The notes beneath the pieces are model-generated. The model worked only from the letters and a program-made list of their open reading frames with translations, had not been told where the DNA came from and searched no databases. From an uncultured Bacteroidia bacterium (GTDB lineage: Bacteria; Bacteroidota; Bacteroidia; Bacteroidales; UBA932), in assembly GCA_902785575.1 (NCBI GenBank), contig CACZZF010000008.1, positions 1 through 64,000 of the forward strand: a stretch of DNA of 64,000 nucleotides. The letters are read 5' to 3'. Shown here in pieces: positions 1 through 64,000 of the stretch (positions are counted from its first letter, which is position 1; each line of letters starts with the position of its first letter). The translations under genes and the position numbers were made by a program.

Positions 1-387
1 CACGCGTTGCCCGTACGGGGGTGTCACCCTCTGCGCCGGAGTTTTCCAAACTCCTTCCGGTTCCTGCGGTCGGTATTCGTGAACGGTCCTACAACCCCGA
101 CGTGTCCTCGAACACGACGGTTTAGGCTCTTCCCTCTTCGCTCGCCACTACTGGGGGAATCGATCGTTTCTTTCTTCTCCTCCGGGTACTAAGATGTTTC
201 AGTTCCCCGGGTTCGCCCCGTCTATAACGACGGTCCCAGGCCTTCAGCCTGGGGGGTTGCCCCATTCGGACACACCCGGATCACTCCCTGTTTGCGGGTC
301 CCCGGGCATTTTCGCAGCTTACCGCGTCCTTCATCGCCTGCCGAAGCCAAGGCATCCTCCGTACGCCCTTGCTTCTCTTTCTCTCTA
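1..387 (-). rRNA. 23S ribosomal RNA, 5' end (cut by window edge)
   Basis: Read on the minus strand, this matches the start of bacterial 23S rRNA: the helix-1 region (GCAAGGGCGTACGGAGGATG, then CCTTGGC), the GGCGATGAAGGACG block and the GTGGCGAGCGAAGAGGGAAG block, in the right order. The gene runs off the left edge, so only about the first 390 nt are present. The 5' end is placed near 387 by similarity and is not exact. No 16S gene or spacer tRNA lies upstream: the next gene, 256 bp away, is a protein gene on the opposite strand. A promoter at 549-579 points at this gene, so it appears to be transcribed without a 16S partner. Short open frames inside it are not genes. Confidence 0.95.
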
Positions 388-404
388 AGTGAATCATCTC
401 TGAT

Positions 405-446
405 TCGTGAAATTGTCAACTTATATCGTGAAATTGTCAACTTATA
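405..446. repeat. 21-bp perfect tandem duplication in the 23S leader
   Basis: The 21-bp unit starting TCGTGAAATTGTCAACTTAT occurs twice head to tail (405-425 and 426-446), just upstream of the 23S 5' end and inside its leader transcript. Next to it, 391-406 is a small inverted repeat (GAATCA-tctc-TGATTC). The copies may affect pre-rRNA processing or may be a slippage duplication. Confidence 0.8.
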
Positions 447-548
447 CTTAATTACTATACTAGTTGCTGATTTCGTTTCGTTATCACTTTACCTCGTTGT
501 GATCTCTCAGTATTGTCAATGATCTGTCGCTTTTTTCAAAGCGGGCTG

Positions 549-579
549 CAAAGATACGCACTTTTTTTATTCTGGCAAA
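549..579 (-). promoter_or_regulatory. Promoter of the 23S rRNA gene
   Basis: On the minus strand, TTTG (576-579) is followed after 19 nt by TATCTTTG (549-556), an exact match to the Bacteroidota sigma-ABfr consensus (TTTG, 19-21 nt, TAnnTTTG). Transcription would start near 541 and reach the 23S 5' end after about 155 nt. Around 509-523 (minus) the leader holds a CATTGACAATACTG element resembling the boxA-like antitermination motif that precedes rRNA genes in this phylum. There is no 16S between promoter and 23S. Confidence 0.8.
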
Positions 580-643
580 TTTTTTTGAAAAAATTTATTT
601 CATTATCTTTATAAGACCATTAGAGACCAATAATAAATAATAT

Positions 644-2641
644 ATGGAAGAAAAACACAACGCATTACCGGAGAATGCCCAAAGGGAACTCGCCCCAGGT
701 GAGGAATATCATCCCCTGCTTAGCCCCGAGAGAAACTGGGCTGAGGTCACGCCTTATTCTGTGGCCATAGGTCTGTTGATGGTGATAATCTTTTCAGCAG
801 CAGCGGCTTATCTCGGTCTTAGGGTCGGACAGGTATTCGAGGCCGCCATCCCTATAGCCATAATCGCGGTAGGTCTCACCAGCGCATTGGGCAAGAAAGA
901 AGGATTGGGTCAGAATGTCATCATCCAGTCAATCGGAGGCTGTTCCGGCGCCGTAGTGGCCGGCGCTATATTCACTCTTCCCGCGATCTACATCCTTGGA
1001 GTGGAAGTCAATTTCACGCAGATGTTCCTCTCCTCCCTTCTCGGCGGTGTTTTAGGAATATTGTTCCTGATTCCTTTCCGGAAATATTTCGTCAAGGAGA
1101 TGCATGGAAAATATCCCTTCCCTGAGGCCACGGCAACAACCCAAATCCTTGTCAGTGGCGAGGGCGGAAAGGGAGCCGGAACTCTCCTTGTCAGTGGTCT
1201 GATCGGTGGCCTTTATGATTTCCTGGTCAGCACATTCGGCACCTGGTCCGACACTATCAGCACGACCGTGATGGGAATCGGACGCACAGTTGCCGACAAG
1301 GCCAAGGTTCTCCTTAAGATCAACACCAGCGCCGCAGTCCTTGGCCTAGGTTATATAATTGGTCTAAAATACGCTTTCGTGATTTGCTGCGGCAGCCTCC
1401 TGGTGTGGCTGGTCATCATCCCGCTAATGAATATTATCTGGGGTGGCCAGGTGATTGACCTGATGAACACCGGAGTCACAATGACTATCGGTGAGATGTC
1501 GCCAGACCAGATATTCAAGGACTACGCCCGCCATATCGGCATCGGCGGCATCGCCACGGCAGGAATCATAGGTATCATCAAGTCTTTTGGAGTGATCAAG
1601 TCAGCTGTTGGATTGGCAGTCAGGGAGTTCCGCGGATCCGCGGTCCCTTCGACCCCTTCGACAGGCTCAGGGACCGAAAGGACCGGGAAGGAACTACGGA
1701 CCCAGGAAGACCTTCCGATGAAAACCATCGTTTTCGGGATTGTGATCGCCCTTCTGGCAATATTCGCTTTCTTCGCTTTTGGAGGTGTCGTCAATAACAT
1801 CTGGCAAGCGATTGTCGGCCTGCTAATCGTTGGAATAATATCATTCCTTTTCACCACAGTGGCAGCCAACGCCATAGCCATTGTCGGTACCAACCCGGTA
1901 AGTGGAATGACCCTGATGACCCTGATTATCGCTTCGCTGATCCTTGTGGCCGTTGGACTGAAGGGCAATGCCGGAATGGCCGCCGCCCTGATAATCGGTG
2001 GTGTGGTCTGCACAGCTCTCTCGGTCGCCGGATCATTTATCACTGATCTCAAGATCGGTTATTGGATCGGCTCAACTCCTAAGAAGCAGGAAGCCTGGAA
2101 GTTCGCTGGAGTCGCTGTCGCCGCCGCAACTGTCTGTGGAGTCATGCTGGTCCTCAACAAGACCTACGGTTTCGTGGGTGACCAGGCACTTGTGGCCCCT
2201 CAGGCCAACGCGATGGCCGCTGTGATCCAGCCGATGATGAACGGCGGAGGCGCTCCTTGGCTCCTCTATGGCATCGGTGCCGTAATCGCCATCTTGCTGA
2301 CGGTGTTCAAGGTTCCCGCCCTGGCTTTCGCCCTCGGTATGTTCATTCCGATCGACCTCAACCTTCCGCTGCTGGTCGGAGGAGCTATTTCCTGGTACGT
2401 CAGCACCAGGACCAAAGACAAGAAAGTCAATGAGGCCAGAATGAACAAGGGCACTCTGATAGCTTCCGGTTTCATCGCCGGTGGCGCCCTGATGGGTGTG
2501 GTGAGCGCCCTTCTCAAATTCTTCAATGTGGACTGGTTCCTCTCCGCCTGGCACAGCGCCTACGGTGAGGCGATAGCGATAGTGCCCTTCCTCGCGCTCA
2601 TCGCCTATATGATCATATCATCAATGAAAACCAAAGAGTAA
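644..2641 (+). CDS. OPT-family oligopeptide transporter
   Basis: 665 residues, almost entirely hydrophobic segments separated by short loops, as in the OPT (oligopeptide/YSL) secondary transporters. Family-like stretches include SAAAAYLGLRVGQVFEAAIP near residue 50 and the IQSIGGCSGAVVAGAIFTLP region near residue 100. It probably imports small peptides at the inner membrane with protons. The stop codon overlaps the start of peptidase T (TAATG), so uptake and cleavage are translationally coupled. Odd point: residues about 333-347 (PSTPSTGSGTERTG) are encoded by an interspersed DNA repeat inserted in frame in a hydrophilic loop (1642-1675). The ATG at 644 follows an A-rich leader, usual for this phylum. 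Confidence 0.9.
   Translation: MEEKHNALPENAQRELAPGEEYHPLLSPERNWAEVTPYSVAIGLLMVIIFSAAAAYLGLRVGQVFEAAIPIAIIAVGLTSALGKKEGLGQNVIIQSIGGCSGAVVAGAIFTLPAIYILGVEVNFTQMFLSSLLGGVLGILFLIPFRKYFVKEMHGKYPFPEATATTQILVSGEGGKGAGTLLVSGLIGGLYDFLVSTFGTWSDTISTTVMGIGRTVADKAKVLLKINTSAAVLGLGYIIGLKYAFVICCGSLLVWLVIIPLMNIIWGGQVIDLMNTGVTMTIGEMSPDQIFKDYARHIGIGGIATAGIIGIIKSFGVIKSAVGLAVREFRGSAVPSTPSTGSGTERTGKELRTQEDLPMKTIVFGIVIALLAIFAFFAFGGVVNNIWQAIVGLLIVGIISFLFTTVAANAIAIVGTNPVSGMTLMTLIIASLILVAVGLKGNAGMAAALIIGGVVCTALSVAGSFITDLKIGYWIGSTPKKQEAWKFAGVAVAAATVCGVMLVLNKTYGFVGDQALVAPQANAMAAVIQPMMNGGGAPWLLYGIGAVIAILLTVFKVPALAFALGMFIPIDLNLPLLVGGAISWYVSTRTKDKKVNEARMNKGTLIASGFIAGGALMGVVSALLKFFNVDWFLSAWHSAYGEAIAIVPFLALIAYMIISSMKTKE
1642..1675. 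repeat. Interspersed short repeat inside the OPT gene
   Basis: A 34-bp segment bounded by GGTCCC and GGGACC contains CCTTCGACAGGCTCAGG. This is the same repeat family as 12927-12976 (CTGAGCCTGTCGAAGG in the other orientation). It leaves the reading frame intact and adds a low-complexity Pro/Ser/Thr/Gly stretch to the transporter. Confidence 0.75.
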
Positions 2642-3864
2642 TGGAAAAGATTCTTGACAGATTCCTAAGGTACATATCGGTCGACACCCAAAGCGACGAG
2701 AACTCTGAAAGCCAACCTTCAACAGCCAAACAGTTGAACCTTCTATCTATGCTCCGGGATGAGCTCCAGACCATGGGCCTGGAGGCCACCCTTGACGAGT
2801 ATGGTTATGTTATGGCCACAATCCCATCCAACATCAGCCAGAAGGTCCCGAAGATCGGTTTCATAGCCCATGTGGACACAGCCCCCGATGCATCGGGAGC
2901 GAATATCAAACCGCAGATTATCAAGAACTATGATGGTGGCGAGATAGAGCTCAAAGGGGTTCCCGGACTCGCCCTGAAACCCTCCGAGTTCCCCGAGATG
3001 CTCCACTACATCGGCCAGACCCTAATCACAACTGACGGCACGACTCTCCTGGGAGCCGACGATAAGGGAGGCGTGGCAGAAATCATGGACGCGGTACAGT
3101 TTATCGTGGAACATCCTGATTTCAAGCATGGTGAGATCAAGATCGGGTTCACTCCGGACGAGGAGATAGGCCGAGGTGTGGTCAAGTTTGACGTTCCCCG
3201 TTTCGGGGCCGATTACGCCTACACCATGGACGGAGGAGAGATCGGCGAGCTTGAGTTCGAGAACTTCAACGCCGCCTCGGCCAAGATCCATATCCAGGGC
3301 CGTAATGTCCACCCAGGTTATTCAAAAGGCAAGATGAAGAATGCCATCCTGATCGGAACGGAGATGAATTCGCTCCTTCCGGTAGAGCAGAGGCCTGAAT
3401 ATACAGAAGGCTATGAGGGATTCTTCCATCTCATCGCTTTCAACGGATCGGTAGAGGAAGCGGACCTGACTTACATCATCCGCGACCACGACAGGACCAT
3501 TTTTGAGCATAGGAAGGACACAATCGTCAAATGCTGCGAGTTTATAAACATGAAATACGGCGAAGGCACCGCCACCCCTGTGGTTAAGGACCAGTACTAC
3601 AACATGAGAGAGCAGGTCGAGCCTCATTATCATGTTGTTGAGAAGGCGGTCAAAGCTATGGAGATGGCCGGAATCAAACCGAAGATCCAGCCTATCCGCG
3701 GAGGGACCGACGGCGCCAACCTGAGTTTCAAGGGTCTCCCTTGCCCTAATATATTCGCAGGGGGACTGAACTTCCACGGAAAAATGGAATTCGTCCCCCT
3801 GGAATCGATGGAGAAGGCGTCAGAGGTGATTCTGAATATTATCACTCTCTACGCCGGCGAGTGA
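2641..3864 (+). CDS. pepT: Peptidase T (tripeptide aminopeptidase, M20 family)
   Basis: 407 residues, normal for PepT. It releases the N-terminal residue of tripeptides in the cytoplasm. Zinc-ligand and catalytic motifs are visible in order: HVDTAPD near residue 78, GADDKGG near 140, DEEIGRG near 175, DGGEIGELEFENFNAA near 196, and GGTDGANLS near 357. The family's IQPIRGGTDG block is intact. It begins with an ATG that overlaps the stop codon of the OPT transporter, so the two form a peptide uptake and use operon. There is no signal peptide, consistent with a cytosolic enzyme. Confidence 0.95.
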   Translation: MEKILDRFLRYISVDTQSDENSESQPSTAKQLNLLSMLRDELQTMGLEATLDEYGYVMATIPSNISQKVPKIGFIAHVDTAPDASGANIKPQIIKNYDGGEIELKGVPGLALKPSEFPEMLHYIGQTLITTDGTTLLGADDKGGVAEIMDAVQFIVEHPDFKHGEIKIGFTPDEEIGRGVVKFDVPRFGADYAYTMDGGEIGELEFENFNAASAKIHIQGRNVHPGYSKGKMKNAILIGTEMNSLLPVEQRPEYTEGYEGFFHLIAFNGSVEEADLTYIIRDHDRTIFEHRKDTIVKCCEFINMKYGEGTATPVVKDQYYNMREQVEPHYHVVEKAVKAMEMAGIKPKIQPIRGGTDGANLSFKGLPCPNIFAGGLNFHGKMEFVPLESMEKASEVILNIITLYAGE

Positions 3865-3866
3865 TC

Positions 3867-5057
3867 TTATTTGATCACGCCGAGCTCTTTACCCACCTTG
3901 ATAAAGGCAGCGATGGCTTTGTCAAGGTGTTCTTTTTTGTGGGCCGCGGAGAGTTGGACACGGATCCTGGCCTGCCCCTTCGGAACTACAGGATAATAGA
4001 AGCCGGTCACGAATATTCCTTCCTCAGCCATCTTAGCGGCGAACTTCTGTGACAACGGAGCGTCATAAAGCATAACGGCGCAAATGGCGCTCTGGGTCGG
4101 TTTGATGTCGAATCCGGCGGCTATCATCGCGTCACGGAAGTACTTGACATTCTCCTGCTGACGGTCGTGGAGCTCATTGCTCTCGCTCAGCATCTTGAAC
4201 ATCTCGATGCCTGCGGCGACAATCATCGGAGGAAGTGAATTGGAGAAGAGATACGGCCTTGAGCGCTGGCGAAGCATGTCGATAATCTCCTTGCGTCCAG
4301 TCGTGAATCCACCCACAGTGCCGCCGAAAGCCTTTCCGAGGGTACCGGTGAAAATGTCAATACGTCCATAGCAGTCGAACTGCTCGGCTACTCCACGACC
4401 GGTCTTTCCGACAACACCAGCTGAATGGCTCTCATCGACCATCACAAGCGCATCATATTTCTCGGCGAGTTCGCAAATCTTGTCCATCGGGGCGACGTTG
4501 CCGTCCATCGAAAACACACCGTCAGTGCAGATGATGCGGAACCTCTGTGCCTGGGCCTCTTTGAGGCAACGCTCCAGGTCTTCCATGTCGGCGTTCGCAT
4601 AACGATAACGGACGGCTTTGCAGAGACGCACACCGTCGATGATGGAAGCATGGTTGAGCGAGTCGGAGATGATAGCGTCTTCAGCGGTCAACAACGGCTC
4701 GAAGACTCCGCCGTTGGCGTCGAAACATGAGGCGTAAAGGATGGTGTCCTCAGTCTTGAAGAATTTCGAGATGGCTTCCTCAAGCTCCTTGTGGAGGTCC
4801 TGAGTGCCACAGATGAAGCGCACGGAGCTCATTCCAAAGCCCCTCTCGTCCATCGCCTTCTTGGCGGCCTCGATAAGTCTCGGGGAATCAGCCAGGCCCA
4901 GATAGTTATTGGCGCAGAAGTTAAGCGCCTTGCTGCCGTCCTGGAGAGTAATCTCGGCGGATTGGGCAGAAGCGATGTTCCTTTCGTTTTTGTACAGGCC
5001 GGCTTCCTGGATGGAGGCGAGCTCTGCTTTCAAATGATCTTGAAATTTGCCGTACAT
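3867..5057 (-). CDS. kbl: Glycine C-acetyltransferase (2-amino-3-ketobutyrate CoA ligase)
   Basis: 396 residues, the usual length. This PLP enzyme of the alpha-oxoamine synthase family splits 2-amino-3-oxobutyrate with CoA into glycine and acetyl-CoA. The PLP lysine is K242 in GTLGKAFGG; VDESHSAGVVG (about 207-217) and the FCANNYLGLA entry motif (47-56) are typical. It is divergent from the Tdh-type dehydrogenase at 5144, which makes its substrate from threonine; only an 86-bp spacer separates the two. It converges with pepT two bases away. Confidence 0.95.
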   Translation of the reverse strand: MYGKFQDHLKAELASIQEAGLYKNERNIASAQSAEITLQDGSKALNFCANNYLGLADSPRLIEAAKKAMDERGFGMSSVRFICGTQDLHKELEEAISKFFKTEDTILYASCFDANGGVFEPLLTAEDAIISDSLNHASIIDGVRLCKAVRYRYANADMEDLERCLKEAQAQRFRIICTDGVFSMDGNVAPMDKICELAEKYDALVMVDESHSAGVVGKTGRGVAEQFDCYGRIDIFTGTLGKAFGGTVGGFTTGRKEIIDMLRQRSRPYLFSNSLPPMIVAAGIEMFKMLSESNELHDRQQENVKYFRDAMIAAGFDIKPTQSAICAVMLYDAPLSQKFAAKMAEEGIFVTGFYYPVVPKGQARIRVQLSAAHKKEHLDKAIAAFIKVGKELGVIK

Positions 5058-5077
5058 GGTTATAAATGTTAAATTAG

Positions 5078-5109
5078 TTTCGTGTTTACGTGAAATTAAT
5101 GTAAATTTG
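5078..5109 (+). promoter_or_regulatory. Probable promoter of the threonine dehydrogenase gene
   Basis: TAAATTTG (5102-5109) fits the -7 consensus TAnnTTTG exactly. TTTC (5078-5081), 20 nt upstream, is one mismatch from the -33 TTTG. It lies in the spacer between divergent kbl and the dehydrogenase and reads toward the latter. Confidence 0.55.
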
Positions 5110-5143
5110 CGATGCTAATTTAGCGATTTATTCATTAAAGACA

Positions 5144-6097
5144 ATGAAAAATGTACTTGTGATCGGGTCAACCGGACAGATAGGCTCCGAGCTGACAATG
5201 AAAATCAGGAAACTGATCCCTGAAGGTAATGTTGTTGCCGGGTATATCAAGGGTGCTGAGCCTAAAGGAATCCTCCTCGAAAGCGGTCCTGCCGCTGAAG
5301 CGGATGTCTGTAATGGTGAGCAACTTCTGGAGATCGTCAAGAAGTACAAGATTGACACGATCTACAATCTTGCCGCCCTCCTTTCAGCTGTCGCCGAGAA
5401 GAAACCCCAACTGGCCTGGCACATCCAGATTGATGGTCTGATGAATATCCTCGAGATCGCGAGGGATAACGGTTGCGCGGTCTTCACGCCATCCTCCATC
5501 GGATCTTTCGGACCCGAGACCCCACGCAAGAACACCCCCCAGGACACGATTCAGAGGCCCCGTTCCATGTACGGCTGCACAAAGGTAGCCACCGAGTTGC
5601 TGAGCGACTACTATTTCCATAAATACGGGGTTGACACCCGTTCGGTCCGTTTCCCGGGACTGATCTCGAATGTGACACTTCCCGGTGGCGGAACCACCGA
5701 CTACGCTGTCGAGATTTATTATGCCGCGGTAAAGGGAGAGGAGTTCGTCTGCCCTATAGCCCCCGGTACTTTCATGGATATGATGTACATGCCTGACGCC
5801 CTAAAGGCCGCGGTCGACATCATGAACGCTGACCCTTCAAGGCTTGTCCACCGCAATTCCTTCAATATCGCTTCGATGAGCTTTGACCCTGAGATTCTCA
5901 AGGCCAAGATCACCGAGCATATTCCCGGATTCAAGATGCGTTACGAGGTTGATCCTGTCCGCCAGGCGATCGCCGACTCATGGCCGGACAAGATGGACGA
6001 CAGCTGCGCCCGCGAGGAGTGGGACTGGACTCCGTCCTACGACCTCGAGGGCATGACTGTCGACATGATTGACGCTCTGAAGAAAAAGCTCCTTTAA
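5144..6097 (+). CDS. NAD-dependent L-threonine 3-dehydrogenase, SDR/epimerase type
   Basis: 317 residues of the extended short-chain dehydrogenase fold. GSTGQIGSELT at the N-terminus is the NAD-binding GxxGxxG motif, and YGCTKVATE (near residue 143) gives the catalytic Tyr-x-x-x-Lys. This is the short, zinc-independent form of threonine dehydrogenase found in Bacteroidota, not the medium-chain E. coli Tdh. It would oxidise threonine to 2-amino-3-oxobutyrate for the divergent kbl product, giving glycine and acetyl-CoA. The pairing strongly supports the call. Its stop overlaps the convergent phosphodiesterase stop by four bases. Confidence 0.9.
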   Translation: MKNVLVIGSTGQIGSELTMKIRKLIPEGNVVAGYIKGAEPKGILLESGPAAEADVCNGEQLLEIVKKYKIDTIYNLAALLSAVAEKKPQLAWHIQIDGLMNILEIARDNGCAVFTPSSIGSFGPETPRKNTPQDTIQRPRSMYGCTKVATELLSDYYFHKYGVDTRSVRFPGLISNVTLPGGGTTDYAVEIYYAAVKGEEFVCPIAPGTFMDMMYMPDALKAAVDIMNADPSRLVHRNSFNIASMSFDPEILKAKITEHIPGFKMRYEVDPVRQAIADSWPDKMDDSCAREEWDWTPSYDLEGMTVDMIDALKKKLL

Positions 6098-7653
6098 TCG
6101 TACCAGAGCATCGAGGCGGGGAGTTGCTCCACCTCTATGCCAGGACCGATAAGGCCGACTTCCACGTTCTCGCCACCATAGTTCTCGAAATAAGGGATCT
6201 CAAGGCGATGGAAGCCGGCTTTAAGCTCTAACCACGCCTCCGCATATCCGCCTCCATCCCTATCCAAGTCGAACAATAGTTTCCCGTCAAGAAACAGTTT
6301 CGAACCGTCATCAGAAGCAAGTGACAACTGGTACAGGCCAGTCTTCTCTATCTTCATCAAAGTGTTGAAATTGAAGCCGAAATGGTCTTCCTGGCGTTTG
6401 GCCGAAGTCGAGAAGAACGGGATGGTTCCTTGAGCCACGACAGGGCTAGCCAAAGCTTCCCCGACACTCATGAACGGGCCTTCATGGTAGGTGTAGCGTA
6501 TTCCATGCCCCCTAGGGGTGGCTTCGACAGCCTCGAAACTGGCGGAGGCTTCAGGAGTCTCAGGAGCCTTATAATACGTGGGGTCGAAGGGCTCGCATTT
6601 GACCCCATTGTCAGGAGTGAAGTCTACTCCCAACAGATCAGCTATAGTGGCCGCCACCTGCTTCGTATAGAACGGACCATTATCGGAAGTCTCACCAAGA
6701 GCGGGAATGCCTTTCCCAAGAGCCATTACCCAAGTCTGGTTCGCTCCCCTGACATCAGCGCCATGGGAAGTGAACTTCTCACCACGGCCACGGCCATGGT
6801 CAGTAGTCAGCAGGTAGGTAGTCTTACCCCTATAGAATGGATCCGCCTCACAGGTCTCGATGATATCCTTAATAAACGAGTCGGTGTGGGTCACAATGTG
6901 GAGATATTTGTCATACTGGCCGCCATGGCCCCACTCATCGGTCTCGCCGAAAGAGATGAAGAAAAGCTTCGGATGGTCGTTTCGGATGGTCTCGATCGCA
7001 TATGCGTATGTCATACCATCGGGGCGCTCGTCACCACCCTTACCCCAGATGCTCTCCTGAAGGAGATCCAAAGCCTTTAAGGTCGGGCTGGGATCAGGCG
7101 ACACATTTGGCTCAAATGCTGTGCTCCCGGGGAAGCCGCCTTTGTCATTGTTGACCGCGAAACGGATTGACGACCAGGAACCGTAGACCATCACATGTCC
7201 TTTATACCTTGGATCTTGGTTGACCACCTCCATTACACTCGTATTGGGATTAGGCACGGGGTCATTGCTTTCAACCCTCTCGTCATCCGCCCATCCGCAG
7301 AACATCTCACTGTAGCCGGGGTATGAAAACGACTTGTTGTTAGACACCTGCATCAGGCTATTCTTATAACGGTTGCCAAGGAGATACCCGTGAGATGCTA
7401 TATGACTCCAGGTGTATGGCATCAAAACCTGGCGACGGGCCTCCGGGGTCGCTCTCCAATACTCGGCTCGCAAAGCATCAGGGTCACGAGAAAAGCTGGG
7501 ATCAGAAATAAGCAAAGAGTCAGCTCCGGTGAATACCTCCTGCCAGCGCAATCCATCAAACGTTATCACAATCACCTTCGGGTCTTTGTCGACCTTGGCG
7601 CACGAAACAAGGAGGGCACAAATGCCCAATGACAACAATAGTATTTTCTTCAT
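6094..7653 (-). CDS. Alkaline-phosphatase-superfamily phosphodiesterase lipoprotein with PA14-like C-terminus
   Basis: 519 residues. The leader ends in LVSC, a lipobox, so the protein is likely a periplasmic or surface lipoprotein. VITFDGLRWQEVFTGAD (about 28-45) supplies metal-binding Asp and a likely Thr nucleophile, and TTDHGRG (near 300) supplies further metal ligands, as in type I phosphodiesterase/nucleotide pyrophosphatase relatives. Residues about 380-519 form a PA14-like module (HFGFNFNTL, SDDGSKLFLDG, FHRLEIPYFE, LPASMLWYD) shared with four other proteins here. It is a tandem paralogue of the next upstream gene. Substrate unknown; a phosphodiester or phosphomonoester on a glycan is inferred from context. 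Confidence 0.8.
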   Translation of the reverse strand: MKKILLLSLGICALLVSCAKVDKDPKVIVITFDGLRWQEVFTGADSLLISDPSFSRDPDALRAEYWRATPEARRQVLMPYTWSHIASHGYLLGNRYKNSLMQVSNNKSFSYPGYSEMFCGWADDERVESNDPVPNPNTSVMEVVNQDPRYKGHVMVYGSWSSIRFAVNNDKGGFPGSTAFEPNVSPDPSPTLKALDLLQESIWGKGGDERPDGMTYAYAIETIRNDHPKLFFISFGETDEWGHGGQYDKYLHIVTHTDSFIKDIIETCEADPFYRGKTTYLLTTDHGRGRGEKFTSHGADVRGANQTWVMALGKGIPALGETSDNGPFYTKQVAATIADLLGVDFTPDNGVKCEPFDPTYYKAPETPEASASFEAVEATPRGHGIRYTYHEGPFMSVGEALASPVVAQGTIPFFSTSAKRQEDHFGFNFNTLMKIEKTGLYQLSLASDDGSKLFLDGKLLFDLDRDGGGYAEAWLELKAGFHRLEIPYFENYGGENVEVGLIGPGIEVEQLPASMLWYD

Positions 7654-7666
7654 AATCAGGGGTTAA

Positions 7667-9238
7667 CTAATCGTAATAAAGCATCGAGGCGGGAATCTTG
7701 TCATAACCCAACCCATTTCCAGACAGGCCGATCTCAAGATCCTGTCCCTCAGTGTCGTCGAAATAAAGGACACGGAGACGGTGAAAACCAGCGTCAATGG
7801 CCGCGGCGACCTCGACGATATTGACACTGTGGCTGCCATCATTATCGATGATCAGTTGTCCATCAAGATACACCTTCGTTCCGTCGTCTGACGCGACAGA
7901 AATCGTATAACGACCCGGAGCGGGAATCTTCAAGAGGGTGTTGTACTCGTAACCGAAATGATCCGCCGCCTTCGCTCCATCAATAGAGAAGTCAGCCATC
8001 ACTCCGCTATCCAGGACCTTCGCCTTGGCCAACTCATCGACACTCAGGAACGGGCCCTCGAAGTACTTGTAACGCACTCCTGAGCCCTTAGGAACAGCCT
8101 TAATCTCATGGAAATAACCGATATCCTTTATTCCCAGGTCCTCCGGGATAGGCTCACCTTTGTATTCGGGATCCACTGGAGGTTGCTTTTCTCCATTGCT
8201 CGGAGTAAAGTCAATACCGAGGATTTCGGCGATAGTGGCAGCGAACTGCTTGGTGTAGAAGGGGCCGTTGCCGGAAGTCTCTCCAAGACGCTTCGCACCT
8301 TTTCCGAACATCATCATCCAGGTGTTCTCAGAGCCCTTGGTGCCGGTGCTGTGGCTTGTGAAAGCGCCCTTGTTCCCCCTGCCATGATCAGTTGTCATCA
8401 AGTAGGTGGTTTTCCCTTTGTAGAACGGATCGCTCTCGCAATATTCCACTATTCTGCGGATCATCTCATCCGTATTATGGGCGGCGTCAAGATAGAAATC
8501 ATACTTATCGGCATGAGCCCACTCATCCGTGTCTCCAAACCCGATGAAGATCACTTTAGGATGGTCTTTCTTGATAGTCTCCAGGGCATAGGCATAGGTA
8601 AAAGCGTCAAAACGCTCTTCTCCCCAGTAATGAGGCATCACATCCTGCATATCGTTTATCAGTTCCAGCGCCGGAGTCTTGGAAGAGGCGATGTCCGGCT
8701 CATAGGCCGCGCTTCCAGGGAAACCTCCCCTCTCGTTGTTGACAGCGTAGCGGATTGATTCCCAGGAGGCATATACCATCACAGAACCCTTATAACGAGG
8801 ATCGGCATTGGCCACCTCGAGGACACTCACATTGGGATTCGGAACAGGATTATTGCTGTTCACCCTTTCGTCATCAGCCCAGCCGCAGAACATCTCGCTA
8901 TAGCCCGGGTAAGAGAAACTCATGCCGTTCGAAACCTGGAACTGACTACCTTTCAAGCGATTACCAAGCATGTAACCATTGGACTCCACATAACTCCAAG
9001 TAAAGGGCATAAGAGCCTGGCGACGCTCCTCAGGAGTCGCCCTCCAATACTTGGCCTTGAGAGCCTGAGGATTGTCAACATACTTGGGATTACCCACCAA
9101 ACTGGAATCGGCTCCAGTAAAAACCTCCTGCCAGCGCAACCCGTCATAGGTCATGATCACCAATCTCGGATCATTATCACCGCATGATGAAATGATAGCG
9201 GCAAGCGCAAGCAAAAATGGGAAAAAAACTTTTTTCAT
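7667..9238 (-). CDS. Alkaline-phosphatase-superfamily phosphodiesterase lipoprotein with PA14-like C-terminus
   Basis: 523 residues from the ATG at 9238. A longer frame to 9274 would overlap the regulator gene and displace the signal peptide; MKKVFFPFLLAL...ISSC starting at 9238 is a normal lipoprotein leader. The catalytic region repeats the neighbour's motifs (MTYDGLRWQEVFTGADSS near the N-terminus, TTDHGRGN near 300). Residues about 385-523 are the shared PA14-like module (DHFGYEYNTL, SDDGTKVYLDG, DGSH, IPASMLYYD). With the downstream copy it is an obvious tandem duplication. It sits 7 bp after the XylR-like regulator and is probably transcribed with it. Exact substrate unknown. Confidence 0.8.
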   Translation of the reverse strand: MKKVFFPFLLALAAIISSCGDNDPRLVIMTYDGLRWQEVFTGADSSLVGNPKYVDNPQALKAKYWRATPEERRQALMPFTWSYVESNGYMLGNRLKGSQFQVSNGMSFSYPGYSEMFCGWADDERVNSNNPVPNPNVSVLEVANADPRYKGSVMVYASWESIRYAVNNERGGFPGSAAYEPDIASSKTPALELINDMQDVMPHYWGEERFDAFTYAYALETIKKDHPKVIFIGFGDTDEWAHADKYDFYLDAAHNTDEMIRRIVEYCESDPFYKGKTTYLMTTDHGRGNKGAFTSHSTGTKGSENTWMMMFGKGAKRLGETSGNGPFYTKQFAATIAEILGIDFTPSNGEKQPPVDPEYKGEPIPEDLGIKDIGYFHEIKAVPKGSGVRYKYFEGPFLSVDELAKAKVLDSGVMADFSIDGAKAADHFGYEYNTLLKIPAPGRYTISVASDDGTKVYLDGQLIIDNDGSHSVNIVEVAAAIDAGFHRLRVLYFDDTEGQDLEIGLSGNGLGYDKIPASMLYYD

Positions 9239-9245
9239 GATATAC

Positions 9246-10418
9246 TTAAACAGTAATTGTGTCAGCGAATTCACCCGGGGTCATCCCGGTGAGCTTCTTG
9301 AAACTTCTGGCTATTATCTTGTAGTCCACATTAAGCATGTCCGCGGCCGCGAGAGGAGGGTTGCCGTTGACTATCAAGTCTTTCATCTTCTCGACGCGGA
9401 CTTTTATGATATACTGGTAGATAGAAGTGCCCATCTCCCTGCGGAAAGTGCTCTCCAGCAAGCGTCTGGACATCGGAACCAGCGCTACGACGTCATCCAC
9501 GGAGACACGCTCCGTCACATTGTTATTGATGTAATGGAGAATCCTGGAAATGAACGGATTAGGGTGAAGAACCGCATCCGTGGAGCGTCTGGTGGTGACA
9601 AATGTCGGCTTCACCGTGATATCCTGAATGGTCTTTACCCTCTGCTCAACAGGCAGGGCAAGAAGCTCATCGATGAACTTGGCTGTGTTGTAACCGGCCT
9701 CCTCGGTGTCCTGGTTCAGGGAAGAAAGCTGCGGTGAGCACATCTGGCAAAGGAACTCGTCATTGTCGATTCCAAGCACCATTATGTCATCAGGAATACG
9801 CATGTCATCCCGGCCGCTATGCTGCGCGGCTTCGATGATGTAATATGCCCTGTTGTCATCGCAGGTAAGGACCGCGGCCGGTTTCGGAAGATCGCTTAAC
9901 CATTCCTCCAGTTCCTCAAGATCGTACCACCAAGTGGCGCTGATATCCCGGTTCTCAAATATGGATATCGTCGCGTCTTGCACCCTGGACTGGATCTCGG
10001 AGATAAAACTGTCTCTCCTCTCATCAGACCAGACCATCCCCTTTAAACCGAAAAACCCGAAATTGCGGACTCTTTTCTTAATAAGATAATCAGCGCAAAT
10101 CCTGCCGGAAGCGGCATAGTCACCACTTATATTGCTGATTGTGGAGAACTTCTGCTGATAATCCTGAGCGATCGCTATGATTCCGTGGCGACCGAAAGCG
10201 TCCACGTCGTCATCCGGAAGAAACTGGCCGATGATCGCGTCAGCTTTCCAGTCTTCAGCGAACTTGACGACCTCATCCATACGTCCATTATCCCTGAGTG
10301 AAAGGGGCATCTTGCAGACCACCCAAGGATCATGGTCATGGGAATAGCGCATAATGCCTTTGAGCAACTTATTCGCATATGATTCGGAAAAATCCGTCAT
10401 CAAAATGAGCCTGGCCAT
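9246..10418 (-). CDS. XylR-like transcription regulator (sugar-binding domain plus AraC helix-turn-helix)
   Basis: 390 residues. The N-terminal ~270 resemble LacI-type periplasmic sugar-binding domains (MARLILMTDFSESYANKLLK; MVLGIDNDEFLCQMCSPQLSS near 230), and the last ~100 are an AraC/XylS DNA-binding domain (SVDDVVALVPMSRRLLESTF; KIIARSFKKLTGMTPGEF). This is the layout of E. coli XylR. It would bind a sugar and control transcription in the cytoplasm. It sits at the 3' end of the glycosidase operon with its own promoter (10457-10487) and is followed by two phosphodiesterase genes. It is the only conventional sugar-responsive regulator seen in the window. The ligand need not be xylose. Confidence 0.88.
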   Translation of the reverse strand: MARLILMTDFSESYANKLLKGIMRYSHDHDPWVVCKMPLSLRDNGRMDEVVKFAEDWKADAIIGQFLPDDDVDAFGRHGIIAIAQDYQQKFSTISNISGDYAASGRICADYLIKKRVRNFGFFGLKGMVWSDERRDSFISEIQSRVQDATISIFENRDISATWWYDLEELEEWLSDLPKPAAVLTCDDNRAYYIIEAAQHSGRDDMRIPDDIMVLGIDNDEFLCQMCSPQLSSLNQDTEEAGYNTAKFIDELLALPVEQRVKTIQDITVKPTFVTTRRSTDAVLHPNPFISRILHYINNNVTERVSVDDVVALVPMSRRLLESTFRREMGTSIYQYIIKVRVEKMKDLIVNGNPPLAAADMLNVDYKIIARSFKKLTGMTPGEFADTITV

Positions 10419-10456
10419 AATAATCTAAATTAGGTCTATAAAACGGTTTATATACG

Positions 10457-10487
10457 CAAATATAGTAAAAAACCGAATCAATGCAAC
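10457..10487 (-). promoter_or_regulatory. Promoter of the XylR-like regulator gene
   Basis: On the minus strand, GTTG (10484-10487) is followed after 19 nt by TATATTTG (10457-10464), a good TTTG-N19-TAnnTTTG promoter. It lies in the 86-bp gap between the GH2-phosphatase fusion and the regulator, about 38 bp before the start codon, and separates the regulator/phosphodiesterase unit from the long operon upstream. Confidence 0.7.
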
Positions 10488-10504
10488 AATTTTTATACAC
10501 CAAC

Positions 10505-17610
<7,106 letters not shown>

Positions 17611-17636
17611 AGCTTCTTCGCCTCGTACTAGTATAA

Positions 17637-20387
17637 TCAATTGGTTTTTATGATGATAGTTGGATCAAGAGGATAACGTCCGAAGTCCTTGCCATAGATG
17701 GCCAGACCTCCATCAAGGTCCTCGGCGGGAACCGTGAAACGGAGAGTGACCTTCTTTGTCTTAAGTATCTCCTGGTATGGCAGGTTGGTAAGAGGAATAT
17801 CAATCTTCACAAGCTCGCCATAAGAGCCGCCCTCACGCATCTCACGGACGGCCGGCTGGGCGCCCCATGAGAGGATACCACGGTGGTCAGCGGGATCATC
17901 GGCAAGGTCATGCTTTGCTATAACTTTCCCATTGACAGAAACTTCCAGCTTCGAAGGCCAAAGTGTAGTGTCAGTCATGGCATAGGAGTTAAGGGATTTG
18001 CAGTGGTCAAACGTGCCCTTTCCGAGCATGTAATCTCCCTCAATCTCATTTCCTTCCTTGTCTTTTCCGAACTTCTGCTTGGCGGAAGCCTCAAACAACA
18101 AGGAGGCTGAGCGGACACTCTCAAGATCGAGATCCTTCGGGAGGTCTATTGTGTACTCGAAATATCCGTGGCCGAAACCGTTCTCTTTGAGTCCCTTATA
18201 GATTGTTGACTGGCCATTTGACCATTCGGCGGCAGTGTAAGAGGCCGGAGCGAAGGTCAGAACACGAACGCCTTCCTTGGCAGGAGACTTCCCGTCCTTC
18301 ACCCTGAAGGTCGTGAAATTATGGTGCAAAACCTCACCCTTGTCGTTCTTCAAGACCATTCTGAGCCAATAAAGACCGGTCTCCTGAGGGACAGTGACCT
18401 TCTGGCTGGCGACCGGCTTGCTGAGCCAAGGCTCAAATGCCACAGGAATAGACTGCTTCTCATATTCCTTGAACTCACCGAGGCTGTTGTAGCCGACCAA
18501 TTCTGTCTCAAGAGCGAGCTTCCCGGGATCCTTGTCAGTCATGAATGAACCGTAGAATGAGAGTTGAACCACCTCGCCAGCTTTGTTGGCCGTCCAGAGA
18601 TATTTCATGGGTGAAATGTAATACTTGCTCTGGAAGTCAGCCATTGTCATTCCAGGCACCAGGTCATCAAGACCATCAATCTTCGGGGAACGGTCGTACT
18701 GGACATATCCGTTCCACTCGTTTATGACATCGTGATGCTCGGTGTAGAGCCATCCGGCGCATTTGGGATAGCGGCGGAAAGCGTCGACCATGATGTGGTA
18801 GTCCCAGGTGAAGTCGCAGTCACCGGCGCTACCCTGGTATCCCCACACATCACCACACTCACTGTTGATCATAGGGGCATCAGTCTGGACATTGTCACCA
18901 ATGAAGTTGAAATGGCTCCCGGGGAAGGTGTTGTCGCAATAGTACTTGATCTCCCTTTCCCAATCCCATCCAGGCTTATATGAATGCCATGAGTTGATGT
19001 CCGTCTCGACGTGGTCCTGGTTACATGCGCTCTGGTCCTCAACCAAACGGCTGGGATCCAAACTCTTGGTAAGGTGATACATTGAGAGCACCCAGTCCTG
19101 GGCGTCTTTGGTGTACACATGATCCGCGTCAAAGAGGCCCCAAGTCTCATTGAAATTGACCCACGCGAATATCGAAGGGTGGTTGTAGTCCCTCTCAACC
19201 TGGGCACGCAGGCAGTTCTCCCAGTCTTCCCTGGCCTCAGGGACAGGCTCGCCCCAGAAGTTCGGAGTGTCAGCCATGATGAGGAGACCAAGTTTGTCAG
19301 CCCAATAGAGTTTGCGAGGCACCTCAACTTTTATGTGAATACGGTTACCATTGAGGCCCAACTTCTTGGAAATCAAGATCTCATTCTTCATGAACTCATC
19401 ACTGGGGAATGTGTAATAACCTTCCGGATGGTAGCTCTGGTCGAGGCAAAGCTGGAGATAGATGGGCTTGTTGTTGAGAGCCACATATTTGAAATCAGAA
19501 CCCGGGAAGTTCACCACACCGATTTTCCTCTGGCCGAAATAAGACTCGACCTTGTCTCCGCCACTGATGGAAGCGGTCACCTCATAAAGGAACGGGTCAT
19601 CAATATCCCAGAGATGTTGGTCCTTGATCGGAATTGTGAAAGAAGCCTTGTCCTGACCGCCGATTTCACCGGTAAAAGAATCCTGACCGCCAGTCTTGAA
19701 CACGAGATTGAATTTCTCCCCCTGGGCGGCCTGGGACGCGAGGACCACATCAACCTTAACATTAGACGCGTCGATATCCGGAGTGAAGTGGAGAGATTTG
19801 ATGTAGTTCTCCGCTCTGGCCTCCAGATATACCGTCTGCCATATTCCACGGGCATTTCCATAGCCCTGCTTGCCGTAAAGATGGGCATCGCTGGCGGTGT
19901 CGTCAGCCTTGATGACTATCTTCTGGGGCTCACCGAACTTGACTTCCTGAAGCTCGCACTCGAAGGGGACATAACCTCCTTGATGGCGACCGGCTTCCTT
20001 GCCGTCAAACCAGACTTGGGTATCCCAATCGGATGCTCCGACTACCAGGAATACCCTCTTGCCTTTCCATGACTTCGGGATTGTCACTTCCCTGCCGTAC
20101 CAACCGATATCACCTTTATCCTCAACCTCGGAGAGTTTTGATCCCCAAGGGAAAGGCACCATGATCTTCTGGTCCATGGCAGTGAGGCCCTCACCGGCCA
20201 AGACCTTAGAGGCGGCAGCCTCATCAAAAGTGAAAGCCCAATGGCCATTGAGGTTAATCCATTCCGCACGTTCAAAGTCCGGACGGGGATGTTCTGAAAG
20301 AGGAATGGATTCGGATGTCTTTTCACCCGAACAAGCGCCAAGAAGCAAAAGGCAGAAGGCGCATAGAATAACAGAAATCTTATTCAT
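17637..20387 (-). CDS. GH2 family glycoside hydrolase lipoprotein
   Basis: 916 residues with a lipoprotein leader (LLLLGAC). The N-terminal jelly-roll sugar-binding domain (about 35-195) is followed by an immunoglobulin-like domain and the TIM barrel. Acid/base is E414 (WVNFNETWG) and nucleophile E510 (INSECGDVWGY). The motifs fit GH2 broadly and do not identify the sugar; beta-galactosidase, beta-glucuronidase and beta-mannosidase are all possible. The C-terminal ~250 residues form an additional beta-rich domain. It lies 17 bp after the GH78 gene, and the next gene's start region overlaps its stop. Probably periplasmic, membrane-anchored. Confidence 0.88.
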   Translation of the reverse strand: MNKISVILCAFCLLLLGACSGEKTSESIPLSEHPRPDFERAEWINLNGHWAFTFDEAAASKVLAGEGLTAMDQKIMVPFPWGSKLSEVEDKGDIGWYGREVTIPKSWKGKRVFLVVGASDWDTQVWFDGKEAGRHQGGYVPFECELQEVKFGEPQKIVIKADDTASDAHLYGKQGYGNARGIWQTVYLEARAENYIKSLHFTPDIDASNVKVDVVLASQAAQGEKFNLVFKTGGQDSFTGEIGGQDKASFTIPIKDQHLWDIDDPFLYEVTASISGGDKVESYFGQRKIGVVNFPGSDFKYVALNNKPIYLQLCLDQSYHPEGYYTFPSDEFMKNEILISKKLGLNGNRIHIKVEVPRKLYWADKLGLLIMADTPNFWGEPVPEAREDWENCLRAQVERDYNHPSIFAWVNFNETWGLFDADHVYTKDAQDWVLSMYHLTKSLDPSRLVEDQSACNQDHVETDINSWHSYKPGWDWEREIKYYCDNTFPGSHFNFIGDNVQTDAPMINSECGDVWGYQGSAGDCDFTWDYHIMVDAFRRYPKCAGWLYTEHHDVINEWNGYVQYDRSPKIDGLDDLVPGMTMADFQSKYYISPMKYLWTANKAGEVVQLSFYGSFMTDKDPGKLALETELVGYNSLGEFKEYEKQSIPVAFEPWLSKPVASQKVTVPQETGLYWLRMVLKNDKGEVLHHNFTTFRVKDGKSPAKEGVRVLTFAPASYTAAEWSNGQSTIYKGLKENGFGHGYFEYTIDLPKDLDLESVRSASLLFEASAKQKFGKDKEGNEIEGDYMLGKGTFDHCKSLNSYAMTDTTLWPSKLEVSVNGKVIAKHDLADDPADHRGILSWGAQPAVREMREGGSYGELVKIDIPLTNLPYQEILKTKKVTLRFTVPAEDLDGGLAIYGKDFGRYPLDPTIIIKTN

Positions 20388-20404
20388 AAACTATTGGATT
20401 ATAA

Positions 20405-22123
20405 TTATTTCACCCGTTTAATCCCCTTCGGGAGCTTTATCTCTGAAGCCACTGTCCCGTCGGCTTTTTTCTCATGCCGGACCGATATGACCCCATAAGG
20501 CGTGGGGAAAGTTCCCTCAGCCCATTCGAGGTTACCCAGATGGGGCTCAATCCTGACTTCCTTAAAGCCGATTCCGACAGGCTCTATACCAAGCACATGG
20601 CGGCTCAACCAAGTGGTTGGACCTGAGGCCCATCCGTGGCAGAAACTGTGGCGCAGACCGACATAGCACCAGGCGCCACCGTCCGCATGTATGTCAAATT
20701 TGCCCTCCGGAACAACCTCATCTATCCTGGCGGCGTTTTCACCATCCTTGTAGTTGAAATCCTCCCAGAAAGTAGTGGCTCCAAGGTCAATCATCCTGCC
20801 CCAATATTTGGATATCAGATCCATAGCCTCCGAGTAGCGTCCTCCTTTCGCCAGGGCTTCCAGCAGATAGTAGCCCATAAAGGAAGTGAACTTCTCAGGA
20901 CCGTTGGCGAGAATGATATCAGACGCATCTCCCGCATCCATCATATCCTCTATAGCCAGCAACGCCGCGGCCTGGCTATTGCCGACATGGTCCGGGACAT
21001 ATTCACGCATAGCTTTGGCGGTCTGGGCGCACCTCTCAGTAAGAGATCCGTCCCCAAGCAAACGGCTCATCTCAGCCCCAGCCTCAAGCGCTCGCACCGT
21101 GAGGGCCTGAAGGCCGGCATGGATAACATCCGGCTGGTCATTGGAAGGCCAGTCTATGAAACGTCCGTCCTGGTAAGCCTCCTTGGAGCCTTGCACATTG
21201 GAAATCACATTATCCAAGAGCTTGGCCAAATACTCTTTTTGTTCCTGGAGATAATCCATATCACCATACCACTGGTAAAGATGGTGCTGGATGATTATCC
21301 ACCACAATGAATATGAGCAGATTCCATTCATCCAAGATGTGGGTTCCGTCTTGTCCCGCACATAGTCCAGGCTCTTCCGGACGACCTCATGGTTCCCGAA
21401 TACAGTTCCGACTGTCATCACCTCCGGATGCATGTCCCCTATCCACACCAAGCGGTCTCTCTTGATGCCGTCCCAAAGATATTCCTGCATATTGAGATGG
21501 ACCGTGTAGGCTCCGGTCTGCCAGATTTGGCTCAAACGCTCGTCGCTACACCGGAAAGACCCAAGATATGGGATGTCCCTGTATCTGGATATTGCCCGGA
21601 CAGCCACAATATCGATCTCATCATCGTCCCCAAGATAGTCGAGCCGGGCGAAACGGAAACCGCTGTTGCCATATTCAGCCACTCCGAGCCAAGGAACAGA
21701 TATCTCGAAATCCCTGACGGAGTGGTCATTGGTGGCGGTGGACTCTTCCTCTCTCACATCGCTGAGAGCCTCACTTACCGATTCCCCAAGACATAGGCGG
21801 AATCTGGCGGGAGCCTTGTCACCTGACAAGGAACGAACTATCTGAATACCTCCCTGGATCTCCTTCCCGAAGTCCAGCAAAACCGATCCGCCGGGGGAGA
21901 AACTGACAACATCCGGCTCATCAGTCGAGACTTGCCCCACATATGGCTTCAGAAATAACTCGGAATCCGAAACGAGGCCTTTAGTCAAGACCACCCTTGT
22001 AGGTGTGAGGTACTCTGTCACAAACTCTGATCCGGAAGCCGGAGTCACTTGCTCATTATTACCGCAAGCCGATAAAAGAATGGCGGAAAAGAGCGTTATC
22101 GCTATTCCTAGACGCTTTGACAT
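20405..22123 (-). CDS. GH78-like alpha-L-rhamnosidase lipoprotein
   Basis: 572 residues, short for GH78. The leader ends LLSAC. A beta-sandwich domain (about 60-190) precedes a six-hairpin (alpha/alpha)6 barrel. EYLWDGIKRDRLVWIGDMHP near residue 223 matches the GH78 catalytic-acid region, and DGGAWCYVGLRHSFCHGWAS near 470-490 matches the distal barrel segment. A small C-terminal beta domain closes the protein. It probably removes terminal alpha-L-rhamnose. It sits between the DUF2490 barrel and the GH2 gene with gaps of 24 and 17 bp, so it is within the operon. Confidence 0.82.
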   Translation of the reverse strand: MSKRLGIAITLFSAILLSACGNNEQVTPASGSEFVTEYLTPTRVVLTKGLVSDSELFLKPYVGQVSTDEPDVVSFSPGGSVLLDFGKEIQGGIQIVRSLSGDKAPARFRLCLGESVSEALSDVREEESTATNDHSVRDFEISVPWLGVAEYGNSGFRFARLDYLGDDDEIDIVAVRAISRYRDIPYLGSFRCSDERLSQIWQTGAYTVHLNMQEYLWDGIKRDRLVWIGDMHPEVMTVGTVFGNHEVVRKSLDYVRDKTEPTSWMNGICSYSLWWIIIQHHLYQWYGDMDYLQEQKEYLAKLLDNVISNVQGSKEAYQDGRFIDWPSNDQPDVIHAGLQALTVRALEAGAEMSRLLGDGSLTERCAQTAKAMREYVPDHVGNSQAAALLAIEDMMDAGDASDIILANGPEKFTSFMGYYLLEALAKGGRYSEAMDLISKYWGRMIDLGATTFWEDFNYKDGENAARIDEVVPEGKFDIHADGGAWCYVGLRHSFCHGWASGPTTWLSRHVLGIEPVGIGFKEVRIEPHLGNLEWAEGTFPTPYGVISVRHEKKADGTVASEIKLPKGIKRVK

Positions 22124-22147
22124 ATTTAGTTCCAGTGTATTTAGCCT

Positions 22148-22786
22148 TTAAATATAGAAATTAAAACCGAGACCTATGACATGTTCAGCCGGCAGAGAGT
22201 TAAAAGCATAGTAAAGATAGTAAGCCTCAAACTCAACCTTGTCTGTGATAGTGTAGTCACAAGCCACATAATGCCTGGTTTTCTTCCATTTGTCACCCCA
22301 TGTGAACACCTCGACAGCCAAATAGGGGCTGAACCGTGAGTCCGGGATAGAGTATTGGACTTTAAGTCTCGAGCGCAGGACGTCACTTTGGCCACCTGTA
22401 TCCGGAGTCCAGCCATGCTGGTAACGCTCCCGGACCGAGACTTTCAAACCACCTTGCTTCAAAGAAGCCGTAAGGTCGGCTACCGCTTTATGGGTCAGCC
22501 ATGAAGGTTCCCTGATGAAATCGTAAGCCACATCGAACTTAAGCCATGGTAGAAGTTTCACTCCAAGTGTCGTTCTGGTGTACCAACATTCCAGACGTTT
22601 GTACTGGTAGTTGTCATGTTCGAAATAGAAGGTAGCGAATATGGGGGATTTCCCGAAGTCGTGGTTGACCTCGAAGAACTCCCAACCGCCAAAGGTGTTG
22701 TCCTCACTCCCCTGTGCTTGAGCCGGCCTGGAGAGGAGGATCATCGGCAGCAAAGCCAACAATAATCGTATAGTCTTTATTCTCAT
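22148..22786 (-). CDS. DUF2490-type outer-membrane beta-barrel protein
   Basis: 212 residues with a signal peptide ending near AQAQG. The rest is alternating aromatic/hydrophobic strands (FATFYFEHDNYQYKRLECWY; VEFEAYYLYYAFNSL) and ends in an aromatic/aliphatic strand (GLGFNFYI), typical of small outer-membrane barrels of the DUF2490 family. Function unknown. Its start overlaps the stop of the GH106 gene by four bases, so the two are translationally coupled, unusual for a barrel in a glycan locus. It might act as a small porin for oligosaccharides or release products, but this is inference. Confidence 0.75.
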   Translation of the reverse strand: MRIKTIRLLLALLPMILLSRPAQAQGSEDNTFGGWEFFEVNHDFGKSPIFATFYFEHDNYQYKRLECWYTRTTLGVKLLPWLKFDVAYDFIREPSWLTHKAVADLTASLKQGGLKVSVRERYQHGWTPDTGGQSDVLRSRLKVQYSIPDSRFSPYLAVEVFTWGDKWKKTRHYVACDYTITDKVEFEAYYLYYAFNSLPAEHVIGLGFNFYI

Positions 22787-25191
22787 ATATCTTGGATCTC
22801 AAGTTCGACAGGACCCACAAGTCCGGCTGGTTGAAGAGGTGAATCTTCACGGAAATATGACCAGATCACGAAGGCCTTACGGCCCTTGGAAGGACGAGGA
22901 GTGTCTTTCATAAACCAATCCGGAAAAGCCTTCATCGCCCGTCCCTTATCGGCACCTCTGTCAATACCCCACTCAAAGTCTGGCTCAAAACGTTCGTCTC
23001 CAATCAGACGGTTGGCCCAAGTGTTGGTTACTGCAATTGATAAAGAGTTATCTCCAGCCTTCAGATAAGACGTGACATCAGCTTTGAAAGGAGGATACCA
23101 TAGGACTCCCACTTTCTTCCCGTTCACAGTCAGTTCAGCAAGGTCATTCAGCTTTCCAAGATTGAGTATCACCCGCTTACTATCTCCCAAATCTTCCTCG
23201 GTGACCTCGACTGAGACAGAATAGGTCGCTGTTCCGGAAAAATACATGAGTCTTTCGTCATCCGACTCACTGAAGTCGCTAAGTTTGAATGACTTGATTG
23301 AGAATGGCTCATCCATTTTCGGCTTTAGATCCACGTCCCAGACATCCCCGATCGGTTTTGTGACCGAGGATCGGGAGATATATACAGGCTCTTTTTTATA
23401 TTTGGACTTACCCTTGCTCCGCACCACGAATATCGACTGGCCAGAATCAAGACATATCCTGATCGAATCACCTTGAATCGCACCATTGGGTGCCTCTGTG
23501 ATCTTGCCGGTATACGGATCCCAGAGAGCCACCTCCGAGAAGGGCGAATGAACTGGGGCGGGTAGAACCGTAAGTTTTGGTTGATCATCGAAGTTGGCGG
23601 TAAAAATGATCTCAGAGTCAGCGGTTCTCCTGCGAATCCATTTTCCTCCCCAGCCTACCAGTTTTCCCTGCTGGAGCATCATCTGACAGCGAGTCAAATA
23701 TCTGAAGAACTCTTTCCCAGGCTCGAACCACGTCTGATTCCGGCCGAAATGGGTTCCCCACCATCCCATTCCCATCCCGGGCTGGTACCTGTCGTCAAAC
23801 GGCTGATGGACCCAGTGGTGAAGGAAAAGCAGGTTTGTCCCGGAGATGAAAGTCCCGTCAGCGGACCGTTTCAAGTAGGCGGGATCCTCGGTGTAGTGGC
23901 TATTGTCCGGCCAACCGGTAAAGGCCTCCGCACCAACAATGGTTTTACCATATTTCTTGGCTTTGTCAACGATAATGTCACTAATCCTTCCATCGCCATG
24001 TGTCCAATACTCTCCCATCGGAAGATCAGGGATGGAAACAGACTCGGCGGTGTCAAAAGGCCCCCAGTAAGGTTCCCAGAAAAGTTTGAGTCCCACCTCA
24101 TGAAGTTTGTCAGCCGCCACCTTGAAACCGTTGTCTATGAACATGCGGCTGACAGTGGCTTTCATGTCCGCATCGAAGGATTTCACCAGGGTATTCTCAG
24201 GGTCAGCATCCTTAATAGCGAATAGAGGTACAGGGTCATAGCCATGCATCTTGGTGAACTTCTTCCTGAACCCTTCCGTCCAATTCTGCTCACCTGCCTC
24301 ATAACTATCTATCAGAATATGAGTGAACGACTTCCCGAAATATTGACCCACATGTTCTTTAAGTGGTCCCAAAACATTATCCCAATGATAAGAATTAATC
24401 TCGGCATTCATCTTATCCGCCTCGAAACACTTACCGACCAATTCTTCCGGGACAGGATGAGGGAAAGCCATCGTGCAAGCATGGGCGATCCTGTAGACAG
24501 TCCATATTCCGGCAGGAGCATCCCATTCCAGCAGCCCGGACCCATCCATCTTATCGGTCAGATCAAGGACATCGGTTTTGGTCAGCTTATTCTTTTCAGG
24601 GACGGCCATCACAGCGATATCGTCGAATTTCGTCGCCTTTGCGACATATTCTCCATAAAAAGAGAAAGAAGGCAACTCGGGGTCAGGAAGGTGGACGCTG
24701 ACCATGCGACCACCGTTCACGGTTGTCTTGCTCTGGATCACAGTCCGCATTCCCTGATCCTCGGTTATCCATGGTCCGCCTAGGGTACTATATCCGGGAG
24801 AGTTATGAAGTCCAATCTTAAGTCCCAGTTCTTCAGCGACTTCCGCCGCATATTCTATTGCCTCCCAGTATTTGGGGCTGCGGTAGGTCTGGACTGGCCA
24901 CGGATTGTTTTCTATAGCGGCCTCCGACTCCTGGACGGCAGATGTGAGATTGAAAATAGTGGCACCGGCTATTCCGGATTCTTTCATTGCTTCAAGATCT
25001 CTCCTGATTCCCTCTTTTGAGAAATTGCTCCCCATCCAATGCCACCAGACATAGGGACCGTAACAAAGCGGAGGAGCAGAGAACATATTAGCCAAGTCGG
25101 TAACCGACGGTTCATTTTTCTCTTTCTCACCACACGACTCCGCTCCTACTAACATAAGGGCGGAAAGCATGAATATCACTACTTTTCTCAT
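22783..25191 (-). CDS. GH106-like alpha-L-rhamnosidase
   Basis: 802 residues. CYGPYVWWHWMGSNFSKEGI (about 44-63), GIAGATIFN near 75 and GLHNSPGYSTLGGPW near 127 are typical of the GH106 TIM barrel. The second half has the expected beta-sandwich domains (SIAVTNTWANRLIGDE near 735). GH106 enzymes cleave alpha-L-rhamnose, usually from complex pectin or heteroglycan side chains. The leader (ending AESCG) is probably a lipoprotein signal with a relaxed lipobox. Together with the GH78 proteins it points to rhamnose in the substrate. Confidence 0.85.
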   Translation of the reverse strand: MRKVVIFMLSALMLVGAESCGEKEKNEPSVTDLANMFSAPPLCYGPYVWWHWMGSNFSKEGIRRDLEAMKESGIAGATIFNLTSAVQESEAAIENNPWPVQTYRSPKYWEAIEYAAEVAEELGLKIGLHNSPGYSTLGGPWITEDQGMRTVIQSKTTVNGGRMVSVHLPDPELPSFSFYGEYVAKATKFDDIAVMAVPEKNKLTKTDVLDLTDKMDGSGLLEWDAPAGIWTVYRIAHACTMAFPHPVPEELVGKCFEADKMNAEINSYHWDNVLGPLKEHVGQYFGKSFTHILIDSYEAGEQNWTEGFRKKFTKMHGYDPVPLFAIKDADPENTLVKSFDADMKATVSRMFIDNGFKVAADKLHEVGLKLFWEPYWGPFDTAESVSIPDLPMGEYWTHGDGRISDIIVDKAKKYGKTIVGAEAFTGWPDNSHYTEDPAYLKRSADGTFISGTNLLFLHHWVHQPFDDRYQPGMGMGWWGTHFGRNQTWFEPGKEFFRYLTRCQMMLQQGKLVGWGGKWIRRRTADSEIIFTANFDDQPKLTVLPAPVHSPFSEVALWDPYTGKITEAPNGAIQGDSIRICLDSGQSIFVVRSKGKSKYKKEPVYISRSSVTKPIGDVWDVDLKPKMDEPFSIKSFKLSDFSESDDERLMYFSGTATYSVSVEVTEEDLGDSKRVILNLGKLNDLAELTVNGKKVGVLWYPPFKADVTSYLKAGDNSLSIAVTNTWANRLIGDERFEPDFEWGIDRGADKGRAMKAFPDWFMKDTPRPSKGRKAFVIWSYFREDSPLQPAGLVGPVELEIQDI

Positions 25192-25210
25192 ATCTTCTTA
25201 TCACCTGTCC

Positions 25211-27754
25211 TTACTCAGACTTAAGACGGATATCAGAAGAGGAGGCTCCGACCATGATCTCGGGAAGTCCTTCCGGGATAATGAATTTGCCTTGGCTCTC
25301 ACTCCAATAGCGAAGATCCTCACGACGAAGAGGAATAGTCACGACCTTGCACTCCCCTTTCTTGAGATGAACCCTCTTGAAGCCTCTCAACTCCTTGATG
25401 GGAGCCTTGCCTTCGTATTCGGGAAGGCGGGTGTAAACCTGGGCCACCTCATCACCGTCATATTTCCCCGCATTCTTCAGGGTGAAAGTGACCTCCACTG
25501 TCTCGCCTTTGGGCTCAACCTTGAGGTTTGAATAACGGAAGTTGGTGTAACTCAAGCCGTAACCGAAAGGATACAGGACATCGCCCTCGAAGTATTTGTA
25601 AGTACGCTTTGTGATGTCGTAATCATCAAATGGCGGCAGATCCTCAATCCTGTTGTAATATGTAAGAGGAAGTCTGCCTGCAGGATTATATTTCCCGAAG
25701 AGGACATCGGCCACGGCGGTGCCGCCTTTCTCCCCAGGATACCACGCATTGACGATGGCGGGAAGGTTCTTGTCCTCCCACAAGATGGATAAAGAGCTTC
25801 CGGCGACAAGCACGAGAACGACATTCTTATTGACATGGTAAAGTTCCTGCAGGAACTCCTGCTGGTCGGCGGGCAAGGTGATGTAATCACGGTCCTTTCC
25901 TTCCCTCTCAATAGACTTGTTAATACCCATCACAGCAACGACCACGTCGCACTCCTTAGCGAGTTTTCCAGCATCTCCATAAAGAGAGAGCCTGTCCTGT
26001 CCGGCCACCTTGGGAGGAACCCAGCCTAGACGGGCCACGGCATAGTCACGGAGATTGTAATACTCTACCTTGACATCATATTCTTTTCCTGCCTCAAGGC
26101 TCAAAGAGGCCTTGTCTGTACGCACCGCATGCCCTCCCCAGGCATCGATAACGAGCTTGCCGTCAACAAAAAGGCGGCAACCGTCATCAGATGTCAGGCA
26201 GAGGGTATATTCCCCTGGAATAGAGGGGCGAAGAGTTCCCGTCCAACGCACGCTCATCGGAGCGTCAGGAATGAACGGGTCAGGAGCCTGGTTCGTAGGC
26301 TCGAAATTAATCCATTCGTCCGTCCTGGTCTTGGGAGTCCCTTTCAACTCAGTCCCGGAATAGTACTCAGCCTTGAGACCTTTGGGGAAGAACTCCTGGG
26401 CAATGGTCTCTGTCGCATCAGCGGCAGACACCCAAGGCGCATATTTCACAGCTATGGCATTCCCGGCAGCGGCTTTTATCCCGTCGAGGATAGAGACCGG
26501 TTCAGAGGCCGGGGTTCCGCTATAGTCACCGAATTCGCAAGTCCCGGCATTGATACCCACGACAGCGAGAGACTTTATCTTGCCCTTCTTCAACGGAAGG
26601 ATATTATTCTGGTTCTTGAGCAGGACAATTGATTCCCTGGCCATATCCAGGGCAAGCGCCTGATGTTTCTCGGATCCAATTACTTCCGGTGAAATCTTGG
26701 TGTAAGGATTATCCTTTCCGGAATCGAAGAATCCGAGCCGCATCCTCGCTGTCAGGACCCTTCTGGCGGCACGGTCGATGTCCTCATCCTTCACCATTCC
26801 GAGCTTATAGGCCTTCTTAAGCGGCTCGATGTAGTAATAGTCGCCACACTCCAGGTCAAGGCCGGAGAGTAGGCACAGGGCGGCGGCAGTCTCCTCCCTC
26901 GCCACATAATGATGGTCCTCCACAAGAGTGGAAGGGCCGCCGCAGTCAGAGACCACGTAACCGTCGAACCCCCAGTCTTCTCTCAAGACCTTGGTCAGGA
27001 GCCAAGGGTTGGCTGACGAAGGAATCCCATTTATGGCGTTGTAAGAGGCCATGATGGACTGGGCATGTCCCCTTCGCACAAGTGCCTCGTAAGCCGGAAG
27101 ATAATACTCCCTGAGTTGTTTCTCGGATATTATGGCATTGCACTCAAACCTGTTGTGTTCCTCATTGTTGGCCGCGAAATGCTTCGGCGTGGAGACAACC
27201 TTAAGATACCTCGGATCGTCACCCTGAAGCCCTTTCACGAACGCGGTTCCCATCTCGCCGGTCAGGAACGGATCCTCACCATAAGTCTCAGGAGTACGCC
27301 CCCAGCGAGGATCCCTGGCCATATTCACAGTCGGAGACCAGAAAGTGAGAAGGTCGCTGAACTGGTTAGTCTGAAGCCTTCCTTGATCAAGCTCGTTCCA
27401 CCTCGCTCTCGCCTCATCTGAGATGGCTGTCGTCACTTTATATAGCAGATCAGGATCCCAAGAAGACGCCAACGCTATGGCCTGGGGAAACACGGTGAAA
27501 CGACCTGGACGGACCACCCCATGAAGAGCCTCGTTACCGTGGTAATACTTTGGGAATCCAAGACGCTCGTTCGCGGGGGATGTCGCTCTCAGCAGATCAA
27601 TCTTCTCGTCAACCGTCAACCTTCCGAGCAAATCCTCAACTCTTTGAGATATAGACAAGCTTTCATCTTGATAAGGTAACCTCTGCGCATAGGAGGTGGA
27701 ACTGATGGCAACAATCGCCACAAAAGCCAATACAACAGAATAGAATCTATTCAT
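25211..27754 (-). CDS. GH3 beta-glycosidase with inserted PA14 domain
   Basis: 847 residues from the ATG at 27754; a longer frame to 27802 overlaps the upstream gene and would bury the signal peptide (MNRFYSVVLAFVAIVAISST...YAQ). Order: GH3 TIM barrel (KHFAANNEEHNRFECNA; nucleophile Asp in GYVVSDCGG), alpha/beta sandwich, a PA14 domain inserted in the sandwich region (SDDGCRLFVDGKLVIDAWGG), then the fibronectin-like C-terminal domain. Secreted to the periplasm. The architecture matches beta-glucosidases and beta-xylosidases with PA14; the sugar is not decided by sequence. It is 19 bp after the start of the GH106 gene's upstream spacing, within the operon. Confidence 0.9.
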   Translation of the reverse strand: MNRFYSVVLAFVAIVAISSTSYAQRLPYQDESLSISQRVEDLLGRLTVDEKIDLLRATSPANERLGFPKYYHGNEALHGVVRPGRFTVFPQAIALASSWDPDLLYKVTTAISDEARARWNELDQGRLQTNQFSDLLTFWSPTVNMARDPRWGRTPETYGEDPFLTGEMGTAFVKGLQGDDPRYLKVVSTPKHFAANNEEHNRFECNAIISEKQLREYYLPAYEALVRRGHAQSIMASYNAINGIPSSANPWLLTKVLREDWGFDGYVVSDCGGPSTLVEDHHYVAREETAAALCLLSGLDLECGDYYYIEPLKKAYKLGMVKDEDIDRAARRVLTARMRLGFFDSGKDNPYTKISPEVIGSEKHQALALDMARESIVLLKNQNNILPLKKGKIKSLAVVGINAGTCEFGDYSGTPASEPVSILDGIKAAAGNAIAVKYAPWVSAADATETIAQEFFPKGLKAEYYSGTELKGTPKTRTDEWINFEPTNQAPDPFIPDAPMSVRWTGTLRPSIPGEYTLCLTSDDGCRLFVDGKLVIDAWGGHAVRTDKASLSLEAGKEYDVKVEYYNLRDYAVARLGWVPPKVAGQDRLSLYGDAGKLAKECDVVVAVMGINKSIEREGKDRDYITLPADQQEFLQELYHVNKNVVLVLVAGSSLSILWEDKNLPAIVNAWYPGEKGGTAVADVLFGKYNPAGRLPLTYYNRIEDLPPFDDYDITKRTYKYFEGDVLYPFGYGLSYTNFRYSNLKVEPKGETVEVTFTLKNAGKYDGDEVAQVYTRLPEYEGKAPIKELRGFKRVHLKKGECKVVTIPLRREDLRYWSESQGKFIIPEGLPEIMVGASSSDIRLKSE

Positions 27755-27764
27755 AATCAACACT

Positions 27765-28688
27765 TTAAACCAAAACCCAATCTTTCTCGACACAACTGAC
27801 ATGATGCTCCGTGATGCCTTTCTCGTCCATCCAACGGCGGGTGTCCCTAGTCTTCAACCAATCATTCTCAGGAGCCGGTTCCCAAACCCAACTTGGTGTC
27901 GGCCACAGGCACGCCCTGAAATTGATTGACTTGTAGAACTCTTCCGAGCAGCCGTTTTGGCCGTGATGGGCCATCTGGAGGTAATCACAGTCAAGGTATT
28001 CCTTGTAAGCCGCAAGGGCCTTGTCTCCACATTCGACGCCAGCGTCCCCTAAGATGACCACACTCTTGCAGTCGTCCCAAAAACGGATGATCATCGATTG
28101 GTTGTTGTAAGGATTGGTCCTGTACTCGGGATTGGAGACCCCAAGCACCATTATACCGATGCCATCAATGTCGAACCTCTGTGTAAGGCTATGAATATCT
28201 AGAAAATCAGTGTTTCCCACGTGGTCATCAATCGCACTATAGTACCTCCTCGCATTGTCCGCGCTTCCGGGCTCAAGGTTAAGGAACTCGTCCGGCACAC
28301 GGGAATATACAACTTTCCCTATCGTGACCTCACCCATATCCTGTAAAATGGTTGCGAGAGCCTCCATGTGGTCCTCATGAGGATGGGTTATAAACCAGAG
28401 GTCAACATGGCCGCCCGCCTCCTTCAGCCGGGTCCTTAGATTAGGGACATCAGAAGCGTATCCCCCATCCACCATGATAACTTTCCCTCCGGAAGTCTTC
28501 AACAGGTAAGACTCCCCGATCGTGTCCGTGGCCGAGGAAATCTGGGTCAACGTGAAATGGCCGGTTTTCTTCTCCCCGAACAATTCTTTTTCCTTCTCAC
28601 TCCAATCCGAGACCTTAGGAGCGCAACCAGAAATGGCGATACCTGCGGCAGCGGCTCCTGACACTTTGATAAAATACCTTCTGTCCAT
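27765..28688 (-). CDS. Metallo-beta-lactamase-fold hydrolase, Tat-type lipoprotein
   Basis: 307 residues. DRRYFIKVSG at the N-terminus followed by an alanine-rich stretch and SGC gives a Tat-like twin-arginine lipoprotein leader. THPHEDH near residue 100 is the zinc-binding HxHxDH motif, and later LGDAGVECG and MAHHGQNG fit the ComEC/Rec2-like branch of the fold. Such enzymes hydrolyse phosphodiesters, lactones or other esters; the actual substrate is unknown. The leader is nearly the same as that of the metallophosphoesterase at 41506. It sits between the GH78-GH3 fusion and the GH3 gene with 15 and 10 bp gaps. Confidence 0.8.
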   Translation of the reverse strand: MDRRYFIKVSGAAAAGIAISGCAPKVSDWSEKEKELFGEKKTGHFTLTQISSATDTIGESYLLKTSGGKVIMVDGGYASDVPNLRTRLKEAGGHVDLWFITHPHEDHMEALATILQDMGEVTIGKVVYSRVPDEFLNLEPGSADNARRYYSAIDDHVGNTDFLDIHSLTQRFDIDGIGIMVLGVSNPEYRTNPYNNQSMIIRFWDDCKSVVILGDAGVECGDKALAAYKEYLDCDYLQMAHHGQNGCSEEFYKSINFRACLWPTPSWVWEPAPENDWLKTRDTRRWMDEKGITEHHVSCVEKDWVLV

Positions 28689-28703
28689 ATCAAATCCTTT
28701 CTG

Positions 28704-31700
28704 TTATTTCACATAAACACGACCGCCGGGGACAGCTTTCTCCTCGGCATTTCTGCCGAGCCAAACCTCGAACCAACCTTCCTCGACACCGAATCTCATA
28801 TTCTTGTCCCACATCGCGAAACTACGGTAAGGAACATCAATCTCAACGTTCTTGCTCTCCCCTGGTTTCAATGACACCCTCTCGAAAGCCACAAGTTCCT
28901 TCAGCGGACGCGCGACGGAAGCGATCTCGTCATGGGAATATACCTGGATCACCTCGTCTCCCTCGGCCTCGCCAGTGTTGGTCACCGTGACTTTGATCTT
29001 AAGCGGCTCGTCCTTACCAAGCGACTCCGGCATCTGGAAGTCACTGTAACTAAATGTCGTATAACTTAATCCATAGCCAAAGGGATATAGCGGCTTGCCG
29101 TCATTCTCGACATAACCGTAGCCTCTTCCGCTGGGCTTGATGGAATAGTAATACGGATTCTGCCCCACACTCTTCACCCAACTCATAGGAAGACGGCCTC
29201 CAGGAGTCCTCTTACCAGTCAGCACATCAGCTATAGCCCGACCGCCCTGCTCGCCTGAATACCAGGCCTCGAGAACAGCGGAAGTTCCGTCCACCCAATC
29301 AGTTATATCAATGACAGCCCCATTGTGAAGCACCACGACAACCGGCTTGCCTGTAGCTATCAGATCCCTGACCATCCTCTCTTGATCCACCTCGATACGG
29401 TTCTCCTGCTGGTCAGCTATGATGACCGCGTTCGTCTTCTCCCTTCTTGCTACCTCGTGAGCCGAGGGCATCTTGAAACTGCTGCGGTCACTTCCCTCCT
29501 CCTCGGTGATGGTGGGGAAGAAAAGAAGCACATCGCAAGATCTCGCGAGAGAGCCGACATTCTGACCCGCATTGTTGAGAACAACTTCAGCCGATCCCTT
29601 GAAAGCCTCTTTCAGGCCCTCATAGGGTGTGACTCCGTCGCCTTTCCAACCTCCGCGGCCGCCGCTATAATCACCCACATTGAGGACATCCGCCGCAGGT
29701 CCGAAAACACCGATTCTCTTTACCGAGCCGGGCCTCAACGGCAGGATTCCATCGTTCTTGAGAAGGGTCATCGCCTTGCATGCGGCCTCATAAGCCAGCT
29801 CCCTATGTTCAGGGCTCCTGACAATAGTCGCCGCTTTTGCAGGGTCGACATAAGGTTCATCGAAAAGGCCAAGCTCGAACTTGATTCTCAGAACCCTGCG
29901 GACACTCTCGTCGAGGGTTTTCTGGCTGACCTTCCCGTCTTTAACCAATTGAAGCAGACCGTCATCAGTATTAGCCATCTGAACATCAAGGCCGTTCTCA
30001 AGACACATCGCGAGGGCATCCGCGTTGGACTCGGCCATATGCTGGCTGCTGTGGACTCCCTCAACTCCGCCGTAATCAGAAATCACTATTCCCTTGAAAC
30101 CCCACTCGTCCTTTAGTATATCCTTCAACAGTTTACTATTTGCACTGCAGGGGACTCCATCCACAGAGTTGTAGGCCGCCATTATGCCTCGAGCGCCACC
30201 TTCCTGGACACATGCCCTGAAAGGCTCAAGATAGACTTCCCTGAGGGCTCTCCAGGACATTTGGGATGCGAAGGAATCGTGTCCACCCTCACCGTAATTG
30301 TCAACATAATGCTTCGGGGTGGCGACAATCCCACCTTCCTCAAGGGATTTGACATAGGCTACTCCCATGCGGGAATTAAGCAAGACATCCTCGCCATAAC
30401 TCTCCTGTCCGCGGCCCCACCGCTGGTCGCGGGTGATATTCACGACAGGGGCATAGACCTGACGTACTCCGACAGCCCTAAGTTCCTTAGCCACAACTTC
30501 TCCGACTTTTGAATACAGGTTCGCATCAAAGGTCGCGGCCATCCCTATGCTCTGCGGGAAACAAGTCGCGTTGCCCCACTGGGCTCCGTGAAGGGCCTCC
30601 CCGTTCTGGAGAACAGGTATTCCCCAACGGCTGGCCTCAATGGACTTCTTGGTGTCCTCGTTGATCCGCTCAGCGACTGTCTTGGGATCGTTGGGCAGGC
30701 CACCGTCCGGGAGGAAATGGCCCACATTACGGACGTGTCCTTTGGCATAGTCCCTCTTTTGGTAGAACTCATTCATGAACAGCAACTGGGCACTAATCTG
30801 GGCGACTTTCTCCTCTACGCTCATCCTGCCAAGCAGATCCTCAACCCTTTTATCGACAGGAAGGTTCTTATCCTGGTATTTGAAATTTCCAGTCAAGGTG
30901 ACAGGACCTGTACGAAGATCGAAAGAATGTTTGCCGGGGCCTACCTCGGTATTTGTGTTAGCCCAAGGAACATTGACCTGGGCTTTTGAACCAGCGGGAA
31001 CCTCAACCTCAAGATGGCAATGGTCACTCTCGCGTTTGAAAGACACCGACACGGTCCCTTTTACAGTAGGGAACGAGAGATTGGCCTCATCGAATATATG
31101 CTTGTCAGGACTGACAGAGAACTTTGTCCAACCGGCTTCCAGAGGATAGACCCCGAACATCTTGGTCGGGAACACGGCCAGAGGGCCACCACTCCAAGCG
31201 TGGTTGACTGATCCGCAATTCCAGTCTCCATTAATACCCACATTCCAGTTCTCAAACAAGGTGTCATAGAAAGGATGATTCACCATAAACTCGTAACGTC
31301 TCTTCGTCCTCTCAAGTGCATAATCCCCGTGACCGATGGCGAAAAGCGCCTCCATCACATATTTCTCCATATAAGGACTGGCGTGCTCTTCCTTCTTAAA
31401 CACCTCAAACAGAGCGTCATACTTGTCAGTACCGGCTATTCCGGCGACAACGGCAAGAGCCTGCACACGCTCGTCAGTCTCTCCATCGTAGTCCGGATAG
31501 CGGTAGCAAGACCCTGTCCAAGCGATCTTGTTGATCGCGTCCCTGAGCTGCTCCATCTTTCCCCAATAGGCGGAGCCGCGCTGGGTTTCTCCGACCAGAT
31601 CACACATATCTGAGACCGAACGAAGCGCCAGGCAATACCACATCGCCTGAAGCAGCCGCATATCCCTGTTGTCGCCCCAATCGCCCCAGTTCCAATCGCC

Positions 31701-33143
31701 GTCGTGCCACTCGGTGAAGCCATCGGGGCCGATCTTGTAGGTCGCCAGATATCTTTCGACAGCCGGGAGGACCTGTTCTATTGTTTCCTTGTCCCCTGTG
31801 TTCATGTAATATGTCCAGAATCCGTAAGGACCGACGGCCGCAAGCATCTGGCAAGGCAGTTCCACTCCATAATTTCCGGGTATCGGTGAGAACAGGATGT
31901 CGTCGTCCCGCTGCCAACCGGCAAGTTCCCGGATACCTTTCCTGACAAGGGCATGAAGGGAAGGAGAATATGTGTAAAAGCATTCTCCCAGAATGGTCAC
32001 TATATCGCCCCACCACTGGCCTCTCTCCCGCTCGGGACAATCGAAGAAATTGTCTCTGGCATTGACATAGATAGTCCGTAAGCCTTTCTCCCAGAACTTG
32101 TTGAAGAAGGGATCCGAACAAGAGAAAGAACCATCAGGCGTCGTGTCGTAACCAGTCTCACGATACTTGAGTCCAGTGACTTCCGCACCATGGTCGACGG
32201 TCAGGATTATTTTCTGGCCATTCATCCATCCGAGTGACTCATATTCCTGATTTCCGGCTTTGGTTATGTACTCGGCGCGGACACACTCCTCGCCCACATG
32301 GGCATGGTCAGTCTCAATGAGGATCCTTCGTCCCGACTTGTCGGAATTAACAACGAGGATTGGAGTCATCTGCATATTGTAAGGCAGCAGGGCAACGATG
32401 GTGTCCCGCTCCGCTCCCGAATGTTTTTCGAAGGCTATATCTTTGATACCAAAATCTTTCCACATAGGAATAGGACGCCTGAAAAGCGCACCGAGAGTAC
32501 TCTCCCCTACGACTGCCGGCGAGAATCCCTCAAGATCTCCAGACATCCAATCCCCTATGTCCTCCCTGGCGTCAAACAGTATGCTGGACTCCGACAGACG
32601 GAAATTCGGCACCGGGCAATTCGCGGTGCCGTATGACGGAAGAGTCCTCGACATCCAACTGCCATCACTGGTAAGGGCCAAAGCCGGACAATCAAACCAA
32701 AGCTGGGGATGGTCGGAGGTTTTATGGGAGAAACCATCCTTTCCGAAATAGTCCAGAAGAAGGGCTATCTTGTTCTCCCCTTCGCGCAGGAAAGGAGCCA
32801 AATCAACCACATCGAAATAGCTGTCCGCCGGGGTAGGACCTCTTTTGAGACCACCCTCGAACACGGCGAGTTCCCCGTTGATCCACAACCAGTACTTGCT
32901 GTCAACAGCGATCCTTGCCTCAGCCAACGATGGAACTTCCTCAATCTGAATATCTTTACGGAAGGCAAGCCATTGGTTGGGAAGCCCTGGCTCCGCATCC
33001 TGGGCGGTTATGGTCTTATCTTGGAGCAGAGTCTCCTCCACCGGCACGAAAAACGGCTCGGCCTGATTCTCTTTCTCTTTAGGTCCGCACGAAATGACCG
33101 TCAAAGCTAACGCCAGCGATAACACGAATACTATCCTTCTCAT
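28704..33143 (-). CDS. GH78-like / GH3 fusion enzyme, lipoprotein
   Basis: 1479 residues. The leader ends VISC. Residues about 30-750 are a rhamnosidase-like protein: sugar-binding beta domain, then a six-hairpin barrel with FFDCPERERGQWWGD (366-380), which resembles but is one residue shorter than the classic GH78 acid motif. Residues about 754-1479 are a complete GH3 enzyme (KHYVDNYGEGGHDS; nucleophile D1023 in IVISDYGG; fibronectin-like end). The DNA boundary between the halves is near 30884. No stop or frameshift separates them. Two exo-acting enzymes on one chain suggest sequential removal of an alpha-linked deoxy sugar and a beta-linked sugar. It lies inside the operon with 15-34 bp gaps. 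Confidence 0.87.
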   Translation of the reverse strand: MRRIVFVLSLALALTVISCGPKEKENQAEPFFVPVEETLLQDKTITAQDAEPGLPNQWLAFRKDIQIEEVPSLAEARIAVDSKYWLWINGELAVFEGGLKRGPTPADSYFDVVDLAPFLREGENKIALLLDYFGKDGFSHKTSDHPQLWFDCPALALTSDGSWMSRTLPSYGTANCPVPNFRLSESSILFDAREDIGDWMSGDLEGFSPAVVGESTLGALFRRPIPMWKDFGIKDIAFEKHSGAERDTIVALLPYNMQMTPILVVNSDKSGRRILIETDHAHVGEECVRAEYITKAGNQEYESLGWMNGQKIILTVDHGAEVTGLKYRETGYDTTPDGSFSCSDPFFNKFWEKGLRTIYVNARDNFFDCPERERGQWWGDIVTILGECFYTYSPSLHALVRKGIRELAGWQRDDDILFSPIPGNYGVELPCQMLAAVGPYGFWTYYMNTGDKETIEQVLPAVERYLATYKIGPDGFTEWHDGDWNWGDWGDNRDMRLLQAMWYCLALRSVSDMCDLVGETQRGSAYWGKMEQLRDAINKIAWTGSCYRYPDYDGETDERVQALAVVAGIAGTDKYDALFEVFKKEEHASPYMEKYVMEALFAIGHGDYALERTKRRYEFMVNHPFYDTLFENWNVGINGDWNCGSVNHAWSGGPLAVFPTKMFGVYPLEAGWTKFSVSPDKHIFDEANLSFPTVKGTVSVSFKRESDHCHLEVEVPAGSKAQVNVPWANTNTEVGPGKHSFDLRTGPVTLTGNFKYQDKNLPVDKRVEDLLGRMSVEEKVAQISAQLLFMNEFYQKRDYAKGHVRNVGHFLPDGGLPNDPKTVAERINEDTKKSIEASRWGIPVLQNGEALHGAQWGNATCFPQSIGMAATFDANLYSKVGEVVAKELRAVGVRQVYAPVVNITRDQRWGRGQESYGEDVLLNSRMGVAYVKSLEEGGIVATPKHYVDNYGEGGHDSFASQMSWRALREVYLEPFRACVQEGGARGIMAAYNSVDGVPCSANSKLLKDILKDEWGFKGIVISDYGGVEGVHSSQHMAESNADALAMCLENGLDVQMANTDDGLLQLVKDGKVSQKTLDESVRRVLRIKFELGLFDEPYVDPAKAATIVRSPEHRELAYEAACKAMTLLKNDGILPLRPGSVKRIGVFGPAADVLNVGDYSGGRGGWKGDGVTPYEGLKEAFKGSAEVVLNNAGQNVGSLARSCDVLLFFPTITEEEGSDRSSFKMPSAHEVARREKTNAVIIADQQENRIEVDQERMVRDLIATGKPVVVVLHNGAVIDITDWVDGTSAVLEAWYSGEQGGRAIADVLTGKRTPGGRLPMSWVKSVGQNPYYYSIKPSGRGYGYVENDGKPLYPFGYGLSYTTFSYSDFQMPESLGKDEPLKIKVTVTNTGEAEGDEVIQVYSHDEIASVARPLKELVAFERVSLKPGESKNVEIDVPYRSFAMWDKNMRFGVEEGWFEVWLGRNAEEKAVPGGRVYVK

Positions 33144-33177
33144 TATCTGTCAGTAATTAATTATCAATCCCTTTTGC

Positions 33178-35565
33178 CTAATCTTTCAACATCTTGTTGA
33201 AAATGAATGGTTTCCCGGCTTTAAAACTAATCTTCTTTGTTTTGTTTCCGTATCGGACCGCATACTTGCCTGTATGGTCAGGGACAATTGTGGCGGATTG
33301 GAGAATACCTCCCTTCCAGACAATATCAACTGTGAAACCACCTCTCGCGCACAAACCTCTAACTTCCCCGTTTACCCATTCTGAAGGCAAGGCGGGCAGC
33401 AGGTGGATCTCTCCGGCGTGTGACTGGAGAAGCATCTCAGCTATACCTGCGGTTCCTCCAAAGTTCCCGTCAATCTGGAACGGCGGATGGGTGTCGAAAA
33501 GGTTGTCCTGTGTGGATTTGGAGAGCAAGGCGTTAACATTGGCGCCAGCCTCCTCACCGTCCCTCAACCGGGCGTAGAAGTTGATAAGCCAAGCCCTGCT
33601 CCAGCCGGTGTAAGAACCTTGACGGGTAACGGGATCCTCGTTGTACTTGCGCCTGCGCTCGATTGTACGCTTCGCGGCGGCGAATAACTCAGGATTCTTG
33701 TCCGTTATGACAGTACCCGGATAGAGGCCGAAAAGATGGGACATGTGACGGTGGCCAGGCTCAACTTCCTCATAATCCTCAATCCACTCCTGAATGGTGT
33801 CATAACGCTTCCCGATCCTGATCGGAGGCAACTTTGTCATGGCATCTTTGACACGGGACTTGAACTCTTTGTCATCTCCAAGAATATCGGAAGCGCTAAT
33901 GCAAGCCTGGAACAATTCCATCGCTATCTCGATGCCCATCGTGGCCGAATATGTAAGGTTAAACGTCCCACCATCAGGCATCCTATAGGCGTTCTCAGGA
34001 GAGTTGGACGGAGCCGTGGCCAGATTACCGTTCTTATCCGTGACCATAAATGAGAGAAGGAACTCAGCGGCCTCCTTCATCGCCGGATAGGCCTGGGTGC
34101 GGAGGTATTCCTTGTCCATATTGAACTGGTAATGGTCCCAAAGATGCAATGTCAGCCAAGGGCCCGCGATCGGGAAGGTTCCCCAGCCGACTCCATCGCT
34201 GATTGAAGTATGACCGAACGGGTCCGCGACATGATTCACAGTCCAACCTTCAGCTCCGAAGGTTTTCTTCGCTGTGACACGGCCAGGAACCCTGATGGCG
34301 TTAATCCAGTCAGAGAACGGCAAAACTGTCTCGGAAAGGTTGCAGACCTCAGCGGGCCAGTAGTTCATCTGGATATTGATGTTGGTGTGGTAATCCGCGT
34401 TCCATGGAGCGTCAATCTCCTGGTTCCATATTCCCTGGAGATTGGCCGGAAGCCTTCCGGGGCGGCTGGAGGAGCCTGCGAGCAAGTAACGTCCATACTG
34501 GAAATACAGGGCCGCGAGAGCCGGGTCTGACTTTCCTTCTTTCATATTGGCGAGTCTCTCGTCAGTAGGCACTTCCGACATGGAAGGATCTCCCAAAGTG
34601 AGGGAAACCCTTCCCATTACGGACTGGTGGGCTTTAACATGGCTGTCTTTCAGATCGGAGAAGCTTTTTCCCTCTACCGCGCTGATCCGGGAATCGCAAA
34701 GAGCGGTTGGATCAATGGAGCGGTCAAAGTCGAGCCTGCTGAAATTGTAATCCGTGTTCATGGCGACCAGAATCACAACCTCATCAGCTTTATCAACGAA
34801 TATGGAGTTGCCGGCCGCTATTACAGAACCACCTCTGTTCAAAGCCTTTATCTTTCCAGCGAACCTCATGTGCGCTCCCGGCTCCACCTGTTCAGCATCC
34901 GGCAGATCAATCAGCTGACCGGCAACCGAAAGCGAGGATGATCCTTCAGGACGGACACCCGCATTCTCGACCCTGTCATAACTCAATTTGAAAGTCAAGG
35001 CTCCGGGATGATCGGTAATGAGCCTGACAATGATGACATCCTCCGTCCTCGAAGCAAACACTTCCCTGATAAACCGGACACCTCCAGCGGAAAAAGATGT
35101 GGAGGAGATTCCGGTCATCAAATCCAAGGAACGCTCGTAGTCCGTTATCCCATCTGGGTAGAAACCATTGGCATCATTAGAGCCCCTGTCAAAGAAATCA
35201 ATCAACAATTCCCCGAAGGTCTGATAGGAGCGAATCCGCATAGGATTTCCTGCCAATTTCTCTTGAGCCAAAGCATTTGCCTCGGCTATCTTGCCTTCCA
35301 ACAATAGTTTCTGGATCTCAGGCATGATCGCGGCGGCGTCAGCGTTACCGTCAGCGGGGCATCCCGCCCAAAGGCTTTCCTCATTGAGCTGGATGGTCTC
35401 GTTCCACGGATCTCCATATACCATGGCCCCGATTCTTCCATTTCCGACCGGAAGAGCCTCATTCCAATCCTTGGCCGCCTGGCGATACCATAGCGTATTC
35501 ACCTTGTCTTGTCCGTAGAGAAACTGTGCGGACAGTAGGCAAATGAATATCAAAAACCTCCTCAT
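33178..35565 (-). CDS. GH95 alpha-L-fucosidase or alpha-L-galactosidase
   Basis: 795 residues with a signal peptide ending LYGQ. WNEALPVGNGRIGAMVYG (about 34-51) and NEESLWAG are the GH95 N-terminal hallmarks. IQMNYWPAEVCNL (near 400), NSPENAYRMPDGG (near 510) and QIDGNFGGTAGIAEMLLQSH (near 700) carry the conserved Asn, Glu and Asp of the inverting active site. It cleaves alpha-1,2-fucose or alpha-L-galactose from glycan ends in the periplasm. Length is normal and no residue looks lost. Confidence 0.92.
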   Translation of the reverse strand: MRRFLIFICLLSAQFLYGQDKVNTLWYRQAAKDWNEALPVGNGRIGAMVYGDPWNETIQLNEESLWAGCPADGNADAAAIMPEIQKLLLEGKIAEANALAQEKLAGNPMRIRSYQTFGELLIDFFDRGSNDANGFYPDGITDYERSLDLMTGISSTSFSAGGVRFIREVFASRTEDVIIVRLITDHPGALTFKLSYDRVENAGVRPEGSSSLSVAGQLIDLPDAEQVEPGAHMRFAGKIKALNRGGSVIAAGNSIFVDKADEVVILVAMNTDYNFSRLDFDRSIDPTALCDSRISAVEGKSFSDLKDSHVKAHQSVMGRVSLTLGDPSMSEVPTDERLANMKEGKSDPALAALYFQYGRYLLAGSSSRPGRLPANLQGIWNQEIDAPWNADYHTNINIQMNYWPAEVCNLSETVLPFSDWINAIRVPGRVTAKKTFGAEGWTVNHVADPFGHTSISDGVGWGTFPIAGPWLTLHLWDHYQFNMDKEYLRTQAYPAMKEAAEFLLSFMVTDKNGNLATAPSNSPENAYRMPDGGTFNLTYSATMGIEIAMELFQACISASDILGDDKEFKSRVKDAMTKLPPIRIGKRYDTIQEWIEDYEEVEPGHRHMSHLFGLYPGTVITDKNPELFAAAKRTIERRRKYNEDPVTRQGSYTGWSRAWLINFYARLRDGEEAGANVNALLSKSTQDNLFDTHPPFQIDGNFGGTAGIAEMLLQSHAGEIHLLPALPSEWVNGEVRGLCARGGFTVDIVWKGGILQSATIVPDHTGKYAVRYGNKTKKISFKAGKPFIFNKMLKD

Positions 35566-35593
35566 AATGTGATTAGAATAAATTGTGAATCAA

Positions 35594-37492
35594 TTATTTC
35601 TCAAAGACGAAACGATAGTTGAACCTTCTGTTCGGAGCGGTGTCACCATGCAAGCAAAGGGAAATCGGGTCTACCAGCTCACCCACGTTGTCCGCCCACT
35701 TGAAATCAAAACTCACGGAATTACCTCCGACCCCAAGAATCGAAGCCGGGATAGCGAGTTCCATCTCATTCCCGGACACTTTATACGGGACAGACGCCAC
35801 CTCTTTCCAGGTTCCGTCAGAATAACTCATTATTGTGGTGTGTCTTCCATCCACGACTTTCTTGTTGACGATAAAGTCATAACCGTACCAACCTGTGAAG
35901 GAATCCTGGTCAGAGTCAATAAGCAGAAGCATCCAGTCCGGGTCAGTAGAAGTCGTTATCGGAGACCCGCAGCGGACATAGAAACAGACCTTACCATTTT
36001 TGGTCAGAGCGACTTTGCTTTCCTGGATATCATTGCGTCCAGTAGAATCCGTGTAATGCAGGCCAGCATAGCCGTCAGCATCCCTGAAAGTCACATCTCC
36101 ACGTGTGTCCAAGTAATACACACCGATCCTATCCCAATCCCTGAATCCTCCATTTATCCTGATCTTTCCGAATCCCTTGTTGACTGGAATAGGCCGGACT
36201 CCCTTGTATCGGCGGATGTTCTGGGCCATCTGCATGTAGTAGTTGTCGGTATAGCCGCCCTTCATGGGTTGGATGGTACGGTTAAACTCGGCGTTGTATT
36301 GGTCGACAAAGGCGAAGGGACTGTTCTTGCGTCCCATGAACCAAGTGTCTCCAAAATGATATTTCCCGGCGGTCCACTCATTCCAATCATTAAGGTAAAT
36401 GAAAGGAGGATCGACAGCCAAGGCGTCCTCCCAGCGCTCCTGGAAATATATTCCTTCACCCGAGGTCCCGTCAACAGGCATATCATATTCATTCAGAGGA
36501 GGTTCCCCAGTCTTTACGGACCAGGATTTCCCGACTCCCATCTTCGCTCCCTTCATTCCTAACGAATGCTGAGCTGGAGTCACGGCACATTCCTCAACCT
36601 GGCCGTTATGCTTGGAAGCCAGTTCCTCAGGCGACAAAGCCTTCACACGCTCATCGTCCATACTATAACCGAAACTCCAGTTATCCTCAGTTCCGACAAA
36701 GCGGCCCGGTCCGTGCTCATGGTCTTTTCCCCATTCGTAATAGCCCCACCACATATTCCTGAGAGTGAAGAATTCAAATATCTCAGGAAGATAGTCAGAA
36801 GCCTTGGCCTCGAAGTTACCGGTGGCGTCAACAGAAGGATCCGCATTGTAAAGAAGCAGGGGCTTGCCATCCCAATAGAACCATAGATCCGAGAACTTGC
36901 CTTCCTTGTAGTACTTCTCATACAACGACTTAACCACATTCACAGGGTTATTGTTATAAGACCAGAAGACAAACTCAGGCGTGCGGTTACCCTCTTCCCT
37001 CATCCTCATCATGGTGGAGAAAAGGAGTTCCCACTCGTCCCAATAGCAAACGCCATTGGTCACGTCCATGACCAGGACATCAATTCCAGCATCCTCGAGC
37101 ATAGAAATGTCCTTGCGTATCACCCACTCGTCCTGACTCAAGAAATAGCCCATCTCAGGCTCTCCCCAGTGATAACCACCATATTTCCAAAGAGGATGAT
37201 TCGCATCCAATCGGGCGGAGGGGTCCTCCGCGAGAATCTTGGTGACATCGGTATAAGGGCCCTTAAGATTGTGGTTTCCCGCCCCATGCCATGTGATATA
37301 GAATATTCCCGTAGCTCTCTTATGATCAGTCTTGACCTGGCCGACGGAATCTATAAGAGGCATCTGCCTACCAAGACCATCAGTCGCCACCCAGGTGTCG
37401 CTCATCAAGTCGCTCGTGTCTATCGTCTCCACAGTCCTTCCGCACGAAGCCAGGAGAATGACCGCCATCGCGATCACATAAAAACGCCTCAT
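35594..37492 (-). CDS. GH71/GH99-like lipoprotein with C-terminal DOMON-like domain
   Basis: 632 residues with a lipoprotein leader (LLASC). Residues about 55-410 resemble the GH71/GH99 superfamily barrel: GIFYITWHGAG, DISMLEDAGIDVLVMDVTNG near 130 and YLNDWNEWTAG near 375. Related enzymes are endo-acting on alpha-mannan or alpha-glucan. The last ~200 residues form a beta-rich DOMON/CBM9-like carbohydrate-binding domain (FRDWDRIGVYYLDTRGDVTF; LLLIDSDQDSFTGWYGYDF). Activity cannot be fixed from sequence. It is 23 bp from the GH43 gene, across a small duplication. Confidence 0.7.
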   Translation of the reverse strand: MRRFYVIAMAVILLASCGRTVETIDTSDLMSDTWVATDGLGRQMPLIDSVGQVKTDHKRATGIFYITWHGAGNHNLKGPYTDVTKILAEDPSARLDANHPLWKYGGYHWGEPEMGYFLSQDEWVIRKDISMLEDAGIDVLVMDVTNGVCYWDEWELLFSTMMRMREEGNRTPEFVFWSYNNNPVNVVKSLYEKYYKEGKFSDLWFYWDGKPLLLYNADPSVDATGNFEAKASDYLPEIFEFFTLRNMWWGYYEWGKDHEHGPGRFVGTEDNWSFGYSMDDERVKALSPEELASKHNGQVEECAVTPAQHSLGMKGAKMGVGKSWSVKTGEPPLNEYDMPVDGTSGEGIYFQERWEDALAVDPPFIYLNDWNEWTAGKYHFGDTWFMGRKNSPFAFVDQYNAEFNRTIQPMKGGYTDNYYMQMAQNIRRYKGVRPIPVNKGFGKIRINGGFRDWDRIGVYYLDTRGDVTFRDADGYAGLHYTDSTGRNDIQESKVALTKNGKVCFYVRCGSPITTSTDPDWMLLLIDSDQDSFTGWYGYDFIVNKKVVDGRHTTIMSYSDGTWKEVASVPYKVSGNEMELAIPASILGVGGNSVSFDFKWADNVGELVDPISLCLHGDTAPNRRFNYRFVFEK

Positions 37493-37497
37493 TTGTT

Positions 37498-37529
37498 ATT
37501 ATTTGTCCCTTTGATTATTTGTCCCTTTG
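37498..37529. repeat. 16-bp tandem duplication at the GH43 stop codon
   Basis: ATTATTTGTCCCTTTG occurs twice head to tail (37498-37513, 37514-37529). The second copy encodes the last residues and stop of the GH43 protein; the first is intergenic. It looks like a recent slippage event and changes no reading frame. Confidence 0.75.
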
Positions 37530-39071
37530 ATATATGAAATCATCGAAAAATGCCGTTCCCGAGGAATCGACAGTGTTGAAACTGAACAATGCGGGACGGG
37601 CTCCTTTCCAGAATCCGAACCATGCCGTGAATATCTGTCCCGCAGGCAGAAATGTCTCTCCATCAATACTATAGAAAAAAATGAATATATTAAGGTTGGA
37701 GTCAAACTTCAACCTTAGCCAGACCTTGTCAGAATCCAAAGAGGAGATAATCCTTCTTCCGTCTCCATCTTCCAACGCGATGTGTCTCGTTCCGTTTTCG
37801 ACCAAAACTCCAACAAGATCGTTATTTCTCCCCATGCAAGCCAGACCCGCGAATTGTCCTTCCGCCATGGATGAGCAATCAAGGCTGGTGGTATATGAGC
37901 CTTCGTAGCCCATCAGTTTCTGGGAGACAGTATTACGGGCCTTCCAGAAAGACTCGGCTTTTAAAGCGTCTATCGCCAGGAAACCGGGACGTCTGGTCAG
38001 CGACCAGGCTTCGTCAGCTGGATTGTGGTTGAACTGCCATTGTAATCCAAGCTCAGAACCGCTGAAATCATCGGAAGAAGCCGGAAGGGATGGCGCGATT
38101 TTCTTTTTGGACTTTGGCTTGGCCCAGCCTTCTACAGGTTCGCCAACGGAGTTTCCATCACGATCCACACCAATTACCGGCCATCCATCTTCCCACCGCA
38201 TCGGTTGCAGATGTAACACCCTTCCTAAAGGATCCCTTTGCTGGAAATGCATGAACCACCACTCTCCATAAGGAGTGTCCACAATGGCACCCTGATGTGG
38301 CCCGTTGATTCCGGATATACCCATTTCCAGGACTTTTTTACTCTCATAGGGGCCGTAAATGTCTTTTGAGCGGAGAATTGTCTGCCATCCGGTCCCAACT
38401 CCACCTTCAGGGATGCTGAGGTAGTAATATCCGTTGAGTTTGAGGAACTTGGTACCCTCCGCGACAGGTCCTTCGTAAACAGTGACGCCATCGTCGAACA
38501 ATTCCTTCCCGTCTTCAGACATTTTGTGGAGGATGATCGGTCCAGCGCCTACTTTGCTATGGCCAAGATAAGCCGTACCATCCTCATCCCAGAACGGACA
38601 CGGATCCTCCCATCCGGATATCGCCTTTACACAGTGAAGCGACTCCCAAGGCCCGGCTGGATTATCCGCCGAGCTCATGAACAAGCCCTCGTCAGGGGTG
38701 CAGAAATAGACATAGAACCTGCCGTTATGCTCCCTGATACTTGGCGCCCACGATCCTTGGCCGTAATGTTCCATCTCATCCCAGCCAGGTCTGTCGAAAC
38801 GGTCGTAAATCTGGCCTATCAGTTTCCAGTTCACCAAATCGTCTGACTCGAGAACCTGCATGCCCATGAAATGGAAGTCCGAGGCCACCATATAGTATTT
38901 GTTACCGAAACGGATGGCGTCCGGGTCAGAATAATCAGCCGCCAGAATAGGATTCAGGTAACGGCCGTCACCTGTGTCTCCCCAAGTGTTGCCATTAGGG
39001 ACAGGGGCCTCGCAAGAAACCGCGAAAGCCGCAAGGCCCGAAAGGAGCAATAGTTTAAATAACCTATTCAT
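37515..39071 (-). CDS. GH43 family glycosidase lipoprotein
   Basis: 518 residues from the ATG at 39071, giving the lipoprotein leader MNRLFKLLLLSGLAAFAVSC; a longer frame into the upstream gene has no signal. NPILAADYSDPDAIR supplies the catalytic base Asp, WEDPCPFWDEDG the pKa-modulating Asp and PVAEGTKFLK the acid Glu of the five-bladed propeller. A C-terminal beta-sandwich (about 330-518) is typical of GH43 beta-xylosidases and arabinofuranosidases. The start overlaps the upstream gene's stop by eight bases, so translation is coupled. Substrate probably an arabinose- or xylose-like side chain. Confidence 0.88.
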   Translation of the reverse strand: MNRLFKLLLLSGLAAFAVSCEAPVPNGNTWGDTGDGRYLNPILAADYSDPDAIRFGNKYYMVASDFHFMGMQVLESDDLVNWKLIGQIYDRFDRPGWDEMEHYGQGSWAPSIREHNGRFYVYFCTPDEGLFMSSADNPAGPWESLHCVKAISGWEDPCPFWDEDGTAYLGHSKVGAGPIILHKMSEDGKELFDDGVTVYEGPVAEGTKFLKLNGYYYLSIPEGGVGTGWQTILRSKDIYGPYESKKVLEMGISGINGPHQGAIVDTPYGEWWFMHFQQRDPLGRVLHLQPMRWEDGWPVIGVDRDGNSVGEPVEGWAKPKSKKKIAPSLPASSDDFSGSELGLQWQFNHNPADEAWSLTRRPGFLAIDALKAESFWKARNTVSQKLMGYEGSYTTSLDCSSMAEGQFAGLACMGRNNDLVGVLVENGTRHIALEDGDGRRIISSLDSDKVWLRLKFDSNLNIFIFFYSIDGETFLPAGQIFTAWFGFWKGARPALFSFNTVDSSGTAFFDDFIYQRDK

Positions 39072-40251
39072 CCACAAACACTTTTTTGACAGCGTCAAGG
39101 TAGCCGTAGCCATACACATCATCCGGCTGGAGGTAGCTGGTCTCCGTCCACTCGTTCCAAGAGTTGATTGTGATAAGAGGATGGAGGTCAGGACGGGCGT
39201 CAACCCAAGCCTTAGCCTTGCGGAGAGCTCCCTCGAAGCGCTCAGGAGTGTTCTCCTTCACCACAGCGCTGTCTCCGAAACGGGGGCTGTTGTCCCAACC
39301 GATGCTGACGTGAGGATAATACGGGATGGTGAACTCGGCGTCCAGCTTATCCCACTCCTCATACGCTTTGTCAAGTATGTTCTGGTAGTCATCATCCATC
39401 CAAATAAAATGGCAGAACTGGTAATGAGACATACTGTTAAATCCAAGCTTACGGGCGAACTCGTCACGAGGACGTTCGGATTTTGTCTTGGCGTCATCCA
39501 CACCGCTGAAATTGAACTGGTTATCCCACATCGTGAATTGAAGCTCGAGATCGGGGAAACCAGCCTTTTTCACTTCCTGGCGGAACCATTTCAAGGCATC
39601 CACGGCCTTGTCAACGCCACCGATACCTTCGATGAAAGTCGTCACCTCATAAATCATAAAAACGGGCTTGCCGTCAATCTTGTAATAGTTCGGCTGCTTA
39701 AAAAACATCTCGATATTCCTCTTGCAGACCTTCTCGAACTCCTCTCGGTCCACGCCACCCCTCCAGATGATGTTGTCTCCACCTATACGGGTGTCCCAGC
39801 TGTTGTCAACGTTATGGTTCGCCCACATCAGGTAGAACTTCATCTTGTCACGATTCGCTGCCTTGAGGAAACCTTCCGTAAGGGTTGTCTCCATAAAAGG
39901 CCGTCCGTCAAACCAATACCAGTCAAAGATGAACACATTGACTCCGTGACGGGTGGCTTGCTCGATCTCCATCTCCATAACCGCCGGGTCAGCCTCATTG
40001 ATATAACCCCAGAGAGGATGACGATCCCAATAGTGGCCGGGATTACGTTGCTGCATTGTCATAACAGTTTCCCATTCTCCCCGATCCATAGGCCAGAATG
40101 GTTTCAAGCGAGGCTCACCCGCCGCATAAGCCGGATAAAGATAGGCGGCCACGTCATACCCCTTGGTCGCCGGTTGGGTTTTGGATCGCTTAGGCTGAGC
40201 ATCCAGAGTAATGGCCGCAAACAGAGCCAAAATAAATAGTAATCTCCTCAT
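39064..40251 (-). CDS. GH99-like (WbsX-type) secreted glycosidase
   Basis: 395 residues with a signal peptide (MRRLLFILALFAAITLDAQ). The body is a TIM-barrel protein of the GH99/WbsX type: AYLYPAYAAGEPRLKPFWP near residue 37, HGVNVFIFDWYWFDGRP near 105, and ITINSWNEWTETSYLQPDDV near 355. WbsX proteins were first named as glycosyltransferases, but secreted copies in glycan loci are better read as endo- or exo-mannosidase-like enzymes. With two GH92 genes close by, an alpha-mannose-containing substrate is plausible. It follows the ATPase gene by 19 bp as the second gene of operon B. Confidence 0.75.
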   Translation of the reverse strand: MRRLLFILALFAAITLDAQPKRSKTQPATKGYDVAAYLYPAYAAGEPRLKPFWPMDRGEWETVMTMQQRNPGHYWDRHPLWGYINEADPAVMEMEIEQATRHGVNVFIFDWYWFDGRPFMETTLTEGFLKAANRDKMKFYLMWANHNVDNSWDTRIGGDNIIWRGGVDREEFEKVCKRNIEMFFKQPNYYKIDGKPVFMIYEVTTFIEGIGGVDKAVDALKWFRQEVKKAGFPDLELQFTMWDNQFNFSGVDDAKTKSERPRDEFARKLGFNSMSHYQFCHFIWMDDDYQNILDKAYEEWDKLDAEFTIPYYPHVSIGWDNSPRFGDSAVVKENTPERFEGALRKAKAWVDARPDLHPLITINSWNEWTETSYLQPDDVYGYGYLDAVKKVFVDE

Positions 40252-40270
40252 AATCAGTATATTATTAATA

Positions 40271-41407
40271 TTAATATATCAATCTTAGCCACAGTTCAAG
40301 AAACTTGTCCGTCATCAGGTAAGACCTCTTTGAGTCAATCATTTGATACGTCACATATTGGCTTTCCATTAAGCTGATCATCGCTTTCTGGACCGAACTG
40401 GAAGAAGGCAGAGAGTTCCGTTTAATGAAACCGCCTGATGTGGGCTGACTTACGGTTCCCTCCTTGGCTATCGCGACAAGCACCTGCTTCTGGATCGTTG
40501 ACAATGATGCCATCTGCTCCCGGTAACCATGCTCGCCTTCCCCGAGAATCGCGTCAACAGTCTCAGACACCAGATCCTTCCCGATCAACCGAGCCTCTGT
40601 GTCCCGGGCAAAAAGATCATGGAAGACCTTATGCATGTAGAATGTATAGCCATCGAACAAATCATAACAATAGGACACTGCGTCCGGATCTATTTCCCGA
40701 CCCGACTCAGCAAAACATCCGATGACGAAACCAACGTACTTTTCCTTAGGGATCCTATCAAGGAACAAAGGCTGCGCGGAGTTGTAGAAAGGCTTGGAAT
40801 AAGATGAGAACATCTGCTCAAGGATATGCCTGTCGCTCCCGGAGAAAATGAAATGACAATTATTCATTTTCTGGATATGTGTTCTCAAAAGCGCCTCGAT
40901 ATTCTTCTCAGGGAAACGCGCTATCTGCTGGAACTCATCAATCGCGAAGAGACAAGGCTTGTCGGCTGCCTCGAGGTAGTCAAATATTTCTTCCAGGGTC
41001 AATTCCGGAGTCGTGATGTCGCCAAGTTGTAGATTGATCCTGGGATTCCCCGACACGGGATCAAGACTGAAGGCTGCTGTTATGGATTTGACAGTGCCCA
41101 GAAAGCGACTCAATGCCCTTTTTCCCTTTGGGACCAGCCTCTGATAGATCTCTTTACCCAAGAAAAAAACCATCTCACGCAAAGATGTGGCGGAATAGAT
41201 ATCCACATAGAAGGTGTAGTAATTATCCTTTATCTCATCTTGGTCGAATACGTGACGGATAATTTGCGTCTTGCCCATCTTCCTTGCGGAGGTCAGCAGG
41301 ACATTCCCTTGATTCTCAAGGAGCGAAGTGATGGTATTTGTCTCTTTCTCCCTGTCGCAGAAATATTTCCCGGGAATAATCCCTGTCAGATAAAATGGAT
41401 TGATCAT
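40271..41407 (-). CDS. AAA ATPase with C-terminal winged helix, first gene of operon B
   Basis: 378 residues, cytoplasmic. SARKMGKTQII (about 40-50) is Walker A, CLFAIDEFQQI (near 180) Walker B and FIFSGSDRH (near 205) sensor 1, as in the archaeal-type ATPase family (PF01637-like). The last ~90 residues form a winged-helix-like segment (LSTIQKQVLVAIAKEGTVSQ, then SSVQKAMISLMES). Its paralogue at 49307 heads the other operon. A promoter overlapped by a long inverted repeat lies just upstream. Position and domains suggest a regulator of the glycan operon; alternatively it is a cargo ATPase of a kind scattered in Bacteroidota. Function not established. Confidence 0.8.
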   Translation of the reverse strand: MINPFYLTGIIPGKYFCDREKETNTITSLLENQGNVLLTSARKMGKTQIIRHVFDQDEIKDNYYTFYVDIYSATSLREMVFFLGKEIYQRLVPKGKRALSRFLGTVKSITAAFSLDPVSGNPRINLQLGDITTPELTLEEIFDYLEAADKPCLFAIDEFQQIARFPEKNIEALLRTHIQKMNNCHFIFSGSDRHILEQMFSSYSKPFYNSAQPLFLDRIPKEKYVGFVIGCFAESGREIDPDAVSYCYDLFDGYTFYMHKVFHDLFARDTEARLIGKDLVSETVDAILGEGEHGYREQMASLSTIQKQVLVAIAKEGTVSQPTSGGFIKRNSLPSSSSVQKAMISLMESQYVTYQMIDSKRSYLMTDKFLELWLRLIY

Positions 41408-41427
41408 AGCGCGACTGATTGGCCACG

Positions 41428-41459
41428 CTAATATAACCAGATTATCTTAATTATCCAAA
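41428..41459 (-). promoter_or_regulatory. Promoter of the ATPase-led operon B
   Basis: On the minus strand TTTG (41456-41459) is followed after 20 nt by TATATTAG (41428-41435), one mismatch from TAnnTTTG. Transcription would start about 15 nt before the ATPase ATG. The -33 element lies inside the left arm of the inverted repeat 41449-41497, so a protein bound there would block it. Confidence 0.55.
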
Positions 41460-41497
41460 TCAGATTATCCGTTTTGGATAATCCAATTTGGATAATT
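41449..41497. repeat. Long AT-rich inverted repeat (operator candidate)
   Basis: Two 22-bp arms (41449-41470 and 41476-41497) pair at 20 of 22 positions around a 5-bp loop. Each arm contains GGATAAT-type words twice. There is no T-tract typical of an intrinsic terminator, although a weak terminator for the metallophosphoesterase gene cannot be excluded. It overlaps the -33 element of the ATPase promoter, which favours an operator. Confidence 0.7.
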
Positions 41498-41505
41498 AAC
41501 AATAT

Positions 41506-42543
41506 CTAAATAAAATGAATGACTTGGACGTCTCCGTTGTAGGTCGCCCCGACGGTGTACTGGATGGCTGTGGGCGAGAAACGTTCCTCGAAGAAGCGGT
41601 GCATATGGCCCGCAAGGATGGCCTTTAGTTGTTTCTGCTCCTTGAGCCAAGCGATGAAGTCTTGGGTGGGCTTGTCTGTCCTTTGTTGGACCTTGCGATA
41701 GCGCCATTCCTCCCCGGCAGGGTAAGTCTTTCCCGGATCGTATTTCTCGGTTATCTCAAGGGGGACACCCGTGAGATAGGCGCAGTTGCCATTATTCACC
41801 TCCAACTCTGATTTGCAGAACTCGGGCGTGTAAATAGGCACATGGATTAGCAACACAACCGGAAGTCCTTTTTCCATCTCCTTCTTCATCTTCTCAAGCT
41901 GGTCCTCAGTGAAGTTGTAGTAAACATCGTCCACAGCCACGAAATTCACCCCATTGATCACCCTGCTGGCGAAAGTAAGGTCGTTGGGAAAGGCTCCTTG
42001 AACCGCTTCCCGGCTGCTGGCCTTGTATTCCTCGTCCTCCTTGGCTTCTCCGACATATTTGGAATACTCGTGATTGCCGGCACTGACAAACCAGTCGGCC
42101 AGCATCATATGCATCGCGGTGACATCCAGATTGGCCTCTGACACAAAATCAATCATATCTCCGGTGTGCATCATATACATTCCCCGCTCTTTGGCGTAAT
42201 GGATTGCCTCGTCCATGTAATGCTCTCCATAACCCATATAACGGGAACGCCGGCCGGCGAGGAGCATCTTCCGCTCGTCATCCCTGTCGTCAGCGAAGGT
42301 GATGTGAGTGTCCGAAAGGTGCATAACGTCGAATGGCTTAGTAGCCCCTACCTCAACCGTAATCTCCTTAATGTTAAGAGGTTTCAGCTTATCAATCTTG
42401 CGAATGATCCTTCCTGTATAGTCAGGAACCGGAATCCCGGTGACAGCCGCCTCTTTAGCGGCTCCGCCTTTAGGGGCACATCCTGTCAGGGCAAGCCCAG
42501 CCGTGGCCGCCCCTGACACTCTAATGAAATCTCTCCTTTTCAT
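41506..42543 (-). CDS. Calcineurin-like metallophosphoesterase, Tat-type lipoprotein
   Basis: 345 residues. KRRDFIRVSG followed by alanines and TGC gives a twin-arginine lipoprotein leader, nearly identical to that of the protein at 27765. Metal-binding motifs are in order: LSDTH (near 77), MHTGDMIDF (near 123), VSAGNHEYS (near 155), and AGHMHRFF (near 315). It probably hydrolyses a phosphomonoester or phosphodiester in the periplasm. It follows the first GH92 gene by 2 bp, so it is the last gene of operon A. The combination GH92 plus phosphatase would suit mannose-phosphate groups, but this is inference. Confidence 0.85.
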   Translation of the reverse strand: MKRRDFIRVSGAATAGLALTGCAPKGGAAKEAAVTGIPVPDYTGRIIRKIDKLKPLNIKEITVEVGATKPFDVMHLSDTHITFADDRDDERKMLLAGRRSRYMGYGEHYMDEAIHYAKERGMYMMHTGDMIDFVSEANLDVTAMHMMLADWFVSAGNHEYSKYVGEAKEDEEYKASSREAVQGAFPNDLTFASRVINGVNFVAVDDVYYNFTEDQLEKMKKEMEKGLPVVLLIHVPIYTPEFCKSELEVNNGNCAYLTGVPLEITEKYDPGKTYPAGEEWRYRKVQQRTDKPTQDFIAWLKEQKQLKAILAGHMHRFFEERFSPTAIQYTVGATYNGDVQVIHFI

Positions 42544-42545
42544 AA

Positions 42546-45389
42546 CTATCTGTAATATAATTTATCAGCTGTTATCGGACGGAACCTTGACTCTCCCTCC
42601 TTCTTCCAAGCCCACGATAATTCCTGAGCGCCAGTATCCTCAAAATAATGAAGTTTGAATGAGTGCAGTCCCTTCTGAAGAGGGATCTTTCCAGTGGCCG
42701 TCACGGGGTCGTGAGAACCGTCATTAATCACAACCCGCACCCCATCCACGACCAACTCGCTCCCATCGTCACTAGTCAGGGCGAAACACCACACTCCATC
42801 CTCCGGAACATCAATATATCCCATATAATTATACGCGAAATGATCCTCCGCCCGCTCGTCCTTGATGGACGGCTCCCTCATAACACCCCATTCCTCTTCC
42901 GGATCCTCCTCAATTTGTGAGACTGCCTTGAAGTTAGCTGTGTGGTAAGTGTACAGGACCCCCGGCTTCAATCCGGCCTTGTCTGTTATCGGGTAGTAAT
43001 ATTTCTTATGCGCGGTGATGAAGTTGACCGGAGACGGCTTGAACCCGTCTTTGAAAGCCCTGGCCTTGATGACGAGCGACCTGTCAACCTTGAAGGGACC
43101 GGTATAAACTTGGCTGTCAACCGTTGGGACGGTCCCGTCAAGGGTATAATGTATCTCAGCGCCATCGTTCCGGCAACTCATCCTCACCTCCGCCCATTTG
43201 TCAAAGAGGAGCAAGTCTCCTGCTATGGCAGGCTTGGAGACCTGCGGTCCGGTGGTCATTGAATAAGGAGCTGGAAGAGCGTCCCGAGAGTGATCGGGGT
43301 TGGAGGAAAGGCGGAACTCAAGTTCGCCCCCATTCATAATCTGACGATATGTAATATAATGCTGATCAACAGGTTCCCCATTGAGCGTGACGTCAGACAC
43401 ATAGGCATATTCCGGATGATCCGCTTTGATGGTCAATGTCTTGCCATTGCCGAGCCGTATCTCAGCCTTTTTGAACAAAGGGGCTGTCAAGATGTATTGC
43501 CCGCTCCCGGGACAAGCCGGATAAATACCAAGGGACGCCAGAACATACCAAGCGCTCATCTGCCCGCAATCCTCATTGCCACAAATACCATCCGGCGCAG
43601 AGGTGTAGGTGTTCTCAAGCAGCCACCGGACGACCTCCTGACTCTTGGAAGGTTCCCCGAGCCAATAAAATAGCCAGGGAAGGGTATGTCCAGGCTCATT
43701 GCCCTGTGCATATTGTCCTCTGATTCCTCCTATATCACCGTCAACAGACGACTGCCCGGCAGGCCTGTAATTGAAAAGGGAGTCAACGGCGGCGAGCATA
43801 GCCTCACGGCCACCCATAAGGTTTTCCATACCCTTAAGATCGTGAGGAACAAAGAACCTGTATTGCCAAGGAGTCGCCTCTGTGAAGTCTCTCGATCTTG
43901 ACAGGGGATCCAATGGCCGGACCCATCCGCCATCGAGCCTCTTTCCACGCATAAAACCGGTCTGAGGATCAAATAGTTCCTGATAACTCAAAGCGCAACA
44001 GTAATACTCGTCAGCTATGTCTTTGTGCCCCAGATCCTCAGCCATCCTGGCTATGCACCAGTCGTCGTAGGCGTACTCAAGTGTCCTGGAGCCAGTCTCA
44101 CCCTTCAAGTCGGCAGGTACGAAACCGTGATGAGCATACAACTCGGCTGTGTTTACCTCATTTTGGTTTGAGGATGTGATCATAGCCTGGAGCGCCCTCT
44201 CCCCGTCAAAATCCCGTATGCCGCCAAGCCAGGCATCAGCGATCACAGAGACACTGTGGTAGCCGATCATACAACTAGTCTCGAAGCTGGAAAGCGGCCA
44301 CACAGGCAGCTCGCCGGTACAATCGTACATATCCAGCATACTGTTGATTATGTCGCTGGTCAGCTCAGGATCAAGGATTGTCTGCAGGGGATGCCAACAG
44401 CGGAAGGTGTCCCATATGGAAAGAGTTGAATAATAGAATCTTCCGGCCTCAACTTTCTTGTTCTCCCCCTTGAAATCCCTGTAGCTTCCATCCACGTCGT
44501 CAATACGGTTGGGAGTGACGAAGGTGTGATAGAGGCAGGTGTAGAACACATCAGCGGGTCCTCCCTCAACACTTATCTTTCCAAGAGCCGCACCCCAGTC
44601 CGCATAAGCCCTGGAAACCATGTCATCGAATGTGGCTCCGGTGGACTCCGCAAGGCGGTTGGCCCTGGCATTCTCGACGTTTACTCCTGACAGACCGGCG
44701 AATACAGTCACCTCCTTAGTTCCCTCAGGGAAAGTCAAAAGAAGCTTTCCAGGCCCGACTTTCTCTACCCCGGCGAAAGGAACAGAGAATTCCGCAGAGA
44801 AATAACTGTCCCTGCCGTGAGCCCAGGCGGTGGTGTTACGCGCCCCTATAATAGTGTTCGGTCCGTCAGCCTCAATCTCAGCTTTCAAGGCCTTGCTCCA
44901 CCAACCGATACAATACTCCGCGTCAACCTGGATCTGAGGAATCCCTTTCCCTTTGAAGGTGTACCTGTGGGCTCCCGTGTGGATATCAGCCGTCATCTCA
45001 GCTGTGATTCCTGCCGGGAAATCCACCCTGTAATAGCCTGGACGGGCATATTCATCATCATGTGAGAAAGCGAGAGGCTCCACCTTGCCGGAGAGTGTCG
45101 GAGTGAAAAGGAAATCCCCGAAATCCGGACAACCTGTCCCAGAGAGGTGATTATGGCTGAAACCGACTATGACAGTATCTTTGTAATGATATCCCGAAGT
45201 GCGATCCGGACTCGTGTCAGGCCCCAACTGGACAGCCCCGAACGGGACAGTCGCAGCAGGATAGGTGTTCCCAGCGAGGTCAGTGCCGTTAAAAACATTC
45301 ACCTTCTCAGCAGGCTTCCCGCTCTCCGAGCAGGAGACGAGAATCGTGGTGAGAATGACACCGACACTTAGTATAAAAAAGTTTCTCAT
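42546..45389 (-). CDS. GH92 alpha-mannosidase with chitobiase-like and PA14-like C-terminal domains
   Basis: 947 residues with a lipoprotein leader (ILVSC). GH92 signatures: NTYPAATVPFGAVQLGPDTS (about 41-60), FSHNHLSGTGCPDFGD, WDTFRCWHPL, and GNEDCGQMSAWY carrying the catalytic Glu. Calcium-dependent GH92 enzymes remove terminal alpha-mannose. Residues about 720-795 look like the chitobiase C-terminal domain (IHYTLDGTVPT, ARAFKDGFKPSP). The last ~140 are the shared PA14-like module (DHFAYNYMG, SDDGSELVVDG, NDGSH, YFEDTGAQ, ITADKLYYR). The sister gene at 46408 has the same layout. Confidence 0.92.
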   Translation of the reverse strand: MRNFFILSVGVILTTILVSCSESGKPAEKVNVFNGTDLAGNTYPAATVPFGAVQLGPDTSPDRTSGYHYKDTVIVGFSHNHLSGTGCPDFGDFLFTPTLSGKVEPLAFSHDDEYARPGYYRVDFPAGITAEMTADIHTGAHRYTFKGKGIPQIQVDAEYCIGWWSKALKAEIEADGPNTIIGARNTTAWAHGRDSYFSAEFSVPFAGVEKVGPGKLLLTFPEGTKEVTVFAGLSGVNVENARANRLAESTGATFDDMVSRAYADWGAALGKISVEGGPADVFYTCLYHTFVTPNRIDDVDGSYRDFKGENKKVEAGRFYYSTLSIWDTFRCWHPLQTILDPELTSDIINSMLDMYDCTGELPVWPLSSFETSCMIGYHSVSVIADAWLGGIRDFDGERALQAMITSSNQNEVNTAELYAHHGFVPADLKGETGSRTLEYAYDDWCIARMAEDLGHKDIADEYYCCALSYQELFDPQTGFMRGKRLDGGWVRPLDPLSRSRDFTEATPWQYRFFVPHDLKGMENLMGGREAMLAAVDSLFNYRPAGQSSVDGDIGGIRGQYAQGNEPGHTLPWLFYWLGEPSKSQEVVRWLLENTYTSAPDGICGNEDCGQMSAWYVLASLGIYPACPGSGQYILTAPLFKKAEIRLGNGKTLTIKADHPEYAYVSDVTLNGEPVDQHYITYRQIMNGGELEFRLSSNPDHSRDALPAPYSMTTGPQVSKPAIAGDLLLFDKWAEVRMSCRNDGAEIHYTLDGTVPTVDSQVYTGPFKVDRSLVIKARAFKDGFKPSPVNFITAHKKYYYPITDKAGLKPGVLYTYHTANFKAVSQIEEDPEEEWGVMREPSIKDERAEDHFAYNYMGYIDVPEDGVWCFALTSDDGSELVVDGVRVVINDGSHDPVTATGKIPLQKGLHSFKLHYFEDTGAQELSWAWKKEGESRFRPITADKLYYR

Positions 45390-45404
45390 GTTTTCCGTCT
45401 GTGA

Positions 45405-46400
45405 TTATTCCAGCTCCAAACCCTCGTGTACAGCGTAGCCAATATATTCATCTCCACCATTCCGGCCATTGTACCAAAGTTGCCAACGTCCGTTCTCCTC
45501 GTCCCGGAAGACACTTGGCTTATAGCAGGCCGAGGCATCGAAATAACCTTCAGTCGGCTCAACCAAAGGATTGGTTTCCAGCCGTTTCCACTGACGGATA
45601 CCATCCGGGGAAATAGCCGCTCCGATACGGGCGGTATTGATGTCGGAATATCCGATGTAAAACATAATGTATCGCCCGTCAGGAAGCTCGTGGACTTCGC
45701 ATCCGCCGATCCTGTCTTGCTCCCAACCCTCGCCTTTGACGAATATAGGATTAAGAGGCGAACGCTCCCAGTTGACACCGTCCTTAGACTCGGCATATGC
45801 TATCATATTCGGCTCATAGGTCTCACCGCAAGCGTACCACATACGGAACACTCCCCTGTCCTCGTCATAAAGGACATAGGGATTCATCACGGAATAGCCC
45901 TCGTAATTATACATCGGCACCAGGACTGGATCAGTCGTGATACGCTCGAAAGTCTCCCCGTCGTACGAAACCGCATATCCGATCTTACTGTAGCCCCGCG
46001 CCTGGCCGGTATACCACATGTGATAGACCCCGTGAAGGAAAAGAGTGCAGGAACGGTTAAGATCATCTTCCCAGCCGCTTGACCCATCATATTCAAGGAC
46101 TATCTTCGGATCAGTCCAAGTCAAGCCATCCTCGCTCCTTGACAATGCTATGGCCTTCTTCGGGCGCCAGGAGAAATACATATTGTACTTGGCGGAGCCG
46201 TCCGGAATGACATTGACATCGAAGCAGGTGCCAAGTTCGGGGCTGCCCAGCACGGGACCTTCACCACGCTTCTGCCACCCGTTGTCGTGGGAAGCCGCCG
46301 GGATAAAACCGGCAACCAAAGGCTCAACCTCAGCTTTTTGCTTTGGCGACGTCGAACATGCGACACACACCATCAGGATAAACGGCAAACAATATCTCAT
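45405..46400 (-). CDS. Five-bladed beta-propeller glycosidase-like lipoprotein (GH43/GH32/GH130-like)
   Basis: 331 residues from the ATG at 46400, which gives a lipoprotein leader (MRYCLPFILMVCVACS); a longer frame would run into the GH92 gene upstream. Repeated WY and AYSxDG units (YNMYFSWRPKK; MWYTGQARGYSKIGYAVSYDG; MWYACGETYEPNMIAYAESKDG; WQLWYNGRNGGDEYIGYAVHEG) mark a five-bladed propeller of the GH43/GH32/GH117/GH130 type. Which family cannot be settled by eye. Lying between two GH92 genes (gaps 15 and 7 bp), it may be a mannoside phosphorylase-like or arabinosidase-like enzyme. Confidence 0.7.
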   Translation of the reverse strand: MRYCLPFILMVCVACSTSPKQKAEVEPLVAGFIPAASHDNGWQKRGEGPVLGSPELGTCFDVNVIPDGSAKYNMYFSWRPKKAIALSRSEDGLTWTDPKIVLEYDGSSGWEDDLNRSCTLFLHGVYHMWYTGQARGYSKIGYAVSYDGETFERITTDPVLVPMYNYEGYSVMNPYVLYDEDRGVFRMWYACGETYEPNMIAYAESKDGVNWERSPLNPIFVKGEGWEQDRIGGCEVHELPDGRYIMFYIGYSDINTARIGAAISPDGIRQWKRLETNPLVEPTEGYFDASACYKPSVFRDEENGRWQLWYNGRNGGDEYIGYAVHEGLELE

Positions 46401-46407
46401 TTCAGAT

Positions 46408-49287
46408 TCAATGATTAATATTCGTTTCAGGGATATTCTCGAACTTATCAGAGGAGGGGGCCTTCCAGGCCCAACCAAGGACTTGGCCCTCATAGTCCTC
46501 CAAGTAAACTAAGCGGAAGGAATGTGGACCTTTTCGCAGGGCGACCTGTCCGGTGGCGGTGTAGTCAGAATGGGAACCATCATTGTTAACGGCAAGGCGG
46601 CCGTCAATTTCAAGGATGCTTCCGTCATCGCTTCTGAGGGCGAACTCCCAAAGCCCATCCTCAAGAACATCAATATATCCTGTGAACACATAGCCGAAAT
46701 GATCAGCGTCAGGGGCTCCGGCGATTGACGGCGCGGGCATGGTCCCCTTGGCAACGACCGGCGAGGCAAGCACATCAGCGGCTTTTTTAAACTCGCCGAG
46801 ATGGTAGGTGTAGCGGCATCCTGGATTGGTGGAAGAGACTTTCTTCGCTGGAATATATTCAATCGGGAAAGCATGTACGATCATTTTTGGACTAGGCTCG
46901 AAACCATCTTTGAAAGCCCTTGCCACCAAGTAGACATCCTGGTTGATACGAATTGGTTTCTCATATAAGTCAGAGACAATCGACATGTCCTCACTGTCAA
47001 ATGAATAACGGATCTGGGCGCCTTCGGTCCGGGAACGGAGTTCGGCTATGAATTCCTTGTCGAAAAAGCAAGGATTCCCTACCAGATACGGAGTGGAGAC
47101 TACCTTCCCTTCCGACAATGAATATGGGGCCTTGAGACCATCCCTGTCGTGACAAGGCTCCTTGCAGAGTTTGAAGGACAGCTCTCCGCCAGCCACCAGC
47201 TGGTCGTAAGTCACGTACTGCGCATCAATCGGCACGCCGTTCAGTGACACTTCCCTGATGTAAGAATACTCCGGATGGTCAGCGCTGATTGTCAACGAGT
47301 TCCCATTCCCAAAGGTAACCGTGGCTTTCGGAAATACCGGAGCAGAGAAGACGAACTCTCCCGTGCCCGGGCAAAGTGGATAGAAACCGAGTGCGGCAAA
47401 CACATACCAAGCGCTCATCTGACCGCAATCCTCGTTTCCGCAAAGCCCGTCCGGTCCGGCAGAGTACAGATTATCAACTATTTCCCTTACATAACGCTGT
47501 GTGGAGGAAGGATCTCCAAGAGCCGTGTATAACCAAGCGGTGGCGTGGCTTGGCTCATTGCCGTGGGCATATTTCCCGATACGCCCTGTCACGAACCACT
47601 CGGCGTGGTCATCAAGACTCTCGTAACCCTCAGAGAACAATGAATCCAGGGATGCCTTGGCGGCCTCCTCGCCTCCCAACATGGCGGCGAAGCCGGCCAC
47701 ATCATGTATCATAAAATGACGATACTGCCAAGCGGTGGCCTCAGTGTAGTCTCGGGAGGATTCCCTTCCTGTCCCATCAGGAGTAAATGGAGCCCTCCAG
47801 TTGCCATCGGAATCCTTTCCACGGAAGAATCCCGTGGAAGTGTCCAGTATATTCCTGTATCTGAGGGCCCTGGCGTCATATTCAGCGGCTATGTCTTTGT
47901 GCCCGAGCGACTCCGCCATTCGGGCTATGCACCAGTCGTCGTAGGCATATTCAAGAGTCATCGAGACTGACTGGGGGGTGAAGTCGCAAGGGATATAGCC
48001 ATATTCATTGTACCAATCCGTGGCAGGATATGAATTCGAAGAGGCGATCATCGCTTTCAGGGCTTTCTCACCGTCGAAGCCCCTTATTCCACGCAACCAA
48101 GCATCAGCGATTACCGATACCGCATGGTAGCCTATCATGCAGTCCACCTCGTCTCCCCAAAGCGGCCACAAAGGCAACTGGCCATTCAGATCGTACATAT
48201 CCAACATACTGAATACCATTCCGTTAACAAGATCCGGCTCCAGTAGGGCCATAAGAGGATTCCATGAACGGAAAGTGTCCCATAAGGACAGAGGGAAATA
48301 GAATCCCATTCCATCAGGAGCTTTCTTGACCACCCCAAGATGGTTTTTGTAACAGCCGTCAAGGTCGGCCATCTGGTTAGGAACGATAAGGCTGTGGTAA
48401 AGGGAGGTATAGAAAACCTCGCGGCGTTCCTTGCTGCCTCCTTCCACGGCGACTTTGCCAAGACTTGCATTCCAAGCGGCCTCAGAGGCTTTCAGCACGC
48501 TGTCAAAATCAGCCTGCGGAGCCTCCGCAAGACGGTTATTCTCAGCGCCTTCCGCATCGACAGAGGAAAGGCCGACACTGATTGTGAGTTGCTTTGTGGT
48601 CTCAGGAAAAGTGAGAAGGTAACGGTCGTGTCCATCCGTGGCGCAGTCAGTGAACGGGACGGAAAAGAGCGCGGAGAAATACACCCAACGATCAGGAGCC
48701 CAGCCGGTGACATGACGTCCGCCAACTATACGGTTATCCGAGACTGCCTGCAAGGTCATACCGTCAGCTTTCGCATAAGCTAGAGCGTGTGCCATATCCA
48801 CAAGAATCCTCCTCTCCCCTTTCCCGGTGAAAGTGTAGCGGTGACAGCCGGTGTGTGGCAAGGCTGTCATCTCGGCCACGATACCGAGCGAAGGGAATTT
48901 GACCTGGTAATATCCGGCGCTCGCCTTCTCGTCTTTATGGGAGAAAGGAAGCGGCGGGACGGCAAAACCGTCCTGATTCTGAGGAACTTCCCCAATAACC
49001 GGCACGAAGAGGAAGTCTCCGAGATCTCCTTGGCCGGTGCCGCTTAGGTGGGTGTGAGAGAATCCAAGAATAAGGCTGTCTTTATCATGATAGCCAGCCA
49101 CTCCCCCGTCCACAGTGTCAGGTCCCAGCTGGACGAGACCGAACGGCGCAGTAGCGGCTGGGCTGGTGTGGCCGTCCAAGGCTGTCCCAATGAAAGGGTT
49201 GACCTCTCCAGAAAGAGTCTGGGAACCTCCGCAGGCAACCAATATCAAACCAAGAAACAGGAATACAAGAAAACGGTTCAGCTTCAT
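46408..49287 (-). CDS. GH92 alpha-mannosidase with chitobiase-like and PA14-like C-terminal domains
   Basis: 959 residues from the ATG at 49287 (MKLNRFLVFLFLGLILVACG, a lipoprotein leader); an ATG 15 bp earlier is less likely. GH92 motifs: HTSPAATAPFGLVQLGPDT, FSHTHLSGTGQGDLGD, WDTFRSWNPL, and GNEDCGQMSAWYVFAALG. Residues about 735-805 are a chitobiase-like domain (QIRYSFDSEDMS; ARAFKDGFEPSP). The C-terminus is the PA14-like module (DHFGYVFTGYIDV, SDDGSILEIDG, NDGSH, YLEDYEGQ). It differs from the sister GH92 throughout, so it is an old paralogue with perhaps different linkage preference. It follows the ATPase gene by 19 bp. Confidence 0.92.
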   Translation of the reverse strand: MKLNRFLVFLFLGLILVACGGSQTLSGEVNPFIGTALDGHTSPAATAPFGLVQLGPDTVDGGVAGYHDKDSLILGFSHTHLSGTGQGDLGDFLFVPVIGEVPQNQDGFAVPPLPFSHKDEKASAGYYQVKFPSLGIVAEMTALPHTGCHRYTFTGKGERRILVDMAHALAYAKADGMTLQAVSDNRIVGGRHVTGWAPDRWVYFSALFSVPFTDCATDGHDRYLLTFPETTKQLTISVGLSSVDAEGAENNRLAEAPQADFDSVLKASEAAWNASLGKVAVEGGSKERREVFYTSLYHSLIVPNQMADLDGCYKNHLGVVKKAPDGMGFYFPLSLWDTFRSWNPLMALLEPDLVNGMVFSMLDMYDLNGQLPLWPLWGDEVDCMIGYHAVSVIADAWLRGIRGFDGEKALKAMIASSNSYPATDWYNEYGYIPCDFTPQSVSMTLEYAYDDWCIARMAESLGHKDIAAEYDARALRYRNILDTSTGFFRGKDSDGNWRAPFTPDGTGRESSRDYTEATAWQYRHFMIHDVAGFAAMLGGEEAAKASLDSLFSEGYESLDDHAEWFVTGRIGKYAHGNEPSHATAWLYTALGDPSSTQRYVREIVDNLYSAGPDGLCGNEDCGQMSAWYVFAALGFYPLCPGTGEFVFSAPVFPKATVTFGNGNSLTISADHPEYSYIREVSLNGVPIDAQYVTYDQLVAGGELSFKLCKEPCHDRDGLKAPYSLSEGKVVSTPYLVGNPCFFDKEFIAELRSRTEGAQIRYSFDSEDMSIVSDLYEKPIRINQDVYLVARAFKDGFEPSPKMIVHAFPIEYIPAKKVSSTNPGCRYTYHLGEFKKAADVLASPVVAKGTMPAPSIAGAPDADHFGYVFTGYIDVLEDGLWEFALRSDDGSILEIDGRLAVNNDGSHSDYTATGQVALRKGPHSFRLVYLEDYEGQVLGWAWKAPSSDKFENIPETNINH

Positions 49288-49306
49288 AACAATTTCCATC
49301 ACACTA

Positions 49307-50389
49307 TCATATAGAATAATACTCCTTCAAAATCCACTGTTTGAAAACAGGGTCCTGAATATCGACAATAGACCCAGACACTTCAATCAGATCTCTCTTA
49401 ATCAAAGCGTTTTTCATGATCCGGATATTTCCGCTTGTTCCAAGCCTATATCTTGAGAGAGTTTCTACCGAGGAAAAATTTCTTACCCCGTCACATATCG
49501 CGCAAAGGAAACTCCTCTGCTTTTCCGTCAGTGAATCCATCAGATTCACGAACTGCAAATTCAAAGAATCCAGCATTGACTGAAATGCGGATTGGATGAT
49601 ATCCTCTGTACACTTTCTGGGAGTCCTAAGCCAAGTGTACTGCGCCAGCTGCTGAACATAATACGGATGATTATCCACAATATCAGCCAACTTCCCTGCC
49701 AGCTCTGGCGAAATTGCCTTTCCTGTCTCAGAAAAACGCCGCATAATATACTCTTGCCAATCTTGATTGTCGATCTTAGGCAAAAACATCATATCGCAAA
49801 AGCGATAGAATGGTTTTCCATATTCACCGAATATATTCAGCATCATATGTTTCTTGCTGCCGTATAAAATATATGCGACATCGGTCTGCTCTTGCCAGTG
49901 ATTACGAAGTATCTTTTGGAAACGGGAAGACTGGTCAAACTCACCAATTTGCTGGAACTCATCAATACAGACTATCACCTTCTTTTTACGCTTTTTGGCA
50001 ATCAGCTGTGGAAGGTTAAGAACATCCTCACCAACAGAAGCGTCTCGCCAATCCACACCTAAAGACAATTCATATTGCCCGGCGGGACCTGAGATACTCA
50101 GTTTTGAAGTGGATATCTCTTCTACAGTACGTTTCGCGAATAGTTCATAAAACTCCTGTGGCGTCTCACACTTAAAAGCATTCATTCTGACAAATAAGAG
50201 TTTGCTATTCGCCTCAGATGCCAGCTTGATCACTTTGTTGACCAGGGAAGATTTTCCCCACCGACGCGGAGAAATAATAGTCGTATTGGTTTGAGAGAGA
50301 AAATTAGCCAGTAATTTGGAAGACTCTTGCGTCCTGTCAGTAAAATCTCGGTCGGAAACGATCTTACCGTAAATGAAAGGGATTTCCAT
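49307..50389 (-). CDS. AAA ATPase with C-terminal winged helix, first gene of operon A
   Basis: 360 residues, no signal peptide. ISPRRWGKSSLVNK (about 39-52) is Walker A, KVIVCIDEFQQIGEF (near 138) Walker B, and YILYGSKKHMM (near 172) sensor 1. The C-terminal ~85 residues look like a winged helix (LTEKQRSFLCAICDGVRNFS, then GNIRIMKNALIKRDLIEVSG). It is a clear but distant paralogue of the ATPase at 40271. It has its own promoter (50406-50437) overlapped by a 9-bp-arm inverted repeat and is followed after 19 bp by GH92. A regulatory role is inferred from position; family members are often of unknown function. Confidence 0.8.
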   Translation of the reverse strand: MEIPFIYGKIVSDRDFTDRTQESSKLLANFLSQTNTTIISPRRWGKSSLVNKVIKLASEANSKLLFVRMNAFKCETPQEFYELFAKRTVEEISTSKLSISGPAGQYELSLGVDWRDASVGEDVLNLPQLIAKKRKKKVIVCIDEFQQIGEFDQSSRFQKILRNHWQEQTDVAYILYGSKKHMMLNIFGEYGKPFYRFCDMMFLPKIDNQDWQEYIMRRFSETGKAISPELAGKLADIVDNHPYYVQQLAQYTWLRTPRKCTEDIIQSAFQSMLDSLNLQFVNLMDSLTEKQRSFLCAICDGVRNFSSVETLSRYRLGTSGNIRIMKNALIKRDLIEVSGSIVDIQDPVFKQWILKEYYSI

Positions 50390-50405
50390 ATTCTGTTGCT
50401 TTTCG

Positions 50406-50437
50406 CAAATCTAATAAATCAATATGATATAAACAAG
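50406..50437 (-). promoter_or_regulatory. Promoter of the ATPase-led operon A
   Basis: On the minus strand CTTG (50434-50437) is followed after 20 nt by TAGATTTG (50406-50413), an exact TAnnTTTG. The start site would be about 10 nt before the ATPase ATG (50389). It lies downstream of the terminator at 50476-50502, so it is insulated from the recombinase transcript. Confidence 0.7.
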
Positions 50438-50446
50438 TATCATATT
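50421..50446. repeat. Inverted repeat overlapping the operon A promoter (operator candidate)
   Basis: Perfect 9-bp arms AATATGATA (50421-50429) and TATCATATT (50438-50446) flank an 8-bp spacer that contains the -33 element. No T-tract follows, so a regulator-binding site is more likely than a terminator. Confidence 0.6.
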
Positions 50447-50475
50447 AAATTATCTCATGCATAAACGAAAACAAA

Positions 50476-50502
50476 GCGGGACGGCTTCGGAAGCCGTCCC
50501 GC
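50476..50502 (-). terminator. Intrinsic terminator after the decoy ORF and recombinase
   Basis: Minus strand: GCGGGACGGCTTC pairs perfectly with GAAGCCGTCCCGC, followed by TTTGTTTT. It would stop minus-strand transcripts from the recombinase gene and the 21-codon ORF before they reach the ATPase-led operon. Confidence 0.85.
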
Positions 50503-50510
50503 CTATCATT

Positions 50511-50541
50511 AGATCCTTCGGCCTTCGGCCTCAGGATGACA
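50511..50541 (-). repeat. TGTCATCCTGAGGCC...GAAGGATCT interspersed repeat
   Basis: Read on the minus strand, TGTCATCCTGAGGCCG...GGCCGAAGGATCT lies directly between the stop codon of the small ORF and the terminator. The same element, in the same relative position, follows the surface lipoprotein gene at 58526-58560. Confidence 0.75.
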
Positions 50542-50545
50542 TGGT

Positions 50546-50611
50546 TTACTGAGCCTGGTAGCAACCGACGTTGATCTTAGCAACAACGCAGAATAGCTTC
50601 TTGGAAAACAT
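50546..50611 (-). CDS. 21-codon ORF duplicating the start of susC (decoy or remnant)
   Basis: ATG at 50611, stop TAA at 50546-50548. The first 11 residues (MFSKKLFCVVA) are identical to SusC at 51807, then the frame diverges (KINVGCYQAQ) and stops. DNA identity with the susC start is 36 of 37 bp, in inverted orientation. It is followed by an interspersed repeat and a strong terminator. If the segment between the two copies inverts, the susC promoter would read into this ORF and terminate. It may be a decoy start, a leader peptide gene or the remnant of a deleted susC. Translation is unproven. Confidence 0.55.
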   Translation of the reverse strand: MFSKKLFCVVAKINVGCYQAQ

Positions 50612-50616
50612 TTTTA
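50580..50616 (-). repeat. Left copy of 37-bp inverted repeat (inversion half-site)
   Basis: Matches 51802-51838 in opposite orientation at 36 of 37 positions, 31 consecutive. The repeat runs from 5 bp before the ATG to codon 11. Weaker similarity (ACCAATTA) extends upstream to 50629. The recombinase gene lies between the copies. Confidence 0.8.
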
Positions 50617-50670
50617 TAAAATAATTGGTATAATAAAAATAATCCAAGAAACTAATCTCTTATAAATCAA

Positions 50671-51591
50671 TCAGATATTACGGATCATCCGTTCGACGAC
50701 TTTTCTTTTTTGGTTCATGTCCGGATGGACATAAATATTCAGAGTCGTGGAGACATCGGAATGGCCGAGAATGGAACTTAATGTCTTGAAGTCGCACTGG
50801 CTCTCGATGCATCTGGTGGCGAAGGTGTGGCGGAGGCTGTGGACCTTGCGTACAGGCATTCCCAACCTCCGGCATATTCTTTTGAAATTATTCCTGAAAT
50901 TCTGTGGATCTGCCGGGAAATCATTGCCAGTCAATAAGTAAGGGTCTCCTTCCCCCTTGAGGCAAACTTTCTCTATCGAATGGGCGAGCCTTTTCGCTAC
51001 AGGCACGTCCCTCCAGGAGTCCGCTGTTTTCGGAGGGCCGATGGCCAGAACCGATTTCTTGGGAATCTGGTTCACCAAATATATTCGGTGAACCGCCCTG
51101 CGTACATGTATGATTTGCTCCTCCGTATCGAAGTCGCTCCACCGCAGCGCGCAAACCTCGCCGATCCTGAGTCCACAATATACGCAAATCAAAAGCCCCA
51201 CATTATATGGAGTAGGATGCTCGTGCAGCCACGCCAGCAGATTCTTCTCTTCCCGGAGTTGGAGCACTTGGGGTTCGGTTCTTCTCCGACGTGTTGGCAT
51301 TCTGAGTCGATAGGCCTTGGGCTCCATCCATTCCTCATCCTCGCAAAAGCGGATGATCATTTTGAGGACGAGGATGATAGCCTTGACTGAATTAACACTC
51401 AAGCCTTCTTGGAACTTGTTGTCAATCAATGCTTGGAAAGACTCCGGAGTCACATCATTCAAACGTCGGAACCGTGGAAGAAGGTGCGCTCGGATAATCA
51501 ATGAATAGGCGGCAAGGCTTGTGTCTTTGATAAAACCCGCCTTGCTTGCTTCCCATCGTAAGCAAGCGTCTTTGAAACTTGTAACATTCAT
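50671..51591 (-). CDS. Tyrosine recombinase (site-specific integrase/invertase)
   Basis: 306 residues from the ATG at 51591, preceded by an A-rich leader; a longer in-frame extension to 51687 lacks family-like sequence. The N-terminal ~95 residues are the core-binding SAM-like domain. The catalytic set is complete: R142 (GLRIGEV), K188 (PPKTADSW), H251 and R254 (HSLRH), H277 (LGHSD) and Tyr287 (LNIYVH). It lies between two inverted copies of the susC start, as do the Tsr-type invertases that switch SusC/SusD expression in Bacteroides. No other mobile-element genes are nearby, so inversion of the adjacent DNA is the likely job. Confidence 0.9.
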   Translation of the reverse strand: MNVTSFKDACLRWEASKAGFIKDTSLAAYSLIIRAHLLPRFRRLNDVTPESFQALIDNKFQEGLSVNSVKAIILVLKMIIRFCEDEEWMEPKAYRLRMPTRRRRTEPQVLQLREEKNLLAWLHEHPTPYNVGLLICVYCGLRIGEVCALRWSDFDTEEQIIHVRRAVHRIYLVNQIPKKSVLAIGPPKTADSWRDVPVAKRLAHSIEKVCLKGEGDPYLLTGNDFPADPQNFRNNFKRICRRLGMPVRKVHSLRHTFATRCIESQCDFKTLSSILGHSDVSTTLNIYVHPDMNQKRKVVERMIRNI

Positions 51592-51708
51592 TTTTTTTAT
51601 AATTAGGTTTGTATGTATAAGGTTTGTTGTGTTCAGTCTCAATATAATGTTTGCGGGATTTGCGTCCTCTAATACGCAAAATTTCATCTTCCTAAAAAAC
51701 CCTTTTTA

Positions 51709-51716
51709 TATTTTTG
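51709..51716 (+). promoter_or_regulatory. Candidate -7 element of the susC operon promoter
   Basis: TATTTTTG fits TAnnTTTG and is 90 bp upstream of the susC ATG. No convincing -33 TTTG is present at 19-21 nt, so the promoter may need an activator or be weak. It lies inside the segment bounded by the inverted repeats, so inversion would turn it away from susC. Confidence 0.4.
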
Positions 51717-51723
51717 CTAGCGA

Positions 51724-51745
51724 GTATACCGACATGTCGGCATAC
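51724..51745. repeat. Palindrome in the susC leader
   Basis: CCGACATGTCGG is a perfect 12-bp palindrome, extended to 22 bp by GTAT and ATAC flanks with one mismatched pair. It begins 8 bp after the candidate -7 element, near the expected start site. It could be an operator, an RNA hairpin in the leader or a recombinase-binding site. No second copy was seen. Confidence 0.6.
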
Positions 51746-51801
51746 TACACATATTAATAATTTTTGAAGACACTATTATTCACCAAACCAATTAATTAGT
51801 T

Positions 51802-51838
51802 TAAAAATGTTTTCCAAGAAGCTATTCTGCGTGGTTGC
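51802..51838 (+). repeat. Right copy of 37-bp inverted repeat (inversion half-site)
   Basis: Spans TAAAAATG of the susC start through codon 11 and matches 50580-50616 in the opposite orientation with one mismatch. Together they bound about 1.2 kb that contains the recombinase gene and the susC promoter region. Confidence 0.8.
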
Positions 51839-54800
51839 CATGCTGATCGGCATGGCAGCTAGCTTTGGCGCTTACGCCCAAAGCCTGACAGTACGCGGAA
51901 CCGTCAAGGACGCCCAGGGTCCCGTCGTGGGAGCCGTGGTGCTCAGTGGCGGAGCCAATGCTGTCACGGATGTCAATGGTAACTACTCAATTACCGTACC
52001 ATCGAACGCTGTCCTGGAAGTTTCCTGCCTTGGTTACGCCACTCAAAATGTGAACGTTAATGGCAGGTCTGTCATCGACATAATCCTTAAGGAAGATGTC
52101 GAGATGCTCCAGGAGGCCGTCGCCCTCGGTTACGGTGCCCAGACAAAGAAGAAGGACCTGTCCGCTTCCGTGGGTATCGTCAGCAACCCTGAGAAACTCG
52201 CCGGACGTCCTGTCACTTCGACGACCGGTATGCTCCAGGGCCAGATCCCTGGTGTGGTCGTGTCCTACTCCAACGGTTCGCCTACCAGCGGCCCTGGCAT
52301 TCTCATCCGTGGACAAGGCTCCCGTAACGGAGATGGTGTCCTCTGGGTTGTTGATGGTGTCCCTGGTGGCCCTATCACCTCAATGAATGATATCGAGAGC
52401 ATCGTCGTCCTGAAGGACGCGGCCTCCGCGGCTATCTACGGAGCCTCCTCAGGAGCTGGCGGTGTTATCATCGTCACCACCAAGAAGGCCAGCAACGGTA
52501 TCCATGTCGAGTATGACCTCGTCACCGGTATCCGCCACGCCAGCAACCTCCCCGAGTGCCTCACCGCCGAGGAAGAGATCCAGATGAGGACCATTGCCTC
52601 CAAGAATGCGGGCATTAACCTTGACACAGGTTGGGATCCCGCCGTCAACCCCTGGATCGCCACCACCCGTACCGACTGGATGGACGAGATCTTCCGCGAC
52701 GCCCTCTACCAGCGTCACACCGCCACCCTCAACTATGGTACTGACGCTCTCAAGAGCCGTCTCACCTTCACCTTCAGCGACAACCCCGGCGTCCTCGTCG
52801 GTACGTTCTCGAGAAGCATTGGTGTCCGTTACAACGGCCAGTACCAGATGAACAAGTGGATCAAGATCACTGAGAACATCCACTTCTCCGACGGCAAGAG
52901 CCGCGGCACCGACACTGGCTCCAGCCACACCGGAACCATCCTCTCAGCCCTCTACATGCCGCCGTCCGCTGAGGCCTACGCGACAGCCGGGCCTTACGCC
53001 GGCTCTTTTGGAGGTACCACCACCGAGGATCCCGCCTACGCCGCCCAGTACGGCAGCAACTTTGCCGGTCTGCATGGTGATGCTGTGAACCCTCTGCGTC
53101 TCCTCCTCGCCGACACTCAGTACGGCCACGGAATCAGCTTCTGGTCAACCACCGGCCTTGAGATCGCCAACATCGTGAAGGGACTCAAATTCGTCGACCA
53201 GTTCTCTTATAATATTGGTCAGGGCATCTCTAAGAGTTTCAACCCGAAGCGTCCTGAGATTGGTAAACCCAGCCTCACCAACTCCTTGAATGAGAGCGCC
53301 TCACGTAGCGACAACTGGCGCAACGAGGCCACCCTCACCTATGACCGCACCTTCGGCAAGCACACTGTTGGAGCCCTCGGAGCTGTCACTCTCAACCGCA
53401 GCTGGGGAAGGGACTTCAGCGCAAGCGCCTCCTCCTTCGACATCGAGAACGAGTCCATGCAGTACATGGCCTTCGCCGGCAGCTATGGTATCCCTACCGA
53501 CCACTACAGCGGACCTGACGCCAACATCGCGTTCGTCGCCCGTGGTTCCTACAGCTTCGACGACCGTTACTTCCTCACCGCCTCATGGCGTCGTGACTAT
53601 GCCGGCCGTCTGCCTCTTGGCCACAACTACGGTGACTTCCCCGCCGTCACAGGCGCTTGGAAGATCTCCAGCGAGCCTTTCTTCCCGAAAAACGACAACA
53701 TCAACCTTGTGAAGGTCAGGGCCTCTTGGGGCCGCGTCGGTAACCTCGGTTCCATCGGTGCGAACTACAAGTCCCCGTCCCTCAGCCAGATGGGAGACAA
53801 CACTGACAACAGGATGGCTGGCCGTACCGGTTACGGAAAGGGTGGCATCATGAGAGGTGTCACCTGGTCACTGACCACCGCCTTCAACCAGGAACTGACC
53901 TGGGAGACTTCGGAGCAGGCTGACCTCGGTCTCGATATCGACCTCTTCAAGGATCGTCTGTCGATGTCCCTCGACCTTTACAATAAGAAGACCTTCAACC
54001 TTATCCAGTCCCAGACCATGGATTGGCCGACCTACATGGGTATCAACCCTCGCCAGATCAACCTCGGTGAGATCAACAACCGTGGTATCGAGTTCGTCGC
54101 CACATGGAAGGACAAGATCGGCAAGGACTTCAGCTACTATATGACCGGCAACTTCGCCTACAACCGCAACCGCGTCATCAACACCGGTGTGTTCGATTCC
54201 GACGGTAACTCAGCTCCTTGGGTCGGTGGTGGCGGATACGGTCTTGAAACCACCGCTATCTACCGCAGTGAGGTAGGCCAGCCTATCAACTCCTTCTATA
54301 TGATTCCTTACGAGGGCATATTCCAGAGCATGGAGGACATCTATGACCACCAGAAGGACGGCAAGCTCATCCAGCCTGGTGCCCGCCCGGGCGACCTCAA
54401 GTTCACCGACGTGAATGGGGATGGCAAGATCAGCACCGAGGACCGTGTTTATCTTGGAAACCCGACTCCGAAGTACACCTTCGCCCTTTCCGGCGGATTC
54501 ACTTGGAAGAATCTCAATGTTGACCTCATGCTTCAGGGCGTGGCCGGCAACAAGATCGCCTACATGGCCAAGCAGCTCATCCTCGCCGATGTCGAGGGTA
54601 ACTTCAGCCGCGCCAAAGGCATTCTTGACGCCTGGAGCCCTGAGAACCGCGACTCCACCATCCCGATCCTCTCCAGGAACGACCCGAACTCCAACCTCGC
54701 CACCCCTTCAGGATGGTATCTCGAGGATGGTAGCTACCTCCGCGTCAAGAACTTGACTGTCGGTTACGACATCACCAAGCTCATGCGCCGTCTGCCTCAC

Positions 54801-54959
54801 TTCGCCGAGAGGAACTCTTCTTGCAACGTTTACTTCTCCGGTGAGAACCTCTTCACTTTCACCAAGTATTCCGGAATGGATCCTGAGGTCGGCGGTTACG
54901 ACACCCTGACCTACCCGGTCCACAAGATTTTCGCCTTCGGTGTGAAACTCAACTACTAA
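51807..54959 (+). CDS. SusC/RagA-type TonB-dependent outer-membrane transporter
   Basis: 1050 residues with a signal peptide ending AYAQ. Residues about 28-105 are the carboxypeptidase-regulatory-like domain (VRGTVKDAQGPVVGAVV; VTDVNGNYSI). About 115-225 is the plug (GMLQGQIPGVVVSYSNG; ILIRGQGS; VLWVVDGVPG; AAIYGASSGAGGVIIVTTKK), followed by the 22-strand barrel ending in FAFGVKLNY. No secretin/TonB short N-terminal domain is present, so it is not wired to an anti-sigma factor. It imports oligosaccharides with the adjacent SusD. The start codon lies in an inverted repeat, so expression is probably phase variable. Confidence 0.95.
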   Translation: MFSKKLFCVVAMLIGMAASFGAYAQSLTVRGTVKDAQGPVVGAVVLSGGANAVTDVNGNYSITVPSNAVLEVSCLGYATQNVNVNGRSVIDIILKEDVEMLQEAVALGYGAQTKKKDLSASVGIVSNPEKLAGRPVTSTTGMLQGQIPGVVVSYSNGSPTSGPGILIRGQGSRNGDGVLWVVDGVPGGPITSMNDIESIVVLKDAASAAIYGASSGAGGVIIVTTKKASNGIHVEYDLVTGIRHASNLPECLTAEEEIQMRTIASKNAGINLDTGWDPAVNPWIATTRTDWMDEIFRDALYQRHTATLNYGTDALKSRLTFTFSDNPGVLVGTFSRSIGVRYNGQYQMNKWIKITENIHFSDGKSRGTDTGSSHTGTILSALYMPPSAEAYATAGPYAGSFGGTTTEDPAYAAQYGSNFAGLHGDAVNPLRLLLADTQYGHGISFWSTTGLEIANIVKGLKFVDQFSYNIGQGISKSFNPKRPEIGKPSLTNSLNESASRSDNWRNEATLTYDRTFGKHTVGALGAVTLNRSWGRDFSASASSFDIENESMQYMAFAGSYGIPTDHYSGPDANIAFVARGSYSFDDRYFLTASWRRDYAGRLPLGHNYGDFPAVTGAWKISSEPFFPKNDNINLVKVRASWGRVGNLGSIGANYKSPSLSQMGDNTDNRMAGRTGYGKGGIMRGVTWSLTTAFNQELTWETSEQADLGLDIDLFKDRLSMSLDLYNKKTFNLIQSQTMDWPTYMGINPRQINLGEINNRGIEFVATWKDKIGKDFSYYMTGNFAYNRNRVINTGVFDSDGNSAPWVGGGGYGLETTAIYRSEVGQPINSFYMIPYEGIFQSMEDIYDHQKDGKLIQPGARPGDLKFTDVNGDGKISTEDRVYLGNPTPKYTFALSGGFTWKNLNVDLMLQGVAGNKIAYMAKQLILADVEGNFSRAKGILDAWSPENRDSTIPILSRNDPNSNLATPSGWYLEDGSYLRVKNLTVGYDITKLMRRLPHFAERNSSCNVYFSGENLFTFTKYSGMDPEVGGYDTLTYPVHKIFAFGVKLNY

Positions 54960-54979
54960 TATTTAGGAGGACATTAGAT

Positions 54980-56683
54980 ATGAAAAAGTACATTTATATA
55001 GCTTTTGCCGCTCTCTGCGCCCTCACTTTCGCCTCTTGCGATAATTTCTTGGATTACACTTCCCAGGGAACTATCGCCCAGGACAACTTCTTCCTTTCCG
55101 ACGAACAGGCCAATGGTGCTATTGAGAACTGCTACTACGGCCTCTTCGAGAGGGACGGAATGTTCAGCCGTGAGATCTACTGGGAGCAGGCTTGCGCTAA
55201 CGATATGGTATGGGGCAAGACCCGTGGTTTCCCGAGCCTCGCCACTCTGAGCTACACCGGCAACGAGTCCTGTATTCTTGACACTTGGAACAGGATCTAC
55301 AACCGTTACGGCATTCCCAAGGCCAACTGGGTGGTCAATTCTCTTCTCACCAAACAGGCCAAGGAAGGCCTCACTCCTGTTGAGACCAGGGTACTCGGTG
55401 AGGGTTACTTTCTCCGCGCGCAGTATCACCTGCTCGCCGCCTACCGCTACGGCACCAAGGAGCTCGGTGTTCCCTTCGTGGCATACGAGGATGTCGAGGG
55501 TGGTTACAACTACACCATCCCCCCGCAGCTCCCTTCTGTGACCGACAACTACGCCTACATCGTCTCCGACCTGAAGAAGGCTGAGGAGATCCTCCCTCGC
55601 GTTGAGGAGTACTCCACGGCTGACCTCGGCCGCGCCTGCAAGCAGTCCGCCGCCGCCCTTATGGCCAAGGTTTACGCTTACTGGGCCATGTGGGACAGCT
55701 CACAGTGGAGCAATGTCATCGACTGTGTGAACCGTCTTGAGAACCAATATGGCCGCGGGCTGGTGGACAATTTCGCCGACCTCTTCTCCCCGGATTTCAG
55801 CAAGGGCTTCTACAACAAGGAGTACTGCTGGGGTATTCCCGGAACAGGTGGTGCTGACTACACCGGTAACGGTGGTGTTGAGCTTACCGGTGTCATGCTC
55901 GAGGACAAGGGCTGGGGCAAGTTCAACGGCTGGGGCCAGATCCACCCTTCCTATGACCTCTACGAAGAAATGGCGAAGGATAATGAGGACACCAACGGTG
56001 ACGGCGTCTCTGACTATCAGGACACCAAGAACGAGCGTCTTGCCAAGACCATCCTTGAGTACAACGACGAATTCACTTATTTCGGTGAGAAGATGCGCTA
56101 CTACTCTCCGGTCAACATTGAGGTTGGTTTCCAGTGCAACAAGTACATGGAGGCATTCGAGCCCGCCAACTGCGTTGGCACGACCGTTCTCGACAATGGT
56201 AACTGGCCTGTCACTCAGGTTATGTGGCCTATCGTCCGCTTCGCTGACTGCTTGCTTCTCCGCGCCGAGGCTAACCTCGCCCTGGGCAATGCCGCAGCCG
56301 CCGCGACCGACATCAACAAGATCCGCGTCCGCAGTCACCTTAAGCCTCTCGATGGTCCTGCCACTTGGACTGACCTTTATCACGAGCGCCGCTGCGAGCT
56401 CGCTTTCGAGTTCTCCGCCGACCACGCTTTCGACTGCAAGAGGTGGGCTATATCCGGTGCATCCGAGATCAAGGCTCTTGCTCTCAATGAGCTGAACTCA
56501 CATCCGAGGGTCCGCCACTATGAGGATAGGATGAATCCCGAGTCCCCCTACACTGTCGGCCCTTACGAGGACTATCAGTCTCCTGTTAAAGTATGGAGAG
56601 ACCAGTGTCTCACCTTCCCTTATCCTACTGATGAGATCACCAAGGCCAACGGAGCTCTCCAGAACCCTCCGTCCTGGCGATAG
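54980..56683 (+). CDS. SusD/RagB-type glycan-binding lipoprotein
   Basis: 567 residues. The leader ends TFASC. Helical TPR-like SusD organisation is clear: NNFFLSDEQ-like start (DNFFLSDEQANGAIENCYYG), EGYFLRAQYHLLAAYRYG (about 140), QSAAALMAKVYAYWAMWD (about 218), and FADCLLLRAEANLALGNAAAA with HERRCELAFEFSADH near the end. It caps the SusC barrel and binds the oligosaccharide. It is 20 bp after susC, with an AGGAGG Shine-Dalgarno at 54965-54970, which is unusual in this phylum and suggests high translation. Confidence 0.95.
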   Translation: MKKYIYIAFAALCALTFASCDNFLDYTSQGTIAQDNFFLSDEQANGAIENCYYGLFERDGMFSREIYWEQACANDMVWGKTRGFPSLATLSYTGNESCILDTWNRIYNRYGIPKANWVVNSLLTKQAKEGLTPVETRVLGEGYFLRAQYHLLAAYRYGTKELGVPFVAYEDVEGGYNYTIPPQLPSVTDNYAYIVSDLKKAEEILPRVEEYSTADLGRACKQSAAALMAKVYAYWAMWDSSQWSNVIDCVNRLENQYGRGLVDNFADLFSPDFSKGFYNKEYCWGIPGTGGADYTGNGGVELTGVMLEDKGWGKFNGWGQIHPSYDLYEEMAKDNEDTNGDGVSDYQDTKNERLAKTILEYNDEFTYFGEKMRYYSPVNIEVGFQCNKYMEAFEPANCVGTTVLDNGNWPVTQVMWPIVRFADCLLLRAEANLALGNAAAAATDINKIRVRSHLKPLDGPATWTDLYHERRCELAFEFSADHAFDCKRWAISGASEIKALALNELNSHPRVRHYEDRMNPESPYTVGPYEDYQSPVKVWRDQCLTFPYPTDEITKANGALQNPPSWR

Positions 56684-56710
56684 TTTGATGACTTTAAAAA
56701 GATATAAAAT

Positions 56711-58522
56711 ATGAAAAAGATATTTTACGCGATAATGGGGGCCGCCGCCCTGCTTCTTCTCGCCGGTTGCGAGGAGAAAGGTGAGGTCTTTTACCAGAAT
56801 CCTTACAGGATCATCGTGGACTATCTGCCCTCGACTTTCACTATCAGTGGCATCTCCGGCAATGTGACACCCGATGAGAACTACGATTGGATCACTTCCA
56901 ACGGCAACGGCAGTTTCACCGTCAGGCGTAACACCAGCGGCCTTATCCGCCGCGCTGAGTTCACAGTCGCCGGTAGCAGTGACAAGGCTATCGTCAACCA
57001 GAGGGCCCACAGCCTTGATGCCACGGTTACTTCCTCGCTTGCCAGCCAGGGACTTGGTTCAGCCAATATCGATGTCACCTTGAACACCAAGAACCTCGAC
57101 GACTATGCCGCTTGGGGACTTATCTTTGGTACTGCTAATGACCGTTCCGCGGGAAAGGTCGTTCCGATGAGCGGTGCTCCCGTCGCCGGTATCAATAAGG
57201 GTGAGATCACTGGTCTTGCCGAAGGTACTGACTACTTCGTCTGGTCTTATGTCGAGTCCACCGAGGGTGACAGGATCTATTCCAATCCTCTTGGTCTCGT
57301 CCCTCCCGTGTATGTTAAGGCTGGTGAGGATCTCCAGGCCGCCATCGACGCTGCCAAGGAGTTCCAGGAAATCCGTGTCGCCGGTGGCGCCGTGTTTAAC
57401 GGAACCATCGTGTTCGACGACAAGAACAAGAACAAGAGCATCTCCGGTGGTTGGAACGCTGACTTCACCGAGCAGAGCTGGGACAACCTGACCGTCATAG
57501 ACGGTGGTGGTGTCAACCGCGGTATCTACTGCGGCGAGAGCCCTATCACCGACATGCCTCTGCAGGGTTCTGTCGAGATCTCCTACTTCGAGATCCGCAA
57601 CTGTCTATGCTTGTCTGGCCATGGTAGCGCTATCCGTGTGTCCGGTGGCCCTGTCACTGTCCACCACTGCTACATACACCACAATGAGGCAGACCGCGGT
57701 ACCATCAACACTCGTGAGGACGATCAGTCTTCAGACATCACTGTCTACGACTGCGTCATCGTGAACAACGTCGCCAACGGCCATGCCGCCGGTGTCTGCG
57801 TTGAGGATGGCCAGAGCCGCGCCAACCCGACTCATGCGAAGTTCTACGGAAACATCATCGCCAACAACCGTTCCATCAAGAATGATGGTTATGCCGGTTC
57901 AGTGTATTTCTACCAGAGCGTTGACGTCCAGTTTGTCAACAACACTGTCGTCAACAACTTCAATTACTACGAGGACAATGGCAACTGGTGGGGTAACTTC
58001 TACCTCCGCTACAATACCAACGCCGTGCTTGCCAACAACCTCATTCTTCGCCCTTGGGGTGCGAAGAGGGGAGAGGCCGCATTCTTGCAGGATAAGCCTA
58101 TCGATGGTGGCGGAGCCCGTCCCACTGCCTACAACAACGTCATCGAGGGAGAGCAGATGCACAACGAAGGTGGCTGGACGAAGTCGGGTGAGATTAGGAT
58201 GCCTAGCAACTTCACGATCACCGAGGTTCTGAAGAACCCTGACATCGAGATGGTTGCCCAGGCTGATCTTCAGAACAAGGCTGCCACATTCAAGTACAAC
58301 AGCCTGACCGATTTCCTTGGTGAGAATTATATGTCTCAGGGTAAGGCTATCGGTGCCGGAACACTTGAGACTCTCTCATACAATTCCTACGACACAGCCA
58401 ACCTCGGTGCCAACTACTCAGCTGACATCAAGGCCTTCCTTGAGAAGATCGGAACCGACATCAACGGTAACCCGTTCATTAAGGGCGGCAAGACTGACAT
58501 CGGTGCTATCCAGTCCAAGTAA
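56711..58522 (+). CDS. Beta-helix surface lipoprotein at the SusE/F position
   Basis: 603 residues. The leader ends LLLAGC. Residues about 25-110 look like a small BACON-like beta domain (NVTPDENYDWITSNGNGSF). About 115-205 is a fibronectin-like domain (GLAEGTDYFVWSYVES). About 210-603 is a right-handed parallel beta-helix with repeated short strands (ISYFEIRNC; VHHCYIHHNEADRGT; VYDCVIVNN; FYGNIIANN; FVNNTVVNN; LANNLILRPWG). Third gene of the susCD operon, 28 bp after susD, so most likely a surface glycan-binding protein; a pectate-lyase-like catalytic role cannot be excluded. A terminator follows. Confidence 0.8.
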   Translation: MKKIFYAIMGAAALLLLAGCEEKGEVFYQNPYRIIVDYLPSTFTISGISGNVTPDENYDWITSNGNGSFTVRRNTSGLIRRAEFTVAGSSDKAIVNQRAHSLDATVTSSLASQGLGSANIDVTLNTKNLDDYAAWGLIFGTANDRSAGKVVPMSGAPVAGINKGEITGLAEGTDYFVWSYVESTEGDRIYSNPLGLVPPVYVKAGEDLQAAIDAAKEFQEIRVAGGAVFNGTIVFDDKNKNKSISGGWNADFTEQSWDNLTVIDGGGVNRGIYCGESPITDMPLQGSVEISYFEIRNCLCLSGHGSAIRVSGGPVTVHHCYIHHNEADRGTINTREDDQSSDITVYDCVIVNNVANGHAAGVCVEDGQSRANPTHAKFYGNIIANNRSIKNDGYAGSVYFYQSVDVQFVNNTVVNNFNYYEDNGNWWGNFYLRYNTNAVLANNLILRPWGAKRGEAAFLQDKPIDGGGARPTAYNNVIEGEQMHNEGGWTKSGEIRMPSNFTITEVLKNPDIEMVAQADLQNKAATFKYNSLTDFLGENYMSQGKAIGAGTLETLSYNSYDTANLGANYSADIKAFLEKIGTDINGNPFIKGGKTDIGAIQSK

Positions 58523-58525
58523 TAC

Positions 58526-58560
58526 TGTCATCCTGAGGCCGCATCGCGGCCGAAGGATCT
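58526..58560 (+). repeat. TGTCATCCTGAGGCC...GAAGGATCT interspersed repeat
   Basis: TGTCATCCTGAGGCCG, a short centre, then CGGCCGAAGGATCT. It lies between the surface lipoprotein stop codon and the terminator, in the same order as the copy at 50511-50541. The element can fold through GGCCG/CGGCC. Confidence 0.75.
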
Positions 58561-58565
58561 GAAAT

Positions 58566-58601
58566 AAAAGCGGGACGACCACTCGATCGCCCCGCTTTTT
58601 T
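58566..58601 (+). terminator. Terminator of the susCD operon
   Basis: AAAAGCGGGACG pairs with CGCCCCGCTTTT (one mismatch) around a loop, followed by a run of T. It ends the susC-susD-lipoprotein transcript. Confidence 0.85.
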
Positions 58602-58627
58602 CTATTCCTGATTCTGTGAAAGCATAA

Positions 58628-58659
58628 TTTGCGATTCCTAACGAGATTGGTTATTTTTG
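58628..58659 (+). promoter_or_regulatory. Promoter of the GH127-like gene
   Basis: TTTG (58628-58631), 20 nt, TATTTTTG (58652-58659): exact match to the Bacteroidota consensus. It lies 32 bp before the start codon, after the susCD terminator, so the gene is a separate unit. Confidence 0.75.
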
Positions 58660-58690
58660 TGTCACTCTCCGACTTGCTCTTGATTGGTTT

Positions 58691-59899
58691 ATGAAACGAC
58701 TTTTACTAATATCGATCTTTTCTCTGCTGCTTTGTTCTTGCGGAGATCGTGATCCATATAAGATGACATTTGTCAGTATGTCCTCTCTTGAGATCAAGGA
58801 TGACTTCTGGACTCCCTATTTCCTTATTCACAAAGACATAACCCTCCCGCTTGCGGTCAGCTGGACTGAGAGCCACTTTGACTCTCCGATGGTCCCCAAG
58901 GCAATCGAGGGCATCGCATATTCCCTACAGTTCGAGAAGGACACGGAACTGGCGGTTAAGCGTAGCTCATGGGTGACGAGATTGAAAAACGAGGCCGGCC
59001 AGCGGCAGGCTGTGGCGGACACTTGCGAGGTCAGCAGTGCCGTCACAAAGGTTTTCAACGATGCTGACCTGCTTAGAATCAGCGGCGACGGGAATTATGC
59101 GGATAATCTGGAGCAAACTCTTTATAATGAGGTGCTTCCGGCCATTTCCTTGAAAGGTGATCGTTTTTTTTCAAAATCTCCTTTGTCGTCCTCAGGAAAC
59201 TTCTCCCGCCTGACTTGGGAAGAGACTCAAGGCAGCGCCATGGATCTGTTCCGTATCATTCCATATTTGGGAAATATCGTCTATGGCACTTCCAAAGAAG
59301 CCCTGTGGGTAAACCTCTACATGTCCGGCAATGCGAAAGTCAAATTTGCCGGTGAAGATATAATCGTTCATCAGACAACTACCTATCCTTGGGATGGCTA
59401 TGTGGCTCTGCAACTGGAGCTTCCGAAGCCCCTCAAAGCAGAGATCCGTCTCCGGATACCATCGTGGTGCGAAGATTTCACTTTAAGTGTAAATGGCAGA
59501 TCTGACGAGAGTGTTAAGGTTGATGCCGGATATGCGGTACTTAGTCGCAAATGGCAGGATGGCGACAACATCGAACTGGTGCTTGACATGCCTGTGAAGA
59601 CTGTCGATGCCACTTATTTTGGAAAGAAAGAGGAAGGGAAACGGGCTGTTCGGCGCGGCCCTATAGTCTATTGCATAGAAGAAAAGGATAATCCCTTCGG
59701 ATTTGACACTCTGTACTTGTCAAAGAATATGGAATTCGGCCTGGAAAGGTTGCCCAAAGCCGAGTGGTGTGGCCATAGCTTGATGAGAATAACGGCAAAG
59801 ACCCCTGATGCAGGGGTCCTAACCTTTATACCATATTTCGCTTGGGGCAATCGTGGCCCCGGAAAGATGGAAGTATTCGTTCCTTATCAAGGCAATTAA
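58691..59899 (+). CDS. Shortened GH127-like protein lacking the catalytic cysteine motif
   Basis: 402 residues with a lipoprotein leader (LLLCSC); GH127 beta-L-arabinofuranosidases are usually over 600. The start ([12 protein letters not shown]) and the region [20 protein letters not shown], then [30 protein letters not shown] and LWVNLYMSG align in order with GH127, but roughly 200-250 residues of the early helical barrel are missing. Where the family has the CCPPN motif with the nucleophilic and zinc-binding cysteines, this protein has ETQGSAMD. It is therefore probably not an active GH127 enzyme. The C-terminal beta domains look intact. It has its own promoter. It may be a binding protein or a decaying gene that is still open. 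Confidence 0.75.
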
Positions 59900-61620
59900 T
59901 ACTCCTTGACGACCTTGAGAAGCCTGTCGGGATAGTTGGAGATGATGGCGTCGACTCCGGCGTCGATAAGACGTCGCATCTCATCCGGATCGTCCACGGT
60001 CCAAGTGTTCACCTTCATTCCCTTGGCGTGAGCCTTGTCAACAAGAGCCTTGTCCACATTCTCATGAGGGGCGCTAAGCCACTGGGGAGTGAAGTTCAGA
60101 AGACTCATATACTGGTCGAAATCAGTCTCCCACTCCTCCACAAGGAAAGCGAGTGTGTGGCCGGGATATTTCTCATTGATGTAATTGAGAGCCCTTTCGT
60201 CAAAGCACTGAATCATAAGACGGTCACCGAGACCAAGAGAATCCAACATGGCGACGCAAAGGTCTGTATATTCATGATATTCAGGCCAATCCACGCCTTC
60301 AACCCCACCATCGTAATCGGGATCGCTCTTGATTTCGATGTCGTAATGCATGGGATAATGGCCATTCTCCTTCGTCCAGGCCTCAACCGCGGAGATCACC
60401 TCTGAGGCGATGGGCTTGCAAAGGGGCATGCAATGCTTCTCGGGCCACCCGGGATTGTATTTGACTCCCACATCCCATTTTGCTATCTCGCTGTAAGGAA
60501 GGTGATAGAGATAGGTCTTGGGATCACTGCCCAAAACGGGCTTTCCGTCCGGACGAGTAGAGTAACGAGGGTGGAAGTATTTATCGTGGGAGAGGACTAC
60601 CTTCTTGTCTTTAGTGACACAAAGGTCCATCTCAAGAGTGTTGACACCCAACTTCACGGAATTGAGCATCGCGGGAAGAGACTCCTCAGGATAAAGCCCC
60701 ATGCCACCCCTATGAGCCTCGACATCAATAACATACTTGGGAGCCTCGGCTACTGGCTCAGCTTTTTTCTGCTCAGGAGCGGCGCCGTAATGAAGCGTGG
60801 CCTTCACAGGATAATGATCGGAGACAAATGGAGCGCCGGGATAAGCCTGCCTGATAACCTCAAATTTATCACAACCTGAGAAGCCGGAATAAAAAACATA
60901 GTCGATAGGCTTGTCGCTTGTGACCTTGCCCCAATCATGCCATGTGACCTCATTATCGGTCACGGGAGCGGTCTGGCGGGCATCAGCCATCAGTTCGCGA
61001 AGCGCCTCGAGGCATGGATCATCCGGATAGACGTTCATGTCTCCAGTGAGGATCATAGGATAACCTTCCGGATTCATCGCGCCGATACGCTCGACTAAGA
61101 GCAGCAGGCCATTGCGACGGGCCTCCTTGCCAACATGGTCAAGATGAGTATTGACAAAATAGAAATTACGGTCGGCCACCTTGTCGTGGAGCAAAGTCCA
61201 AGTGGCCGTGCGGCGGCAAGCGGCATCCCATCCCAAAGACGGCTCGAAAGGAGTCTCGGAGAGCCAGTAAGTCCCCCACTCTTTCAACTCTATACGCTCA
61301 GTGTCATAAAAGACGGACATATGCTCGCCATCATGGACACCGTCCTCCCGGCCGACCCCGACACATTTGTAACCAGGGCAGTGCTCAACGAAGTAATCCA
61401 ATTGGAAATCAAGAGCTTCCTGCACACCGAAAACAGCGGGTTTTTGGTCTAGGATCATAGCGCAAGCGGCGTCACGGCGGTTCTCCCAGGCATTGTCTCC
61501 GTCTTTGGCGGTGCCGTAACGGACGTTGAAGGACATGACAGGGAGAGTCTCAGACGCCTTGTCATTCTTGCATGATAAAGCCATAAGAGGCAATAACGCC
61601 AGAAGGAATATTCGTTTCAT
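59896..61620 (-). CDS. Endonuclease/exonuclease/phosphatase - glycerophosphodiesterase fusion lipoprotein
   Basis: 574 residues with a lipoprotein leader (MALSC). Residues 25-278 are an EEP-fold hydrolase (FGVQEAL near 64; [14 protein letters not shown] 156-169; LTGDMN 192-197; SDHYPV 267-272). A Pro/Ala/Glu/Lys linker (279-296) leads to a GDPD domain (297-574): EAHRGG with HR at 303-304, [15 protein letters not shown], and [11 protein letters not shown] near the end. GDPD cleaves glycerol-phosphodiesters, and the EEP half could act on the resulting phosphate or on another phosphodiester. It converges with the GH127-like gene, overlapping by four bases, and follows the ROK kinase across a repeat array. 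Confidence 0.88.
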
Positions 61621-61660
61621 ATTGTTGATTATTAGATTCTTCTAAGTATTAGATTCTTCA

Positions 61661-61736
61661 CTTCGTTCAGAATGACACACTTCGTTCAGAATGACAAACT
61701 TCGTTCAGAATGACACACTCGTTCAGAATGACAAAC
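61661..61736. repeat. Tandem array of four 19-bp units
   Basis: CTTCGTTCAGAATGACACA-type units start at 61661, 61680, 61699 and 61718. On the minus strand they read GTCATTCTGAACGAAG, a relative of the TGTCATCCTGAGG...GAAGGATCT element seen twice elsewhere. Partial copies of AGATTCTT flank it at 61633-61658. The array lies between the ROK stop and the EEP-GDPD start. There are no spacers, so it is not a CRISPR. Confidence 0.8.
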
Positions 61737-62569
61737 TATAATTCTCCGCAAAGAAGGGCGGCGCCGAGAATTCCGGGATGATCCAGGTCGGTGGCGTACA
61801 AATTGAGGTTCTCTATGCTCTTTGGATAAGGGAACTCATTGATAACCTTCCACATAGGCTTACTGTAGAGAGGGAAAGCCTTGGCGATGCTCCCGCCCAG
61901 GATTATGACAGACGGATCATATGCGTACATAATCATCTGGACCAGTTTACCGATATGGTAGCCGAATTCATCCATGATTGCCAACGCAGCAGGATCCCCT
62001 CCGGCCGCCGCGATAGCGGTGTCCTTTCCTGTGGTTCCCTTGCCCACAAAGAAACGGCTGCTGCAGTAATACTCGTAATCCTTGTCGAGATAAGGAATAC
62101 TGCCTATCTCGCCCGCACCGGCATTGCGTCCGTGATAAAGGCATCCGTTTACTACGAGCGATCCTCCCACACCTGTGCCGAGAGTGGCGCAGAAAGCCTC
62201 CTTGTGGGGGCCGTCCTTGCCGAAACGAGTCACACCGAGAGCGAAGCAGTTGCAGTCGTTATCCACAGCGACATTGATATGGTACCTGTCCTCCAGGACA
62301 TCCTTCAGATGAACCTCTTGCCAGGAAGGAATTCCAACCACGTTATAGACTATACCCTTCTCGGTGTCGACAACGGATGGGACTCCAATACCTATTCCAT
62401 CCACATCCGGAGTCATCAAGGCGTCAATCAAGCGGAACAACTGCTCCAGTACTTCACGCTCGCTGCCACAGGACAAAGTGGGTTCAGAAATGATCCTGCC
62501 TATCTTCCCATCGGGAAGGACGGTCGCCACACGAACATTGGTTCCGCCAAGATCAATAGCGATTCTCAT
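61736..62569 (-). CDS. ROK-family sugar kinase
   Basis: 277 residues, cytosolic. IDLGGTNVRVA at the N-terminus is the phosphate-binding loop, DNDCNCFALG (near 103) supplies the catalytic Asp, LGTGVGGSLVVNG (near 130) and GAGEIGSIPYL (near 150) follow, and IILGGSIAK (near 225) is the adenosine motif. Odd point: the cysteine-rich zinc site usual in ROK proteins after the GHxxx segment is absent (only EYYCSSRFF there). It probably phosphorylates a hexose released by the locus enzymes. It follows the glycosidase at 62583 by 13 bp in one transcript. Confidence 0.88.
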   Translation of the reverse strand: MRIAIDLGGTNVRVATVLPDGKIGRIISEPTLSCGSEREVLEQLFRLIDALMTPDVDGIGIGVPSVVDTEKGIVYNVVGIPSWQEVHLKDVLEDRYHINVAVDNDCNCFALGVTRFGKDGPHKEAFCATLGTGVGGSLVVNGCLYHGRNAGAGEIGSIPYLDKDYEYYCSSRFFVGKGTTGKDTAIAAAGGDPAALAIMDEFGYHIGKLVQMIMYAYDPSVIILGGSIAKAFPLYSKPMWKVINEFPYPKSIENLNLYATDLDHPGILGAALLCGEL

Positions 62570-62582
62570 AACTGTTAATAAG

Positions 62583-64000
62583 CTATAGTGTTATCTTACC
62601 GCTTTTCTCCACATGGACGGTAGCGGCCTGTCCGTCTCCCCAAGTGACGGTGAGATCAAAAGGTATATTTGTGGTTACTGTGATGATTGGTTTGTCAGAA
62701 GCGGACTTACGGGAGGCTGCCTTTAGAGACACGACCCCTTCCGGGCCGAACGGATACCTGTCGATTCCGTGTGCCTCGAGGTTATGGACATCCCACTCGA
62801 CCTTGCCCTCGCTGAAATCAGAACGGATCCCGAGGATATATTCAATGAAAACAGCGATCGGCGGCAGACCAGTCCAACCGACAAAGTCCTTGCGGGCCAT
62901 GAAGCCGGGAGCCGTCTCCTCAGGAGAGTAATATTCCCAGAAAGTGCCTGTGTCCTGCCATACCTTGAACACGTTGTCATAGTGGTTCTTCGCGATCTCC
63001 ATTGCCTCCTGGCGATAACCTCTCTCCCACAAGCCGCTGATCACCATATAGTTGGCTCCAGGCCAGATTCCGCCCTGCCAATAACGGCCTTTAGGATTGT
63101 ACTTCGGATGATCCGCCGACAGAGAAGGCACCCTGTGTACTCTGGAGAACTCTTTCTCATCCGACAGATGGGCTACAATGCGATCCAATTTATCCTTGTC
63201 CAGGACATCTGTCTTGAGAGCCCAGAAAGCGGAGATACCCTTAGTGGAATTTTTGCTACCGTCTCCATAAACATCGTACAGGAAGCCAGTCTCCTCATCC
63301 CACATATTCTCATTTATCCATTTCTTGAGATATTTCATCTCGTCCTCCATCTCCTCAATCTCCTGCCAACGCTCGATGTAGAACCCGATCTGCATCAGGC
63401 AGTCATTGACCAGATACTGCTGGAGGTTAGTGTCCAGCCAGGTCATGTGGCCGTTGGAGAAAATCTGGTTGTAGCCTTCCGGAACCCTAGGCATGTTATC
63501 CATACCCGTTCCCCAGCCGCTGGACCAGTAAGTCCCGTCCTTCCAGGTGCGGTTGAGCTTCCACCACTGGGCGTAGGCGACCAGTGCGGGAAAAACCCTA
63601 TGCAAGCGGTCGATATCGCCGAACTGCTTGTAATACAGCAACTCAGCCCAAGGCAGAAGATTGGGTCCAGTCGAGGTCGGGTCATAGCGCTCGAAACAAT
63701 CGGAGCCGTCAGCCCTGATCTCACGGCAGATGAAACCGTCCTGGTGCTGCTTGGCGTAGAAGTTATCCAGCGTCCTCTGGAAAGGGAAGAAACGGTAACC
63801 GTAACGGGCGAACATCATCATGAAAGAATCGTCCCACATGAATATGTTGCCGTTGTAGGCGACATCGAGGTAAGGAGACACAAAGCCGGAACCTTCCTGA
63901 GGCTGACGGATATTCCCGACAGCGATCTGCCAGGCATGCCAATACATCTCGATCTCTTTCTCATGTCCCTCCCAGATTGGCGCGGGAAGGATTTTCTGGG
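62583..64000 (-). CDS. (alpha/alpha)6-barrel glycosidase, GH63/MGH1-like, partial
   Basis: The reading frame stays open to the right edge of the window, so the N-terminus is missing; the in-frame ATG at 63947 is internal, since upstream codons read LPAPIWEGHEKEIEMYWHAW, a normal segment of this family. At least 472 residues are present. WDDSFMMMFARYG, RADGSDCFERYDPTSTGPN, SSGWGTGMDNMPR and GRYWQGGIWPGANYMV, then TFWEYYSPEE, are typical of GH63-like mannosylglycerate-hydrolase/alpha-glucosidase-type enzymes. A small C-terminal beta domain closes it. Linkage unknown. First visible gene of the ROK and EEP-GDPD transcript. Confidence 0.82.
   Translation of the reverse strand, partial: QKILPAPIWEGHEKEIEMYWHAWQIAVGNIRQPQEGSGFVSPYLDVAYNGNIFMWDDSFMMMFARYGYRFFPFQRTLDNFYAKQHQDGFICREIRADGSDCFERYDPTSTGPNLLPWAELLYYKQFGDIDRLHRVFPALVAYAQWWKLNRTWKDGTYWSSGWGTGMDNMPRVPEGYNQIFSNGHMTWLDTNLQQYLVNDCLMQIGFYIERWQEIEEMEDEMKYLKKWINENMWDEETGFLYDVYGDGSKNSTKGISAFWALKTDVLDKDKLDRIVAHLSDEKEFSRVHRVPSLSADHPKYNPKGRYWQGGIWPGANYMVISGLWERGYRQEAMEIAKNHYDNVFKVWQDTGTFWEYYSPEETAPGFMARKDFVGWTGLPPIAVFIEYILGIRSDFSEGKVEWDVHNLEAHGIDRYPFGPEGVVSLKAASRKSASDKPIITVTTNIPFDLTVTWGDGQAATVHVEKSGKITL

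Follow-up and report, generated by a model that had tools for sequence, protein, structure and literature searches.

In Salmonella, the recombinase gene hin and an outward-directed promoter are located inside the invertible segment. Hin is a serine recombinase, the single promoter is turned on and off for fljBA, and a paired target operon on the opposite side is not known. A description of Hin/hix is given in PMC11868660. In Campylobacter fetus, homologous surface-protein genes (sapA) in opposite orientation and with conserved 5' ends flank a promoter segment, and inversion of this segment picks the gene to be expressed. This inversion is largely RecA-dependent, and the segment is not known to contain a dedicated recombinase gene. 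For Bacteroides fragilis, inverted repeats over the start codons of susC/ragA genes are known, where an invertible promoter serves alternative outer-membrane protein pairs (PMC5729914). In the same species, Tsr0667 drives inversions of the shufflon type, which concern three SusC/SusD clusters and nine further regions (PMC4747536). Promoter inversion at surface genes, among them susC/susD and capsule loci, is found throughout the order Bacteroidales (PMC10939037, PMC12632263).

In the window, the entire stretch of 64,000 nt analysed here, a tyrosine recombinase gene is flanked by inverted copies of a susC start (Table 1). Comparison with related genomes makes it quite likely that the window contains the remaining half of a two-way selector between susC/susD operons. 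In such a selector, the gene for the recombinase and one outward promoter would form a cassette with a susC-susD-(beta-helix) operon diverging on either side, and the 5' leaders and first codons of the two operons would constitute near-identical inverted repeats. Crossover between the two leaders, presumably catalyzed by the cassette's own recombinase, would flip the cassette, so that its one promoter leaves the first operon and serves the second. The silent arm would often be lost afterwards, and in the window the operon on the side of a GH92-like gene has been deleted.

This layout shares features with each of the known systems. As in the SusC/SusD shufflons of B. fragilis (region EE, Tsr0667), a tyrosine recombinase is combined with repeats at start codons and a promoter for alternative susC/susD pairs. 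There, however, a master invertase acts on many regions and large gene segments move past the promoter, whereas here the recombinase gene together with the promoter would be the moving cassette, each locus has one full set of sites, and loss of the second operon is frequent. Other invertible promoters of Bacteroidales differ from the window in that the segment is usually short, contains only a promoter and switches one operon on or off. With Salmonella hin the locus has in common that recombinase gene and promoter, the latter recognized by consensus only, lie within the flanked segment and would travel together. The initial annotation had called a decoy start combined with a whole recombinase gene inside the segment an unusual layout; for the position of the recombinase gene, hin is a precedent. 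Whereas hin encodes a serine recombinase acting on hix sites, the enzyme here is a tyrosine recombinase, and gene starts are part of the repeats. The sapA locus of C. fetus is similar in placing a promoter segment between two divergent homologous genes, but other proteins in another phylum are concerned. Inversion of SusC/SusD genes in Bacteroides is known as a kind, and layout and history are new; the papers searched yielded no description of such a recombinase-promoter selector, which is not proof of absence.

Table 1. Positions of features at the recombinase locus of the window
Feature	Position	Strand	Remarks
Outer anchors, left (GH92 side)	46408..50389	-	AAA ATPase 49307-50389 and GH92-like 46408-49302
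Terminator-like hairpin	50474..50504	-	14-bp stem, downstream of scar
Scar ORF, 21 codons	50546..50611	-	MFSKKLFCVVAKINVGCYQAQ*; SusC and beta-helix pieces fused in frame
Left inverted repeat	50569..50616	-	second (deleted) susC start; 36/37 over 50580-50616
Degraded leader-block counterpart	50612..50634	-	ATTATACCAATTATTTTATAAAA; upstream of scar ORF
Tyrosine recombinase, intact	50671..51687	-	Phage_integrase PF00589, E 1e-25
-7 element, predicted susC promoter	51709..51716	+	TATTTTTG (TAnnTTTG, Bacteroidales-type); inside cassette
Imperfect palindrome, 24 nt	51723..51746	+	AGTATACCGACATGTCGGCATACT; directly after -7 box
Leader block, candidate recombination site	51782..51798	+	ACCAAACCAATTAATTA; upstream of susC ATG
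Right inverted repeat	51802..51849	+	end of susC 5' UTR and first codons
susC (SusC/RagA TonB-linked receptor)	51807..54959	+	surviving PDE-side arm
susD	54980..56683	+	
Beta-helix protein, type 1	56711..58522	+	third gene of surviving operon
GH127-like gene	58691..59899	+	most of catalytic model missing
Outer anchor, right (PDE side, phosphodiesterase-like)	59896..61620	-	

The inverted repeats overlap the susC start codon and show 88% identity over 48 nt. Within them, 36 of 37 nt match between 50580-50616 and 51802-51838, in accordance with the single mismatch originally noted; the chance of so long a match within 3.5 kb is negligible. The repeat is not common elsewhere, since its 23-nt core was found at these two sites and at no third one in the 3.05-Mb genome when up to three mismatches were allowed. 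A complete recombinase gene between the copies and susC/susD on the right, both annotated from the outset, were confirmed. The catalytic motifs of tyrosine recombinases (R...HxxR...H/Y) are kept, which places the enzyme in this family, and GLRIGEV, HSLRHTFATRC and LGHSDVSTTLNIY are found with minor variants in 18/18 aligned homologues. Judged from these homologues, Met33 at about 51591 is the probable true start. Between the window and its nearest relative, L090, dN/dS of the recombinase is about 0.06, both being without a full second arm. Purifying selection on the recombinase is thus strong despite the loss of that arm in both; its retention might reflect a recent arm loss, the presence of two-armed strains in the population, or a different role.

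A genus-wide search for recombinase homologues, to which locus L130 was added separately, defined the distribution of this arrangement. In all 19 examined loci with recombinases of about 49% identity or more, susC is divergently adjacent, while none of the examined loci at 43% identity or less has the recombinase beside susC. The 19 loci of this susC-associated group are found in 13 genomes of one genus and at two chromosomal sites. Locus 1, the site of the window, lies between a GH92-type cluster and the gene for the phosphodiesterase-like protein (PDE); locus 2 is located between DAHP synthase and lpxK-like genes and holds the second copy of this genome (C14). Outside the genus, no recombinase at about 49% identity or more was detected in 393 genomes of the order or 399 genomes of the family. 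A search of viral contigs gave no match to the recombinase, and its relatives in plasmid records were all below 60% identity, the best at about 37-39%.

The second arm is preserved to very different degrees in these loci. In the window, the second pair is represented by a scar, but in L097 and L098 complete susC-susD pairs are present on both sides of the recombinase, so that two alternative pairs are available to the promoter. The same holds for L130, although one susC matches in two pieces there. The contig ends within the second susC in L089 and L099, in L085, L086, L087 and L088 the second arm is decayed, and in the nearest relative of the window, whose recombinase is 98% identical, the left repeat copy is gone entirely. 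At locus 2, L100 (G422 C23, 10901-19901) contains two susC-susD pairs in tandem and in the same direction, the second of which resembles the silent arm of L097. Contigs ending within arms (G422, G212, G408, G073, G300) were considered as an assembly sign of inversion and not used, since repeats explain these ends equally well.

The 21-codon ORF on the left was first taken for a decoy start with a built-in terminator. The ORF and the hairpin behind it were confirmed, but the decoy reading was dropped once the tail of the ORF matched the end of a beta-helix gene. The head, 50579-50611, corresponds to SusC codons 1-11, and the tail, 50546-50578, consists of the last 10 codons and the stop codon of a beta-helix gene (KINVGCYQAQ*), which is the third gene of susC operons in these loci. 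In L082 (G408), the GH92-side operon is intact, and its final beta-helix protein has a C-terminus matching the scar tail (...GGKINAGCYQAQ, scar-type tail ...GKPRITGGKINAGCYQAQ). The intact type 1 beta-helix protein of the window ends differently (...GGKTDIGAIQSK), which indicates that, on its GH92 side, the window has lost another susC-susD-beta-helix operon. By these comparisons, the 21-codon ORF is the scar of a deletion that reaches from SusC codon 12 to ten codons short of the end of the beta-helix gene, and its size, estimated by comparison with L082, is about 6.6 kb. Similar fusions exist in relatives. L086 (G235) has a longer in-frame scar of 30 SusC codons and 83 beta-helix codons ending in ...GKPRVTNGKINAGCYQAQ*, an end that the tail of the window scar matches as well, and in L088 49 SusC codons are joined in frame to the end of SusD. 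The hairpin is situated where the lost operon would have ended and is therefore probably its terminator.

Toward the other end of the cassette, a TAnnTTTG element was detected 89-108 nt upstream of the susC start and inside the cassette in nine of ten locus-1 loci, and would be part of the susC promoter. A scan for sigma-70-type promoters gave nothing relevant; the Bacteroidales consensus differs from that type. The palindrome following the -7 box is partly kept in L090, L083 and L082 and could be an operator or a hairpin in the 5' UTR. At the end of the surviving operon, the GH127-like gene matches just positions 288-348 of a 376-position catalytic model, and the enzyme is therefore probably truncated.

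Just ahead of the susC start codon lies the leader block ACCAAACCAATTAATTA. All locus-1 relatives have it without change in their active arm, the block or close variants of it precede the second arm in L085-L089, and in two-armed relatives it is common to both arms. Since the arms of L086-L088 differ in their first codons and yet share the block, it is a better candidate for the crossover site than the coding repeat; with the second arms of L086-L088 themselves decayed, this is suggestive only. A genome-wide scan for further targets of the recombinase gave one exact leader-block site, and the remaining hits at 2-3 mismatches were not above the reversed control. On the scar side of the window, no leader-block site was detected at up to three mismatches.

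From these observations it is doubtful that the window copy still inverts. There is about an even chance that it is a locked remnant, in which the second arm and its site are gone, no flipping occurs and susC/susD is constitutively open to its promoter. The recombinase would then be kept for other reasons; it might, for example, serve exchange with strains that have two arms, or bind DNA at the divergent promoter. Such a remnant is favoured by the single full leader site of this genome and by the large number of one-armed relatives, all of which have an intact recombinase, but the 36/37 repeat persists and the leader block is only a candidate for the crossover site. By sequence, the window copy may thus be locked in the ON state.

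Alternatively, the cassette of the window could still be a live on/off switch inverting between the 37-bp repeats. A flip would turn the surviving susC/susD off, and the promoter would drive only the 21-codon scar peptide, followed by the terminator. The near-identity of the repeats, the intact recombinase under purifying selection and the terminator-like hairpin after the scar would suit this explanation, which we regard as possible but less than probable. At the scar, the leader block that both arms of two-armed relatives share is degraded, the closest relative does without the left copy, and the identity of the coding starts may reflect mere susC homology, the first eight susC codons being identical in most arms of the family. 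Of the inversion switch initially proposed, the segment bounded by inverted susC starts stood, and the comparison of genomes indicates that such segments have flipped in relatives; the ancestral design, however, would have been a two-way selector and not an on/off switch with a decoy.

Comparison of related genomes, which the initial annotation had recommended, revealed the recombinase in both orientations relative to the fixed outer genes at both sites. In the window, G422, G235 and G073, the locus-1 recombinase gene has its promoter end toward the PDE side, and in G185, G169, G408, G066, G300 and G212 toward the opposite side. The window, G185, G169 and G408 show both flanks, the remaining genomes a single one; several MAGs have contigs that stop before one of the outer flanks. 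At locus 2, the recombinase is directed toward lpxK in L097 and L049, and toward DAHP synthase in L098, L099, L100, L101, L046, L056 and L130. The recombinase tree, in which L130 is not included, implies at least two orientation changes at each locus, and L097 and L046, strongly supported sisters (100/98), have opposite orientations. Synonymous divergence of the recombinase broadly tracks that of the flanking genes, which argues for a change of orientation in place. Moreover, G408, the window and G235 share one beta-helix type on the GH92 side, although the promoter points to an intact arm in G408 and away from a scar in the other two, as expected if the cassette alone was flipped. The orientation differences are thus most simply read as flips of the recombinase-promoter cassette between two arms.

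Inversion of a whole recombinase-operon block, or horizontal replacement of operons, might instead be behind these differences. The susC-susD-beta-helix genes of the window have dS values of 0.05-0.5 to G185, G066 and G169, compared with mostly about 1-2.4 for flanking genes. For the beta-helix gene and its counterpart in G185 (L084, 5770-7578), 99% identity and a dS of 0.05 were obtained where the flanks are at about 1.5-2, which clearly points to an operon exchange in recent times. Some operon types are also found on differing sides among genomes (at locus 1 the type-1 operon in G185 and G169, at locus 2 types X and Y), and cassette flipping alone is therefore not sufficient for all rearrangements. 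By these comparisons, operons have been exchanged between species and between arms. As the explanation of the orientation differences, however, block inversion or replacement is unlikely, considering the two-armed loci and scars, which show that two operons existed, the constant GH92-side beta-helix type in G408, the window and G235, and the recombinase divergence following the flanks. Cassette flipping and these larger rearrangements may both be at work. Outside the operon, the AAA ATPase gene shows a dS of only 0.06-0.13 to G422 and G169, below that of its neighbours, which suggests a more recent transfer; a second ATPase-like gene is present at 40271-41407 in the window.

That an integrase was inserted by chance or as a mobile element beside susC with a duplicated target and has no switching role is very improbable. 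The enzyme is indeed integrase-like (N-terminal domain PF14659, 'Int protein' as best solved relative), but its association with susC is kept in 19 loci at two sites, it is inherited vertically with its flanks, leader and promoter are conserved, and no other cargo is present.

The two-way selector could be part of a longer history. It is conceivable, if rather unlikely, that the cassette is a docking port, with recombinase and promoter staying at the chromosomal site over long times while species exchange susC-susD-beta-helix operons of several types into either side of it; flipping would put a new operon to trial, and the one not used would then be deleted. If this were true, the locus would be a long-term selector and exchange point, more than a phase switch. 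Gut Bacteroidales take up glycans mainly through SusC/SusD pairs, which can also act as receptors for phages and as targets of immunity. A compact cassette choosing between two such pairs would extend inversion control to a large rumen-associated genus, in which successive stages of evolution are visible, beginning with two complete arms, passing through scars and ending with one arm. The window would be a degenerate member of this series and is mainly useful for explaining it.
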